Shown here piece by piece: positions 1 to 64,000 of a DNA stretch of 64,000 nucleotides (the stretch's first letter is position 1; each line of letters opens with the position of its first letter). The notes beneath the pieces are model-generated. The model worked only from the letters and a program-made list of their open reading frames with translations, did no database searches and was not told where the DNA came from. The DNA comes from Polynucleobacter asymbioticus (GTDB lineage Bacteria; Pseudomonadota; Gammaproteobacteria; Burkholderiales; Burkholderiaceae). The DNA is taken from positions 1,184,821 through 1,248,820 of the forward strand of contig NZ_CP061297.1 in assembly GCF_018687575.1 (NCBI RefSeq), given 5' to 3'. Position numbers and translations under genes: made by a program.

Positions 1-482
1 GACGCTGGGCACAGCAGCGCTTTTCCGAACTCATTCAAGGTTTGCATCAACTTTATCCGAATGATCTGATTTTGATTACCGGCTCCCCTGCCGAATTTGA
101 GTATGTTGAGAAAGTACGCTCCGTTGCTAATGTCAAAAATGCATTGAACTTTGCAGGCCAAGTGAGCTTTGCAGAATTACCGCCGCTCTATACGCTGTCC
201 GATGTGATGGTGACCAATGATTCTGGCCCCGGTCATTTTTCTGCTGTTACGCCATTACGAACAGTCGTCCTATTCGGACCAGAAACCCCAGCACTCTATG
301 GCTCTGTTGGTAAGTCAATTGCGATTACGGCAAATCTAGCTTGCTCTCCATGTGTCAGTGCAGCTAATCATCGCAAGACGCCATGCCATGACAATGTCTG
401 CATGCAAGCCATTACTGTTCCTCAAGTATTGGAGAAGATGGTGCATCAACTCAAGGAAGCCGACCAAGGGCGAACACGTTAA
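1..482 (+). CDS. Glycosyltransferase family 9 (ADP-heptose:LPS heptosyltransferase-like), 5'-truncated
   Basis: The reading frame is open from base 3, so the N-terminal half lies outside the window; the first internal start-like codon (TTG at 42) is not the true start. About 160 C-terminal residues remain. They show the GT9 nucleotide-sugar-binding region, with TNDSGPGH followed by VVLFGPETP. A cysteine-containing tail (CSPC, then CHDNVCMQ) is common in one GT9 branch. GT9 enzymes transfer heptose or related sugars to the lipopolysaccharide inner core at the cytoplasmic face of the inner membrane. A PAP2 phosphatase follows 5 bases downstream, consistent with an envelope-glycan operon. The acceptor and donor cannot be named from this fragment. 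Confidence 0.85.
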   Translation, partial: RWAQQRFSELIQGLHQLYPNDLILITGSPAEFEYVEKVRSVANVKNALNFAGQVSFAELPPLYTLSDVMVTNDSGPGHFSAVTPLRTVVLFGPETPALYGSVGKSIAITANLACSPCVSAANHRKTPCHDNVCMQAITVPQVLEKMVHQLKEADQGRTR

Positions 483-487
483 TTCGC

Positions 488-1285
488 ATGACTGAGCAGC
501 GCAAATCCGTTTTTGCAATTGCATCCATTTGGATTTGGTGCATCCCGCTGCTACCTCTCGGTTTAGCAATCGCCATTTACTTTGGTGAATTACAAACGCC
601 GACATTTTTATTCATCAATCGCTACACCCAGGTTCTTCCGGATCCCATTTGGACTTGGCTTACCTTTATTGGTAATGGCTGGGGCATCTTTGCACTGTGC
701 TTTCCATTGCTGGTACTAGCCCCCCGCTTACTCTGCGCAGGACTATTAGCCTCTGCAATTGGTGGCACGCTTAGTCAAATCATTAAACCTTTTTTAGCAT
801 TTCCTCGCCCTGCGGGAGTCTTGGCTTTAGAAGATTTTTACCGAATTGGTGAGCCTTTGTTGCATAGAGCTATGCCCTCCGGACATACGCTCACTGCTTT
901 TGCCGTGATCTCCGGAATCTACTTTGCTCGTGATCGAGATAAAAGAACCTCTTTGTGGTGGATCTTCATCATTGCTAGCTTTTCCGGTATTTCCCGAAAT
1001 GCATTAGGCGCTCACTGGCTCACTGATGTCCTAGCCGGCTGTGCTATTGGTCTGTGGTCCGGAATGCTTGGAGCGGCATTGGCTAGACTGATTCCAGAGG
1101 CGCGACTGGCCGCCAATCAGATTGGGCCACGCTTACTTGCTCTTGGTGGTCTCGCAACTATCTACGTACTTCTCACACAAACTCTAGACTCTGCCCTCAA
1201 TCAATCCTTACAGTATGCGTGTGTGGCATTAATCAGTATTACCTTAGCTTTATTTATTAAAGCGCAAAAACCTAGGGCCATATAA
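488..1285 (+). CDS. PAP2-family membrane phosphatase
   Basis: Integral membrane protein of 265 residues with the three phosphatase motifs of the PAP2 / acid phosphatase superfamily: K100 through R107-P108 (KPFLAFPRP), PSGH at 130-133, and SR at 169-170 followed by H176 and D180. H133, H176 and D180 would form the phospho-histidine catalytic centre. Several hydrophobic segments flank these motifs. Family members dephosphorylate undecaprenyl pyrophosphate, phosphatidylglycerol phosphate or lipid A. The position directly behind a GT9 glycosyltransferase favours a lipid-carrier or lipid A substrate, but this is inference. Confidence 0.88.
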   Translation: MTEQRKSVFAIASIWIWCIPLLPLGLAIAIYFGELQTPTFLFINRYTQVLPDPIWTWLTFIGNGWGIFALCFPLLVLAPRLLCAGLLASAIGGTLSQIIKPFLAFPRPAGVLALEDFYRIGEPLLHRAMPSGHTLTAFAVISGIYFARDRDKRTSLWWIFIIASFSGISRNALGAHWLTDVLAGCAIGLWSGMLGAALARLIPEARLAANQIGPRLLALGGLATIYVLLTQTLDSALNQSLQYACVALISITLALFIKAQKPRAI

Positions 1286-1287
1286 GT

Positions 1288-2154
1288 ATGTTTAGCTATC
1301 GCCATGCTTTCCATGCAGGCAGCCATGCCGATATTTTGAAACATCTGGTGATGATTCATTTGGTGGAGTATCTACAAGAAAAACCTGGGGCTTTGACCAT
1401 GGTTGATACCCATGCAGGTGCCGGTATTTATAGTCTGATTGACGGTTTTGCAGCGGTCAGCAATGAAGCGGATCAAGGTATTTATCGTTTAGCTAAATTT
1501 GCGGAGACTAACGCCGTAAGTCCTGGGATTTCCAATTATCTCGACTTCATTCGGGCGGAGAATGCTGCCGAAGAGATTACGATCTATCCTGGCTCTCCAT
1601 TTATTCTGGCGCGATTACTTAGAACACAAGACCGTCTGAAACTCTTTGAGCTACACCCAAAAGAGATTGATATCTTGCATCACAATATTAGCGAGCTCAA
1701 GCAATCAAAACAAATTGATATCTATGCAGAGGATAGCTTTGCAAGGTTAAAGGGCTTGATGCCGCCGCCGAGTAGACGTGGACTGGTTTTAATTGATCCC
1801 TCTTACGAAGATAAGCAGGACTATCGGTATCTCGAGACTACGATGGAGGAGGCGCTACATCGCTTCGCCACCGGATGTTATGCAATCTGGTATCCATGCC
1901 TTTCTCGCAGAGAGTCAGCAGCCCTACCCGATCATATGAAAAAGATTGCGGCAGCTCATAAACGCTCTTGGTTACATGTTGAGCTGCGAGTTGAGAATGC
2001 CCCTAAAGAACGACGTCTTCAGGCTAGCGGCATGTTCATCATCAATCCACCGTGGACTTTAGAAAAACAATTGGCTGAAAGTCTGCCTATTCTAGTGAAA
2101 GCATTGGGGCAAGATGGTGGTGCTGGGTTTGTATTGAAGAGTTTTGAGGCTTAA
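1288..2154 (+). CDS. rlmJ: 23S rRNA (adenine(2030)-N6)-methyltransferase RlmJ
   Basis: 288 residues. The N-terminus FSYRHAFHAGSHADILKH is the RlmJ signature, followed by the SAM-binding motif DTHAGAGIY (residues 40-48). The catalytic motif is DPSYE (170-174), where the E. coli enzyme has DPPYE; the aspartate and tyrosine are kept and the first-shell proline is serine. The enzyme methylates N6 of A2030 in 23S rRNA before ribosome assembly. It follows the PAP2 gene by 2 bases on the same strand and converges with the SOUL gene, overlapping it by 4 bases. Confidence 0.93.
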   Translation: MFSYRHAFHAGSHADILKHLVMIHLVEYLQEKPGALTMVDTHAGAGIYSLIDGFAAVSNEADQGIYRLAKFAETNAVSPGISNYLDFIRAENAAEEITIYPGSPFILARLLRTQDRLKLFELHPKEIDILHHNISELKQSKQIDIYAEDSFARLKGLMPPPSRRGLVLIDPSYEDKQDYRYLETTMEEALHRFATGCYAIWYPCLSRRESAALPDHMKKIAAAHKRSWLHVELRVENAPKERRLQASGMFIINPPWTLEKQLAESLPILVKALGQDGGAGFVLKSFEA

Positions 2155-2768
2155 TCCAAGACTTGAATCATGACCTCATTCCGACGCATGAAGGGTAGCG
2201 TCCAGGGTGGGTTGTAGCGCGCAAACTGAGGCTCACCGGTTGACTTCAGATTCTTGAGCTTCATCCAATCACGCAGTGCCTGGGTTTTTTCTTTGACCTT
2301 CTCTTCGTTGTAAAAACCAGAAAAAATAATTACCGCCTTTTTCTCTGCGGGCAACTCTCTTATTTTGACTTGTGGATCTAATGGTTTTGGCAGACTAGCT
2401 AAGGTGTACTCAGCAGGCATAACAAACGATACCGTCCATTGATTGCCCGAACTTTCAATTCCTACAGGAGCGGTCATCGCAATCTTTGCACTCTTATTTT
2501 GCTCACTTGACTCTATGCCAACTGGCGCAGTCATGGCAATTTTTTCAGATACCTGATTTTTTCCAAAGATATAGGCGGCAATCAAACGAAATCCTTGGCT
2601 AGACGCCGCATCTAAATCACCATCCACTTTAACCTCGGCCACGATGAGGGGTGCATAAGCACGCAATTCAAATGGCTCGGATTTCTCGAGAAGAGTGTAC
2701 TTTGGTTCTTCAGTTGCCATTGCAGCGCTCGCAATCAATATGCTGGTGAGGAATACTAAAACTCGCAA
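2151..2768 (-). CDS. Exported SOUL family heme-binding-like protein
   Basis: 205 residues beginning with a signal peptide (hydrophobic residues 3-16, cleavage likely after ASAAMA), so probably periplasmic. The mature part matches the SOUL/HBP fold family: YTLLEKSEPFELRAY at the N-terminus, a KIAMTAPV segment, FVMPAEYTLASLPKP, and FARYNPPWTLPFMRRNEV at the end. The KIAMTAPVGIESS segment occurs twice within about 35 residues. SOUL proteins bind heme or other tetrapyrroles, but the axial ligand is not conserved, so binding is only a family expectation. It converges with rlmJ and lies 24 bases downstream of ldcA. Confidence 0.88.
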   Translation of the reverse strand: MRVLVFLTSILIASAAMATEEPKYTLLEKSEPFELRAYAPLIVAEVKVDGDLDAASSQGFRLIAAYIFGKNQVSEKIAMTAPVGIESSEQNKSAKIAMTAPVGIESSGNQWTVSFVMPAEYTLASLPKPLDPQVKIRELPAEKKAVIIFSGFYNEEKVKEKTQALRDWMKLKNLKSTGEPQFARYNPPWTLPFMRRNEVMIQVLD

Positions 2769-2792
2769 GGAGAAATCCTTAATGTGAAAGTG

Positions 2793-4656
<1,864 letters not shown>

Positions 4657-4696
4657 GATTGCTTTTCTAAATACTTGAATAAGGCGTGGTGAAATA

Positions 4697-5350
4697 CTAT
4701 CGAATACCGATCATTTTATGGGTCTGAACACTCAAACGCCATAAAGGTCGCTTTTGACACAGGCGAACTGCTAATGCGAGGTTTTCTTGTAGGTTTGGGC
4801 CGTCCATAGCTTGCAAGAAGCGATTGCGATAATCCATCTTCTCAAACCGAGCCAATAAGCTCTCAAGGGAAATATGGCCTTGCTGAGGAATCACCAGCTT
4901 AATCTCATCGGCCTGCAACACAATAAGCTCAGATCCAGCTTTAGGGCTCACACATACCCAATCCACTCCCTTAGGAACCTTAATCGTGCCGTTGGTCTCA
5001 ATCGCAATAGCAAACCCTTTAGCATGTAAAGCGTCGATTAAATCGGTATCGAGTTGCAATAGTGGCTCGCCACCAGTAAATACAACATAACGCTGCTGCG
5101 GTCCCGCTGAGGTACTGTTCCAGACCTCCTCAATGGTGTCAGCCAACAGAGAGGCAGTTTCAAATTTACCGCCGCCAACGCCATCACTTCCCACGAAGTC
5201 GGTATCGCAAAATTGGCAAACTGCAGTAGCGCGATCTTCTTCGCGACCACTCCAGAGATTGCAGCCGGCAAAGCGACAAAATACAGCTGCACGACCAGCG
5301 TGGGCGCCCTCACCCTGAAGGGTTGGAAAGAGTTCTTTTACGGTATACAT
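4697..5350 (-). CDS. queE: 7-carboxy-7-deazaguanine synthase QueE
   Basis: 217 residues of the radical SAM superfamily. The N-terminus TVKELFPTLQGEGAHAGR and the cysteines C30, C45 and C48 give the CX14CX2C cluster-binding motif seen in one QueE class instead of CX3CX2C. FTGGEPLLQ and ETNGT are the expected core motifs. QueE makes 7-carboxy-7-deazaguanine from carboxytetrahydropterin using SAM, a 4Fe-4S cluster and Mg2+. It is the first gene of queE-queD-tadA-ldcA. No preQ1 riboswitch could be recognised in the 28 bases between it and the upstream lipoprotein gene. Confidence 0.94.
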   Translation of the reverse strand: MYTVKELFPTLQGEGAHAGRAAVFCRFAGCNLWSGREEDRATAVCQFCDTDFVGSDGVGGGKFETASLLADTIEEVWNSTSAGPQQRYVVFTGGEPLLQLDTDLIDALHAKGFAIAIETNGTIKVPKGVDWVCVSPKAGSELIVLQADEIKLVIPQQGHISLESLLARFEKMDYRNRFLQAMDGPNLQENLALAVRLCQKRPLWRLSVQTHKMIGIR

Positions 5351-5378
5351 AGCAATCTGCTGATTTTAAGCGCTTTAC

Positions 5379-6107
5379 TTACTTCCAGGACACCAGCTCC
5401 CACTCTAAGTAGTCTTCCCAGAGGGCATTACTCCAAAACATACCAGCCCATAAATAGCGTCCATAGCCACGCCGGATAACCCAACGACCGACTTCCGGGG
5501 AAAACCAAACATCTTCTTGGCGATAGTTGGCGACTCGAGAAAAGTCATTGCTAGTGAAGAATGGTGCTTCATTTTGATACTTCAAGACCGGAAACTGCCC
5601 AGCAGGGGTGCCGACACCCTCCCACCCTAGTGCCGATATATTAAGGCCCCAGTAATAATCATTATCCGGATAACCAACTACTTGATAGCGGTCGCGATAA
5701 AAACCAGACCATCCCGGGACGAGTTGCTCAGGCCATAAAGGAATCGGCTTCAAAAACTTTTGCGGTGGATTCCAATGGGGATCCTGCAAAACATAACCCC
5801 AAGGCTGCTGGATCTCATCGGGAAGTGGCCCTGCTTTTAGTCCACTGCGCTCAATGCGAATCTGAGGCCCAACAGAAATGACTCTCTCGGTAACAATATC
5901 CACTAACTCTTGGTTGAAGACATTGCGCACGTTGTAGACCCACTGCTGCCCTACTTGCGGTGCCCTCACCTTCGGAGGGTTCACGGGTTGAGGTAAAGGC
6001 GTTGAAGTTGGGTAAGGTTGACCGGCGATACAGGCTGCCAGCAACGCTGGCGACAATAGCAAAAGCAATCTTCGCACAGCGTTTATTTGTAGGAGTTGAG
6101 TTGCCAT
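5379..6107 (-). CDS. Conserved lipoprotein, paralogue of the next gene
   Basis: 242 residues with a type II signal peptide: a leucine-rich stretch followed by lipobox LLAAC, lipidation expected at C26. The mature part has no domain I can name. It aligns along its whole length with the protein encoded just upstream: RAPQVGQQWVYNVRNVFN against RSPQIGQEWTYIKKNIFD, IPLWPEQL against LPLWPEQL, and WFSPEVGRWVIRR against WFAPQIGRWVARE. The start at 6107 overlaps the upstream gene by 25 bases. Likely membrane-anchored on the periplasmic side; function unknown. Confidence 0.75.
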   Translation of the reverse strand: MATQLLQINAVRRLLLLLSPALLAACIAGQPYPTSTPLPQPVNPPKVRAPQVGQQWVYNVRNVFNQELVDIVTERVISVGPQIRIERSGLKAGPLPDEIQQPWGYVLQDPHWNPPQKFLKPIPLWPEQLVPGWSGFYRDRYQVVGYPDNDYYWGLNISALGWEGVGTPAGQFPVLKYQNEAPFFTSNDFSRVANYRQEDVWFSPEVGRWVIRRGYGRYLWAGMFWSNALWEDYLEWELVSWK

Positions 6108-6793
6108 TGATAACTACCTTCCAGAATGACTGCACCAATTTGCCCCTGAATTTGATAAGAACCGGATGTTTCACGCGCGACCCAGCGGCCAATTTGTGGA
6201 GCAAACCAAACTATTTCCTTGCGAATGCAGTCGACCTTGTTGGGATCTTCACTCTCATAATTAATCAGAGTCTGAAAACGTAGCGCTACAAACTCTCCAG
6301 CAGGAACAGTAATTTTTTCCCAGCCTTGCACGCTCATATGTTCTTGCCAGTTCATTCGCAAGTCTGAATAGCCTGCAATACTGTACTTAGTGTTGAACTG
6401 CTTTGCCCAGGTGGTAGATAGCTGCTCAGGCCAAAGCGGCAAAGAAGGGCTGAAGTTCAACAAGCGTGACCACTGCGTATCCGTAGAAACCATTCCCCAT
6501 GAAGTCTGAATTTCACTGGGTAGACGAGCACCATCAGCAGTCATACGATCGATCACAATCGTGGATCCGATATTAGAAACACGCTCAGTAATTACATCCA
6601 AAGTTTTGCCATCAAAGATGTTTTTCTTGATGTAAGTCCACTCTTGTCCAATTTGTGGAGAGCGAACCATTGGCAGTGGTTTTGGTTGAGCAACCGGAAT
6701 GCCACGCTCATATGAAAGTCCGCCACAAGCAACTGGAGCCAAGGCGGCTGACATGATAAAAGTGCGTCGAGATAAATTCATATTGCTATCCAT
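6083..6793 (-). CDS. Conserved lipoprotein, paralogue of the previous gene
   Basis: 236 residues. The N-terminus has SRRTF followed by a hydrophobic run and the lipobox APVAC, giving lipidation at C23; the twin arginine makes a Tat-type export signal possible. The body shares the full pattern of the downstream paralogue: VRSPQIGQEW, DVITERV, LPLWPEQL, an aromatic-rich middle and WFAPQIGRWV. The pair arose by tandem duplication. It follows the radical SAM gene by 6 bases, so it is probably cotranscribed with guaA, DUF455 and the radical SAM gene. No function can be assigned. Confidence 0.75.
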   Translation of the reverse strand: MDSNMNLSRRTFIMSAALAPVACGGLSYERGIPVAQPKPLPMVRSPQIGQEWTYIKKNIFDGKTLDVITERVSNIGSTIVIDRMTADGARLPSEIQTSWGMVSTDTQWSRLLNFSPSLPLWPEQLSTTWAKQFNTKYSIAGYSDLRMNWQEHMSVQGWEKITVPAGEFVALRFQTLINYESEDPNKVDCIRKEIVWFAPQIGRWVARETSGSYQIQGQIGAVILEGSYQWQLNSYK

Positions 6794-6799
6794 GATGAT

Positions 6800-8695
6800 T
6801 TATTGATGATTTAGTCCTTTTGCTATTTTATTGCGCCCTACTGTAGTTTTTGGAATACCCGACACATCAAACCACTTGTGCGTCTCCTCCTCAAAGCCCA
6901 CGCCGTGCATAAAGTTATAAATCGCTTTTTTGAGACCAAGGCCCAGAAGATCATGATCTACCCCGGTAGGATCAATAAAGGCAACATCATTCTTAGCAAA
7001 ACTAATAGGTGGCAATGGAACTAACTCAATTCCATAAGCAGTCGGATCAAGCCCTACCGGAGAATGCACTGTACAAGTAAAGCGATGGAAGAAGCCGCTC
7101 TGGATGCAGCCATTTTCAAAAAGCTGACGAACGTATTCGAGTGAGTCGACGGTCTCTTGAACGGTTTGCGTTGGGAAACCGTACATAAGATAAGCATGCA
7201 CCAAGATGCCAGCATCCGAGAATCCTTTTGTTACTTTAGCAACCTGCTCAACAGAGACGCCTTTTTTCATCAGATCGAGAAGTCTGTCGGAGGCAACCTC
7301 TAGCCCACCGGACATAGCGATGCAACCACTTTGAGCTAATAACTCACATAACTCAGGCGTGAAGGTCTTTTCAAAGCGGATATTGCCCCACCAAGAAATC
7401 ACCACCTTGCGCCGAATGAGTTCTTCAGCAAGGGCTTTCAAGATCTTCGGTGGCGCAGCCTCGTCTACAAAATGAAATCCTGTCTGACCAGTCTCTGCAA
7501 CGATTGCCTCGATACGATCAACCAATAGACTTGCTGAAGCAGTTTCATAACGAGAAATGTAATCTAGGCTGACATCGCAAAAGCTACATTTTTTCCAATA
7601 ACATCCATGAGCAACTGTGAGCTTATTCCAGCGGCCATCACTCCACAAGCGATGCATGGGATTGAGCATATCTAGCAGCGATAAATACGAATTTAGTGGA
7701 AGACCATCCCAAGTGGCAGTACCCACCTCTTCAAAAGGTACATCAGGCTCTTGCCAATTGATGTAACGCACTTCATTACCAGCAGTTCGGATAAATGTAC
7801 GTACCAACCTTTCGGCAGAGCGCTTGTCATTTAAATGCTCTAACAGAGCAAGCAAAGGCCGCTCACCGGAATCTAGTGTGATGTAGTCTACAAAATCAAA
7901 TAGGCGTGGATCAGTGAGCTCACGTAACTCGGTATTCACGTAGCCGCCGCCAAGACCAATCCGAATATCAGGGTAATGTTGTTTGATAGTTTGGGCAATT
8001 CGTAATGCGGCGTACATTGCCCCAGGAAATGGCACTGAGAGTAGTACCAAGCTAGGTCGATGCTTTTCAATGGAAGATTTGGTCAGATCTTGTAGATGCA
8101 AATCCATTAATGTGGGGCTTGCTGCTAGAGCATCTGCTAAAGGCGTGAACGTAGGCTGACTCCCTGCCAAAGATTCTGCATAGCGAACAAACTCAAAACG
8201 CTCATCTACAGCATCACGTAGGACATCGGATAGATCATTGAGATATAGGGTAGCTAAATGACGTGCCCGATCCTGAGATCCCAGCGCACCAAATGCCCAT
8301 GCCAATGAATCTCCACCCTCTTCCTCATCATATGCATCTAGAGATACAAAGCGTGGGCCTTCAGGCAATAAAGTGCGGCTGTTAATGCGATGGGCAAGGG
8401 TACTATCGCGCCCTTGCAAAAATGCAATCGACAAAGTAATCGTGCTTTGATAATCCGCAAAGTAATCCAGGAAGAAATTGACGCTCGCGCTACGATCTTC
8501 TTCTGAGACTTTTAATGCTTGATTTTTAATCTCTAGCAAACCCTGCGGAGTAAAAAAACTCAGAACCAAGGCTAATGCTAAATCCTCTTGAACGGCATCA
8601 AAACCCCGTGAGCGTAGAAAGCCAGTGAGATAGGCCGTAGAAGGATACGGCGTATTAAGCTGAGTCATCGGCGGAATGATGCTCAGAATCTTCAT
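6800..8695 (-). CDS. B12-binding-type radical SAM protein
   Basis: 631 residues. Residues 1-50 and about 190-270 resemble the Rossmann-like cobalamin-binding domain of class B radical SAM enzymes (RPSLVLLSVPFPG, then IRIGLGGGYVN), although the DxHxxG cobalamin motif is not seen. The radical SAM domain starts near 355 and binds the cluster through C365, C370 and C373, a CX4CX2C spacing instead of CX3CX2C. WWGNIRFE, GCIAMSGGLEVASDRLL and HAYLMYGFPTQT follow as typical core strands. The stop overlaps nothing, but the start overlaps the DUF455 gene by 4 bases, so the two are coupled. The substrate is unknown. Confidence 0.82.
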   Translation of the reverse strand: MKILSIIPPMTQLNTPYPSTAYLTGFLRSRGFDAVQEDLALALVLSFFTPQGLLEIKNQALKVSEEDRSASVNFFLDYFADYQSTITLSIAFLQGRDSTLAHRINSRTLLPEGPRFVSLDAYDEEEGGDSLAWAFGALGSQDRARHLATLYLNDLSDVLRDAVDERFEFVRYAESLAGSQPTFTPLADALAASPTLMDLHLQDLTKSSIEKHRPSLVLLSVPFPGAMYAALRIAQTIKQHYPDIRIGLGGGYVNTELRELTDPRLFDFVDYITLDSGERPLLALLEHLNDKRSAERLVRTFIRTAGNEVRYINWQEPDVPFEEVGTATWDGLPLNSYLSLLDMLNPMHRLWSDGRWNKLTVAHGCYWKKCSFCDVSLDYISRYETASASLLVDRIEAIVAETGQTGFHFVDEAAPPKILKALAEELIRRKVVISWWGNIRFEKTFTPELCELLAQSGCIAMSGGLEVASDRLLDLMKKGVSVEQVAKVTKGFSDAGILVHAYLMYGFPTQTVQETVDSLEYVRQLFENGCIQSGFFHRFTCTVHSPVGLDPTAYGIELVPLPPISFAKNDVAFIDPTGVDHDLLGLGLKKAIYNFMHGVGFEEETHKWFDVSGIPKTTVGRNKIAKGLNHQ

Positions 8696-9516
8696 GCTGC
8701 CTGTGTCCGTTTATCGCTAAGCAATTCCAACAACTCTAACTCCTCAGAGCTAAAGCCAGCTTGCTCACGCGCATCAAAGTTAAACGGCCCCCTCAAGGTA
8801 GGTGCACGGTATTTTTCGGCTAAGTCCCGATAAGTTGTAATCGGCGATAAGTTGTCATTGGCGCACAAGAAATTAAACCAGCGATTGCCAACCAGCACAT
8901 GTCCAATCTCATCACGAAGAATGATCTCTAGAATTTCTACAGCACGATTGTCTTGAATTTGCTTGAATCGATCCCGAATCTCCGGAACCGCATCAAGACC
9001 CCTGGCCTCCATTGTCCGAGGAACTAGGGCCATGCGAGCAATCACTGAATCAGTCGTTCTCTCAACCATCTCCCACAAACTATTGTGGGCCGGAAAATCT
9101 CCATAGCAAAACCCAAAGGACTGTAAATGGGCATTAATCAGACTGAAATGATATGACTCCTCTTTGGCAACTCTGAGCCAGTCTTCGTAATACGCTTTAG
9201 GCATATTCGGAAAACGCCAAATTGCATCGAGCGCTAAATTCATGGCATTAAATTCAATATGCGCCAAGGAGTGCCAAAGAATAGCTCTGCCCTCAACTGT
9301 ATCCATTTTTCTTTTGGGAACAAACTTTGGTGCCACTAAGTCAGGCTTAGCAGGTCGCCCAGGAAGGCAATGATTTTGACTATCGGGGTTGGCCGCTGGA
9401 TTTACAGCAATGTGTCCGGCTTGATACTCATCGAACAAGTTGGCCAACTGGCCAACCTTGGATTGCACATCGGTATTTGCCAGTATTGCGAGGGAAGTTT
9501 CTCGTAACTCAAGCAT
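8692..9516 (-). CDS. DUF455 ferritin-like protein
   Basis: About 274 residues from the ATG at 9516. An upstream GTG at 9555 would add 13 residues and overlap guaA, but the family usually begins with a short (M)xLR sequence, so ATG is preferred. The central part is helical and carries repeated acidic/histidine metal-ligand patterns (HIEFNAMNLALDA, AKEESYHF, ILRDEIGHVLVGNRWF) typical of the ferritin-like DUF455 family, related to the tRNA hydroxylase MiaE fold. A di-iron centre is expected. Its stop overlaps the start of the radical SAM gene by 4 bases, suggesting a shared pathway. Actual reaction unknown. Confidence 0.8.
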   Translation of the reverse strand: MLELRETSLAILANTDVQSKVGQLANLFDEYQAGHIAVNPAANPDSQNHCLPGRPAKPDLVAPKFVPKRKMDTVEGRAILWHSLAHIEFNAMNLALDAIWRFPNMPKAYYEDWLRVAKEESYHFSLINAHLQSFGFCYGDFPAHNSLWEMVERTTDSVIARMALVPRTMEARGLDAVPEIRDRFKQIQDNRAVEILEIILRDEIGHVLVGNRWFNFLCANDNLSPITTYRDLAEKYRAPTLRGPFNFDAREQAGFSSEELELLELLSDKRTQAA

Positions 9517-9545
9517 GGTTATGGGCAAAGGCGAGCTAAAGTCGC

Positions 9546-11153
9546 CTATTCCCACTCAATAGTTGCTGGCGGTTTTCCGCTAATGTCGTAGACGACACGA
9601 TTAATGCCACGTACTTCGTTGATGATGCGGTTAGATACCTTACCTAATAAATCATGCGGCAAGTGGGCCCAATGTGCAGTCATAAAGTCTTGCGTTTGAA
9701 CGGCTCTGAGAGCAACTACATATTCGTAGGTTCTGCCGTCACCCATAACTCCCACAGACTTCACCGGCAAGAATACTGCGAAGGCTTGACTGGTGAGGTC
9801 ATACCAAGATTTTTGACTGACTTCATCAATCGTATTGCGCAGCTCTTCAATAAAGATCGCGTCAGCACGTTGCAGTAAGTCGGCAAATTCTGATTTCACC
9901 TCACCTAAGATGCGCACGCCCAGACCAGGGCCTGGGAATGGATGGCGATAGACCATTTCACGCGGTAAGCCTAAGGCAACGCCGAGTTCGCGGACTTCAT
10001 CTTTAAATAACTCACGCAATGGCTCAAGCAGCTTGAGGTGCATATCTTCAGGCAGACCACCCACATTGTGGTGGCTCTTAATCGTATGCGCACCCTTCTT
10101 GCCTTTACCAGCAGACTCAATGACGTCTGGATAAATAGTGCCTTGAGCAAGCCACTTGGCATTTTGAATCTTGCCAGACTCAGCCTGGAAAATCTCAACG
10201 AATTCTTTACCAATAATTTTGCGTTTCGCTTCTGGATCCGCAACACCAGCAAGCTCAGACATAAATTTCTCTTTGGCATCTACCCGAATTACTTTGACAC
10301 CGAGGTTACGAGCAAACATTTCCATCACCATGTCGCCTTCGTTTAAACGAAGCAAACCATGGTCAACAAATACGCAAGTGAGCTGCTCACCAATCGCACG
10401 ATGGATTAATGCTGCTGCTACGCTGGAGTCGACGCCACCAGATAAACCGAGAATGACTTCTTCATCACCAACTTGCTTACGAATATGCTCAACCGCTTCG
10501 CTAATGTAGTCGCCCATTACCCAGTCAGGTTTGCACTTGCAGATATCGTGTACAAAGCGACTCAAGATAGCCTCGCCTTGCAAGGTATGCGTTACTTCAG
10601 GATGAAATTGGAATGCATAGAAACGACGCTCTTCATCCGCCATACCGGCAATTGGGCAAGACTCCGTTGAAGCCATCAACTTAAATGCTGGGGGCAGTGT
10701 CGTTACAGAGTCGCCATGACTCATCCACACTTTGAGAATGCCATGGCCTTCACTAGTAGAAAAGTCTTGGATGCCTTTGAGCAAATTAGTATGGCCATGG
10801 GCACGCACTTCGGAGTAGCCGAACTCACGGGCTTTACCCAAGGATTCTGCAGAAGCAACTGCGCCACCCAATTGGGTTGCCATAGTTTGCATACCGTAGC
10901 AAATACCTAAAACAGGAACGCCTAATTCAAAAACGATTTGTGGTGCGCGAGGACTACCCTCTTCTGTAACCGAGCTTGGTCCACCAGAAAGAATGATTCC
11001 CTTGCCACCCTGCTCTTGAATGAATTTACGAATAAATTCTGGATCGCAATCGTATGGATGGATTTCAGAATAGATGCGGGCATCACGCACGCGCCTGGCA
11101 ATTAATTGGGTGACTTGTGAACCAAAGTCGAGAATCAGTATTTTGTCGTGCAC
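9546..11153 (-). CDS. guaA: GMP synthase (glutamine-hydrolysing)
   Basis: 535 residues from a GTG at 11153, which gives the usual N-terminus [12 protein letters not shown]; a TTG at 11174 would add 7 residues and overlap guaB. The N-terminal class I amidotransferase domain has its nucleophile C85 in GICYG and the histidine/glutamate pair in FQFHPEVTH. The ATP pyrophosphatase domain has the P-loop LSGGVDSS, and the C-terminal dimerisation domain ends in [13 protein letters not shown]. GuaA aminates XMP to GMP and directly follows guaB, which supplies XMP. Confidence 0.97.
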
Positions 11154-11166
11154 GAAAGGAACAGTC

Positions 11167-12642
<1,476 letters not shown>

Positions 12643-12659
12643 CTAGTCGCAAAAACCGA

Positions 12660-13010
12660 TTATAGCCTCCTAGCCTTTCTTTTAGCTGCGGCGGCCTGGA
12701 ATTTGGCATCCTGGTTCTGGTTAGCCTTCTTGCGGCGGACAGCCTTGGGGTCTACCAGGAGGGGTGAATATAGCTCCAGACGATCGCCCTCATAAATGGG
12801 GCTATCCCAATCCTTGCGCTTGCCAAAGACGCCAAAACAGCCTTTTCTGGCCAAGATAGGATCATCGGGACCTTGGGCGATTCCGGCTTTGACCAAGGCC
12901 AGACCCACTGTGGGGCTCTCAGATACAGATAAATGGAGCGTGAAGGGGTTTAGTTTGGGTTCACCTAGGCGGGCATCACAAATCAGGATCTCCATAGACT
13001 GATTAGCCAT
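12660..13010 (-). CDS. rnfH: RnfH family protein (UPF0125)
   Basis: 116 residues with a ubiquitin-like RnfH fold, recognised from EILICDARLGEPK, then SPTVGLALVKAGIAQ, CFGVFGKRKDWDSPIYEGDRLELYSPLLVDPKAVRRKK and a basic tail. Family function is unproven; the name comes from its linkage to rnf genes in some bacteria. Pairing with ratA is common in beta- and gammaproteobacteria, and here the two overlap by 8 bases. A second ATG at 12995 would remove five residues and avoid the overlap; the sequence does not decide between them. Confidence 0.88.
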   Translation of the reverse strand: MANQSMEILICDARLGEPKLNPFTLHLSVSESPTVGLALVKAGIAQGPDDPILARKGCFGVFGKRKDWDSPIYEGDRLELYSPLLVDPKAVRRKKANQNQDAKFQAAAAKRKARRL

Positions 13011-13434
13011 ATAGGTCTTCAGCTCGCTTGACGAAGCAATCTACAAAGGTGCCTGCAATATGGCCGAATACTGGGCCAATGACCTTGTCGAGAATGACGC
13101 TCTTAAATTCCCAGTGGAGTTTAAATTCCACCTTACAGGCATCTTCCTTGAGAGGAATAAAGTTCCATTGCCCAGAAAAATGCTTGAATGGGCCATCCAC
13201 AAAGACCATATCAATGGTTTCAGGGCGATGATTGATGTTTCGAGTATGAAAGTACTGATTAATACCCTTGAAATGGATATTGATTTTGGCATCCAAAACA
13301 GTCTCAGATTGCTCAAAAATTTCCACCCCGCCACACCAGGGCAGGAACTCAGGGTAGTGCGCAACGTCGGTGACTAAGCCATACATGCGGTCAGCCGATT
13401 GGCCAATTAAAACGGTCTTGTAGACGTCTGCCAT
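13003..13434 (-). CDS. ratA: COQ10/RatA-like START-domain protein
   Basis: 143 residues of the polyketide cyclase / START-like superfamily: the opening MADVYKTVLIGQSADRMYGLVTDVAHYPEFLPWC is characteristic, with FGHIAGTFVDCFVKRAEDLYG at the end. Related proteins bind ubiquinone (COQ10), while E. coli RatA was reported to inhibit 70S ribosome formation. The sequence does not separate these roles. It is divergent from smpB with only 26 bases between the starts, so promoters for both must lie within or very near the coding regions. Confidence 0.88.
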   Translation of the reverse strand: MADVYKTVLIGQSADRMYGLVTDVAHYPEFLPWCGGVEIFEQSETVLDAKINIHFKGINQYFHTRNINHRPETIDMVFVDGPFKHFSGQWNFIPLKEDACKVEFKLHWEFKSVILDKVIGPVFGHIAGTFVDCFVKRAEDLYG

Positions 13435-13460
13435 AATCGATCTTGAGAAGCTAAATAAAT

Positions 13461-13913
13461 ATGAGTATCGTCGATAACAAAAAAGCCTTCTTCGATTATT
13501 TTATCGAGGAACGGTTCGAGGCAGGGCTGGTTCTGGAAGGCTGGGAAGTAAAAGCCATTCGCGCTGGTCGAGTCCACATTAAAGAAGCGTATGTTGTCAT
13601 CCGTCGGGCGGAGCTATTCCTGATCGGCTGTCACATCACCCCTCTGCTATCGGCCTCTACTCATATCGTTCCTGATAGCACCCGCACCCGCAAACTTCTC
13701 CTCAACGCCATTGAGATTAAAAAGCTGATCGGCAAAGTTGAGCAAAAGGGCTACACACTCGTCCCACTGAACCTACATTTCTCTAAAGGCAATGTGAAGT
13801 GCGAGATTGGGCTGGCTCGAGGCAAGAAACAGCATGACAAGCGTGCGGCAACCAAAGAGCGTGAATGGGAAGTCCAAAAGGGACGTATCGCTAGAGGCGA
13901 CCTCAACGCTTAA
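13461..13913 (+). CDS. smpB: SsrA-binding protein SmpB
   Basis: 150 residues, the normal size. Recognised from the N-terminal [40 protein letters not shown], the central [16 protein letters not shown] and the basic tail [17 protein letters not shown]. SmpB binds tmRNA and positions it in the A site of stalled ribosomes for trans-translation. The ssrA gene itself is not in this window. The gene diverges from ratA and is followed by two short hairpins before the ATP-grasp gene. Confidence 0.97.
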
Positions 13914-13921
13914 TCGGATTA

Positions 13922-13957
13922 ATGCACCAATAAAGTGCATAGAGCACCAAGCTGCTC
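13922..13957 (+). repeat. Two adjacent small inverted repeats after smpB
   Basis: The 88-base gap between smpB and the ATP-grasp gene holds two consecutive short stem-loops. The first has ATGCAC (13922-13927) against GTGCAT (13935-13940) around a 7-base loop. The second has GAGCA (13942-13946) against TGCTC (13953-13957) around a 6-base loop. Neither is followed by a uridine run, so a Rho-independent terminator is not shown. They could separate smpB from the proteasome cluster transcript or lie in the leader of the latter. Confidence 0.4.
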
Positions 13958-14001
13958 CATCCCATCGCTTTTTCAATACTCAAAGGCATTAGTTTGTAAC
14001 T

Positions 14002-15414
14002 ATGAAATTGCCTTTTGATGAAATGCTCGACGCCAGCGGAAAAGCGCGTCCCCATTACCAAGTTTTCCATAACTGGCTTAAGCAGCAAAGCGATACCCTC
14101 ATGGGCCTCAAGCGAGCTGAAGCTGATCTCATCTTTCGACGAGTTGGCATTACTTTTGCGGTCTATGGAGATGATCTTGGATCCGAGAGAACCATTCCGT
14201 TTGATCAAGTTCCCCGCATCTTTACCGCCAAAGAGTGGGAACAATTAGAAGCTGGCCTGCGTCAACGGGTAAAAGCACTCAATCGCTTCATTTATGACGT
14301 CTATCACGAGGAAGAAATTATCAAAGCAGGAATCATTCCTGCTGAGCAGATTTATAACAACGCGCAATATCGTCCAGAGATGCGCAATGTCAATGTGCCA
14401 CGAGACATCTACGCTCAGATTGCTGGAATCGATATCGTACGCGCTGGTGAAGGCGAGTTCTACGTTCTAGAAGATAACTTACGCGTTCCATCCGGTGTTT
14501 CTTATATGGTTGAGGATCGCAAAATGATGATGCGACTCTTCCCAGATCTATTCCAAAAATATCGGGTTGCGCCTGTTGAGCACTATCCCGACTTTTTATT
14601 AGAGTGTCTGAAGTCTGTCAAACCCGATGACGTCAAAAAACCCAATGTCGTAGTACTCACACCGGGCATGTATAACTCGGCCTATTTTGAGCATAGCTAC
14701 CTCGCCCAACAAATGGGGGTTGAATTAGTTGAAGGCAAAGATTTGTTTGTGAAGAACGAGCAAGTGTTCATGCGCACAACTCAAGGCCCCGAGCGTGTGG
14801 ATGTGATTTATCGCCGCGTTGATGATGATTTCTTGGATCCGCTTGCATTCCGCTCTGATTCAACATTGGGGGTTGCTGGACTGCTTTCAGCACATCGTGC
14901 AGGTAATGTGACTTTAGCCAATGCAATTGGTACCGGCATTGCAGATGACAAGTCAATCTATCCCTACGTGCCTGACATGATTGAGTTCTATTTGGGTGAG
15001 AAACCCATTCTCAATAATGTGCCAACCTTCCAATGTCGTCAGCCAGATGATCTCGCTTACACCCTGGCTAATTTAGACAAATTGGTGGTGAAGTTAACGC
15101 ATGGTGCTGGCGGCTATGGCATGCTAGTTGGTCCAGCATCCACCAAAGCAGAGATAGAAGAATTCCGTGGACATCTGATTGCTAATCCGGATAAATATAT
15201 TGCCCAACCAACACTGGCACTCTCCACTTGCCCAACCTTTGTTGAATCTGGTGTTGCACCCCGCCATATTGATTTGCGCCCATTCGTATTGTCCGGAAAA
15301 ACCATCAAGATGGTTCCAGGCGGCCTCACACGGGTTGCTCTTAAGGAAGGCTCTTTAGTTGTGAACTCCTCTCAGGGTGGCGGCACTAAAGACACCTGGG
15401 TTTTAGAAGAATAA
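14002..15414 (+). CDS. Circularly permuted ATP-grasp type 2 protein
   Basis: 470 residues. It has the order expected for circularly permuted ATP-grasp proteins (DUF404/DUF407): IPFDQVPRIFTAKEWEQLEAGLRQRVKALN near the N-terminus, YVLEDNLRVPSGVSYMVEDRKMM, VVLTPGMYNSAYFEH, IYRRVDDDF, KLTHGAGGYGMLVGP and DLRPFVLSG. ATP-grasp folds ligate carboxylates to amines or thiols, so a peptide or amide ligase is likely. It is the first gene of a four-gene set with alpha-E, transglutaminase and Anbu, a set repeatedly found together in proteobacteria. The reaction is not known. Confidence 0.9.
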   Translation: MKLPFDEMLDASGKARPHYQVFHNWLKQQSDTLMGLKRAEADLIFRRVGITFAVYGDDLGSERTIPFDQVPRIFTAKEWEQLEAGLRQRVKALNRFIYDVYHEEEIIKAGIIPAEQIYNNAQYRPEMRNVNVPRDIYAQIAGIDIVRAGEGEFYVLEDNLRVPSGVSYMVEDRKMMMRLFPDLFQKYRVAPVEHYPDFLLECLKSVKPDDVKKPNVVVLTPGMYNSAYFEHSYLAQQMGVELVEGKDLFVKNEQVFMRTTQGPERVDVIYRRVDDDFLDPLAFRSDSTLGVAGLLSAHRAGNVTLANAIGTGIADDKSIYPYVPDMIEFYLGEKPILNNVPTFQCRQPDDLAYTLANLDKLVVKLTHGAGGYGMLVGPASTKAEIEEFRGHLIANPDKYIAQPTLALSTCPTFVESGVAPRHIDLRPFVLSGKTIKMVPGGLTRVALKEGSLVVNSSQGGGTKDTWVLEE

Positions 15415-15429
15415 AAAGGATAAGCCAAT

Positions 15430-16410
15430 ATGTTGAGTCGTACCGCTGATTGCCTTTACTGGATGGCCCGCTATACAGAACGTGCAGAAAATACTGCCCG
15501 CATGTTAGACGTCAATCACCAAACATCCCTTCTTCCACAGCCTGCAGAATTTTTAGAGCAAAGCTGGAAAAAATTACTGACGATCTCCAAGCTAGAAGAT
15601 GCGTTCTTGATGAAATATGATGTAGTCACTCGTGAGAATGTCTTGGATTTCATGATTTATGAGACTAGCAATCCTTCCAGTATTGTGTCTTGCTTATTTG
15701 CCGCTCGTGAGAATGCCCGCGTCATTCGGGGCAAGATTACGTCTGAAGCATGGGAAACCCAGAACACTACTTGGCTGGAGTTACAGCGCATTCTAGAAGC
15801 TCGTAATCAAGCCGACCCCAGTAGATTATTGGAATGGGTAAAGCATCGCTGCCACCTATTTAGAGGTGTCATGCATGGCACCATGCTCAAGAATGAAGCC
15901 TTCTACTTTATGAATGTTGGCACCCTACTAGAGAGGGCTGATAACACTGCGCGGATTTTAGAAACGAAATATGAAGGTCAAGCCGCACTAAAGGTATTAC
16001 GTACCGATAAAATAGATCCAGCAGCTGGGGGTGATGGCAACTTCTTTGATTTTTATCACTGGGCCGCCCTACTGCGATCTGTCTCTGCTTTTGAGATCTA
16101 TCGACAGATCTACTCCGATCAAGTGACCCCTAAACAAGTGGCGCAACTCCTCATATTTAATAAACAAATGCCGCGCTCATTGGTGTGCTGTGTCAACGAG
16201 CTCATTCCTCTGATTGCAGAGATGAAGAATCAGCAATCCAAAGAAATTGAACGCCTGCTAGGCAAACTTAAGGCAAGCCTAGACTACTCCGATATTGATG
16301 AGGTCTTCTCGCAAGGCTTAGAGGAATTCATCAAAGAGTTCTTAGAGCGCATCAATCATATTGCTGATGAATTCAGCAATGCCTACCTCATACCATTAGC
16401 TGTAGCTTAA
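15430..16410 (+). CDS. Alpha-E domain protein (DUF403)
   Basis: 326 residues, almost wholly helical. The opening MLSRTADCLYWMARYTERAENTARMLDVN is the signature of the alpha-E family, with RENARVIRGKITSEAWE and LERADNTARIL further in. No catalytic residues are known for the family. In many bacteria alpha-E proteins are adjacent or fused to circularly permuted ATP-grasp proteins, and here it follows one by 15 bases. It probably acts as a partner or substrate-binding subunit of the ligase. Confidence 0.92.
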   Translation: MLSRTADCLYWMARYTERAENTARMLDVNHQTSLLPQPAEFLEQSWKKLLTISKLEDAFLMKYDVVTRENVLDFMIYETSNPSSIVSCLFAARENARVIRGKITSEAWETQNTTWLELQRILEARNQADPSRLLEWVKHRCHLFRGVMHGTMLKNEAFYFMNVGTLLERADNTARILETKYEGQAALKVLRTDKIDPAAGGDGNFFDFYHWAALLRSVSAFEIYRQIYSDQVTPKQVAQLLIFNKQMPRSLVCCVNELIPLIAEMKNQQSKEIERLLGKLKASLDYSDIDEVFSQGLEEFIKEFLERINHIADEFSNAYLIPLAVA

Positions 16411-16418
16411 AGATCGCC

Positions 16419-17216
16419 ATGCACCTGAAGATTCGTCACCGCACAGAATATCGCTATGAAACGCCCGTGCGTTATTCCATTCAAGAGTTACGCCTCACAC
16501 CACCCGATGTCGCCGGTCAAGCGATCGAGAAGTGGAAAGTCAGCACCCCTATTAAGGCAAGCACCTCTCTGGATGCTTTTGGAAACCTCTATAGCGTATT
16601 TGTTCAAGAAAATGCATACACCTCCATGATGATTGAGGCTGAGGGTGAAGTACATACACAAGATGCTTTTGAGTTTATGGATGAGGCCAAAGCAGTCTCT
16701 CCCTATCATCTCCTGCAGCAAACCAATTTAACTGAGCCTACAGCAGAAATGCTGGAGTATTTTGCAGCCTCCCTTCCCAAGACAAACTCAATTGATGAGG
16801 TACTAGCATTAGCGGCAGCAGTTCAAGGAACGATTCTGTATTTCCCAGGGCAAACTAATTCAGCAACCACCGCCGCCCAATCTTTTGCGATGAAGTCGGG
16901 TGTTTGCCAAGACCATGCGCACATCATGTTGGGTCTGTGTCGTGCTTCGGGGATTCCGGCACGCTATGTCAGTGGATACTTTTTTGCTGAGGATTCACCA
17001 AACCTAGCTAGCCATGCCTGGATTGATTTCTGTGCAGATATTGATCAAGGACTTTGGCTAAGCATCGACATTACCAATGCTTGCTTTACCGATGCTCGCC
17101 ATGTTCGCCTGGCAATTGGCAGAGATTACTACTCAGCGGCACCAGTTAAAGGAGTACGCTCCGGCGGAGTTGGTGAGGAGTTAAGTGCCAGCATCTCGAT
17201 TATCGAAGTCAAGTAA
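16419..17216 (+). CDS. Transglutaminase-like cysteine protease family protein
   Basis: 265 residues. Residues 1-80 form the bacterial transglutaminase N-terminal beta domain (LKIRHRTEYRYETPVRYSIQ). The papain-like transglutaminase core carries the triad C163 (SGVCQDHAHIM), H199 (SHAWIDF) and D217 (LSIDITN). Bacterial members are usually proteases or amidases, not cross-linkers. It lies 8 bases after the alpha-E gene and 36 before the Anbu peptidase, so the cluster encodes both a ligase and two proteolytic proteins. Confidence 0.92.
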   Translation: MHLKIRHRTEYRYETPVRYSIQELRLTPPDVAGQAIEKWKVSTPIKASTSLDAFGNLYSVFVQENAYTSMMIEAEGEVHTQDAFEFMDEAKAVSPYHLLQQTNLTEPTAEMLEYFAASLPKTNSIDEVLALAAAVQGTILYFPGQTNSATTAAQSFAMKSGVCQDHAHIMLGLCRASGIPARYVSGYFFAEDSPNLASHAWIDFCADIDQGLWLSIDITNACFTDARHVRLAIGRDYYSAAPVKGVRSGGVGEELSASISIIEVK

Positions 17217-17252
17217 GCGATAATTCAGAGAAATAGTTAAAGGGGTTGTGGG

Positions 17253-18137
17253 ATGACGTATTGCGTTGGGCTTTGCCTAAAAGATGGCTTGGTATTTTTA
17301 TCTGACACTCGCACCAATGCAGGCGTTGATCAAATTGGCACCTTCAGAAAAATGTCTTTATTCCAGAAGGATAAAGATCGCTTTTTCACCCTGATGAGTG
17401 CTGGCAACCTTGCCATTACTCAAGCGGTTAAAGAGATCTTGCTACAAGGCCAGCTTCTCAATGGGAAAAATCTGTGGAATGTAGATAGTTCTCACGATGC
17501 AGCTGTTGTCATTGGCGATGCCATCAAGCAGGTTTACGACCGAGATCACAAAGCCCTAGAAAAGGCCGGGATTGATTTCAATTGCAATCTCATTTTTGGT
17601 GGGCAGATTAAAGGTGAACGCCCGAGACTCTTTAATATCTATTCGGCCGGTAACTTCATTGAAGCTACACCAGAGACTTGTTACTTCCAGATCGGGGAGT
17701 CCAAATACGGTAAGCCAATCTTAGATAGAGTGATCAGTTTTGATACGCCACTCAACTTAGCCACCAAGTGCGCATTGATCTCTATGGATTCCACTCTAAA
17801 CAGCAATATTTCTGTTGGCCTACCGCTAGACCTATTGGTTTATGAAAAGAACTCATTGCAAGCTAGCAAGCTAGTCACCATGGATGAGTCCAACCCCTAC
17901 TTCCAAATGATTCATCAGCTATGGGGTGAAAAATTACGCTCTGCATTTAATTCGATTGCAGAGCCAAGCTGGTCTGGAGCAACCCCCTCCCGCTCGATTG
18001 CGTCACCTGCCAAGAAGATGGGTGCGGTGCCGATTCATCGAGCCACTAAAAAAATTCCAGTTAAAACTACGAAAGCATCTGCTAAGTCGACTACAAAGAA
18101 ACCCAAAGTCACAGCAAAGACCCGAAGCAGAGTCTAA
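17253..18137 (+). CDS. Anbu / proteasome-type peptidase with basic tail
   Basis: 294 residues. The N-terminus MTYCVGLCLKDGLVFLSDTR places a threonine at position 2, the expected N-terminal nucleophile after Met removal, followed by SDTRTNAG and FRKM, as in the Anbu (ancestral beta subunit) branch of the 20S proteasome superfamily. Residues about 1-240 cover the Ntn-hydrolase fold. The last 40 or so residues are strongly basic and Lys/Thr/Ala-rich (for example TTKKPKVTAKTRSRV), resembling histone H1-like tails and absent from the core fold. Start preceded by a GGGG-rich Shine-Dalgarno (AAAGGGG). Confidence 0.92.
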   Translation: MTYCVGLCLKDGLVFLSDTRTNAGVDQIGTFRKMSLFQKDKDRFFTLMSAGNLAITQAVKEILLQGQLLNGKNLWNVDSSHDAAVVIGDAIKQVYDRDHKALEKAGIDFNCNLIFGGQIKGERPRLFNIYSAGNFIEATPETCYFQIGESKYGKPILDRVISFDTPLNLATKCALISMDSTLNSNISVGLPLDLLVYEKNSLQASKLVTMDESNPYFQMIHQLWGEKLRSAFNSIAEPSWSGATPSRSIASPAKKMGAVPIHRATKKIPVKTTKASAKSTTKKPKVTAKTRSRV

Positions 18138-18141
18138 TCAA

Positions 18142-18543
18142 TCATTGGTCGAGATAAATTTCGCTGATCTCAATTAAGTTGAGATCGGGGTCGCGTACAT
18201 AGACAGAATTGATTTTTGAAGTTGCACCTGTTCTGATAATGGGACCCTCAATAATCGGCCATCCTTCTTTCTTCAGTTGTGAAATCACTGCCGTCAATGG
18301 ACGGTCCGCGATAAAGCAAAGATCCTGGGATCCCGGCGTTGGAAAATTCGCTTTAGGCTCGAACTCTTTACCCTTGATATGCAGATTCATTTTCTGAGCG
18401 CCGAACTTAAATGCCTTACGTTCAACTGGTGGCGTTCCCCCAATAAAGGACTCTAACTTCATCCCCAATACGCGAGTGTAGAAGTCAATGCATGCAGCTT
18501 CATTTGCTGTTGTTATTACCAAGTGGTCTAGGTGATCAATCAT
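18142..18543 (-). CDS. VOC family (glyoxalase/dioxygenase-like) protein
   Basis: 133 residues forming one vicinal-oxygen-chelate domain: MIDHLDHLVITT, CIDFYTRVLGMKLESF, KMNLHIKG, and YVRDPDLNLIEISEIY. Candidate metal ligands are H7, H55-region and the glutamate near the end (LIEISE). Similar proteins are annotated as glyoxalase- or virulence-associated VOC proteins with unknown substrates. It converges with the Anbu gene at a 4-base distance and lies 20 bases after the HMG-CoA-lyase-like gene, possibly the last gene of that transcript. Confidence 0.85.
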   Translation of the reverse strand: MIDHLDHLVITTANEAACIDFYTRVLGMKLESFIGGTPPVERKAFKFGAQKMNLHIKGKEFEPKANFPTPGSQDLCFIADRPLTAVISQLKKEGWPIIEGPIIRTGATSKINSVYVRDPDLNLIEISEIYLDQ

Positions 18544-18563
18544 ATATCCTCCAAGTTGATTTT

Positions 18564-19490
18564 CTAACGCAATTCATCAACATAATCTGGGGTTGGATGC
18601 AGGTCGCAAGTACTTCCAGCTTTAGCAATTTGACCTGGCACAGGGTGTCCAACAATCAAAGGCAGCTCCCTTGCCAAATGAATTAATCTTGGGACATTAA
18701 TACCAGTCTCATAACCCATGGCATCCAGCATATAAATTGCATCTTCGCTGGAAATATTGCCACTAGCTCCGGGAGCGTATGGGCAACCACCTAAACCTCC
18801 AAGCGACCCATCAAAACGTGTAATACCAGATTGCACTGCCGCTAACACATTGGCAAGACCCATTCCCCTGGTGTTATGAAAATGCATCGTGAGCTGTAGA
18901 TTTGGAAATCGCTTTTGCAAAGCCGCTGACATTTGCGCCACCTGCTTAGGATTGGTCATGCCAGTCGTGTCGCAAATCGTTAAGCCTCGAACCCCAAGAT
19001 CCGCAAAGCGCTCAGCAAACCCCTCCACTACATTTTCCGGCACCTCACCCTCCATGGGGCAACCAAAACAGGTGGATAAAGAAACGTTGATGGGCGTCCT
19101 TCCATCAACATATTTGATAACTTCTGCCAACCCAGAAAAACTCTTTTCTCTTGTCATCCGAAGATTGGCGAGGTTATGCGTCTCTGAAGTCGACATGACC
19201 AGATTAAATTCATCTGCACGAGACTCGAAGGCACGCTCAGCACCACGCAAGTTAGGCACTAACACCGTGTATTCAACCCCCGGAACTCGCTGGATTTTTC
19301 CCATGACTTCCTCAGCATCGCGGAGCATCGGTATCGCCTTAGGGGACGTAAATGAGGTCACCTCAAGCTTGGCGAAACCGCATTGACTCAACTCATCAAT
19401 GAGTCGCACTTTATCTGCTGTCGGGATAAAGCTTGGCTCAATCTGAAAGCCATCCCTTGTCACTACGTCATTGAAATAAATTCTAGTCAT
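18564..19490 (-). CDS. Hydroxymethylglutaryl-CoA lyase-like enzyme
   Basis: 308 residues of the HMGL/DRE-TIM metallolyase family. NDVVTRDGFQ near the start supplies the catalytic Asp/Arg pair, MHFHNTRGMGLAN holds the metal histidines, and GLGGCPYAPGASGN is the HMG-CoA lyase signature with its catalytic cysteine. Such enzymes cleave 3-hydroxyacyl-CoAs to acetyl-CoA plus a keto product. It lies 15 bases downstream of a CaiB-type CoA-transferase, which could form the acyl-CoA substrate. HMG-CoA, citramalyl-CoA or a related branched 3-hydroxyacyl-CoA all remain possible. Confidence 0.88.
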   Translation of the reverse strand: MTRIYFNDVVTRDGFQIEPSFIPTADKVRLIDELSQCGFAKLEVTSFTSPKAIPMLRDAEEVMGKIQRVPGVEYTVLVPNLRGAERAFESRADEFNLVMSTSETHNLANLRMTREKSFSGLAEVIKYVDGRTPINVSLSTCFGCPMEGEVPENVVEGFAERFADLGVRGLTICDTTGMTNPKQVAQMSAALQKRFPNLQLTMHFHNTRGMGLANVLAAVQSGITRFDGSLGGLGGCPYAPGASGNISSEDAIYMLDAMGYETGINVPRLIHLARELPLIVGHPVPGQIAKAGSTCDLHPTPDYVDELR

Positions 19491-19505
19491 GCGCTTCTCT
19501 TTTCA

Positions 19506-20699
19506 TTATTTAGTAAATGCAACACCGCGCGCCTTGAGTGATACTACCTGTGAGTCGCTCAAGCCAATATCACGTAATATTTCTTCGGTATTTTGACCAA
19601 TATCGGGCGCTAATGTTTTGATTGAACCTGGGGTGCGGGAGAGTTTGGGGAAAACACCAGGAACATCCACACTTGTTCCATCTTGCATCTTGATGGTCTC
19701 GATATTGCCTCGAGCTTTGTAGTGCGGATCCTTTGCGATATCGGCTACGGTATAGATTTTTCCAGCTGGAACTGCTACAGAATCTAGGGCCTCCAATGCC
19801 ACATCAGTACTGACCGTTTTAGCCCACTCACCAATTACCTGATCAAGTTCCATAACGCGCTTGACCCGCCCATCATTATTTTCTAATTGCGGATCATCGC
19901 CCAAATCCTCTCGACCAATCAACTTCATTAGTCGTTTAAAAATACTATCCCCGTTGCCAGCAATCAGAATGTAACCACCATCTGCACATAAGTAGGCATT
20001 GGTAGGAGCAATTCCCGGAAGTGCACTACCCGCAGCCTGCCTTACTTCACCAAATGCGCTGTACTCAGGCAAGAGACTCTCCATACAATTAAAAACTGCT
20101 TCATACAAGGCAATATCTATTACCTGACCTTTGCCACTCCGATGACGCTCCTGTAAGGCCATCAAAATGCCGATCACTCCATGCAAAGAAGCCAATGTAT
20201 CGCCAATGCTAATACCTACACGGACAGGAACTCTTCCAGGCTCAGCGGTTAAGTGGCGTAAACCACCCATCGCCTCCGCTACAACTCCAAAGCCAGGCTT
20301 ATCCCTGTATGGGCCGGTTTGGCCGTATCCACTAATTCTGAGAACAATTAAGCGAGGATTAATTTTAAGCAGCTCATTTGGATCAAGCCCCCAAGCCTCT
20401 AAGGTCCCTGGACGAAAATTCTCGATCAAGATATCTGCATCTTTTGCAAGCGTTCTGACAATATCTTGCGCCTCTACTTGCTTCAAATCCAACGAGAGAG
20501 AGCGTTTATTGCGAGACTGCACTTGCCACCAGATTGAAGTGCCATCTTTTAGCAATCGCCACTTGCGCAGAGCATCGCCCACCTTGGGCGGCTCAATCTT
20601 GACAACATCTGCTCCAAAGTCCGCTAAGGTTTTAGCGGCAAATGGTCCAGCAATGAGCTGACCCATTTCAATGACTTTCAGACCGGATAATGGCTCCAT
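19506..20699 (-). CDS. CaiB/BaiF (class III) CoA-transferase
   Basis: 397 residues. PLSGLKVIEMGQLIAGPFAAKTLADFGADVVKIEPP is the class III CoA-transferase signature, followed by NKRSLSLDLK and DILIENFRPGTLEAWGLD; the aspartate in GDTLASLHGVIGIL is the likely nucleophile. The family moves CoA between carboxylic acids, and eukaryotic SUGCT in this family uses glutarate and 3-hydroxymethylglutarate. Coupling with the HMG-CoA-lyase-like gene suggests activation then cleavage of a branched dicarboxylic acid. A LysR regulator is encoded divergently. Confidence 0.9.
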   Translation of the reverse strand: MEPLSGLKVIEMGQLIAGPFAAKTLADFGADVVKIEPPKVGDALRKWRLLKDGTSIWWQVQSRNKRSLSLDLKQVEAQDIVRTLAKDADILIENFRPGTLEAWGLDPNELLKINPRLIVLRISGYGQTGPYRDKPGFGVVAEAMGGLRHLTAEPGRVPVRVGISIGDTLASLHGVIGILMALQERHRSGKGQVIDIALYEAVFNCMESLLPEYSAFGEVRQAAGSALPGIAPTNAYLCADGGYILIAGNGDSIFKRLMKLIGREDLGDDPQLENNDGRVKRVMELDQVIGEWAKTVSTDVALEALDSVAVPAGKIYTVADIAKDPHYKARGNIETIKMQDGTSVDVPGVFPKLSRTPGSIKTLAPDIGQNTEEILRDIGLSDSQVVSLKARGVAFTK

Positions 20700-20771
20700 T
20701 GGGCCTCCTTGTTTGCAATTTCAACAACATAATGCCCAATCTAAACCTTGTAAATTGCTATCCCAAGGGGC

Positions 20772-20794
20772 AGCCTTCTCATTTTGCGAAGGCT
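20772..20794. promoter_or_regulatory. Inverted repeat in the LysR / CoA-transferase divergent region
   Basis: The 111-base divergent gap contains AGCCTTC (20772-20778) and GAAGGCT (20788-20794) separated by 9 bases, ending 16 bases before the LysR start. A wider pair, GCAATTT near 20716 and AAATTGC near 20752, also flanks the middle of the gap. LysR proteins usually bind such dyads and repress themselves while activating the divergent gene. Which dyad, if any, is the operator cannot be settled from sequence alone. Confidence 0.45.
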
Positions 20795-20810
20795 TGGCTA
20801 GAATAAACCT

Positions 20811-21728
20811 ATGAAGCCCTACATCAACCCCGCCAGAATCGACTTTGTCACCCTTAAGCTCTTTTGCGCCACTGCCCAGTCGGGAAGCATCACCAAAGGC
20901 GCAGCAGAATGCAATCTAGCGCTATCAGCTGCAAGCAGAAGAATTTCAGAACTGGAAGATGTGATTGGTAATGCACTCTTAGAGAGGAGTGCCAAGGGGG
21001 TCACGCTAACCCAAGCTGGTCACGCAGTAATGCAGCACGCTCTGCGTCTCTATCAAGGATTTGAACAATTTAGCGAAGAGTTAGGTGCATATGCAAGTGG
21101 CACCAAAGGGCATGTTCGACTTTGGGCAAATATGTCAGCCCTAACCGAGTTTCTGCCAGCTACATTAGCCAGCTTTTTAAAGGTACATTCTGAAATTCAA
21201 GTAGATCTTGAAGAGCAGCTTAGCGGGGATATTGTGAAGTCCTTGCTAGACGGTATTTCAGATATTGGTGTATTCGCTGAAGGCACCCCCACTGCTGGAT
21301 TAAGTACCCATATCATTGGTCATGATGAATTAGTGATTGTTTGCAGTAAATCACACCCACTCAAAAGCAGAAAGCAAATTGCTTTTGAAGAATGTCTTGA
21401 TTACGACATCGTAGGCTTAAATCGTGGAAGCTCTTTATTAGAGCTAACCTCAAGATCAGCTGAGCGTCTTGGCAAAGCAATGCGACTCAGAATTCAAGTT
21501 CGAAGTTATGACGCCATGTGTCAAATGATTGCCGCTAACTTAGGCATCGGAGTTTTACCGCTTCAGGCTTGTGAATCTCAAATCAAGGCAATGAATTTGG
21601 GGTACATCAAGCTAAGCGATCCTTGGGCAAAACGCAATTTATTACTAGCAAGTAAAGAAGGTGTCGCCCTGTCCCCAGCATCAACCCTCTTAAGAAAACA
21701 TCTTATTGAGGCGCTCGTTAAAAAATAA
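20811..21728 (+). CDS. LysR-family transcriptional regulator
   Basis: 305 residues. The N-terminal winged helix-turn-helix is FVTLKLFCATAQSGSITKGAAECNLALSAASRRISELE and is followed by the LysR substrate-binding domain, with AHPLK-like KSHPLKSRKQIAFEE and NLGIGVLPLQA. The gene diverges from the CaiB/HMGL/VOC genes, so these are its most likely targets, with the inducer probably the pathway substrate or its CoA ester. Its TAA stop codon lies inside the left arm of the downstream terminator hairpin. Confidence 0.93.
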   Translation: MKPYINPARIDFVTLKLFCATAQSGSITKGAAECNLALSAASRRISELEDVIGNALLERSAKGVTLTQAGHAVMQHALRLYQGFEQFSEELGAYASGTKGHVRLWANMSALTEFLPATLASFLKVHSEIQVDLEEQLSGDIVKSLLDGISDIGVFAEGTPTAGLSTHIIGHDELVIVCSKSHPLKSRKQIAFEECLDYDIVGLNRGSSLLELTSRSAERLGKAMRLRIQVRSYDAMCQMIAANLGIGVLPLQACESQIKAMNLGYIKLSDPWAKRNLLLASKEGVALSPASTLLRKHLIEALVKK

Positions 21729-21754
21729 GGCGCAAATAAATTGCGCCTTATTTT
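21722..21754. terminator. Bidirectional Rho-independent terminator between LysR gene and ppsA
   Basis: A perfect 14-base-pair hairpin: AAAATAAGGCGCAA (21722-21735) against TTGCGCCTTATTTT (21741-21754) with loop ATAAA. Both strands end in a T run, so it can stop the LysR gene transcript from the left and the ppsA transcript from the right. The LysR stop codon (21726-21728) is part of the stem. Confidence 0.9.
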
Positions 21755-21776
21755 GTTAACTGACTATCAGCAGAAC

Positions 21777-24173
21777 TTATTTCTTACCCAACATTTCCCA
21801 AGTAGCCACTACGCTATCTGGGTTGAGGGAGATGGAAGTGATGCCCTTAGCAACCAACCAACGGGCAAAGTCTGGGTGGTCTGAAGGGCCTTGACCGCAA
21901 ATACCAACGTATTTGTTTTGTTTGCGGCAAGCCTCAATGGAGCGGGCAATCATGAACTCAACCGCAGGATCGCGCTCATCAAAGTCAATTGCCAACAATT
22001 CCATACCGGAGTCACGATCAAGACCCAGAGTTAACTGAGTCATATCGTTTGAACCGATTGAGAATCCATCAAAATGTTCGAGGAATTGGTCAGCCAAGAT
22101 TGCATTGGAAGGAATCTCGCACATCATGATGAGACGCAAGCCATTGACGCCGCGCTTAAGACCAAATTTCGCCATCATGTCGATCACGCGCTCAGCCTGC
22201 TTAATGGTACGGACAAAGGGAACCATGATCTCGACGTTATCCAGACCCATCTCTTCGCGAACACGCTTCATTGCAGCGCACTCTAAGGCAAAGGCTTCGC
22301 CGAAATCTGCTGATACGTAACGGGATGCGCCACGGAAACCGAGCATTGGATTCTCTTCGTCCGGCTCATAGCGTGAACCACCGATGAGTTTCTTGTACTC
22401 ATTTGACTTAAAGTCAGAGAGGCGAACGATGACTGGTTTTGGATAGAAAGCAGCAGCAATTGTTGCTACGCCCTCAACTAATTTATCTTCGTAGAACTGA
22501 CGTGGGCTTGCATAACCGCGAGCAACACTTTCTACAGCGCGCTTGAGATCAGGATCAATATTTGGGTACTCCAGAACAGCGCGTGGATGTACGCCAATGT
22601 AGTTATTGATGATGAACTCGAGACGAGCTAAGCCAACACCAGCATTGGGGATTTGGCAGAAATCAAAAGCCAACTGAGGATTACCGATATTCATGGTGAT
22701 CTTGACTGGAATCTCTGGCAATACACCACGAGAAACTTCAGTCACTTCAGTCTCAATCAAGCCATCATAAATATGGCCCTCATCGCCTTCTGCACAAGAA
22801 ACTGTCACCATCATGCCGTCTTGCAAATGCTCTGTTGCGTCACCACAACCGACAACTGCAGGAACGCCCAACTCACGAGCAATAATCGCTGCATGACAAG
22901 TACGACCACCGCGGTTAGTCACAATCGCGGAAGCGCGCTTCATCACAGGCTCCCAGTTAGGGTCAGTCATATCAGCAACCAATACGTCGCCTGGCTGTAC
23001 ACGATCCATTTCGCTTGGATCACGAATCACACGTACTGGACCTGCACCAATCTTTTGACCAATCGCACGACCCTTAGCAAGAACCTTAGACGTACCCTTG
23101 AGCTTGTAGCGCATTTCTACTTGGCCAGCTGCTTGACTCTTTACTGTCTCTGGACGTGCTTGCAGGATGTAAATGCGACCATCTTGACCATCTTTACCCC
23201 ACTCGATATCCATTGGACGACCGTAGTGCTTTTCAATAATCACGGCATATTTGGCTAATTCAGTAATATCAGCATCTTCTAATGAAAAACGATTGCGCTT
23301 CTCTGGAGCCACATCCACAGTCATCACCTTCTCAGCAGAACCTGCTGGGGCGAATTGCATCTGAATTAACTTGGAACCTAAAGAGCGGCGAATGATCGCC
23401 TTTTTATCTTGAGCCAAAGTGGTTTTGAACACATAGAACTCATCTGGGTTCACTGCGCCCTGCACCACTGTCTCACCCAAGCCATAGCTTGAGGTAATAA
23501 ACACGACATCCTCAAAGCCAGATTCAGTATCCAGAGTAAACATCACGCCAGCAGCACCGAGGTCAGAGCGAACCATGCGCTGGATACCAGCAGATAAGGC
23601 TACTTCAGCATGAGCAAAACCCTTGTGAACGCGATAAGAAATCGCACGATCGTTGTACAGGGAAGCAAATACTTCACGAATCTTCTTCAAAACATCATCA
23701 ATACCTTCGACGTTCAAGAAAGTTTCTTGTTGTCCAGCAAATGAAGCATCAGGCAAGTCTTCGGCAGTCGCAGAAGATCGCACCGCGAATGAACCCTTAC
23801 CGGAGTCATCTAATTTTTTAAAAGCTGCTCGGATTTCTTCATCAAGGCGTGCTTGAAACGGTGCAGTCTCAATCCAGCCACGAATTTCTTTACCAGCCTC
23901 AGCCAGTGCACGAACATCATCAATATTGAGGTTTTCCAAACGTTTCTGAATACGCTCGGTCAAATTGTTGTGCTCTAAGAAATCACGAAACGCCAATGAG
24001 GTAGTTGCAAATCCAGTGGGCACACGCACACCCGTGGAGGACAACTGAGAAATCATTTCACCGAGTGAGGCATTTTTACCGCCGACCGACTCAACGTCAG
24101 TCATTCGGAGTTGCTCAAAAGGCAAAACATAGGCATTTGCTACATCGTTACTTTGTTGCTGTTGGTTGGACAT
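21777..24173 (-). CDS. ppsA: Phosphoenolpyruvate synthase
   Basis: 798 residues, the usual length. The N-terminal ATP-binding domain has [11 protein letters not shown] and [23 protein letters not shown]. The swivelling phosphohistidine domain carries [14 protein letters not shown] with H427 as the phosphorylated residue. The C-terminal PEP/pyruvate barrel includes [13 protein letters not shown]. PpsA converts pyruvate and ATP to PEP, AMP and phosphate for gluconeogenesis. It is divergent from ppsR, whose product regulates it by reversible threonine phosphorylation close to the catalytic histidine (T425 here would be the target). Confidence 0.97.
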
Positions 24174-24280
24174 AAAATACTCTCTAAAGATAAGGAAACT
24201 GGTCGAGCGGCCGAATAAAATACGGCATACTTCATTAACTACATATTGTAGTGCTGACCACGATTTTTTAGGCCAATCTC

Positions 24281-25108
24281 ATGTCTACCCAAACCCGCAT
24301 TGTTTTTATCGTTTCCGATGGCACCGGCATTACCGCAGAGAACTTCAGCCAGTCGATTTTGGCCCAATTTGAGGCCACTTTTAAGCATATTCGGGTGCCT
24401 TTTGTGGATAGCCCTGAAAAAGCCCATGATGCTGTTTCTAGCATCAATCAGGCAGCCTCTAAATATGGGGTGCAACCTATCGTTTTCACCACTTTGGTGA
24501 ATCCCGAACTGAATCAGATTGTCAGCAAGGCTAATGGCTTGATTTTGGATATGTTTCAGACCTTCGTGGCACCTCTAGAGCAAGCCTTAGGGGTCAAATC
24601 GACTCATGCCATGAACCGCCTGCACCACAATGCCGATACCGAGGCCTATAAAAACCGTATTGAGGCGATTAACTACTCATTAGCCCATGATGACGGCCAG
24701 TCCAACCGTAACCTAGCGGAGGCAGATGTCATCCTAGTAGGCATATCTCGCGTCGGTAAAACGCCAACCAGCCTATACCTGGCAATGCAATATGGCATGA
24801 AGGCGGCCAACTACCCCCTCATTCCGGAAGATTTTGAGCGTGGGCAATTACCAAAAGATTTAATTCCTTATCGCAATAAGATTTTTGGCCTCATGATTGA
24901 TGCTGAACGTTTGTCCGAGATTCGTAATGAGCGACGCCCTGGCAGTAACTATGCGAAGCTAGAAAACTGCCGCTACGAAATCAATGAAGCCACCGCGATG
25001 ATGAAAAAGGAATCCATTCCTTGGGTGGCTACCACCAGTAAATCCATTGAAGAGATTGCTACTACCGTATTGCAATCGATTAAGTCGGATAAAACAATTT
25101 TAGGTTAA
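24281..25108 (+). CDS. ppsR: PEP synthase regulatory protein (DUF299 kinase/pyrophosphorylase)
   Basis: 275 residues. FIVSDGTGITAENFSQSIL is the DUF299 opening and GISRVGKT (154-161) the nucleotide-binding loop. The family uses ADP to phosphorylate, and phosphate to dephosphorylate, a threonine near the catalytic histidine of PpsA or PPDK. The divergent neighbour here is ppsA, so PEP synthase is the target. The 107 bases between them must hold both promoters. Confidence 0.95.
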   Translation: MSTQTRIVFIVSDGTGITAENFSQSILAQFEATFKHIRVPFVDSPEKAHDAVSSINQAASKYGVQPIVFTTLVNPELNQIVSKANGLILDMFQTFVAPLEQALGVKSTHAMNRLHHNADTEAYKNRIEAINYSLAHDDGQSNRNLAEADVILVGISRVGKTPTSLYLAMQYGMKAANYPLIPEDFERGQLPKDLIPYRNKIFGLMIDAERLSEIRNERRPGSNYAKLENCRYEINEATAMMKKESIPWVATTSKSIEEIATTVLQSIKSDKTILG

Positions 25109-25119
25109 GACTGCATTTT

Positions 25120-25944
25120 TTAGTTCCTACGGACCCGCACAGTTTCAAATAAACAAACTGCCGCTGCTGTAGATACATTGAGCGATTCGACTCTGGGATC
25201 AATCGGAATAGATACGCCTTTGGCTTGAGCCATAAGGTCTTCAGAAACGCCCTGACCTTCACTTCCCATTACCCAAGCAACTGGATGAATCAATACCTTG
25301 GGCATATTAAATAGATCGAGCTCGCCATCGGCAGTAGCGGCCAGTAAAGGTGAGGTTACGGCGCTAAGGACTTGCTGAGTTGACCAACCTTCATAAAGAT
25401 CTAGCAAGCGATGAGCGCCCATGCCGGCGCGCAATACCTTGCTTGACCACAGATGAGCACAACCCGTTAAAGCAATCACTTGAGTAAAGCCCGCTGCTGC
25501 GGCAGTACGCAAGATAGAACCCACATTGCCTGCGTCTTGAATGCGATCCAAAATAATCACATCACCAGCAATCGTCGCAACCGACTTTTGGGGATTTAAT
25601 GCAGTTTGAGGAAGATCTAGCAAGCCTGCAATCTGCGGAGCATTCACCAAATCAGAAAGCAGATCCCATAAACCTTTATCCAATTGATAAACGCGAGTCT
25701 CAGGACAAACTTCGACATGGTCATAGACAGCCTGGGCAATCTCTGGATTTTGCAAGCCTAACTCTGAGGTAATTAAAGTCTTGAGTGCTGGATTACCCAC
25801 CCAAGTTTGTACTAAATGAATTCCTTCAAGCAATGCCTGACCACAAGCAAACCTCGCCTTTTGACCTTTAGGGCCGGTAGCTTGTAATTGACGAATCTCT
25901 TTAAACAGAGAATTGTCTTTTGAGCTGATAAATTCCATTTTCAT
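25120..25944 (-). CDS. SpoU/TrmH-family RNA 2'-O-methyltransferase
   Basis: 274 residues. The C-terminal SPOUT domain has all three motifs: ILDRIQDAGNVGSILRTAAAAG, VMGSEGQGVS and IPIDPRVESLNVSTAAAVCLFE. The N-terminal 110 residues form an RNA-binding substrate domain like that of RlmB/TsnR-type enzymes. It methylates a ribose in rRNA or tRNA; the exact target cannot be read from the sequence. It follows rnhB by 8 bases and is the last gene of the long envelope cluster, converging with ppsR. Confidence 0.88.
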   Translation of the reverse strand: MKMEFISSKDNSLFKEIRQLQATGPKGQKARFACGQALLEGIHLVQTWVGNPALKTLITSELGLQNPEIAQAVYDHVEVCPETRVYQLDKGLWDLLSDLVNAPQIAGLLDLPQTALNPQKSVATIAGDVIILDRIQDAGNVGSILRTAAAAGFTQVIALTGCAHLWSSKVLRAGMGAHRLLDLYEGWSTQQVLSAVTSPLLAATADGELDLFNMPKVLIHPVAWVMGSEGQGVSEDLMAQAKGVSIPIDPRVESLNVSTAAAVCLFETVRVRRN

Positions 25945-25952
25945 ACTTGGGA

Positions 25953-26546
25953 TTATCGACTATGCAGTGACAGTACATTGCGAACAGGTGAAAAGCTGCG
26001 ACGATGTTGATCGCAGGCACCAAATTCCTTTAAGGCAGCAAAATGCGCCTCTGTTGGATATCCCATATGTTGAGCAAAGCCATACTGAGGATGGAGCTCA
26101 TGCAAAGCCATCATTTGACGATCACGTGTCACTTTCGCCAAGATGGAGGCTGCAGAGATAGCGGGCTCTTTTGTGTCGCCCTTCACAATAGCTTCTGCCG
26201 ATATCGGCAATTCAGGGCAGCGGTTGCCATCAATCAAAGCTTTATCTGGCCATACGCCCAAACGCGTAGTGAGATCTTCAATGGCACGGCGCATTGCCAA
26301 CATCGTTGCTTGCAGAATATTGATCTCATCAATCTCAGCGGGACTCGCTTCACCGATACCCCAAGCTTTTGCCTTGAGCTGAATTTGCTCAAATAAAAAC
26401 TCGCGCCTGGCTGCGGATAATTTCTTTGAATCTTTTAATCCAGTAATAGGATTTTCAGGATCAAGAACAACTGCGCCAGCGACCACCGCTCCAGCTAATG
26501 GACCACGCCCTGCTTCATCAACACCACACACCCAAATTACGCTCAC
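25953..26546 (-). CDS. rnhB: Ribonuclease HII
   Basis: 197 residues. [23 protein letters not shown] contains the first catalytic Asp-Glu pair of the family, [13 protein letters not shown] follows, and further acidic residues lie in [11 protein letters not shown] and [16 protein letters not shown]. RNase HII nicks RNA-DNA hybrids at single ribonucleotides incorporated in DNA. Its position after lpxB, with a 4-base overlap, is conserved in many proteobacteria (lpxA-lpxB-rnhB). Confidence 0.96.
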
Positions 26547-27745
26547 GCAGTAATCCGATTTTTAGCGGCACTCATCGTTTGCGCAACAGCTTGCGCTACT
26601 AATAGGCCGGTCGGCCTACGCAAGGTCTCATGCATTTCCGCAAAACGGGTTTTTAGTTGAGCGACTTTACTAGGATTGTTTAACCAGGCTAGCAAGGCAT
26701 CGGCCAACTTACTCGGAGTAGCATCGTCCTGTAGAAGTTCAGGAACGACAAACTCGCCACAGAGAATGTTCGGCAAACCCACATAAGGTAAGTAGCCCTG
26801 TCTTTTCATGATCTGCGCTGTTAGCCAAGGCACCTTATAAGAAATAACCATCGGCTTTTTCCAGAGCGCTGCCTGTAATGTTGCTGTGCCACTAGCAATG
26901 AGCACAACATCGGCAGCCTCGAGAACTATGTCAGCCTCACCATCAATCAAATAGATATGAAGATCTGAGTTCTTCTCTAGAGTGGCTTTGAGTAGAGATT
27001 CCAAGGGGTCACGTAGGCGTGGTGTTGCCACTGGGATTACAAAATGTAGAGCCTGTCCTGGCACACGCTTCACAAGCTCTGCGATGGTTTCAAAAAAGAC
27101 AGGTGCGATGAGTTCAATCTCAGAGCCGCGGCTACCTGGCAGAACAGAAACCACAATTCCATCCAATGTGTTGGCTGACAGGTTTAGGATTTTTTCAATT
27201 TTCTGCTTAGCGGCGGCCGGGTTTGGCTCCAATGGAATCTCACTTGCTAGCGGATGTCCAACGTAAGTAGCAGCAATGCCAGCACGTTCATAAATCTCAG
27301 TTTCGAAGGGGAAGATGCAGAGCATGCGCTCTACTGCTTGCTTGATCTTCGTAATGCGCCCTGCTCGCCAAGCCCAAATCGATGGGGAAACAAAATGTAA
27401 GGTTGGAATACCCGCCTTGCGCAAAGCCAACTCAACCCCTAAATTGAAATCTGGAGCATCAATACCTAAGTAGACATCGGGACGTCCTTCACCGAGCAAG
27501 TTGGCAATCAGTTCTTTTCGGAGTTTCAGAATAGCTGGCAATTGTTTAATTGCCTCAACATAACCACGAACACTGAGTGTCTCCATTGGCCAATCTGAGC
27601 GCAGACCTTCGGCCTGCATACGGGGACCGCCAATTCCATAGACCTCCAAATTGGAGGTGTCGGGGATCTGCTTTAATGCGCTTAATACTGGCGCTGCCAG
27701 CAAGTCACCCGAGGGCTCCCCGGCAACACAAGCAAGTTTGGACAC
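26543..27745 (-). CDS. lpxB: Lipid-A-disaccharide synthase
   Basis: 400 residues from a GTG at 27745, which gives [14 protein letters not shown] and leaves 10 bases after the lpxA stop. An in-frame ATG at 27796 would add 17 residues and overlap lpxA by 41 bases; the family has only a short sequence before VAGEPSGD, so the GTG is preferred with moderate certainty. GT19 features include [14 protein letters not shown] [24 protein letters not shown] and [13 protein letters not shown]. LpxB joins UDP-diacylglucosamine and lipid X to make the lipid A disaccharide. Confidence 0.95.
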
Positions 27746-27755
27746 TCGATTTACT

Positions 27756-28553
27756 CTATCGAATAATGCCGCGCGTGGAGGCAGCAATAAAATCATGGAA
27801 CTCGGTCAGCTTTTCTGCAGTAGCAGCATCTGAGGTGCTAGCAAGTGCCATCTTCTGAATCTCCACCTTCGCCTCTTCGAAACTCAAGCCGTCTTTATAG
27901 AGAACTTTGTACGCCTGACGTAATGCAGAAATCGTTTCGCTTGAGAAACCGCGACGCTTTAAGCCTTCCACGTTAATACCATGAGGAGAAGCCTTATCGC
28001 CAGCCGCAATCACAAATGGCGGAATATCTTGCACTAATGCAGAGGCGCCACCCAACATAGCATGTTGACCGATGCGGGCAAATTGATGCACACCAGACAT
28101 GCCACCCATAATCGCCCAGTCACTCACCTTCACGTGACCAGCAATTTGTGCATTACTCGAGAAAATCGTATGGTTACCGATTTGGCAATCATGCGCAATG
28201 TGCACATAAGCCATGATCCAGTTGTCATCACCAATTCTGGTGATGCCCTCATCCTGAGACGTACCAGTATGAATAGTGGTGAACTCACGAATCGTATTGC
28301 GATCGCCAATAATCAACTGGGTAGGCTCGCCACGGTATTTCATATCCTGAGGAGGGCCACCAATGGCAGCAAAGTGAGCAAACGTATTTTCTTTCCCGAT
28401 CGTGGTGCAACCCTCGATCACAGTGTGAGAGCCAATTTTGCTACCAGCGCCAATTTTGACGTTTGGGCCAATAACAGAATATGGGCCAATCTCTACGTCA
28501 CTAGCGATTTCAGCCTTACTGTCAACTACAGCGGATGCATGAATCCGAGTCAT
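27756..28553 (-). CDS. lpxA: UDP-N-acetylglucosamine O-acyltransferase
   Basis: 265 residues from the ATG at 28553, giving [16 protein letters not shown]; nine additional upstream codons are open but would run into fabZ. The start shares one base with the fabZ stop (TAATG), a typical coupled junction. The protein is a left-handed beta helix of hexapeptide repeats with the catalytic histidine in the [14 protein letters not shown] region, and a C-terminal helical tail (LKRRGFS...ALRQAYK). LpxA acylates UDP-GlcNAc at O3, the first step of lipid A synthesis. Confidence 0.96.
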
Positions 28554-29002
28554 TACGCACCTTTCGTACGAACAGCACAAGTGATATTAGCTTCAGCAGC
28601 AAGCTCTCCATCAACAGTGGCTTGAACCTGAAACTTATAGATACCAGCACGCTCACGCTCTAATTTAGCCGTCATGATCAACTGGTCGCCAGGTAATACT
28701 GGTTTCTTAAAGCGAGCACCATCAATACCGGCAAAGTAGTAAATAGCATTCTCTTCGCGCACTTCTGAAAAAGTAAGAAGTGCGGCAGTTTGAGCAAGTG
28801 CCTCAATAATTAAAACGCCTGGCATTACCGGAAAATCCGGGAAGTGCCCCTGAAAGAACGGCTCATTCATAGTCACATTCTTTAAGGCAGTAATACTTTG
28901 ACGAGGTTCAATCTCCAACACCCGATCAACCAATAAAAATGGGTAGCGATGTGGTAACAACTTCAAAATTTGATTGATGTCGATAGCGATGGGTTTGCTC
29001 AT
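28553..29002 (-). CDS. fabZ: (3R)-hydroxyacyl-ACP dehydratase FabZ
   Basis: 149 residues, single hot-dog fold. Catalytic H53 in [13 protein letters not shown] and E67 in EALAQ are present, with [14 protein letters not shown] at the N-terminus. FabZ dehydrates 3-hydroxyacyl-ACP in fatty acid elongation and competes with LpxA/LpxD for the same pool. The gene lies between lpxD and lpxA as in most Gram-negative bacteria, which couples membrane fatty acid and lipid A supply. Confidence 0.97.
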
Positions 29003-29052
29003 GTGTTTACCTGCTGAATAAAGTATTTATATTAATTAATATGCTGATAAGT

Positions 29053-30108
29053 TTATTTAGACTTATCCAATAATCGTAAGCGTTGGCGTATTTTATCGAG
29101 ACCGCGCAGAATCGCAGCGTTTTTCTCCCAAGCACCGTGGAGCATTGATGGATAAACGCCTGTGTAATGCTGACCAGGCTCGATAATCGAACGAATAATG
29201 GAGGTATTACCGGATACCGTTGTTCGATCCGCAATAGTGAGATGTCCAGCAAAATTAGCTGCACCGCCAATAATGCAGAAATTACCAATCTTGGTGCTAC
29301 CCGAGATCGCTGCACAACCAGCAATCACACAGCAGCTACCCACTACTACGTTGTGCGCAATTTGTACTTGGTTATCAATCTTTGTGCCATTACCAATGAT
29401 GGTATTACTCATAGCGCCACGATCAATTGTGGTTGATGCCCCAATTTCAACATCATTGCCAATCACTACGGCACCCGTTTGAGGGATCTTCACCCACTCA
29501 CCACCCGCGGCAGAAAAATCAGGGGCAAAACCAAAACCATCTGCACCAATCACAGCGCCGCTATGAATAATGCAACGCTCGCCAATAGTAGTTTCTGAAT
29601 AAATAGAGACATTTGGGTAAATCAAAGTGTCACCACCGATAGTGGAATTGCTAGCAACTGCAGTATTACCCAATAAGGTGACCCGCTCCCCTAATTTCAC
29701 GCCAGGGCCAATTTGGACAAACGGACCAATATGGCAGGATGCAGGAATAGCTACTGAAGAATCAATGGCTGCACTTGGGTGAATTCCAGGCGCATAAACA
29801 GGCGCTGAAGCTTTAGCAAAGTGCTGCGCCATTCTGGCAAAAGTTGCATATGGATTTTTAGAGACAAAATACACGCGCTGCGCAGAGTTTGCGCTTGGAT
29901 TTGCCTGAAGAAAATCCAAATCCGCCTGGCTAACAATCAAGCCACCAGCAGCGCTATCTCTAGCCTGCTGGCGATACAAGGGATTGGAAAGAAAGGAGGT
30001 TTGGGTGGACTGCGCTCGCTCTAGAGGAGCAAGGCCCTGAAGCGCGAGGGAGCCATCCCCCACCAAGCTTACTTGAAACTGTTCGGCTAGCTCGATGGCG
30101 GTGGGCAT
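29053..30108 (-). CDS. lpxD: UDP-3-O-acylglucosamine N-acyltransferase
   Basis: 351 residues. The N-terminal uridine-binding domain (residues 1-110) is followed by hexapeptide repeats of a left-handed beta helix; the catalytic histidine lies in [12 protein letters not shown]. The C-terminal helix ([23 protein letters not shown]) is typical. LpxD adds the N2 acyl chain in lipid A synthesis. It follows the ompH gene by 5 bases and precedes fabZ by 50 AT-rich bases. Confidence 0.97.
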
Positions 30109-30113
30109 AAAAC

Positions 30114-30641
30114 TTACTTGAGACTGTTCAAGGCCTTGATGACATCATCAGTAACATCAACCTTTGGATTGGCATAGGCTGGATCCTGAATAATGACATC
30201 AATTTTTCTTTGGTCAGCGATTTGCTTAAGGGCTTGATTGGCTTTTTCAGCAATCTTGGCTCGCTCTTCGAAGTTACGCTGATTGAGATCTTCTGTGTAC
30301 TCACGTTGCTTGCGTTGCAATTCACGATCTTGATCTGCTAACTCACGTTGACGACGCAAACGCTCTGCCTCGGACATCACCGCCGAGTCACGATCTAACT
30401 TTTCAGCTGCAGCCTTAATTTTTTCAGCGCTACTACGAATTTCATTCTGACGCTTCATAAATTCATTTTGCAACTTAGTCTGGCTTGCCTTAGCCATATT
30501 CGATTCGTTGAATACTTTTTCAACGTTTACAGCTGCAACTCGTGTTCCAGCATCTTGAGCAAATGCCTGCGGTAAAGCAATTATTGATAACACGGCTATT
30601 AAACCGCATTGAATCCATGTAGAAGATTGATGAAGCTTCAT
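30114..30641 (-). CDS. OmpH/Skp family periplasmic chaperone
   Basis: About 175 residues from the ATG at 30641; the ORF extends 6 codons further (MFKESF), but the internal Met starts a standard signal peptide ([20 protein letters not shown]) with cleavage after QAFA. The mature part is a charged coiled coil (residues about 60-140, rich in Lys, Arg, Glu and Gln), as in the tentacles of Skp. It chaperones outer membrane proteins toward BamA, encoded directly upstream with an 18-base gap. Confidence 0.93.
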
Positions 30642-30659
30642 AAAACTTTCCTTAAACAA

Positions 30660-33008
30660 TTAAAACGCTGTACCCACTTGGAACTGCAAACGCTGAATGT
30701 TATCCGTTGGTAACGATTTGATCGGAATACCATAGCTGAACTTGAGTGGACCCAGTGGTGATATCCATGATAATCCTAAGCCATAAGAATATCGTAAGAC
30801 GAGATTGATATTTTCGTTATAAACGTTACCACCATCCACGAAACTAAATACGCGCAAGGTTTTATCAACTCCAGATCCAGGAACCGGGACGGTGTACTCA
30901 ACATTACTGACGATTTTAGACTGACCACCGGAAGGCTGATTCAGGCCGGTAAAGGTATTTCGGTAGGTGGGTCCAAGCGACCCTGGAGCATAGCCTCGAA
31001 CTGACCCAATACCACCCACATAGTAGTTTTTAGTGATTGGGAATGGGTACTTGCCGTAGGCCTCACCATAACCAACTTCACCATTAAAGGACAGAATATT
31101 GCCCTTTGAGAAGGAGTGATATTTTTGATACTGGCCAAAGAGGCGGTAGAACATCATGTTTCCGACAGGAGTTCCCACTTCAGCATTCAGTTGCTGCAAA
31201 GATCCTGTAGACGGAATCAGCGCACTATCACGTCCGTCACGGGACCAACCTATAGTAACTGGCACGTTATATGTAGTCAGCGTATTAGGGTAACCGGGTG
31301 CAGGCACGCCATAGTCTTGCATGTAAGTCAAATAAGGTTGCGGAGTATTTGAGCTTGAAGAGATTCTGAACGCCTCAATACCGGTTCCAAAGAAAACTCG
31401 ATCAACCTCAGTATAGGGAACACCGAATTTGATATTGCTACCAACAGACTTAATTTGATAATTAGGATCGCCGGTGTAATACAGTGGCTTGGATGAGCGG
31501 TAGTACAAATCAGTGAAACGACTAATACCATCTTCAGTGAAGTAAGGATCGTAATTTGACAATGCCAAGCTTTGATTGATCTTGCCGAGAGAGAAATTCA
31601 AACCCACCGCAGTACCCGTTCCAAAGGCGTTCTCTTGGTTAATACCAGCAGAGAGAATTAATTTTTCAGTTGAGGAGAAACCTGCGCCAATCGTAATGGC
31701 ACCTGTTGGCTTTTCTGTCACCTTCACGTTTACGTCAACTTGATCTGGAGATCCAGGAACATCTTGCGTAGATACATCAGTCTCCGTGAAATAGCCTAAC
31801 CTACCTAAACGTTTCTTAGATAGCTCAATTTTTTCAGTGTCGAACCAAGAGCTTTCAAATTGACGCATCTCACGACGAATTACCATGTCGCGAGTCTTGG
31901 CATTTCCCGTAACGTTTACCTGACGGACATAAACACGACGACCTGGGTCTACTACGAGCGTCAAATCAACTTCACTCAGTTCGCGACGAATATCCGGTTG
32001 CGGGTTAATGGTTGCAAACGCATAACCATACGAACCTAAAATTTCTGCAATCGCCTTGGTGCTCTCGGTCAACTTAGCTGAGGAGAAAGTATCTCCCGGC
32101 TTGAGGCTAACTAGCTGAATTAACTCAGCCTCTTTACCCAATAATTCACCAGCCAAGCGGACATCTTTAACCTTGAACTTATTACCTTCACGAATACTAA
32201 CGGTGAGGTAGATACCTTTTTTGTCCGGAGTAATGGAAACCTGAGTGGATTCAATCACGAATTCAAGATAACCCCGATTCAGGTAGTAAGAGCGGATGTT
32301 CTCTAAGTCGGCCGTGAGCTTTTGCTTGGAGTACAAATTGTCTTTGCTGTACCAAGAAAGCCAGCCACCAGTTTTTAACTGCATCTGGCTTTTCAGCGTG
32401 CTCTCGCTAAACACATTGTTACCGATGAAATTAATCTCTTGGATCTTGGCCACAGGGCCTTCATCGATATTGAAATAAATCGCTACTTGATTGCGCTCCA
32501 CCGGAGTGACGGTTGCAACTACCTGAGCCGCATACATACCCTTGCCGACATATTGACGCTTGAGCTCTTGCTCAGCTTTATCAATCAACGCTTTGTCATA
32601 GAAACGCGCTTCAGCCACACCAACTGCTTTTAAGGATTTACGCACCACTTCCTGGTCAAACTCTTTCATCCCAGTAAATTCAATGCGAGAAATTGTGGGA
32701 CGCTCTTCAACAATAACAATCAGCACGTTACCCTGGGCTTGAATTTGTACATCCCGGAAAAAGCCAGTGCTGTACAAAGCCTTGATGGACTCAGCACTCT
32801 TCTCTTCTGTAAAGGTATCACCTACCTGAACTGGCAGATAACTAAAGACTGTACCCGGCTCAACTCGCTGCAGACCTTCGATTCGAATGTCTTTGATAAC
32901 AAATGGATCAGCTGCTTGCGCATTAAGGCAGAAACCTGCCGCAAGAATGAAAGCGACTTGAGCAACAAATCGAGTGATGGAGCGAAAAGAAGGGGTCAAA
33001 AAATTCAA
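30660..33008 (-). CDS. bamA: Outer membrane protein assembly factor BamA
   Basis: 782 residues. The signal peptide ends at LNAQAA, five POTRA domains follow (the first starts at FVIKDIRIEGLQRVEPGTV), and the beta barrel occupies about residues 440-782. VRGYAPGSLGP is the conserved VRGF/Y loop that plugs the barrel, and the sequence ends in phenylalanine (QVGTAF) as outer membrane proteins do. BamA inserts beta-barrel proteins into the outer membrane. Its start overlaps the rseP stop by 4 bases. Confidence 0.98.
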   Translation of the reverse strand: MNFLTPSFRSITRFVAQVAFILAAGFCLNAQAADPFVIKDIRIEGLQRVEPGTVFSYLPVQVGDTFTEEKSAESIKALYSTGFFRDVQIQAQGNVLIVIVEERPTISRIEFTGMKEFDQEVVRKSLKAVGVAEARFYDKALIDKAEQELKRQYVGKGMYAAQVVATVTPVERNQVAIYFNIDEGPVAKIQEINFIGNNVFSESTLKSQMQLKTGGWLSWYSKDNLYSKQKLTADLENIRSYYLNRGYLEFVIESTQVSITPDKKGIYLTVSIREGNKFKVKDVRLAGELLGKEAELIQLVSLKPGDTFSSAKLTESTKAIAEILGSYGYAFATINPQPDIRRELSEVDLTLVVDPGRRVYVRQVNVTGNAKTRDMVIRREMRQFESSWFDTEKIELSKKRLGRLGYFTETDVSTQDVPGSPDQVDVNVKVTEKPTGAITIGAGFSSTEKLILSAGINQENAFGTGTAVGLNFSLGKINQSLALSNYDPYFTEDGISRFTDLYYRSSKPLYYTGDPNYQIKSVGSNIKFGVPYTEVDRVFFGTGIEAFRISSSSNTPQPYLTYMQDYGVPAPGYPNTLTTYNVPVTIGWSRDGRDSALIPSTGSLQQLNAEVGTPVGNMMFYRLFGQYQKYHSFSKGNILSFNGEVGYGEAYGKYPFPITKNYYVGGIGSVRGYAPGSLGPTYRNTFTGLNQPSGGQSKIVSNVEYTVPVPGSGVDKTLRVFSFVDGGNVYNENINLVLRYSYGLGLSWISPLGPLKFSYGIPIKSLPTDNIQRLQFQVGTAF

Positions 33009-34141
33009 GGTGAAAGATAGCGTTGCAAATCATTAAACAAGGCCAGTAAGGAAATACCTATCAGCAGCAAAAAACCCACTTTTTGGAGCTTTTCCTGAAG
33101 GGATAATGAAATTCGCTTACCAGCAACTAACTCCCATGCATCATACAGGAGCTGACCCCCATCTAGCATTGGTAAAGGCACTAAATTCAAGAGCCCAATA
33201 CTGATGCTCATGAGGGCTAAGAAGGCCACAAATGGCTGCCAGCCTACTTGGGCAGACTTCCCTGCCATATCCGCAATGCTCAGTGGCCCACCCAGCTGTT
33301 TTAGGGTCGTTTTGCCAGTGAATAAACCCAGCATTAGCCTCATGGAGACCTTGCTGATTAAGTAGACTCGCTGACTAGCAAAAGCTAGGGCATCAATAGG
33401 GCCTAATTTAAGCTCTGTCCACTCTGAGGGCAGACTCATTTGGGGAAGCAGGCCAAGAGCCTGAAATGGGTCGGATTCTGGTGCGACTGGGGGTAAATCA
33501 CTCTGTCTAAAAGACTTCAGATGGCGAGCGCCAGTGGCATCTTGCATCTCCAACGCAAAGCCCTGCTCCGCGGTAAGTGCATCCAATAAAAGCCAACGTA
33601 AGGCATTCCAACTAGGAACAGCCTCAAACTCTTCCAGAATCGGGGTACCGCTATTGTCAGATGAGAGGGATTGCCATCCAATTACCTGGTCACCTGCTGC
33701 AACCCCCAGTTTTGCAGCAATGGATTGCTCCGGTGGAGCTTGGAGCCGAGCAGGCAATTGAGGTACGCCCGATACATAAATTACAGAGAACAAAATGACT
33801 GCCAGTAGGAAGTTGGCGAAGGGCCCTGCTGCTACGATCAAAGAGCGTTGCCAAAGCGGCTTTACATCAAAAGATTCAGAACGCTCTTTTTCTGAAATGG
33901 TTTGCTGACCATCGCGACCATCGAGCAGTTTGACGTAACCACCCAGAGGAATAGAGGCGAGGACCCACTCAGTACCATTTTGAGCACGAAAAGTAACAAT
34001 GGGTTTACCAAAACCCAAAGCAAAGCGCAGTACCTTAACCCCACATAAACGCGCTGCCAAAAAATGGCCATACTCATGAAAGCTCACCAATACACCCAAT
34101 GTTGCTAGGAAGGCAGCAAGAGTAATTAAGGCCTGCATCAA
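33005..34141 (-). CDS. rseP: Site-2 intramembrane metalloprotease RseP
   Basis: 378 residues, clearly shorter than the ~450-residue E. coli protein. The zinc site is HEYGH (22-26) in the first membrane segment, and NLVPLPMLDGG (319-329) supplies the third ligand. The region between them fits one PDZ-like domain (AAKLGVAAGDQVIGWQ) rather than two. RseP cleaves anti-sigma factors inside the membrane after envelope stress and clears signal peptides. It lies between dxr and bamA, its usual place. Confidence 0.96.
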   Translation of the reverse strand: MMQALITLAAFLATLGVLVSFHEYGHFLAARLCGVKVLRFALGFGKPIVTFRAQNGTEWVLASIPLGGYVKLLDGRDGQQTISEKERSESFDVKPLWQRSLIVAAGPFANFLLAVILFSVIYVSGVPQLPARLQAPPEQSIAAKLGVAAGDQVIGWQSLSSDNSGTPILEEFEAVPSWNALRWLLLDALTAEQGFALEMQDATGARHLKSFRQSDLPPVAPESDPFQALGLLPQMSLPSEWTELKLGPIDALAFASQRVYLISKVSMRLMLGLFTGKTTLKQLGGPLSIADMAGKSAQVGWQPFVAFLALMSISIGLLNLVPLPMLDGGQLLYDAWELVAGKRISLSLQEKLQKVGFLLLIGISLLALFNDLQRYLSP

Positions 34142-34150
34142 TCTACCAAT

Positions 34151-35341
34151 TTATTTCTGAAGAGCGCGAATGAACTGATTCGCGGACTGGCGGGCAAGCG
34201 CATCAGCCTCAAGAATGGCCTCCAAAGAATCTGCTGCAACCGGAGGTAAGGTATTCAAACAGTGCTCGACAACATCCGCAATCTTTAAGTAAGGCAAGCC
34301 ATCATACAGGAAGGCTGCAACAGCAACCTCATTGGCAGCATTCAATATAGCGGGAGCAGTAGCGCCCGCCTTTGCGGCAGCAAAGGCTAAACTCAAACAA
34401 GGAAATTGAGCGAAATTGGGCTCCGTAAAGCTAAGGCCAGATAGCTGCGTTAGGTTTAAGGGGGTGACACCAGCATCAATACGCTCAGGCCAAGCTAACC
34501 CATAAGCAATTGGAGTGCGCATATCGGGCTGGCCCATTTGCGCCAGCACGGAGCCATCGCGATAACGCACCATCGAGTGCACTACGCTCTGCGGATGAAT
34601 TAGCACCTTAATTTTTTCTAGAGGCAAACCAAACAACCAAAAGGCTTCGATCACTTCCAGACCCTTGTTCATCATCGTCGCCGAATCAACTGAAATCTTT
34701 CTACCCATCACCCAGTTAGGATGCGCACAAGCTTGCTCAGGGGTAATGCCGACTAAATCTGCAAGTGTTTTATCTCTGAATGGCCCACCAGAAGCAGTTA
34801 ACCACAACTCTTCAACACCCAAATGCTCGGATGGATTTTTAGTAAAGCGATCTGGCAGACATTGGAAGATTGCGTTGTGTTCGCTATCAATCGGGAGTAG
34901 CTCACCACCACCTGCTTTCATGGCCTGCATGAATAAATTACCTGACATCACCAGCGCTTCTTTGTTGGCTAGTAATACTCTCTTGCCAGCTTGTGCTGCG
35001 GCTAAAGCAGGCACTAGGCCGGCCGCCCCCACAATCGCTGCCATGACAGTCTCACATCCAGATTCGGTTACGGCCTCAACCAATGCCTTTGGTCCGAAGA
35101 GAACTTGAGTAGCAATCTTTTTGTCTTGCAAAATTCGACTTAGTTGAGCGGCACCATCGGCATCAGCGACCACCGCAATAGCCGGATTAAATTCAATACA
35201 TTGCTCAGCCAAACGTTCAACCTGTTTTGCGGCGGTTAAAGCCACCACTTTGAAGCGATCAGGATGGGCGCGGATCACATCTAAGGTGTTAACACCAATC
35301 GACCCCGTAGACCCCAGGATGGCAACGTGTTTCAAAGACAT
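34151..35341 (-). CDS. dxr: 1-deoxy-D-xylulose-5-phosphate reductoisomerase
   Basis: 396 residues. The NADPH-binding Rossmann start LKHVAILGSTGSIGVNTLDVI, the metal-binding LLPIDSEHNAIFQCL and the flexible-loop region WMGRKISVDSATMMNKGLEVIEA are all present. DXR makes 2-C-methyl-D-erythritol 4-phosphate, the committed step of the non-mevalonate isoprenoid pathway, feeding undecaprenyl phosphate made by UppS in the same cluster. It abuts cdsA with a one-base overlap. Confidence 0.98.
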   Translation of the reverse strand: MSLKHVAILGSTGSIGVNTLDVIRAHPDRFKVVALTAAKQVERLAEQCIEFNPAIAVVADADGAAQLSRILQDKKIATQVLFGPKALVEAVTESGCETVMAAIVGAAGLVPALAAAQAGKRVLLANKEALVMSGNLFMQAMKAGGGELLPIDSEHNAIFQCLPDRFTKNPSEHLGVEELWLTASGGPFRDKTLADLVGITPEQACAHPNWVMGRKISVDSATMMNKGLEVIEAFWLFGLPLEKIKVLIHPQSVVHSMVRYRDGSVLAQMGQPDMRTPIAYGLAWPERIDAGVTPLNLTQLSGLSFTEPNFAQFPCLSLAFAAAKAGATAPAILNAANEVAVAAFLYDGLPYLKIADVVEHCLNTLPPVAADSLEAILEADALARQSANQFIRALQK

Positions 35342-36168
35342 TAAATGAATCCAGCCAACAAAGCGGCAATGGGCATAGTTGGTATCAGCGCATCAACACG
35401 ATCAAGCACACCCCCATGACCAGGCAATAGATGACTACTATCCTTCACTCCAGCTAGGCGCTTGAGCTGAGACTCAAACAAATCTCCGAAGACGCTGAAC
35501 GCTACCAATACGGTGACCATTACCAACATGGGTACCCAACCAAATTGGATAGCCCAAGCACCAAACAAAGTATCGCCTAGCGGTAAATAGGTGACGCATA
35601 AGAATGCGTAGACATAACAAAGAAATAGACCGCCCACAGCGCCCTCGATCGACTTGCCTGGGCTAATCTGAGCTGCTAGCTTGTGCTTACCAAATGCTTT
35701 ACCAACAAAATAGGCACCTATGTCAGCAACCCAAACTAAAGCCATACTGCTGAGTAAGAAGACTAGACCGAGCTCACGCAAGAAGACCAGGGCGAACCAA
35801 GTCGCTGGAAGAATGATCAGGCCCAGAATGCTGTAGAAAGATTTGAACTTTTCAAGAGAGAGGTTCATGCCTTTTGCCAAAATGAATGGCGCTATAAAAA
35901 ACCAAAATAGAACTGCCATCATCAACAAAGAGAACTGCCATGTGATTGCCTGCATACCTAGCAACAACAGAATAATAGCCAGGCAAAAAACAGCATAAAG
36001 CCAGGCGGCCTTCTTGGCTCCTGGTGCAATCATGCGACTCCACTCCCATGCGGCAGCCACTAGCGCCACTAGAAAAAATCCACCCAAGTAGATCGGAGGC
36101 AATAAGAACAAGATAGGCAATAGCACTGCCATCAAGATAGTGGCAGTGATGATTCGGGTTTTAAGCAT
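35341..36168 (-). CDS. cdsA: Phosphatidate cytidylyltransferase
   Basis: 275 residues with about eight membrane segments. The C-terminal signature DSSHLLPGHGGVLDRVDAL and the preceding ADIGAYFVGKAFGKHKLAAQISPGKSIEG define the family. CdsA makes CDP-diacylglycerol, the precursor of phosphatidylglycerol and phosphatidylethanolamine. It sits between uppS and dxr, the conserved order in proteobacteria, with 20 bases to uppS. Confidence 0.97.
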   Translation of the reverse strand: MLKTRIITATILMAVLLPILFLLPPIYLGGFFLVALVAAAWEWSRMIAPGAKKAAWLYAVFCLAIILLLLGMQAITWQFSLLMMAVLFWFFIAPFILAKGMNLSLEKFKSFYSILGLIILPATWFALVFLRELGLVFLLSSMALVWVADIGAYFVGKAFGKHKLAAQISPGKSIEGAVGGLFLCYVYAFLCVTYLPLGDTLFGAWAIQFGWVPMLVMVTVLVAFSVFGDLFESQLKRLAGVKDSSHLLPGHGGVLDRVDALIPTMPIAALLAGFI

Positions 36169-36188
36169 ATGGAAGTATGTGAGGTAAT

Positions 36189-36962
36189 TTAGACTGCGTC
36201 GCTCAATGGCTCGGAAGCCAACTGAGCACTTGTGCGTCCAAAGCGACGCTCGCGCTGACTAAACCAATCGAAAGCTTTATGTAATTCAGCTTCATCAAAA
36301 TCAGGCCAAAGGGTATCCGTGAAATACAACTCGGTATAGGCTAACTGCCACAATAAGAAGTTGCTCACCCTTTGCTCACCACCGGTACGAATAAATAAAT
36401 CGGGCTCTGGTGCATAAGCCATTGATAGATGGGTCTGCAATAATTCTTCGGAGACTTGCTCGGGCTTCAAGCCGGGGTTGGCAACTAAACATTGACGCAT
36501 CGCCTGCAAAATATCCCAGCGTCCACCATAGTTGGCGGCAATGGTAAAGGTCAGCCCCTTACAACCTGCTGTCTTTTCTTCGGAAAATTGCACCATCTCT
36601 TGAATCGCAGAATCAAAACGACTTAAGTCGCCAACGAGGCGTAAAGAGATGTCGTTTTCAGCAAGACGTGAGACTTCACTTTTTAATGACTTTAAAAACA
36701 ATTTCATTAAAAAGCCCACTTCTTCCGGTGGACGACGCCAATTCTCAGAGCTAAATGCAAAAACGGTGAGGTATTCCACACCAAGGCGGCGGCACTCTTG
36801 AACAATTTTACGGACTGCTCCCAATCCTTCTGAGTGCCCCGCTACGCGCGGCATGAAACGCTTACTTGCCCAACGCCCGTTGCCATCCATGATGATGGCA
36901 ACATGGCGAGGAATAGCACTAATCTCCGGAACAACCAGGGTAGAGCTAGTGTGCTGTGTCAT
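36189..36962 (-). CDS. uppS: Undecaprenyl diphosphate synthase
   Basis: 257 residues of the cis-prenyltransferase family: [16 protein letters not shown] with catalytic D26, [11 protein letters not shown], and the C-terminal [30 protein letters not shown]. It elongates farnesyl diphosphate to C55 undecaprenyl diphosphate for peptidoglycan and LPS carriers. It follows frr by 30 bases. The extra 15-20 residues before HVAIIMDG are common in betaproteobacteria. Confidence 0.97.
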
Positions 36963-36992
36963 GAAGCGAATAATGGAAAGTGAATCTGACGA

Positions 36993-37553
36993 TTAAACCG
37001 TCATGATCTCTTTTTCTTTTTCAGCGACGAGCTTGTCGATCTCAACAACTGTACGATCTGTCATCTTCTGAATATCGTCAGTAGCACGACGCTCGTCATC
37101 CTCAGAAATTTCTTTATCCTTAGTTAAGCGCTTGAGGTGTTCATTGGCATCGCGACGCAAATTACGCACAGCGATTTTGGCATCTTCACCTTCGTTCTTC
37201 ACTACTTTAGTTAAATCACGACGGCGCTCTTCTGTCAAAGCAGGCATTGGCACACGAATTACCGTGCCCTGTGAAGCCGGATTAAGTCCTAAGTCAGAAT
37301 CACGAATCGCCTTCTCAATAGCACCAACCATCGTTTTTTCAAATGGCTGAACATTAATGGTTCTAGCGTCAGCCAAACCCAAGCTAGCCACTTGGCTGAG
37401 CGGCGTTGGATTACCGTAGTAATCCACCTGAATGTGCTCCAGAATTCCTGGGTTTGCACGGCCAGAACGAATCTTCGCCAAATTGGATTTCAAAGCCTCA
37501 AGAGACTTCTGCATCTTTTGATCGGTAGTGGTTTTAATTTCTGCTGCGGACAT
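36993..37553 (-). CDS. frr: Ribosome recycling factor
   Basis: 186 residues from the ATG at 37553, chosen because AGGAGG sits 4 bases upstream; a TTG immediately before it would add one residue. Typical RRF blocks are [40 protein letters not shown] and [28 protein letters not shown] with EF-G splits post-termination ribosomes. It lies 11 bases after pyrH. Confidence 0.98.
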
Positions 37554-37564
37554 CAAGCCTCCTA

Positions 37565-38275
37565 TTAAACGTGTACTAAAGTACCTTCAGATTCACCCTG
37601 AACCACACGCATCAATGCGCCTGGCTTGAGAATTGAAAATACTTTGATTGGTAATTTACGATCACGACACAAAGCAAATGCAGTTGCGTCCATCACTTGC
37701 AAGTTTTTGATGATGGCCTCATCAAAAGTAATTGTTTTATAAAGAGTGGCCGTTGGGTCTTTCATTGGATCAGCACTATAGATACCGTCAACCTTGGTAG
37801 CCTTTAGAACGATCTCTGCAGCCATCTCGGCGCCGCGTAAGGCAGCAGCGGTATCAGTTGTAAAGAATGGGTTACCCGTACCCGCAGCAAAGATCACTAC
37901 TTTGCCTTCACTTAATGCACGGATCGCACGCGGACGAATGTATGGCTCAACCACTTGATCCATTCTCAAAGCAGATTGCACGCGAGCTTCAACCCCTTTT
38001 TGGCGCAATGCATCTTGCAGTGCAAGCGAGTTCATCATGGTGGCAAGCATTCCCATGTAGTCAGCCGTTGCACGATCCATACCGGCCGCACCACCTGCTA
38101 CACCGCGGAAAATATTTCCTCCACCGATCACGATAGCCAGCTGAACACCGCTATTCACTACATCGGCAATTTCTTTCACCATGGAATCAATAGTGACTGG
38201 ATTGATGCCAAAAGCATCGTCTCCCATGAGGGCTTCACCAGAGAGTTTTAAGAGAACACGTTTGTAGGCTGGCAT
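37565..38275 (-). CDS. pyrH: UMP kinase
   Basis: 236 residues of the amino acid kinase fold: [49 protein letters not shown] and [20 protein letters not shown]. It phosphorylates UMP, is activated by GTP and inhibited by UTP in the family. First gene of the long envelope transcript, preceded by a likely promoter and a leader with an inverted repeat. Confidence 0.98.
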
Positions 38276-38295
38276 CGTTTTATTTTCCGTAATTT

Positions 38296-38318
38296 GCTAA
38301 GCAATTTACTCGCTTAGC
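38296..38318 (-). promoter_or_regulatory. Perfect inverted repeat in the pyrH leader
   Basis: GCTAAGC (38296-38302) and GCTTAGC (38312-38318) form 7-base arms around a 9-base AT-rich spacer, about 20 bases upstream of the pyrH start and downstream of the proposed -10 element. It would form a hairpin in the leader RNA or a dyad for a DNA-binding protein. A pyrimidine-linked role is only a guess from the neighbouring gene. Confidence 0.45.
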
Positions 38319-38355
38319 TTATTGATCTTTAAGTACTTTTTAATAGCTTGCCCAA

Positions 38356-38385
38356 ATTATAAAGGGCTTGGCACGGATCAAACAA
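38356..38385 (-). promoter_or_regulatory. pyrH: Likely pyrH promoter
   Basis: On the minus strand a consensus TATAAT occupies 38361-38356, preceded 18 bases upstream by TTGTTT (38385-38380) as a weak -35 box. It lies about 80 bases upstream of the pyrH start. The -35 element overlaps the T run of the tsf terminator, so the end of one transcript touches the promoter of the next. Confidence 0.55.
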
Positions 38386-38419
38386 AAGGGCATAGAAACC
38401 GAGGTTTCCATGCCCTTTT
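38384..38419 (-). terminator. Rho-independent terminator after tsf
   Basis: Strong hairpin: AAAAGGGCAT (38384-38393) against ATGCCCTTTT (38410-38419), one A/C mismatch, then GAAAC against GTTTC with a four-base loop. Read on the minus strand it ends in TTTTGTTT, as expected for termination of the rpsB-tsf transcript 46 bases after the tsf stop. Confidence 0.9.
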
Positions 38420-38464
38420 GGGTATTACAGCCTTACTGGGCAAGCCCAGCAGTTTTGGAGCTAA

Positions 38465-39343
38465 TTAAGCACCTTTAGCAGCGGCAACCTGAGCAGCAAC
38501 TTCTGCTGCAAAGTCGTCTTGACGCTTCTCAATGCCCTCGCCCACAACAAACATGGTGAAACCCTTGATTGTGGTGTTAGCGGCCTTGAGCATTTGCTCA
38601 ACTGATTGCTTATCGTTTTTCACGAAAGTTTGGTTCAACAAAGAAACCTCTTTGAGGTACTTCTGAATAGAACCTTCAACCATCTTCTCAACGATTTCTG
38701 GTGGTTTGCCAGATTCAGCAGCTTTTTGAACAGCAACACTACGCTCAACAGCAATTGCTTCAGCAGGAACATCCGCCATCGACAAAGCCACTGGCTTCAT
38801 CGCAGCAATATGCATGGCTACGTCTTTAGCTGCAGTCTCATCGCCTTCGAACTCAACCATGACACCAATACGAGTGCCGTGGAGGTAAGAAACCAACTTG
38901 TTGCTACCAGCAAAACGTTTGAAGCGGCGTGGCATGATGTTCTCGCCGATCTTACCGATCAAGGCGCTACGAACTTCATCAACAGTTTGACCGTTCATTG
39001 GCAATGCAAGTAATGCAGCAACGTCAGCTGGATTCTTTTCAGAAATCAGATTTGCGCAGGCTTGTGTGAATGCTAAGAAATCATCGTTCTTTGAAACGAA
39101 GTCAGTCTCACAGTTCACTTCAAGCAAAGTACCTGTAGTGCCATTGATAGCTGAAGCAACAATACCTTCGGCAGTAACGCGGGATGCCGCTTTACCAGCT
39201 TTGCTACCCAGCTTTACACGCAGAATTTCTTCTGCACGAGCCATATCGCCATCAGCCTCAGTCAATGCTTTTTTGCACTCCATCATCGGAGCATCAGTCT
39301 TGGCGCGTAACTCGCCAACCATTGCAGCGGTAATAGCGGCCAT
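38465..39343 (-). CDS. tsf: Elongation factor Ts
   Basis: 292 residues. The opening [41 protein letters not shown] and the core [13 protein letters not shown], which carries the TDFV motif that contacts EF-Tu, are diagnostic. EF-Ts regenerates EF-Tu-GTP. The gene shares a base with the rpsB stop region and forms the universal rpsB-tsf operon, closed by a strong terminator. Confidence 0.98.
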
Positions 39344-40092
39344 TATTCAGCTTTCCCTTCTTCAACAAACTCTTCTTCGCCTTCTTTAACGGCAGTCAAG
39401 ATTTCTTGAACAGAGTTTGATTTACCTTCGAGGATTGCATCAGCAATACCACGAGCGTAGAGAAGAACAGCTTTGCTGGAGTCATCGTTACCAGGGATGA
39501 TGTAATCAACACCTTCTGGTGAGTGGTTGGTATCCACTACAGCGATAACAGGAATACCAAGCTTGTTAGCTTCTGTAATAGCAATCTTGTGATAGCCAAC
39601 GTCCACTACGAAAATAGCATCAGGAACGCCGTTCAAATCTTGAATACCGCCAAGCGCTTTTTGCAACTTGTCGAGATCGCGATCGTTAGTCAAAGCCTCT
39701 TTCTTGGAAAGCTTTTCCCAATCGCCAGCTTCTTTAGCAACTGCCATATCCTTCAAACGCTTGAGGGAACCTTTAACAGTTTTGAAGTTCGTGAGCGTAC
39801 CGCCCAACCAACGGCTGTCGATGTAAGGCATACCAGCACGAGCAGCTTCTTCAGCAATGATCTCGCGTGATTGACGCTTAGTACCAACGAATAAGATGGT
39901 TCCACGATTAGCAGCAACTTGTTTTGCAAATTTCAGGGCGTCCTGAAACATTGGCAATGTTTTTTCTAAGTTGATGATGTGAATTTTGTTGCGATGGCCG
40001 AAAATATAAGGGGCCATTCTTGGGGACCAGAAACGGGTTTGGTGACCAAAATGGCAACCGGCTTCCAGCATTTGACGCATAGTTACTGACAT
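39343..40092 (-). CDS. rpsB: Small ribosomal subunit protein uS2
   Basis: 249 residues. Standard S2 blocks: [59 protein letters not shown] and [32 protein letters not shown]2 binds late to the 30S subunit and is needed for S1 docking. A good Shine-Dalgarno (GGAGAA) precedes the ATG. In E. coli S2 represses its own operon through the leader. Confidence 0.98.
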
Positions 40093-40348
40093 AACTTCTC
40101 CTAAGGGTTAGTTTCTAAGATTGAGTCCTAGCTGCGCTAAAAAACGCCACCCTGGAAGGCTCAACCCGCGATTTCAGATCAAAATTGACCTGAGAGCGAA
40201 ATTATAGCTTAAATATCAATGGTCTAGACGCCCCACCCCTAGCCCCTAACTAGAAAACCTGCTCAGAAATGCCATTTAATGATGCATTTGCCTATTATTT
40301 AAGCATTACGAATCTACCAAAAAGCCCCAAGTCGTTGATAATCAAGGC
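40093..40348. promoter_or_regulatory. Divergent rpsB / map intergenic region
   Basis: The 256 bases contain no gene. For rpsB, a consensus TATAAT on the minus strand lies at 40206-40201, leaving a leader of about 105 bases. Within that leader a near-palindrome (CAGGTCAA TT TTGATCTG on the minus strand, near 40178-40195) can fold as an 8-bp stem with one G-U pair. The -35 box is not convincing. No clear promoter for map could be chosen. Confidence 0.5.
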
Positions 40349-41185
40349 ATGAATAGTGTATTTACCGCCGAAAAAGACATCCAAGGGATGCGCGAAGCTG
40401 GCCGTTTAGCCAGTGAAGTTCTTGACCACGTTGCGCCACACGTTAAAGCTGGCGTCAGTACAGCTGAATTGGATCGCATTTGTCATGAGTACATGCGCGA
40501 TGTCCAAAAGACCATTCCAGCGCCACTCAACTATCAGCCGCCAGGCTACCCACCCTTTCCGGCATCCATCTGCACTTCGGTCAATGATGTGATTTGCCAT
40601 GGCATTCCCGGTGAGAAGATTTTAAAAACCGGGGACGTTGTGAACCTGGATATCACCGTCATTACGCCAGATGGTTATTACGGCGATACCAGCCGCATGT
40701 TTATGGTTGGTGAGGTTTCAGTATTAGCTAAACGTCTCACCCAAATTACCTTTGAATGCATGTGGCTTGGCATTGCACAAGTCAAACCTGGCGCATCGCT
40801 TGGTGACATTGGTCACGTCATCCAGACCCATGCTGAAAAAGCAGGCTACTCGGTTGTTCGTGAATATTGCGGACATGGGATTGGCAAAGTATTTCATCAA
40901 GACCCACAAATTCTTCACTATGGTCGCCCCGGCACTGGTGAGAAATTGAAAGAAGGTATGACCTTCACGATTGAGCCAATGATTAATGCTGGCAAACGCG
41001 ACATTCGCACGATGCCTGATCAGTGGACAGTCAAGACCAAAGACCGCAGCCTCTCCGCACAATGGGAGCACACGCTTTTGGTAACGGCAACTGGCGTTGA
41101 GGTGTTAACTTGGTCAGAGGGCAGCAATCCGGCTCCAGATTGCGTTAAGGGTCTGTCTTTTAGACCAAGCCTAGCCAACGCTTAA
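40349..41185 (+). CDS. map: Methionine aminopeptidase type I
   Basis: 278 residues. The pita-bread fold is recognised from [55 protein letters not shown] and [15 protein letters not shown]; the metal ligands D, D, H, E, E all occur in these blocks. It removes N-terminal Met from new proteins. Divergent from rpsB, as in many proteobacteria, and 22 bases before glnD. Confidence 0.97.
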
Positions 41186-41207
41186 TTACTCAATTAACTC
41201 AAGCGCA

Positions 41208-43811
41208 ATGGGTGAAACTCTCGCAGCAATGAAGCCCATTGCAGATATTGCCAGTTTAAGAGCTGCACGCGAGCTCGCTTATGCCGAATTTCGCGAGCAC
41301 CAAGTTGTTGGGCGACTAACCAAGCAACTAAGCAAGCTCAGTGATGAACTCCTCATCAGCTTATGGAACTCATGTGACTTAAATACAGATGCTGCTCTAG
41401 TAGCTGTGGGCGGATTTGGTAGAGGCGCATTATTTCCCTATTCGGATATTGATATTCTGATTTTGCTACCCGCAGATAAGCAATTCTTCGAAGAAGTATT
41501 GGCTGCCAAGATTGAAAAGTTTGTAGCGCAATGTTGGGATACTGGCTTAGAGATTGGGTCCTCCGTTCGCACTGTTGCCGAATGTGTTTCTGAGGCAGAG
41601 CAAGATATTACCGTTCGTACCTCCCTATTGGAATCACGACTCATCTGCGGCAAGAAAGCCCTCTTCAAAGAATTTGAATCTGTTTATGAGAAGACCTTAG
41701 ATCCAAAGTCATTCTTTCAGGCCAAGCTGGCAGAGCAAATCCAGCGTCACTACAAATACCAAGATACGCCTTACTCTTTAGAGCCCAATTGCAAAGAGAG
41801 CCCTGGTGGATTACGTGACCTTCAAGTGATTTCTTGGGTCAGTAAAGCAGCGCACCTAGGTAATACATTTAAAGATCTCAGTCTTGCTGGGCTGGTAACT
41901 CAACGTGAGTTAACCGAGCTCAATCGCAACCAGCGTTTTTTAGAAACCCTGCGCGCTAACTTGCACCTCCTTGCAAAGCGTAGGCAAGACGTATTGGCGT
42001 TTGACTTACAGGCCCCTCTTGCTGCAGCTATGGGCATCGAAGAAGAATCTTCTAGATTAGCCAGCGAAGCAATCATGCGTCGCTACTATTGGGCAGCGAA
42101 AGCAGTCAATCAATTAAACGATGTGCTTTTGCAAAATATTGAAGCACTTCTCTTCCCTCAAGAATCTAAAACAACTCATGCTATTGCCGGCGAAGGCAAT
42201 GAATGCTTTTTTGAGCGTCAAGGTGTTCTAGATATCACCGATCCTCAGTTGTTTCAGAAACACCCAGAGCAAATTCTGCGAACCTTCTTAGTATTTGCAC
42301 AAACAGCTAACGTCAAAAGTCTATCTGCAACGATCTTTAGAGCTCTGTACAACGCACGCCAGAAGATGGATAGCAAATGGCGCAAGGATCCAGTTAACCG
42401 CGCACTCTTTATCGAGATCCTGAAAGAGCCTGAGGGAGTTAGTCGTGCATTCCAGCTTATGAATCGCACTAGCGTCCTCGGTCGCTATCTACCAGCCTTC
42501 AGAAGAATCGTCGGTCAAATGCAGCATGACTTGTTTCACGTTTACACAGTCGATCAACATATCCTGATGGTGCTGCGTAATGTGCGTCGCTTTATGGTGG
42601 TTGAGCATACGCATGAGTTTCCTTTTTGCAGCAGCTTGATCGCCCATTTTGAGAAGCCTTGGCTCTTAGTCATTGCCGCCCTCTTTCATGACATTGCCAA
42701 AGGACGTGGTGGTGATCACTCCGAGCTTGGTAAAGCTGACATGCGCAAGTTTGCAAAAGATCATGGTCTAGACAAAGCAGATACCGAACTCTTGGTTTGG
42801 CTAGTTGCAGAGCACCTAAACATGAGTCAAGTTGCCCAGAAACAAGACATTACAGATCCAGAGGTAGTGCAAGCATTTGCTAATAAGGTGGGTGATGAGC
42901 GCCATCTCACTGCGCTGTACCTATTGACGGTTGCCGATGTTCGTGGAACTAGCCCTAAAGTATGGAATGCCTGGAAAGGCAAACTATTGGAGGATCTGTA
43001 TCGAGTTACCTTACGTGTATTGGGTGGCGCAAAGCCAGACGCATCTTCAGAGCTGGCACAACATCAAGAAGAATCCCGTGCCAAGTTGCGTCTTTACGCA
43101 ATTGAGGACTCTGCTTACGAGAATCTTTGGAAGCAATTGGATGTTGCCTTCTTTTTACGTCAAGATGCCGCAGATATTGCCTGGCTTACACGTCATCTCT
43201 ATAACAAGGTGGATAGCGATATTCCTGTCGTACGAGCCCGCCTCTCACCGGTTGGCGAAGGTTTGCAGATTGCCGTCTACGTGAAGGATCAAGAAGATCT
43301 CTTCGCCAGAATTTGCGCTTACTTTGAGCGCCACGGTTTCTCAATTTGGGATGCCCGTATTCATACAACAAAACATGGCTATGCACTAGATACCTTCCAG
43401 ATCTCAGGCAGTAATTTGGTGGATGAAGGTGGAAGCTATCGTGATCTGATTCAACTAGTGGAATACGAGCTCACAGCTGCATTACAAAATAATGATCCCC
43501 TGCCATCACCTAGCATGGGAAGACTTTCAAGACAGTCTCGCACCTTCCCTATTCAGCCACGCGTGCACATGATTCCGGATGAGCGTGGTCACTACTACGC
43601 ACTGTCACTATCGGCTAGCGATAGAACCGGCCTTCTTTATGCAATCTCCAGGGTCTTGGCTAAGCATCAGGTTTCACTTCACACCGCGCGCATCAACACC
43701 TTGGGTGAGCGAGTAGAAGACGTATTTCTATTGGATGCGGCTAACTTGAGCAAGAATCCAAAGTTACAGATCTTGCTGGAGACGGATTTGCTCGAGGCAC
43801 TAGGGGCTTAA
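41208..43811 (+). CDS. glnD: Bifunctional uridylyltransferase/uridylyl-removing enzyme GlnD
   Basis: 867 residues. The N-terminal nucleotidyltransferase motif [19 protein letters not shown] lies near residue 66. The HD domain ([15 protein letters not shown]) performs uridylyl removal, and two C-terminal ACT domains (about 690-760 and 800-867) sense glutamine. GlnD modifies PII proteins (GlnB/GlnK) according to nitrogen status. A second Met eight residues in would be an alternative start. Confidence 0.97.
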
Positions 43812-43816
43812 GGGTC

Positions 43817-45841
<2,025 letters not shown>

Positions 45842-46912
45842 TTAGCTAAAGAGTCTGCTGGCAGTAGAAGAGCCAGCCGGAACGCCACCCTTCTCAAGAT
45901 TGGCATATAAGGCATCAAGGTGCTGACGAATGCTGATCACTGCAGCTTCAGTCAAATTGATGCCGTTGTCATCAACCAAGCGACCATGGGCAGCTTGAGA
46001 AATCTCAAAGCCCTCACTGAGCATGCGTTCAAAAGCACGTTCTTCATGCGACACCAAGGGGACTTCAAGCAATAAGGTGACTTGCTTAACAGGTGCATTT
46101 GGATCGATCTCTGCACTGGTAAAGATGAGCGTGCCATTGCTATAAAACTCATAGGCACGGCCATTGCGAGAAAGTCTAAAACCGCGTTTGCGCATCAAGG
46201 CATCGAAATTAGCACCAGGAGTCGCCTCATCGAAAAGCACATTGATACTTAATTGAATATCGCTTTCAGCAGCCATGGCATCGAGCTCTTTAGCACTTTC
46301 GAGCATGGTATTCACGCTGGGCATATCAATTTGGGAACCCAAGGTCTCCGCCAATGCTTGAGCACGAGAACAAAAATCAGATAGCTCCAGAACACCAATT
46401 GGGCCGCGGCGACTCGCCAGTTGAATAGCCAGCTGTAGCTCAGAGTAAGACGCTTCCGGGCGCAACGCCTCCCAGTCTTCAGCAGCATCTATATCCGCAT
46501 TTAAGCCCTCACACATCCAACGTGCGGCTGAAGTTACAGGAACATCATTCCAAGCATTGATTTCTTCTAAGATTTCAGCGCCACTAATCCCTTCGTCAAA
46601 ACGCAGGGTAATGACGCAATCAATGCGAGGGTCAATTGAGAAACTCTCAGGAATCGAGGGGGTTGAAAAATTGACATCACCAAATGTAGGCTCAGCACGC
46701 TCTTCAGCCTCAGCAAAGCCTGAGCCAAAAGAAGGCTCCTTTGCAAAGCGATCATCAGCAGAATATTCACCAGCAGCTTTTGCCTTGCGGCGTGCACGAG
46801 CGTATTTAAGATTCAGAATGGCGACTGATATGAGAATCAGTAGGCCAATCACAGCCAAAGCGAACTGCAAGTCAGACAAACCTAGCATTGTCATGAATTG
46901 CTCTAGATCCAC
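45842..46912 (-). CDS. zipA: ZipA-like cell division protein
   Basis: 356 residues. One N-terminal membrane helix (about 16-35), a charged linker (RARRKAKAAGEYSADDR), and a C-terminal ZipA-type FtsZ-binding domain from about residue 215 (SINVLFDEATPGANFDALMRKRGFRLSRNG, then ILFTSAEI). ZipA anchors FtsZ to the membrane. The divergence from the E. coli protein is large, but the gene lies between smc and ligA as in other betaproteobacteria, which supports the call. Its stop adjoins smc translation closely. Confidence 0.85.
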   Translation of the reverse strand: MDLEQFMTMLGLSDLQFALAVIGLLILISVAILNLKYARARRKAKAAGEYSADDRFAKEPSFGSGFAEAEERAEPTFGDVNFSTPSIPESFSIDPRIDCVITLRFDEGISGAEILEEINAWNDVPVTSAARWMCEGLNADIDAAEDWEALRPEASYSELQLAIQLASRRGPIGVLELSDFCSRAQALAETLGSQIDMPSVNTMLESAKELDAMAAESDIQLSINVLFDEATPGANFDALMRKRGFRLSRNGRAYEFYSNGTLIFTSAEIDPNAPVKQVTLLLEVPLVSHEERAFERMLSEGFEISQAAHGRLVDDNGINLTEAAVISIRQHLDALYANLEKGGVPAGSSTASRLFS

Positions 46913-49900
46913 TTAAGCCGCCTCCACCATAGATACCGCAGAAGAAATATCCACCGCCACAATACGAGATACACCCTGCTCTTGCATGGTCACACCAATC
47001 AACTGATGAGCGATTTCCATAGTGATCTTGTTATGTGAGATGAACACAAATTGTGTCTTATTCGACATTTTGGCAACCATCTGCGCATAACGCAAGGTGT
47101 TCGCATCATCTAAAGGTGCATCAACCTCATCAAGCAAGCAGAACGGTGCAGGATTAAGGAGGAATAAGGAGAAGACCAAGGCAATCGCAGTCAAGGCCTT
47201 TTCACCACCAGAGAGTAAGTAGATCGAGCTGTTCTTCTTGCCTGGAGGCTGAGCCATCACTTGAACGCCAGCATCCAAAATTTCTTCACCAGTCATTACC
47301 AACTCGGCATGACCGCCACCGAATAGTTCGGGGAACAGTTTTCCGAAATGGGTATTCACCTGATCAAACGTACCTTGCAAGAGATCACGAGTTTCCGCAT
47401 CGATCTTGGCAATCGCATCCGTCAAAGTCTGCATCGCTTCGTTCAAGTCAGCCGATTGTGCATCCAAGAACTGCTTGCGCTCACGTGAACTGGAGAGCTC
47501 ATCCAAGGCGGCCATATTGACCGGACCCAAAGATTGAATTTCTGAATTGAGGCGGTTTACTTCGGTTTGCAAAGCACCAACCTTCAAATCTGGACTAAAG
47601 CTCGCTTCTAATGCGGTGAGGTCTGCTTCGGCATCAGAGAGTAAGGTTGCAAACTGCTCAAAGTTCAAACGGGCAGCCTGTTCACGCAACTGCAAATCCA
47701 CGACCTTGTCACGCATTGGCTGCAGACTACGCTCAATTTGCAAGCGCACTTCATCCGCTTCACGTAATTGATGCAATAAAGCATCTTGCTCAGTACGGGC
47801 ATTTGCCAATGCTGCTTCGCGAGCACTGCGAGCTAGCAGGAGGCCTTGTAATTTATCTTGCGCCTCTTCATCGCTGAGCGTTTCCAACTCTTGCTCGGAA
47901 GTAGCTTGCTTATCCTGAATCTCCATAATCTGCACACGTGCAGTACTTTGATCACGTTGCAAATCCGCAATACGTTGCTGTAAAGAACGTGTGGCAAATG
48001 CTGCCTCTTGAGCTGACATCTCAGATGAGCGCAACGCTTCACGCAGACGATCACGCTCTTGAGTAGCTAGCTCGAGTTTTTCTTGAGCGATCGCCAGATT
48101 CTCTTGCAAGCCTTGCTTAGACTCTTCTGACTGAGCAAGCTCTTCCGCTGATTGCTCTTGAGTTTGAGTCAATTGCTCCATCTGCTGACGCAACTCGCTT
48201 AACTCACCCTGAATTTGTTCAGCGCGTTGGCTGTACTTTTCTTCAGCTTGAGTTAATTGCATTCTTTCTACTTCAAAGCCGTGTACTTCTTGTACAGCTT
48301 GCTCTGCAGCAATACGAGTTTGCTCAGCAGCTTGATGTGCGGCCTGATAGTTGGCAACACATTGATCCAACTCACCCTGCAACTCACTTTGAATTAACTT
48401 CTGTGCACGCAATTGCTTCTCGAGACCTTCCATCTCTTGAGCGCGTGCCAACATGCCAGCTTGCTCAGAGTCAGCGGCGTACAACTGCACACCTACACGA
48501 CTGACTAAGTGACCTTGTTGAGTAACAAAAGCACCACCAGCGGGTAACTTCTCACGGCGATTCAATGCATCTTCCAGGCCATTGGCAATGTAGATGTTAT
48601 CTAACCACTCTTGCAATACGCCAGCAACACCGGGTGCGCCTGCGCTCTGAACACGAGTCAATAAAGGTGTGAAATCTGCTGGCACAGTTGTGTGCGCAGG
48701 AGAAATATCTTCCGTTAACAAAATGGCTAAACGACTTGGAGGGGCATCATTTGCTAAAGCTAAAGTTTCTTGAACGCTCTTGGCTGTAACAGCAGCCAAA
48801 CGCTCGCGCAATACGGACTCCAGAGCAGCTTCCCAGCCACTCTCCACTTTGAGCTCTTGCCATAAACGCTTGCTCTCTTTTAAGCCTTTGCTCTCAAGCC
48901 ATGGGCCAATCTTGCCTTGAGCTTGAACGCTAGCTTGCAATGCAGTCAGTGCAGTGAGCTTTGCTTCGGTTTGAGCCAACTCTTGGTTAGCTGATTGAAT
49001 CTGTTGTTGCGCAGTGTTACGAGCCTCATCAGCTGCAGGAACACGTTGTTGTGCCTCTCCCGCTTTTTGTCTAGCCTCATCCACCTTGCGTTGTGCCATC
49101 GCATGACGATCAATTGCCATTTGCAATGCCTCAGCATCGGGTCTGCGCATACCTGCAAGCTCAGCCTCAAGACGGGTATCGCGCCCTTTGAGCTCTTCTA
49201 CTTGTGTAGCGATAGCTTTAACGCGCTCACCTAAACTAGCTAAGCGCTGATCAATCGTGGCCAGGTTCTCACGGGCATCATTGAGTTCACGTGCATGAAC
49301 TTGATAAGCCTCTTCGCGAGCTGGCATTTGCTCTTGCAAGCCAGATAAATCTGCAATGAGTGTTTGCTCTTTTTCTGCAGCGAGGCTGAGCTCTTGCTCG
49401 GCCGAACGCTGTGCTTGCGCAGCATCCGTTTCTTGAACGGTCCAGCGTTGTAGTTGAGCTTGTAAATCTAGGGATTGTTGTTGCAGACGCTGACGCGCTT
49501 CTTGCACATAACGAATCTGTGACTCAACCTGACTCACATCAGCATTGGTTTGATACAAGTCACCTTGAGCTTGAGAAACCTTGTCTTGTAAAGCGTACTG
49601 TTCAGTACGCATGGTTTCAAGTTCAGTTTCAGCATGACGCATTTTTGCGGTCTGCTCTTCCAGGCTGACTTGAGTGTCGCGAATGCCGTTAGCGTGACGC
49701 TCTTGCTCTTTGCCAGCTTCAGTCTGGCGCACAAACCAGAGTAACTGTTGCTGAGACTTCATCTCAGTAGAGAGTTCAGCATGACGCTCAGCTACGGTTG
49801 CCTGCTTCTCTAAGCGGGTGAGCTGTTGATCGAGCTCACGTAGGATATCTTCTACGCGTACTAAGTTTTCTTTTGTATCTTCAAGACGGGAGGCTGTTTC

Positions 49901-50434
49901 TTTGCGACGCTCTTTGTATTTAGAAACACCAGCAGCCTCTTCCAAGAAAACACGTAGCTCTTCTGGCTTTGCTTCTAAGATGCGATTGATCGTACCTTGT
50001 CCGATGATGGCATAGCCTCTTGGCCCCATACCCGTACCCAAGAAAATATCTTGAATATCTTTACGACGGACCACTTGATTGTTCACGTAATAACTAGAGT
50101 TACCGTCACGTGTCAGAACGCGTTTAATACCTAATTCTGTAAAAGCACTCCATTGACCTTGAGCGCGTCCTTCTGAATTATCAAAAATGAGTTCTACGCT
50201 GGCACGACCAGATGGTTTGCGCAATCCAGAACCATTAAAAATAACGTCCTGCATGGATTCACCACGCAATTCACTGGCGCGAGACTCACCCAAAACCCAA
50301 CGTACCGCGTCAATAATGTTCGACTTTCCGCAACCGTTAGGACCCACAACACCGATCAATTGACCTGGCATTTCGAAATGGGTTGGGTCGACGAAGGACT
50401 TAAAGCCGGAAAGTTTGATGGATTTCAGTTGCAC
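46913..50434 (-). CDS. smc: Chromosome segregation protein SMC
   Basis: 1173 residues. P-loop GPNGCGKSNI at 31-40 with VRWVLGESRASELRGESMQDVIFNGS. Two long coiled-coil arms, very rich in Glu, Gln, Ala and Leu, flank a hinge at about 500-650 (QGKIGPWLESKGLKES to PAGGAFVTQQGHLVSRVGV). The C-terminal signature LLSGGEKALTAIALVFSLF is followed by the Walker B LLDEVDAPLDDAN. SMC compacts and aligns chromosomes with ScpA and ScpB, whose genes are not here. It heads smc-zipA-ligA. Confidence 0.98.
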   Translation of the reverse strand: MQLKSIKLSGFKSFVDPTHFEMPGQLIGVVGPNGCGKSNIIDAVRWVLGESRASELRGESMQDVIFNGSGLRKPSGRASVELIFDNSEGRAQGQWSAFTELGIKRVLTRDGNSSYYVNNQVVRRKDIQDIFLGTGMGPRGYAIIGQGTINRILEAKPEELRVFLEEAAGVSKYKERRKETASRLEDTKENLVRVEDILRELDQQLTRLEKQATVAERHAELSTEMKSQQQLLWFVRQTEAGKEQERHANGIRDTQVSLEEQTAKMRHAETELETMRTEQYALQDKVSQAQGDLYQTNADVSQVESQIRYVQEARQRLQQQSLDLQAQLQRWTVQETDAAQAQRSAEQELSLAAEKEQTLIADLSGLQEQMPAREEAYQVHARELNDARENLATIDQRLASLGERVKAIATQVEELKGRDTRLEAELAGMRRPDAEALQMAIDRHAMAQRKVDEARQKAGEAQQRVPAADEARNTAQQQIQSANQELAQTEAKLTALTALQASVQAQGKIGPWLESKGLKESKRLWQELKVESGWEAALESVLRERLAAVTAKSVQETLALANDAPPSRLAILLTEDISPAHTTVPADFTPLLTRVQSAGAPGVAGVLQEWLDNIYIANGLEDALNRREKLPAGGAFVTQQGHLVSRVGVQLYAADSEQAGMLARAQEMEGLEKQLRAQKLIQSELQGELDQCVANYQAAHQAAEQTRIAAEQAVQEVHGFEVERMQLTQAEEKYSQRAEQIQGELSELRQQMEQLTQTQEQSAEELAQSEESKQGLQENLAIAQEKLELATQERDRLREALRSSEMSAQEAAFATRSLQQRIADLQRDQSTARVQIMEIQDKQATSEQELETLSDEEAQDKLQGLLLARSAREAALANARTEQDALLHQLREADEVRLQIERSLQPMRDKVVDLQLREQAARLNFEQFATLLSDAEADLTALEASFSPDLKVGALQTEVNRLNSEIQSLGPVNMAALDELSSSRERKQFLDAQSADLNEAMQTLTDAIAKIDAETRDLLQGTFDQVNTHFGKLFPELFGGGHAELVMTGEEILDAGVQVMAQPPGKKNSSIYLLSGGEKALTAIALVFSLFLLNPAPFCLLDEVDAPLDDANTLRYAQMVAKMSNKTQFVFISHNKITMEIAHQLIGVTMQEQGVSRIVAVDISSAVSMVEAA

Positions 50435-50545
50435 GGCGTACTTTGCAGGGAAAAAAGGGGTTCAAATAAGGGGGTAAAAATTATTACTAAAGTGGGAAGA
50501 TGATAGCAAGCTTGGGGCTCCTCACACGGGTTTTTGCCCCACCGA

Positions 50546-50581
50546 TATAATGATTAATCTACTTCCAGGGGCAAAACCCCT
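50546..50581 (+). promoter_or_regulatory. dapD: dapD promoter -10 element and leader hairpin
   Basis: The 174-base smc/dapD gap contains a consensus TATAAT at 50546-50551 without a convincing -35 box. About 15 bases further lies a short hairpin, AGGGG (50567-50571) against CCCCT (50577-50581), with loop CAAAA and no T run. It sits in the putative dapD leader, 27 bases before the ATG. A link to lysine control is not shown; no lysine riboswitch pattern is visible. Confidence 0.4.
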
Positions 50582-50608
50582 TAACAATCTGATAGTTAAC
50601 TGAAAAGC

Positions 50609-51436
50609 ATGAGCCAATCACCACAAAGCATCATCGAACAAGCCTGGGAAAACCGCGCAAACCTGTCTCCGGAGGCTGTTTCCGGGGAAATCCGTAACGC
50701 CGTGAACGCCGTTCTCGAGGGCCTGAATACGGGCAGCATTCGCGTAGCTGAGCGCCGTAGCGTCGGCAAATGGGAAGTGAACCAGTGGGTTAAAAAGGCA
50801 GTTTTGCTGTCTTTCCGCCTGGAAGACAACAAGCCCATGGGCGCTGGTGGCTATACCCAGTTCTACGACAAGGTGCCTAGCAAGTTCGAGAACTACACCG
50901 CTGAAGACTTCGCCAATGGCGGCTTCCGCGTAGTTCCCCCTGCAATGGCTCGCCGTGGCTCATTTATTGGCAAAAATGCCGTTTTAATGCCTTCATACGT
51001 CAATATTGGCGCCTATGTAGGCGAAGGCACCATGGTGGATACCTGGGCAACTGTAGGTTCATGCGCCCAAATCGGTAAAAACGTTCACCTTTCTGGTGGT
51101 GTTGGCATTGGTGGTGTTTTGGAACCAATCCAAGCTGGCCCAGTCATTATTGAAGATAACTGCTTTATTGGCGCCCGCTCTGAAGTCGTTGAAGGCGTAG
51201 TTATTGAAGAAAACGCTGTTCTCTCAATGGGCGTATACATTGGTCAAAGCACCAAGATCTACGATCGTGAAACCGGTGAGATCCATTACGGTCGCGTTCC
51301 AGCAGGCTCTGTTGTGGTGCCAGGCTCCCTTCCTTCTGCTTGTGGCAAGTACAGCCTCTACGCTGCGATCATTGTAAAGAAGGTGGATGCTCAAACTAGA
51401 GCAAAGACTGCCATTAACGAACTCTTGCGCGATTAA
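50609..51436 (+). CDS. dapD: Tetrahydrodipicolinate N-succinyltransferase
   Basis: 275 residues. Left-handed beta helix of hexapeptide repeats after an N-terminal helical domain; [20 protein letters not shown] and [31 protein letters not shown] are typical. The enzyme transfers succinyl from succinyl-CoA to tetrahydrodipicolinate in the lysine/diaminopimelate pathway. dapE follows 9 bases downstream on the same strand. Confidence 0.97.
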
Positions 51437-51445
51437 GCCAAAGCT

Positions 51446-52597
51446 ATGAGCTCTACCCTTGAGTTAACTGAAGCCCTCATCTCCTGCCGCTCGGTAACGC
51501 CAGCGGACGGAGGCTGTCAGGAGCTCATCGCCAAGCGTCTTCAAGCAATTGGTTTTCATACTGAGAGTGTGATTAGTGGTCCTGAGAGTTTTCAGGTCAC
51601 CAATCTGTGGGCAATCAAAAAAGGTAGCGCCGGAGATCAAGGTGAAGTCTTGATGTTTGCCGGCCATACCGATGTTGTGCCAACCGGTCCACTGGAAAAA
51701 TGGACCAATGATCCATTTACCCCCACCATTCGGGATGGCATGCTCTACGGTCGTGGCGCTGCGGATATGAAAACCTCTCTCGCAGCATTTGTTGTGGCTA
51801 CAGAAGAATTCGTCATCACTCATCCCAATCACAAAGGCTCCATTGCCTTTTTGATTACCAGTGATGAAGAAGGTCCGGCTAACGATGGCACTGTCATCAT
51901 GTGCGAGCGCTTGCAAAAGCAAGGGCAGCGTTTAGATTATTGCGTCATTGGTGAGCCGACTTCAGTTGACCAGCTGGGCGACATGATTAAGAACGGTCGC
52001 CGTGGATCACTTTCAGGCAAGCTTCGAGTTAAAGGTATTCAGGCACATATCGCCTACCCTCACCTTGGTAAGAACCCGATTCATATTTCTGCACCAGCGA
52101 TTCAAGCACTGGTAGAGACTGAGTGGGATAAAGGTAATCAATACTTTCAGCCTACTAGTTTTCAGATTTCCAATATTCATGCCGGCACTGGCGCAAACAA
52201 TGTCATACCTGGTGAACTGGCTGTGGATTTCAACTTCCGCTTCTCTACTGAGAGTAAGCCAGAAGAATTACGTAGCCGTCTAGAGGCAATTCTGATTGCT
52301 GCAGGTCTCGACTTTGAGATTGACTGGGTCTTAGGTGGCAGTCCATTTATTACGGGCGATGGCGAACTAGCAGGCGCTCTGCGCAAAGCCATTAAAGCAG
52401 AAACCAAAATCGATACAGAACTCTCCACCACTGGCGGTACAAGTGATGGCCGCTTCATTGCCAAGATCTGCAAAGAGGTTGTGGAGTTTGGTCCACTCAA
52501 TGCAACAAGTCACAAAATTGATGAGTGCGTGATCGTGGATGATGTTGTGCCACTCAAAAATATCTTCCGCAAGACTCTCGAGCAACTCGTTGCTTAA
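51446..52597 (+). CDS. dapE: Succinyl-diaminopimelate desuccinylase
   Basis: 383 residues, M20 metallopeptidase family. Metal ligands occur in [35 protein letters not shown] and the C-terminal [14 protein letters not shown]. The lid domain sits between about 180 and 295. DapE releases LL-diaminopimelate for peptidoglycan and lysine, using the product of the DapC step. It is cotranscribed with dapD and probably prmB, 36 bases downstream. Confidence 0.97.
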
Positions 52598-52633
52598 GCG
52601 TATTTAGCCAATCACCTCTCTTACCAATTTCTA

Positions 52634-53530
52634 ATGGACCCTGCGCCCCAGCAATCTCTGACGCTTGATCAATGCATTGATCAAATTGCCCAACGACTAG
52701 AAGCAGCGGATTTACATTACGGGCATGGTGCAGTTGATGCTGGGAGCGAGGCTCTATGGATTGCTAGTAAGCAATTGGATCTGAGTCCTGCAGATGCACT
52801 TGATCATCTAGAGCAAGTCATGACTGTGGAGCAAATTGCCAAAGCATTTGAGGTTGCACACACCCGTATTTCTACACGCAAGCCTTTGGCCTATATTTTG
52901 GGTGAAGCTTGGTTGATGGGTGTGCCATTTTTCTCCAGCGAGCAAAGTATTGTTCCTCGTTCTTGGATTGCCGAGTTAATCGTTGATGGCTCACTAGAGC
53001 CTTGGCTACCAGCGGATGGTAAAGCCCTAGACCTTTGTACCGGCAATGGCTCTCTAGCGATTTTATTAGCATTAGCTTGCCCTGATATTCATGTGAGTGC
53101 TTGTGATATCAGCCTGCCTGCATTAGCAGTGGCCTCCCGCAATCTGGATCGTCATGGCCTCACTTCACAAGTAGAACTCTTTGAAGGTGATCTATGGGAT
53201 GCATTACCAGAACCCCATGAAGATAATCTCTTTGATCTCATTATTTGTAACCCGCCTTACGTCAACGCCAACTCCATGAATGCCCTACCCGCTGAATACC
53301 ATGCAGAGCCCGCTCTCGCATTGGCTGGAGGTGATGACGGGATGGATCTGATCCGCAAGATTATTGCTGGCGCGCCTGACTATCTATCCGAACGTGGCGC
53401 CATTCTGATTGAGATCGGCAATGAGTATGAGCACTTTAAAAAAGCGTTTCCACAGATCCCCGTGATTTGGATGGAAGTATCTGCGGGTGATGAGCAAGTA
53501 CTACTCATTCAAGCGGAAGACTTACGCTAA
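52634..53530 (+). CDS. prmB: Ribosomal protein uL3 N5-glutamine methyltransferase PrmB
   Basis: 298 residues. N-terminal helical domain followed by a Rossmann methyltransferase domain with LDLCTGNGSLAI (SAM motif I) and the NPPY motif in DLIICNPPYVN. RKPLAYILGEAWLMGVPF and VPRSWIAELI distinguish PrmB from HemK/PrmC. It methylates glutamine in ribosomal protein L3. It converges with radA with a 12-base gap. Confidence 0.94.
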   Translation: MDPAPQQSLTLDQCIDQIAQRLEAADLHYGHGAVDAGSEALWIASKQLDLSPADALDHLEQVMTVEQIAKAFEVAHTRISTRKPLAYILGEAWLMGVPFFSSEQSIVPRSWIAELIVDGSLEPWLPADGKALDLCTGNGSLAILLALACPDIHVSACDISLPALAVASRNLDRHGLTSQVELFEGDLWDALPEPHEDNLFDLIICNPPYVNANSMNALPAEYHAEPALALAGGDDGMDLIRKIIAGAPDYLSERGAILIEIGNEYEHFKKAFPQIPVIWMEVSAGDEQVLLIQAEDLR

Positions 53531-53542
53531 GTTTTTGTTGCT

Positions 53543-54907
53543 TTAGCTCAGCTCAGCTGCTGCAGAGATGGCTTGATCAATACGCTCTACTGGTATCACT
53601 CTTAATCCTGGAATCTTTGTCTTCGGCATATTGGCCTTCGGAATGATGGCCACAGTAAAGCCAAGCTTAGCTGCTTCTTTCAGGCGCTCCTGACCACGTG
53701 GGCAGGGACGAATCTCTCCAGCCAAACCAACCTCTCCGAATACGATTAACTCTTTTGGAAGCGCTTTATTACGAATAGAAGATTGGATTGCTAACAGCAC
53801 TGCTAAGTCAGCTGCCGGCTCTGAGATCTTCACGCCACCAACGGCATTCAAGAAGACATCTTGATCAAAGCAGGCGACACCTGCGTGACGATGCAATACC
53901 GCTAAGAGCATTGCCAAGCGCGCCTGCTCCAAACCAACGGCCAAACGGCGTGGATTCGGAATATGCGCAGTATCTACGAGCGCCTGAATCTCTACCAAGA
54001 GTGGACGACTACCTTCTTGTGTAACCAACACACAAGCACCAGGCACCATCTCCGCATGCTGAGATAGGAAAATCGCTGAGGGATTAGCAACGCCACGTAG
54101 ACCTTTTTCGGTCATGGCAAATACGCCCAGCTCATTGACTGCGCCAAAGCGATTTTTAATGGAGCGTACCAATCTAAATGAAGAGTGAGTATCACCCTCA
54201 AAATAGAGAACGGTATCCACAATATGCTCAAGCACGCGAGGACCAGCTAAGTGGCCATCTTTAGTCACGTGACCCACCATCAATACACAGATACCGCTGG
54301 ATTTAGCAGCTCTCGTTAATTGCGCAGCACACTCCCTTACCTGCGCCACAGAACCTGGAGCAGAACTCAGTACCTCGGAATACAAGGTCTGAATGGAGTC
54401 CACCACTAAGACCTGCGGCTTCACCGTATCCATGATGGATAGAAGCTTTTCTAGCTGTATCTCTGCGAGTACTTCTAATTGGGGCGCATCCAATGCGATA
54501 CGTTTTGCACGTAAAGCGATTTGTGCAGCAGATTCTTCACCGCTACTGTAAAGAACATTCATGCCAGCAGCACTCATCTCAGCGAGTGCTTGAAGCAATA
54601 AGGTCGATTTACCAATGCCGGGATCACCACCCAATAAAACGACTCCGCCAGGAACCAATCCACCACCCAGTACGCGATCAAACTCCTCTACGCCAGTACT
54701 AAAGCGTGGAAGATCTTCTGCGCTGATAGCGGAGAGCTTTTGACGAGGAAGTGACTGCGCCAGACCTTGAAAGCGGGGATTCGAACTCACCTCCGGCAAG
54801 CCCTCCTCCAGCGTATTCCACGCCTGACATGAAGGGCACTGCCCTTGCCATTTAGCAGAGGTGCCTCCACAGGATTGACAGATATAGATTGTTTTAATCT
54901 TGGCCAA
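53543..54907 (-). CDS. radA: DNA repair protein RadA
   Basis: 454 residues. N-terminal C4 zinc finger (C10, C13, C24, C27), RecA-like core with Walker A GGDPGIGKST (93-102), the RadA-specific KNRFG in SIKNRFGAVNELGVF, and a C-terminal Lon-protease-like domain. RadA helps branch migration in recombinational repair. It follows the coiled-coil gene by 45 bases, in the order kup, coiled-coil protein, radA. Confidence 0.97.
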   Translation of the reverse strand: MAKIKTIYICQSCGGTSAKWQGQCPSCQAWNTLEEGLPEVSSNPRFQGLAQSLPRQKLSAISAEDLPRFSTGVEEFDRVLGGGLVPGGVVLLGGDPGIGKSTLLLQALAEMSAAGMNVLYSSGEESAAQIALRAKRIALDAPQLEVLAEIQLEKLLSIMDTVKPQVLVVDSIQTLYSEVLSSAPGSVAQVRECAAQLTRAAKSSGICVLMVGHVTKDGHLAGPRVLEHIVDTVLYFEGDTHSSFRLVRSIKNRFGAVNELGVFAMTEKGLRGVANPSAIFLSQHAEMVPGACVLVTQEGSRPLLVEIQALVDTAHIPNPRRLAVGLEQARLAMLLAVLHRHAGVACFDQDVFLNAVGGVKISEPAADLAVLLAIQSSIRNKALPKELIVFGEVGLAGEIRPCPRGQERLKEAAKLGFTVAIIPKANMPKTKIPGLRVIPVERIDQAISAAAELS

Positions 54908-54952
54908 AGTGTTACCTAGTAATTAATAAGTGGGTGCAGCAGTAAAAATCAA

Positions 54953-55462
54953 TTAATCGAGCTGTGTGCCCGCTTTGTTCTCTTGAGCACGCTTAGGCGC
55001 ATCTTTGCGGCGTTGCTCCACATCGGCTGCGCGAGCAGCTGCTGCTTTTTGCTTTTCTTCAAATTCTTTTTGATTGGCTGAGCGCTCAGCAGCTTTTTCA
55101 GCAGAAGCGCGTTCAGCGATCTTAGCGGCATCACGCTGATCCTTAATGCTGGCGCGCAACTTGCGCTGTACTTCATGCAACTCCACTTCCTGCGCACGAA
55201 TGGGATCAATCTCTTTACGATACTCTGCACGAGCATCCCTCAAGCAGCTATTCACCCAATACTTTTGATAGCACTCAGAGTTCTTTTTATCCCAGCGGTA
55301 TTTAGCCCAATCGCGCTGCAATTCGAGCTGACCCTCAATCTTGTCAAGCTGCTCTAGCTGCGCTTCTTCAGCAGGGGTACCTAGCACCAAATTGCTGAAG
55401 GAACAAACCACAAGGAATGCCCCCAGGGAGAACAGGGTGCGCAAGGTGACAGACTTTCTCAA
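54953..55462 (-). CDS. Small exported coiled-coil protein of unknown function
   Basis: 169 residues. A signal peptide ([19 protein letters not shown]) precedes a mature part rich in Glu, Lys, Arg and Ala that is predicted coiled coil from about residue 30 to the end. Two cysteines ([11 protein letters not shown]) could form a periplasmic disulfide. No named family recognised. The start overlaps the kup stop by 4 bases (ATGA), so it is translationally coupled to kup. Confidence 0.8.
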
Positions 55463-57399
55463 ATCTCTACCTTTGCGCCGAGCTCAACTAAACGATTAGC
55501 AGGGATCTTGAAGAAGTCAGATTGGCGGCCGGCATTTTGGTACATCCAACAGAAGAGACGTTCACGCCAAATTGCCATACCCGGAATTGCTGATGGAACG
55601 ATCGTATCGCGCGATAAGAAGAATGAGGTATTCATTAAATCAAACTTCATGCCAAAGGTCTTCTCGATGAGATCAATAATGGAACCCATGTCTGGAGTTT
55701 CTTTGAAGCCATAGATAGCACGTACCACATGGATATTGCCACCAAGGTCCTTCATAGTGATGCGCTCTTCATCGCTAACATAAGGCACGTCCCAAATACT
55801 GACCTTCAAGAAGAAGACTCGCTCATGCAGAACATGGTTGTGCTTCAGGTTGTGCAAGAAAGATACTGGCAAGTAATCAACGTGCGCTGTGAGGAATACT
55901 GCAGTACCCTCAACCCGATGTGGCGGATGCTTCAGTAGGGACTCAATGAAGCTACCCAACTGAATGCCCTCTTCCATTGCGCGCTGGCGCAGAATCTGAC
56001 GACCTCTATACCAAGTAATCAGGCAGGTAAAGCACAATAAGCCCAAAGCCAATGGATACCAACCACCATCTTTAATCTTAATTAAATTCGCGGTCCAGAA
56101 AGCAATATCAACAACAAAAAATAAGGCTGTAATTACGCTGACTAATATGATGTTCATCTTCCACTCACGGAACATCACCACGGCCAATAAGATGGTAGTA
56201 ATCAACATCGTTGATGTCACAGAAATACCGTAAGCTGCCGCTAGATTGACTGATTCCCTAAACTCAATAATGGTGACTACGACCATAAAGAGTAAGGCCC
56301 AGTTCACTATCGGGATATAAATCTGCCCCTGCTCAGAATCAGAAGTATGCTGAATATTCATACGCGGCATAAAGCCGAGCAAGATCGCCTGACTCACCAG
56401 CGAATAAGCTCCAGAAATAACCGCCTGCGAGGCAATCACAGTAGCTGCCGTTGCCAAACCTACTGTTGGCCATAAAGCCCAATCCGGCACCATCAAATAA
56501 AACGGGTTTTTAACAGCCTCTGGATTCGACAGAAGTAAGGCGCCTTGACCTAAATAATTAATTAATAAACTAGGTAACACAATCAGCAACCAAGCATAAC
56601 GAACTGGAGTGCGCCCGAAGTGACCCATATCTAAATACAAAGCCTCGACACCAGTGACAACCAAAACGACAGCACCCATCACGATATAAGCGGTAGTTGG
56701 GTGCTCAATGATGAAGTTCATGGCATACCAAGGATTGAATGCAGCAACAATCTCTGGTGCATCACCAATATTAATAATGCCTAAGGCAGCAAGAGTTAAA
56801 AACCAAGCCAAAGTGATTGGGCCAAACAACTTACCAACAGCAGCGGTCCCAAATTTTTGGATCAGAAATAGGCAAACCAAAATCACTAATGAAATCGGGA
56901 TAACAAATTTACTTAGGCCAGGCGCCGCAATCTCAATACCTTCAACGGCAGATAAAACAGAAATTGCTGGCGTAATGACAGATTCGCCCAGCAACATACA
57001 GGCGCCCAACATACCGATAATCATGAAGAAGAAGTAACTCTTTGACTTGCTATCAAATGAACGCAGAGCCAGAGCCATTAATGAGAGAACGCCACCCTCC
57101 CCTTTGTTATCCGCACGCATCACGAACAGAACGTACTTCACTGTCACCACCAAAATGAGAGCCCAGATCATCATGGAGATGACGCCAAAGAGAGCTTCAG
57201 GTGTATATGCGATCCCATGATGAGGATCGAAACATTCTTTCAGGGCGTAGAGTGGGCTAGTACCGATGTCGCCAAAGACCACACCAATTGCCGCAAGCAT
57301 CATTACGCCGAGGCTTTTTTTATGCTCGCCACCTGATCCATGAACCTCAACTGGATTCAAAAGAGTGGAACTAGAAAATTCTGGATTGCTAATGGACAT
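55459..57399 (-). CDS. kup: Low-affinity potassium transporter Kup
   Basis: 646 residues with about 12 membrane helices. The N-terminal [19 protein letters not shown] is the KUP family signature, with [11 protein letters not shown] and [11 protein letters not shown] further on, and a C-terminal cytoplasmic domain of about 150 residues. Kup imports potassium with protons. It is divergent from the tRNA-fMet gene, with about 110 bases between the starts, and is followed by the coupled coiled-coil gene. Confidence 0.97.
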
Positions 57400-57513
57400 C
57401 TCAAAACCTTAAGGTGATGTTGCACGGCAATATGTTACTCCTTATGCAGCCTGACTCGGGAGTGATATTTACACTTCAAAACCGCATATTTCAGCTCTAT
57501 TTAAAGGTATATC

Positions 57514-57543
57514 TCGACAGAGACCCCTAAAAAATGGTAGAAT
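57514..57543 (+). promoter_or_regulatory. Promoter of tRNA-fMet
   Basis: TCGACA (57514-57519; five of six match TTGACA) and TAGAAT (57538-57543) with an 18-base spacer. The -10 box ends 12 bases before the mature tRNA 5' end, leaving a short leader. This is the best-looking sigma-70 site next to the tRNA. Confidence 0.65.
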
Positions 57544-57555
57544 CTCAGCTTCAGA

Positions 57556-57632
<77 letters not shown>

Positions 57633-57633
57633 C

Positions 57634-57659
57634 AAACCCTTGATTTCAAAGGGTTTTTT
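57634..57659 (+). terminator. Terminator 1 after tRNA-fMet
   Basis: AAACCCTT (57634-57641) pairs with AAGGGTTT (57649-57656) around a 7-base loop and is followed by a T run. It starts directly after the encoded CCA, so the tRNA transcript ends within about 25 bases of the tRNA. Confidence 0.85.
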
Positions 57660-57675
57660 GGTTTCTGAAGGTCCG

Positions 57676-57709
57676 AAAAGCACTAAAGTTAAAACTTTGG
57701 TGCTTTTTT
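57676..57709. terminator. Terminator 2, bidirectional
   Basis: AAAAGCACTAAAGT (57676-57689) pairs with ACTTTGGTGCTTTT (57694-57707) with one T-G pair and a 4-base loop, followed by further Ts. The reverse strand also ends in T residues, so it may also stop the HEPN-like gene that arrives from the right. It separates core from accessory DNA. Confidence 0.8.
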
Positions 57710-57746
57710 GTTTGAACAGCCAGCCCAATGTTCATATGGTTTTAAG

Positions 57747-58319
57747 CTAAAAATGAGCTTTCCAAGGTAGCTCAAAATCATCTACGAATTGAGACATGAC
57801 TATATGTGGGGGTCGTGGATAAAGTGTTCCAAGCCTCTTCATTAGTAACTCAAGCATTTTTTCAGCCTCAACCCTTCTGGGTACCGTAAAGGCGTTCATC
57901 TCATCTATCTCAAGATTCTGGTTTTCGTTTTGAATATGAATACGATTTCGGAGGCTCACCAGCTTTCCAAGATAGTTATAAACATTGGGGTCGCTTGTTT
58001 GTAGAAGATTAAGCTCCTCGATTAACTTAATCTTTTTATCCATGTTATAGGACTTTCTATTCCTCAACTTCTCCAAATTTTCACTCGATAATCCGTCAAT
58101 ACCCTCTCGAGTAAAAAGTTTTGACCTACCAATAAAGTCATAAATTATGGCTTCACAAATGGAAACAAGAATTACGGTTATCGGCTTCTCAAGAAACCCT
58201 TTTTGTTGAACTGGGAGACCCTCTCTCGAAATATAAAGAGCCCTCAAAACATCAAGGTTGTAGTGAATGTTGTCACCGAGCTTGAAGCTACCAATAAAAG
58301 AGCTTGAGACCTTGAACAT
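57747..58319 (-). CDS. HEPN-like hypothetical protein
   Basis: 190 residues, mostly helical. LVSLRNRIHIQN near residue 127 resembles the R-x-R/N-x-H motif of HEPN-like domains, which often act as RNases or as structural partners in defence and toxin systems. No membrane segments. The remainder is not recognised. Alone on its strand, downstream of nothing related, ending just before the tRNA-side terminator. The HEPN assignment rests on this motif and helical character only. Confidence 0.6.
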   Translation of the reverse strand: MFKVSSSFIGSFKLGDNIHYNLDVLRALYISREGLPVQQKGFLEKPITVILVSICEAIIYDFIGRSKLFTREGIDGLSSENLEKLRNRKSYNMDKKIKLIEELNLLQTSDPNVYNYLGKLVSLRNRIHIQNENQNLEIDEMNAFTVPRRVEAEKMLELLMKRLGTLYPRPPHIVMSQFVDDFELPWKAHF

Positions 58320-58389
58320 ATTCAGGTGGATAGTTGGTTAATCTTCAATCATAATAACTTTGTTACTAAAAATTAAATCTAATTCATCC

Positions 58390-58805
58390 ATGAGAAAAAT
58401 CCATCTTTACATAGCTTTAACCAGCCTCCTACTCATATTAGGTGGATGTAATCGTCCCATCGACTTAACGGGAACATGGAAATTGGATACGGAAAAAACA
58501 ACATCCTCTGAGAGTCTTAAAAAGTGGATGAACTACCTTAAAGAAAATTCAAACGACAAAATGGCTGAGGATTACAAAAAATTGTTGAGAATACTGGAAC
58601 CCTTATGGGGTCCATTGATATTAAGGACAACAAATTTCTATTTGGTGGCTATTCGTGTGAAGTCGTAAAGTTTAGTAAAACAGAGGGGGCTCGATGTCTG
58701 GATCTAGGTACCAAGGAACAAAAATATCTAGGATTCGAGGTTGAGTCAAACGATCTATACATCTACCTGACACCCACCCTACCACCATTCATATACAAAA
58801 AATAA
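58390..58805 (+). pseudogene. Frameshifted small lipoprotein gene
   Basis: The frame from ATG 58390 gives a lipoprotein signal (IALTSLLLILGGC, lipobox LGGC) and then LTGTWKLDTEKT, a beginning typical of small lipocalin-like or stress lipoproteins. It leaves frame near 58600 and stops at 58668. A second frame from about 58605 continues with a credible beta-rich C-terminus (GSIDIKDNKFLFGGYSCEVVK) to 58805. Joining them needs a -1 shift around CCCTTATGGGG; no classical slippery heptamer is in frame there. Decay or a sequencing error is more likely than programmed frameshifting. Confidence 0.65.
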
Positions 58806-58819
58806 ACGGACTCTAAATC

Positions 58820-59155
58820 ATGTGGATTTTAATCACCCTCGGAATGTTGAGCCTACTATTAATTGGCTCATCCATAGATCTAGCTTTTTACAGATCGAAA
58901 GATGAAACTGGATCAGAGAAAATTATTCAATTCATCAAAACAATTATTGTTCAGATAATTATTTCAGCCATCATTCTCGTAGCTTCAGGCTACTTGATGA
59001 TTTCACTTGAAGAAGCAAACGCTATTCGAGATACAACAAGCAATACACCAGAATTTTTTAGAGCCATCTTCAAAGGTATTGGGTGTGTTGTTGGATTGGG
59101 ATTCCTCTATTACGCTTTCATCAAACAACGAGCTGTTGTTAAGGGTGAGGATTAA
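58820..59155 (+). CDS. Small membrane protein of unknown function
   Basis: 111 residues with three predicted membrane helices: about 1-25, 38-65 and 83-103. The loops are short and charged (YRSKDETGSEK; SLEEANAIRDTTSN). No family recognised. It follows the broken lipoprotein gene by 14 bases, so the two may have formed one unit, and its end overlaps the end of the convergent recombinase gene by 17 bases. Confidence 0.65.
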   Translation: MWILITLGMLSLLLIGSSIDLAFYRSKDETGSEKIIQFIKTIIVQIIISAIILVASGYLMISLEEANAIRDTTSNTPEFFRAIFKGIGCVVGLGFLYYAFIKQRAVVKGED

Positions 59156-59807
59156 CTAGTAAGGCTCTCATCGAGGAATAGTTCAGCTTAATATCCATTT
59201 CACCGTTAAGCCACCTATGAATAGCCAACATTGATTCACCGTTGGCTTTTTTCTTTTTCATTTCAGCTATTAACTTTTGTTCTTTAAGGTTGGGAACCTT
59301 TTTACCCTTAACCACATTAAATCCAAACCCTCGTCGACCACCAACGAAGTAACCCTGACTTTTTCTCATTTGCTTCACTTCGCTTATTCGTGAAGCAATT
59401 CTTTCTCGTTCGAAGGAAGCAAAAGCTGAAAGGATTGTGAAAATAATAGCCCCAACACCGTTTCCAGTGACATCCCCTCCAAGGTCAATTGAATGGACAC
59501 TACAGTTTCGCTCCTTGAGTAAATGAAGCGTATTCAAAGCATCTCGTGTGTTACGGAAGCCTCTATCGAGCTTTGGGAAAATTAAAATGTCACCCGACTG
59601 AATTACATCAAGCAATTTCGAGCCCTCAGGTCGACTATTAAATTCAAGTCCACCACTAACCCCTCTCTCGACAAATACACAGCTCTCTTCAAGGCTTAAG
59701 CCTCTCGACAAAGCGTAACTAGTAACTTGCTTAATTTGGGCTTCGAGTGAATCACCCTCATTAGCCTGTTGAATCGTTGAAACCCGAACATAACCATAAA
59801 CAGCCAT
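59139..59807 (-). CDS. Serine recombinase (resolvase/invertase family)
   Basis: 222 residues. N-terminal catalytic domain with YGYVRVS giving the nucleophile S10, then SLEAQIKQV, DILIFPKLDRGFRN (with the active-site arginine pattern), and AFASFERERIASRISE leading into the long E helix. The C-terminal part (GRRGFGF, then AIHRWLNG and MRALLVNP) is a recombinase-type DNA-binding tail. Such enzymes resolve, invert or integrate DNA at short sites. It points away from an intergenic gap that contains a perfect-arm dyad. Confidence 0.9.
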   Translation of the reverse strand: MAVYGYVRVSTIQQANEGDSLEAQIKQVTSYALSRGLSLEESCVFVERGVSGGLEFNSRPEGSKLLDVIQSGDILIFPKLDRGFRNTRDALNTLHLLKERNCSVHSIDLGGDVTGNGVGAIIFTILSAFASFERERIASRISEVKQMRKSQGYFVGGRRGFGFNVVKGKKVPNLKEQKLIAEMKKKKANGESMLAIHRWLNGEMDIKLNYSSMRALLVNPHP

Positions 59808-59865
59808 TTTTAGCCCTTTTCAAAAATCGATCGAGACGAACTATTGATGGTTTTCGAATTAAAGA

Positions 59866-59880
59866 CAACAACGATTGTTG
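59866..59880. repeat. Inverted repeat upstream of the serine recombinase
   Basis: CAACAA (59866-59871) and TTGTTG (59875-59880) with a 3-base spacer lie 59 bases upstream of the recombinase start, in the gap to the next gene. An eight-base palindrome TCGATCGA (59827-59834) lies between. Either could be part of a recombination or operator site. Function unproven. Confidence 0.4.
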
Positions 59881-59931
59881 GTTAGATACATCTTTCCTTC
59901 AATTTGTAATATTGATAGACTTACTTTAATT

Positions 59932-60387
59932 ATGAAAAATATACCTTGTGAAGACTTTTGGAATTTAGTTGTAAAACCAACGATTGATGAGTTTCTTGAA
60001 AACCCAAATTCTTTTCAGAGAACTGTTTTAGCCGTTTGGTCACTAGATTCAATGGTTAGTCATATGTCTTATGAGAACAAATACAATCCAAACAGTCTAA
60101 ATGAAGTAGACTTCAAAAATAAATTGGCTGTTGAGGTGAAGACATTTAACTCCATAAGAGAAGCCTCAAACTCTCTGAAACACGCTGTCAGGAATTCAAA
60201 TTCTCAAACCGAAGGTTCAAATTCAATTGAAATAAGAGAGCGAGGATGGGGAGAGGCTGAGTGGGGTGTTGACGAATTTGGGGGAACCCCAATACCTCTA
60301 GTTAATTTTAAAACCGGTAGTTCATCAAGCCTAAAATACTCAATTGATGATTTTTCAAGCTGGATTCAAATAAAAATTTTCAGTTAA
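59932..60387 (+). CDS. Hypothetical protein
   Basis: 151 residues from the ATG at 59932; an upstream TTG at 59875 would add 19 residues that look non-coding. The segment FNSIREASNSLKHAVRN resembles the helical ANAxKH motif found in many short uncharacterised proteins, possibly HEPN-related. The second half is polar with several aromatic residues. No membrane segments or signal. Divergent from the recombinase. Confidence 0.65.
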   Translation: MKNIPCEDFWNLVVKPTIDEFLENPNSFQRTVLAVWSLDSMVSHMSYENKYNPNSLNEVDFKNKLAVEVKTFNSIREASNSLKHAVRNSNSQTEGSNSIEIRERGWGEAEWGVDEFGGTPIPLVNFKTGSSSSLKYSIDDFSSWIQIKIFS

Positions 60388-60399
60388 TTAAACTAGTCT

Positions 60400-60651
60400 T
60401 TAGCTCAACCAAATCGGACTCAATAGAGCCAAAACAGCTATACCCATTGATATCCACTGTCCTATCCGAGCCCTCTTTTCTACACCATCAATGTGCCTTT
60501 GAAAAAGTATTTGATTTATTACCATCGCTTGAATAATCGCTCTGTGTTGAACAAAGTCGTTAATTATTGGCTCTAAAGATAGTCGACTAAGAATTTCTTT
60601 TAATTCTTCATCATTTTTTTTAGAAATTACTTCAAAATTAAATTCATTCAT
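60400..60651 (-). CDS. Small C-terminally anchored membrane protein
   Basis: 83 residues. Charged helical N-terminal part and one hydrophobic C-terminal helix (about 65-82, IGQWISMGIAVLALLSPIWL), so it is probably tail-anchored. A Shine-Dalgarno (AAAAGGA) precedes the ATG. It follows the 244-residue gene by 11 bases and is likely cotranscribed with it. No family recognised. Confidence 0.65.
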   Translation of the reverse strand: MNEFNFEVISKKNDEELKEILSRLSLEPIINDFVQHRAIIQAMVINQILFQRHIDGVEKRARIGQWISMGIAVLALLSPIWLS

Positions 60652-60662
60652 ATCTAATCCTT

Positions 60663-61397
60663 TTAAGGGAATAAACCTTTACCTACATTTTGAACAGATA
60701 AGGAAGCTTTCTTCTTGAGCCTTCCAATGATAGCTGTGATTATTCTTCTTTTTAGTTCAGCCTCTCTTGGTGGATCGTTAGGTTTTAAACGCTCTTTATC
60801 TCTCAGGATATCTAAATCCATAGCCACCTTCCAGTATGGCTTCTTAACTCCCTTTAGCTTCAGCCACTCTAAATGGTCATAAACCTTTAAAGCCCTTTCT
60901 AGACCCTCGAAGTTTGGCTGACCCTTGAATTGATATTTGGCTTTACTATTTTTTGCTTGTTGAACACCACGCTGACCCTTATGGTGTTTTATCAATAAGT
61001 CATTCAATCGCTTCTTTAAGTGTCTTTTAGGGAGGGAAAGTGGAAAACTGATTGTTAGCTGATTTTCTCCAGTAACAACATCCCCAACCTCTAGTACTCG
61101 AACAGTTGATTGGGCTACAGGGTTCGAGAATAGATTAGCCCCTCGATCACCTTCAGACCACCACTTCTGAAAATCATCCGATCGAACGTCCCCAAAATCT
61201 TGATAAAGCTTGTTCAGCTTCCCCGATCCTTCAGATTCACAACACTTCAAGTATTCCTGATTTCTCTTCAAATAAGACCACCACCAGTAATAGACAGTCT
61301 TTTTCCAAGAATCTGGATGTTTTTTCTTTGTTACACGACCAAATGTGGGGTGTTGATAGGGAAAGTTTCTCTGGATGGAATTTTTATTCTTTTTCAT
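60663..61397 (-). CDS. Island-associated protein with YWWWSYLKRN motif
   Basis: 244 residues from the ATG at 61397; an earlier ATG at 61421 would add 8. The block TVYYWWWSYLKRNQEYLKCCES followed by LYQDFGDVRSDDFQKWWSEGDRG is a distinct aromatic-rich pattern that I associate with uncharacterised proteins on proteobacterial islands and prophages. The C-terminal half is basic and helical. Function unknown. An 83-residue membrane protein gene follows it. Confidence 0.7.
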   Translation of the reverse strand: MKKNKNSIQRNFPYQHPTFGRVTKKKHPDSWKKTVYYWWWSYLKRNQEYLKCCESEGSGKLNKLYQDFGDVRSDDFQKWWSEGDRGANLFSNPVAQSTVRVLEVGDVVTGENQLTISFPLSLPKRHLKKRLNDLLIKHHKGQRGVQQAKNSKAKYQFKGQPNFEGLERALKVYDHLEWLKLKGVKKPYWKVAMDLDILRDKERLKPNDPPREAELKRRIITAIIGRLKKKASLSVQNVGKGLFP

Positions 61398-61557
61398 ACC
61401 CAAAATATAACAAATATTCATAACACTTTAAATAACTCATTTAATCACATACTCTGATTTAATTCACTTTTCTGAAATAATAGAGATATGAATTAAACGA
61501 TGTAAGTCATTGTTTTAAATCATATTTTTAATAAATTTTACTTATAGGATTAATAAC

Positions 61558-61857
61558 ATGGGAAATTTAACTGAATACTTCAATCCAGATTACGAACAGG
61601 AAGAATTTGAACGGAAACACAGATTTTTAAGTGAGATAAAAACCAAGAGAGACCATTATGAAAAATTATTAGTCGAGTTTCTTCATGACTTTGTACTTGA
61701 TGGAAAGCCTCTTTCCGAATCGTATCTAGTAGCTTATGAAGAACTTCTTGAAGATACCCAAAAAGGAAGGCTACCTTCCTCGATGTTTATTTTTGAACAT
61801 ATGGTTTTTTCTGTAGATGAACTTCCATATGACCCAGGATACGAAAACCTACATTAA
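61558..61857 (+). CDS. Hypothetical protein, acidic
   Basis: 99 residues, strongly acidic and probably helical in the first two thirds (ERKHRFLSEIKTKRDHYEKLLVEFLHDF). A weak Shine-Dalgarno (AGGAT) lies 11 bases before the ATG. The upstream gap of about 135 bases to the divergent gene is very AT-rich, without a visible element. No family recognised. Located just before the hairpin that precedes the HUH-like gene. Confidence 0.55.
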   Translation: MGNLTEYFNPDYEQEEFERKHRFLSEIKTKRDHYEKLLVEFLHDFVLDGKPLSESYLVAYEELLEDTQKGRLPSSMFIFEHMVFSVDELPYDPGYENLH

Positions 61858-61891
61858 TTTTTTTATAAATAGTTTTACGGTCGTTTTACCT

Positions 61892-61944
61892 GAGTGAGTT
61901 TTGGACTAATAGATGGACATGATCCCCTAGTCTGAAGCTCACTT
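61892..61944 (+). other. Long hairpin upstream of the HUH-like gene
   Basis: Two arms, 61894-61908 (GTGAGTTTTGGACTA) and 61928-61942 (TAGTCTGAAGCTCAC), pair over 15 positions without a mismatch if G-U pairs are allowed (12 Watson-Crick, 3 G-U); A-T and G-T pairs extend it by two. The loop has 19 bases, with CCCC at its 3' end. That CCCC can pair with GGGG at 61977-61980, which would make a pseudoknot. It lies 80 bases upstream of the HUH-like start. Candidate origin (nick site) or structured leader RNA. Confidence 0.6.
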
Positions 61945-62024
61945 TACAACTTGAAATTAAAGAACCACTTCGAGAAGGGGTATGACCTTACTTTGTCAAA
62001 AAATACTGAAATAGAAAGAATTGA

Positions 62025-62540
62025 ATGAAACCTGAATATCTAGAACCGTGGAAACAAATCTACCCGACTAAAACTGAACTAACTAAAGCTTGGTCTGATT
62101 GGTTTCAATCTAAAACTGATGAATGGGAACTATTTACTATGACTGTAGTTTTTAAGTCCGGCGGGAAAGTAGCTAGACCAGATAAATGGTGTTCTGAATA
62201 TAAAACCAGAGTTCTACAAAAAATTAGACGAGCAATTGAACCAAACCAAAAAAACCAAGAACTAGCTATACCTTTTGAGGAGTTCTTTTATTACGAGAAA
62301 GATGATTCTCCATTCTATAGAGTTTCACGGTCACATAAACCACATCACATACACTCGTTAATACCAATCAGAAAATCTCAAGTCTATCGTTTTTGGTCTA
62401 TTGATAAAAATGACTTAAAAAGGAAAATTAAGAAAGATTTAAATTCCATTAAAACTATTCAATCAGTTGATGTTGAAAGAATAAAGCCTGATCAAACTAT
62501 AGACTGGATTAGTTATATCCTAAAAGGTAAATCAATTTAG
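62025..62540 (+). CDS. HUH-endonuclease-like replication/mobilisation protein
   Basis: 171 residues. Three motifs in the order and spacing of HUH (rolling-circle Rep) endonucleases: LFTMTVV at 36-42 (motif I, usually xTLTx), the metal-binding H108-I109-H110 in KPHHIHSLIP (motif II), and Y164-I-L-K167 (motif III, catalytic tyrosine plus lysine) near the C-terminus. No helicase domain follows, so it is a minimal single-domain type. Such proteins nick DNA at a hairpin origin and stay bound through tyrosine. It could also be a transposase- or relaxase-like protein; function is inferred from motifs. Confidence 0.65.
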   Translation: MKPEYLEPWKQIYPTKTELTKAWSDWFQSKTDEWELFTMTVVFKSGGKVARPDKWCSEYKTRVLQKIRRAIEPNQKNQELAIPFEEFFYYEKDDSPFYRVSRSHKPHHIHSLIPIRKSQVYRFWSIDKNDLKRKIKKDLNSIKTIQSVDVERIKPDQTIDWISYILKGKSI

Positions 62541-63071
62541 TCTATGAAGTTTTCCGCGAGTACTGATGATGTAGTCTGAACTAAAGCTAGACCAGTTCCA
62601 GATGTAGTTGAAATACTGGTTCATGTAGAGAGGATTAATGATCGTAAAGATTGTTCCATTAAATAACCCGAATCTTTTGTACTGAAACTTAAGTTCACTA
62701 GGTTCAAAGTCTCCATCAAACTCTAGCTCTGAATTTCCGTTCTTAAACCCACTTTCTGAAACATAAAAGAATTCTTCTGTACCCGTCTTTTTCCTAGATG
62801 AACCAAGAATCGGAAGATAAGTTCTTTCATAGTCCGTTAATAGAGCCTCTTTAAGACCGATAGGAGCTTGGTTCACTTTTATTTCAAACGAGGGCTTTCC
62901 TTCGACTTGATAAAAGCCGTAGAGATCGTTTTCGTTGTTTCTCGTTGTTTTAAGACTCTCGTACAGTTCACCTGTTCGACCAGTTTTGATTAACTGTTTC
63001 AATTCCACCTTAGATATTGGTGTCGTAGATAACCGAAACATCTTTCCTTGAGCTAATAGCTTATTTTTCAT
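62532..63071 (-). CDS. Hypothetical protein convergent with the HUH-like gene
   Basis: 179 residues with a strong Shine-Dalgarno (AGGAGG) 4 bases before the ATG. The N-terminal third is basic and helical, the rest mixed alpha/beta with many Phe and Tyr (NPLYMNQYFNYIWNWSSF). No signal peptide or membrane helix. It overlaps the end of the HUH-like gene by 9 bases. Unknown function; similar placement next to Rep-like genes would suit an accessory or control protein. Confidence 0.65.
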   Translation of the reverse strand: MKNKLLAQGKMFRLSTTPISKVELKQLIKTGRTGELYESLKTTRNNENDLYGFYQVEGKPSFEIKVNQAPIGLKEALLTDYERTYLPILGSSRKKTGTEEFFYVSESGFKNGNSELEFDGDFEPSELKFQYKRFGLFNGTIFTIINPLYMNQYFNYIWNWSSFSSDYIISTRGKLHRLN

Positions 63072-63160
63072 ACTTCCTCCTGTGATCTATTTATTTCACC
63101 GAATTACTTACGTTAAAAATTAACTAAATAGAAATACCATCAAAAACACAAGGAGGGGCT

Positions 63161-63355
63161 TTGACAAAGGTCTTAAATAGAAATCAAATTTTAGGAATCA
63201 GAACTACAGAAGATTTTGTTAAGAGATTCGATTCTTTATGTAATCGACTGGGTTACAACAGAAGTGAAATCATTAGATACGCTTTAAAACGCTTTTATAA
63301 CGAGCATTTCAACAATCCAGAGGGCTTTTCGAGAGTCAGAAAGGAACTTTACTGA
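63161..63355 (+). CDS. Ribbon-helix-helix (CopG-type) DNA-binding protein
   Basis: 64 residues from a TTG start that has a perfect AGGAGG five bases upstream. A beta strand (ILGIRTTEDFVKRFDSLCNRLG) followed by NRSEIIRYALKRFYNEHF gives the ribbon-helix-helix pattern of CopG/MetJ regulators. Such proteins control plasmid copy number, conjugation or toxin-antitoxin units. Its stop overlaps the next ORF start (TGATG). Confidence 0.8.
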   Translation: MTKVLNRNQILGIRTTEDFVKRFDSLCNRLGYNRSEIIRYALKRFYNEHFNNPEGFSRVRKELY

Positions 63356-63537
63356 TGATGGGATTTTTAGAGTGGGTCGAATTTAATAAGAAGAAAAAGC
63401 AAAAGGAAGAAAAGAATGTCGGATCAATTAGCCAAGCAGGTTCAAAAAACGGGAATGTCGATATCAAAAGAGAAGCTGATCGATTTGATCAAGAAATCCC
63501 AGAACCAATCGTTTACCGTTTCTCAGACCCAAGGTAG
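63355..63537 (+). CDS. Small lysine-rich ORF coupled to the RHH gene
   Basis: 60 residues with the start overlapping the RHH stop (TGATG). Lysine-rich N-terminal third (NKKKKQKEEK) and a Pro/acidic tail. It overlaps another ORF at 63416-63562 in a different frame for 122 bases; only one may be the protein-coding one. No family recognised, so it is listed with low confidence. Confidence 0.4.
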   Translation: MMGFLEWVEFNKKKKQKEEKNVGSISQAGSKNGNVDIKREADRFDQEIPEPIVYRFSDPR

Positions 63538-63562
63538 TAAAGCGCTTGTGGTCGTCATTTAA
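63416..63562 (+). CDS. Small overlapping ORF, alternative to the previous one
   Basis: 48 residues in the frame shifted by one from the 63355 ORF. The ATG follows a GGAAG Shine-Dalgarno by 7 bases. The product has a helix-rich amphipathic N-terminus (MSDQLAKQVQKTGMSISKEKL) followed by IDLIKKSQNQSF and a hydrophobic end ALVVVI, which looks more like a natural small protein than its overlapping neighbour. It is shorter than usual cut-offs and easily missed. It ends exactly where the following convergent gene's stop lies (63563). Confidence 0.5.
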   Translation: MSDQLAKQVQKTGMSISKEKLIDLIKKSQNQSFTVSQTQGSKALVVVI

Positions 63563-64000
63563 CTAGGGATTCTTAAAGTACTTTTCAACAATCGAGTCAA
63601 ATCCACTCATAGAATGGCTAACCACACGACTTTTAGGCTTTTGAATTAAGTCGTTAACCAAAAAGACTCGACCATTCGTCTTAAGCAGCTCGGTGATCTC
63701 CTCGTAACTATCCAACACATAAAAGTAAGCACTTTCATGTTGAATACATTTATTTTTGACTACTAAAGTATTCCCAGCTGAGGTAAGTAGGAGGGTTAAA
63801 TCTTCACTGTCCTTTTTACAATTCACGCTTGGATTCACATAATAGAAACAAATATCTTTACACGTAATACCTAGCTCAGAATCCTCGTTATTAATCGTAT
63901 GAGCGTTTTTATAACTTCCACCGATTGTTAGCTTCCATTCGTCAATTGGATTTGATCTTGAAGAAAAAGATACAAAAGCGAGTGATAGGAATAGCAGTCT
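63563..64000 (-). CDS. Exported Cys-containing protein, N-terminally truncated by window
   Basis: The frame is open from the stop at 63563 to the window end (base 64000), so the true start is outside; a GTG at 63838 is only an internal codon. The visible start RLLFLSLAFVSFSS is a signal peptide end, then IDEWKLTIGGSYKNAHTINNEDSE, and several cysteines (ITCKDICFYY, VNCKK, NKCIQH) that could form disulfides. The C-terminus has FLVNDLIQKPKSRVVSHSMSGFDSIVEKYF. Probably periplasmic; not recognised as a named family. Confidence 0.6.
   Translation of the reverse strand, partial: RLLFLSLAFVSFSSRSNPIDEWKLTIGGSYKNAHTINNEDSELGITCKDICFYYVNPSVNCKKDSEDLTLLLTSAGNTLVVKNKCIQHESAYFYVLDSYEEITELLKTNGRVFLVNDLIQKPKSRVVSHSMSGFDSIVEKYFKNP

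Follow-up and report, generated by a model that had tools for sequence, protein, structure and literature searches.

A 171-residue protein encoded in the 64,000-nucleotide stretch of DNA analyzed here (the window) is in all likelihood a nicking enzyme that initiates DNA replication; a family of mobile islands in the lake bacterium Polynucleobacter carries it. On balance, we consider it probable that this minimal HUH endonuclease starts rolling-circle replication and that the islands are satellites of T4-like phages. We go no further than that because clamp genes are absent from the element in the window, its promoter box may be a host promoter, the loci compared are related, and the helper is hypothetical. 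An earlier note on this DNA had proposed that the island carries its own nicking enzyme and may be a replicating or mobilized element. The gene does lie in a precisely bounded integrative element; nicking itself, like the helper and the packaging, is a part of the model that we infer. To that first reading we add att sites and an integrase (partly outside the window), a covarying hairpin, T4-late-type boxes, and clamp genes in sister elements. We found no paper describing the element in the open-licence PMC literature, which agrees with the note's suggestion that it was not yet described.

The nickase gene lies in an integrative element

The window element is 9.3 kb long and is bounded at a tRNA-Met gene by 45-bp direct repeats 9303 bp apart. 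The AT-rich island of the earlier note is real, with 37% G+C in the element against 47% in window positions 1 to 57500. The features, in window coordinates, are as follows.

57556 to 57632, plus strand: tRNA-Met (CAT), the integration target (ARAGORN)
57588 to 57632, plus strand: left att site, a 45-bp direct repeat of the tRNA 3' end (same pair in sister G167; empty sites)
57747 to 58319, minus strand: 190-aa cargo ORF with no defence-library match (Pfam, PHROGs, defence library)
58360 to 59155, plus strand: lipoprotein-like cargo ORF and 111-aa membrane-protein-like ORF (our reading of the sequence; no useful PHROGs match)
59139 to 59807, minus strand: F4, serine recombinase with a Resolvase domain (5 of 9 loci)
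59875 to 60387, plus strand: 170-aa ORF (weak PHROGs match to a family without known function)
60400 to 60651, minus strand: 83-aa ORF common to the window element and G027 (locus comparison)
60663 to 61421, minus strand: F3, 252-aa "YYWWW" protein, a core gene (6 of 9 loci, with a seventh copy in L002, which belongs to G029)
61558 to 61857, plus strand: 99-aa ORF, common among the nine loci only to G027
61864 to 61871, plus strand: TATAAATA, T4-late-promoter-like box ahead of the nickase gene (consensus as given in part of PMC1524935)
61894 to 61942, plus strand: candidate double-strand origin hairpin with a 15-bp covarying stem (arms 61894 to 61908 and 61928 to 61942)
61965 to 61980, plus strand: second small covarying hairpin, then conserved TATGACC (covariation)
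62025 to 62540, plus strand: F0, single-domain HUH-endonuclease-like protein (9 of 9 loci; alignment, AlphaFold2 model, dN/dS)
62532 to 63071, minus strand: F5, 179 aa, its gene running towards that of the nickase (5 of 9 loci)
63087 to 63094, minus strand: ATAAATAG box upstream of F5 (box scan)
63124 to 63131, plus strand: CTAAATAG box ahead of the ribbon-helix-helix (RHH) gene, at a distance of 37 nt (box scan)
63161 to 63355, plus strand: F1, 64-aa RHH (CopG-type) protein (8 of 9 loci)
63355 to 63562, plus strand: F2, two overlapping small frames, one of 60 aa from 63355 and a 48-aa MSDQ frame at 63416 to 63562
63563 to 64000, minus strand: start of the element's right part, which runs on beyond the window
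65459 to 66778 (window-equivalent, beyond the window): integrase, on the inner side of the right att site
66891 to 66935 (window-equivalent, beyond the window; L010 10891 to 10935): right att site, the second 45-bp copy

Beyond the window, the right part of the element holds two MarR-like regulators, a tautomerase-like protein, the integrase, and the right att site. The integrase matched phrog_1 in PHROGs (E 2.6e-28), and the Pfam integrase models stayed below their cut-off. Of 61 genomes searched with a query made of the joined flanks, the window's own among them, 13 have an empty site; the match in G008 covers positions 4 to 293 of 293, and the 12 others reach at least position 203. With an integrase, repeats at both ends, and an empty site, the island is, as judged from its sequence, an integrative element. 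No virion gene was found among the 15 of 18 element ORFs searched against Pfam and the 15 of 18 searched against PHROGs, and several ORFs match nothing. Fold searches with F3 gave no useful match. Both F2 frames are alike in G000 (the window's genome), G027, and G167. The lipoprotein-like cargo gene (58360 to 58805) is apparently split over two overlapping frames. Before F3, at about 61400 to 61440, there is a TTTAAAGTGTTA-like stretch that recurs in several elements and is perhaps an operator.

Conservation of the nickase gene

The F0 ORF starts with ATG, and the earlier note had its position and motifs right: TMT at residues 38 to 40, H108-I109-H110, W161, and Y164-I-L-K167. In an alignment of eight rows, where identity to the window protein ranges from 28 to 82%, residues F37, T40, F43, H108, H110, W161, Y164, K167, and K169 are invariant, and T38 and I109 are each conserved in 7 of 8 rows. 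The HIH motif and the Y and K residues are also present in the ninth homologue (G167), so that H108, H110, and Y164 are conserved in all nine. Among the four closest copies, dN/dS was 0.10 to 0.17, with dS partly saturated. Because the residues are invariant and dN/dS is this low, the gene and its motifs are more than chance, and on this comparative evidence F0 is a real gene under purifying selection.

F0 is present in a single copy in G000, and full-length homologues occur in 9 of 186 Polynucleobacter genomes, a count that includes the window's genome and leaves out two additional weak fragments. Outside Polynucleobacter, a family sample of 398 genomes from 25 genera and a phylum sample of 398 genomes from 212 genera yielded nothing apart from a single short, weak match. 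There were no matches among 50,697 phage records and 72,556 plasmid records, and pattern scans of the viral contigs gave none.

F0 has the motif layout of an HUH enzyme

The AlphaFold2 model of F0 has one domain with the order beta-alpha-beta-beta-alpha-beta. T40 lies on the strand formed by residues 34 to 43, H108 and H110 lie on strand 107 to 116, and Y164 lies in the last helix (155 to 166), which is the HUH layout of an HxH on a beta strand, motif I before it, and the tyrosine on a later helix. A fold without the HUH beta sheet, which would have spoken against the note's reading, was not seen; the sheet is predicted. No family or second domain was recognized within the 171 aa; the note, too, had seen no extra domain.

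Family searches gave less. F0 had no profile match in Pfam, PHROGs, or NCBIfam: it did not reach the curated cut-off of Rep_1 (PF01446), matched neither the Y1 transposases (PF01797) nor any relaxase family, and had no hmmscan match to PF23343 (REP_ORF2-G2P) at E up to 5. There was no PF23343 match elsewhere in G000 either, and the sole PF01797 match in that genome is a different gene (C1:78716-79042). A profile comparison with HUH families was best with the PF23343 set (P 0.0019, the best of 15 comparisons), yet with a probability of only 14%. For this comparison, rows that were mis-cut or overly short were removed, namely, 2 of 16 for PF23343 (L045 and L047) and 3 of 19 for Y1 (L053, L064, and L073); the 19 Y1 rows are part of 25 fetched loci. 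The best PDB matches in the fold search were ribosomal protein S6 and similar proteins; no HUH enzyme was among the PDB matches listed, and no fold match of any kind reached E 0.001. In BFVD there were weak matches to viral initiators.

The HUH reading of the earlier note thus stands on the predicted sheet and topology and on the His, His, and Tyr kept in all nine homologues, and it has no usable family profile match behind it. From sequence and model together, F0 appears to be a very small HUH-type protein that no library family names. We are confident that an integrative mobile element carries F0 as its HUH-like nickase or initiator.

Sister elements in Polynucleobacter

The nine loci with F0 occupy several sites. 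The G167 element shares the tRNA-Met site and the 45-bp repeats of G000 (8759 bp) and carries other cargo. In G040, 17-bp repeats lie 4775 bp apart, one copy being inside tRNA-Met, and for the G051 element a tRNA-Met site is indicated by no more than 20 nt that match the right flank of G000. The G027 element has 48-bp repeats 6813 bp apart and stands in tandem with a second element, at whose end there is a full tRNA-Lys. The elements of G029, G074, G121, and G005 lie directly behind glmS. These glmS-side elements (L023, L025, L026, and L027) have a common ORF of 82 to 91 aa (F9) at the junction, and no F6-type integrase was found in their fetched stretches.

Across the nine loci, with ORFs called by script and some loci stopping short of an element end, the nickase is present in 9, the RHH gene in 8, the small F2 frame in 7, F3 in 6, the serine recombinase and F5 in 5 each, the F6-type integrase in 4, the clamp loader in 3, and the clamp in 2. 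Defence genes are cargo in four sister elements: the Zorya proteins ZorA, ZorB, and ZorC in G051 (L028 927-5388), a type III restriction enzyme and methylase in G121, a type ISP enzyme and PDC-S18 in G074, and a C5 methylase and Mrr in G167.

The tandem element of G027, at the same tRNA-Lys (L080 1188-10688), encodes a different HUH protein of 173 aa, so that one att site in this genome is common to two unlike HUH elements. This protein (L080 5243-5764, equal to L021 18243-18764) passes the PF23343 cut-off, has an HxH ... W..Y..K layout similar to that of F0, and is preceded by CTAAATA about 12 nt before its start.

Covarying hairpins upstream of the nickase gene

In four close elements, the region between the box and the start codon can form a 15-bp stem and a second hairpin of five pairs. 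The pairs covary, and 84.6% of cells are paired. Changes on both sides affected six pairs, of which four belong to the stem and two to the second hairpin; shuffles gave 2.3 (2/500) and slid controls at most three; the number of pair types was not above that of the shuffles (426/500). Two stems in the four distant elements had 3 two-sided changes against 1.3 in shuffles (27/500), with up to 2 in slid controls. The structures tested were taken from member sequences, which favours them in all these comparisons. Single-strand DNA folding of the leaders gave z values from -3.3 to 0 over eight sequences, with 0 for G005.

The loop of the window hairpin (61909 to 61927) holds CATGATC at 61918 to 61924. 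A C[TA]TG[AT][AT] motif occurs within the hairpin region in 8 of 9 leaders and is absent from G040; it is a weak motif, with a second copy in three leaders. Bacteriophage phiX174 and plasmid pC194 are nicked at CTTGATA, after the G, and we take the motif in the hairpin region to resemble that nick site. The hairpin is a candidate double-strand origin; alternatively, it may be a transcribed regulatory leader.

T4-late-type boxes precede the nickase and RHH genes

The late promoter of T4 is TATAAATA, with the first T loose in T4-like phages, CTAAATA is the late promoter box of phage Aeh1, and gp45 assists the late sigma factor gp55 (Nolan et al. 2006, PMC1524935, in the part used here). The box of cyanophage S-PM2 is NATAAATA (from part of PMC2984593). 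An octamer of the TATAAATA kind that marks a T4-type late promoter lies upstream of the nickase gene in the window, and all nine nickase genes have a box: TATAAATA in five elements, CTAAATA in three, and GATAAATA in G005. CTAAATA also precedes the RHH gene in 8 of 8 elements, 32 to 37 nt ahead of the start. Shuffled upstream regions gave 0.83 of 9 for the nickase and 0.88 of 8 for the RHH gene, and the observed counts were never reached in 1000 shuffles; the loci are related within the family, and therefore these counts are not independent events. Boxes were found before 3 of 5 F5 genes, before 5 of 115 chromosomal ORFs, and before 4 of 87 other element ORFs against about 6.8 expected (F3, 2/6; F4, 0/5; F6, 0/4; F13, 0/3; F14, 0/3; F28, 0/2; remaining ORFs of at least 100 aa, 2/64).

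The scan covered 165 nt upstream of the nickase and 75 nt upstream of other genes. The nickase start of L025 was shifted 60 nt downstream by judgement, G005 (L027) was counted as positive through GATAAATA, and F5 of L021 and L027 were scored as misses despite a visible box. The element borders of L021, L023, and L025 to L028 are approximate, and the ORFs were called by script.

Against the satellite model, the TATAAA within the box resembles a sigma-70 -10 element, and the box could therefore be a host promoter. Inspection by eye showed no TTGACA-like box, but ahead of the RHH gene conservation extends past the promoter box to further columns, among them a run rich in A and a single C on its upstream side. 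Also against the model, CTAAATA is not raised in the phage Melnitz (9 against 12.8 expected), for which the counts cover 96 of 141.5 kb. On the forward strand of that phage, TATAAATA occurs 9 times against 4.6 expected, the largest of 30 shuffles giving 8, and on the reverse strand it occurs 2 times against 3.8. In one 48-kb stretch of Melnitz, 4 of 6 TATAAATA copies sit 24 to 41 nt ahead of genes with a tail-tube, gp5-type, or baseplate annotation.

Sister elements encode T4-type clamps and clamp loaders

Two of the nine loci carry clamp genes and three carry loader genes; the element in the window carries neither. The two clamps match phrog_223 (E 1e-40 and 1.9e-36) and pass the PF09116 cut-off. 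The three loaders (F14; L025, L026, and L027) match phrog_168 (E 2.8e-47, 4.3e-44, and 2.7e-43) and stop at about residue 215, which corresponds to position 209 of the 314 in the profile, with the nucleotide-binding motifs intact. Among the matches listed, identity to phage proteins was 31 to 33% for the clamp and 37 to 39% for the loader, and a search for a close viral contig found none. No gp55, gp33, or polymerase was found among the element genes scanned, which are part of all their genes. The shortened loader might act as an inhibitor or adaptor of the helper's loader.

Satellite, plasmid, or mobilizable element

The covarying hairpin, the T4-late-type boxes, and the T4-type clamp genes of sister elements argue for a phage satellite over a free plasmid or a transposon. 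We propose that infection by a helper would supply a gp55-type late sigma factor with the gp45 clamp, upon which the nickase and RHH genes would be transcribed. The excised circle would be nicked by F0 in or beside the hairpin loop at C[TA]TG[AT][AT], after the G, and the helper or host polymerase would make concatemers. These would be packed through the helper's headful mechanism, because of which the element would need no packaging genes of its own. The RHH protein would be a copy-number repressor, as CopG is in pMV158. A more specific version, that the satellites are wired to T4-like helpers at late transcription, with a clamp or shortened loader of their own in some and concatemers feeding the helper's headful packaging, is one that we put forward tentatively. 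As part of it, the sister-element clamp may be a replication factor and a late-transcription activator in one.

The same genes could belong to a plasmid-like element that replicates autonomously as a rolling circle after excision, with host promoters, an RHH repressor, and no helper, the sister clamps being chance cargo. Plasmid pMV158 has this combination of an RHH repressor and an HUH initiator with the origin upstream, and the MarR-type regulators and the closeness of TATAAA to a -10 element also fit. We nevertheless regard this as unlikely: as a sigma-70 box the CTAAATAG form would be poor, although CTAAATA never varies before the RHH gene; boxes are rare before chromosomal ORFs; and T4-type clamp and loader genes would be odd in small elements of such a lifestyle.

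A still less likely alternative is an integrative mobilizable element in which F0 is a small relaxase and the RHH protein is an accessory factor. The excised circle would have its nick site at an oriT, and a conjugative system encoded by another element would transfer it. RHH relaxosome partners are known, the hairpin could be the oriT, and an HUH and an RHH gene beside a covarying hairpin in an element with an integrase would fit. At 171 aa, however, F0 is small for a relaxase, it matches no relaxase family and is absent from the plasmid records, and this explanation leaves the T4-type clamp genes and late-type boxes unaccounted for.

That the element is a decaying defence-type island whose core genes are relics with mobility lost, as the apparent split of the lipoprotein-like ORF might indicate, is very improbable given purifying selection on the nickase, full-length integrase frames, identical 45-bp repeats in two genomes, and different cargo at one site in G000 and G167. 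Least credible is that F0 is some other ferredoxin-like DNA- or RNA-binding protein with chance conserved His and Tyr, for although the PDB matches and the weak profile comparison to the HUH family would allow it, its three motifs follow the HUH order, are among the residues that never vary, and fall on the strand and helix where they would be expected, and the neighbouring element of G027 encodes a PF23343-matching protein of similar layout.

Relation to known systems

As satellites, the Polynucleobacter elements would resemble PICMI of the Vibrionaceae, which are likewise small chromosomal islands with an integrase, their own replication gene, and antiphage cargo and, like them, have no capsid-remodelling genes (PMC10803314, in the part drawn on here). 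The helper of PICMI is a virulent phage, and they are packaged as concatemers, consistent with rolling-circle replication; as of 2024, they were the second satellite family after PLE with virulent known helpers (same source). PICMI differ in lying next to fis and in having a core of integrase, AlpA, and primase (same source), whereas the Polynucleobacter elements use tRNA-Met, tRNA-Lys, or glmS sites, have an HUH-like initiator and an RHH protein, and have a hypothetical helper. The window element itself is at tRNA-Met, and its scanned ORFs gave no match to AlpA or primase. PLE of the Vibrio cholerae phage ICP1 are comparable in that their own initiator is expressed on infection, helper functions are needed, and the helper is virulent; they differ in that RepA is a RepA_N initiator with iterons and in that the source describes the core replisome of ICP1 as differing from that of T4-like phages (PMC7145576, in part).

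PF23343 is the Pfam family nearest to F0. The two share the motif order, and, compared by eye, small members (L021, L033, and L034) also share W..Y..K; there is no direct match, and the profile-profile probability is low. With T4-like phages the elements share the TATAAATA, NATAAATA, and CTAAATA boxes, a gp45-type clamp, and a gp44-type loader (parts of PMC1524935 and PMC2984593). Unlike in those phages, the genes lie here in integrated islands and the loader is without its last third. Tycheposons in the Methylophilaceae likewise have a tRNA-Met site, a tyrosine recombinase, freshwater cargo islands, and glmS as a border gene, but they carry nitrogen, thiamine, and heme functions, and the part of their description used here mentions no HUH protein or T4-type promoter (PMC10872708).

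Significance

With F0, a very small HUH-type protein that belongs to no named family would be added. If the satellite model is true, such a single-domain initiator would be joined to T4 biology, and freshwater Polynucleobacter would carry a further satellite design, in which a nickase initiates replication and infection is sensed through the late-gene switch of the helper. Detection of T4-like infection by a satellite would become testable, and the elements would offer a route for Zorya and restriction genes to spread among strains.
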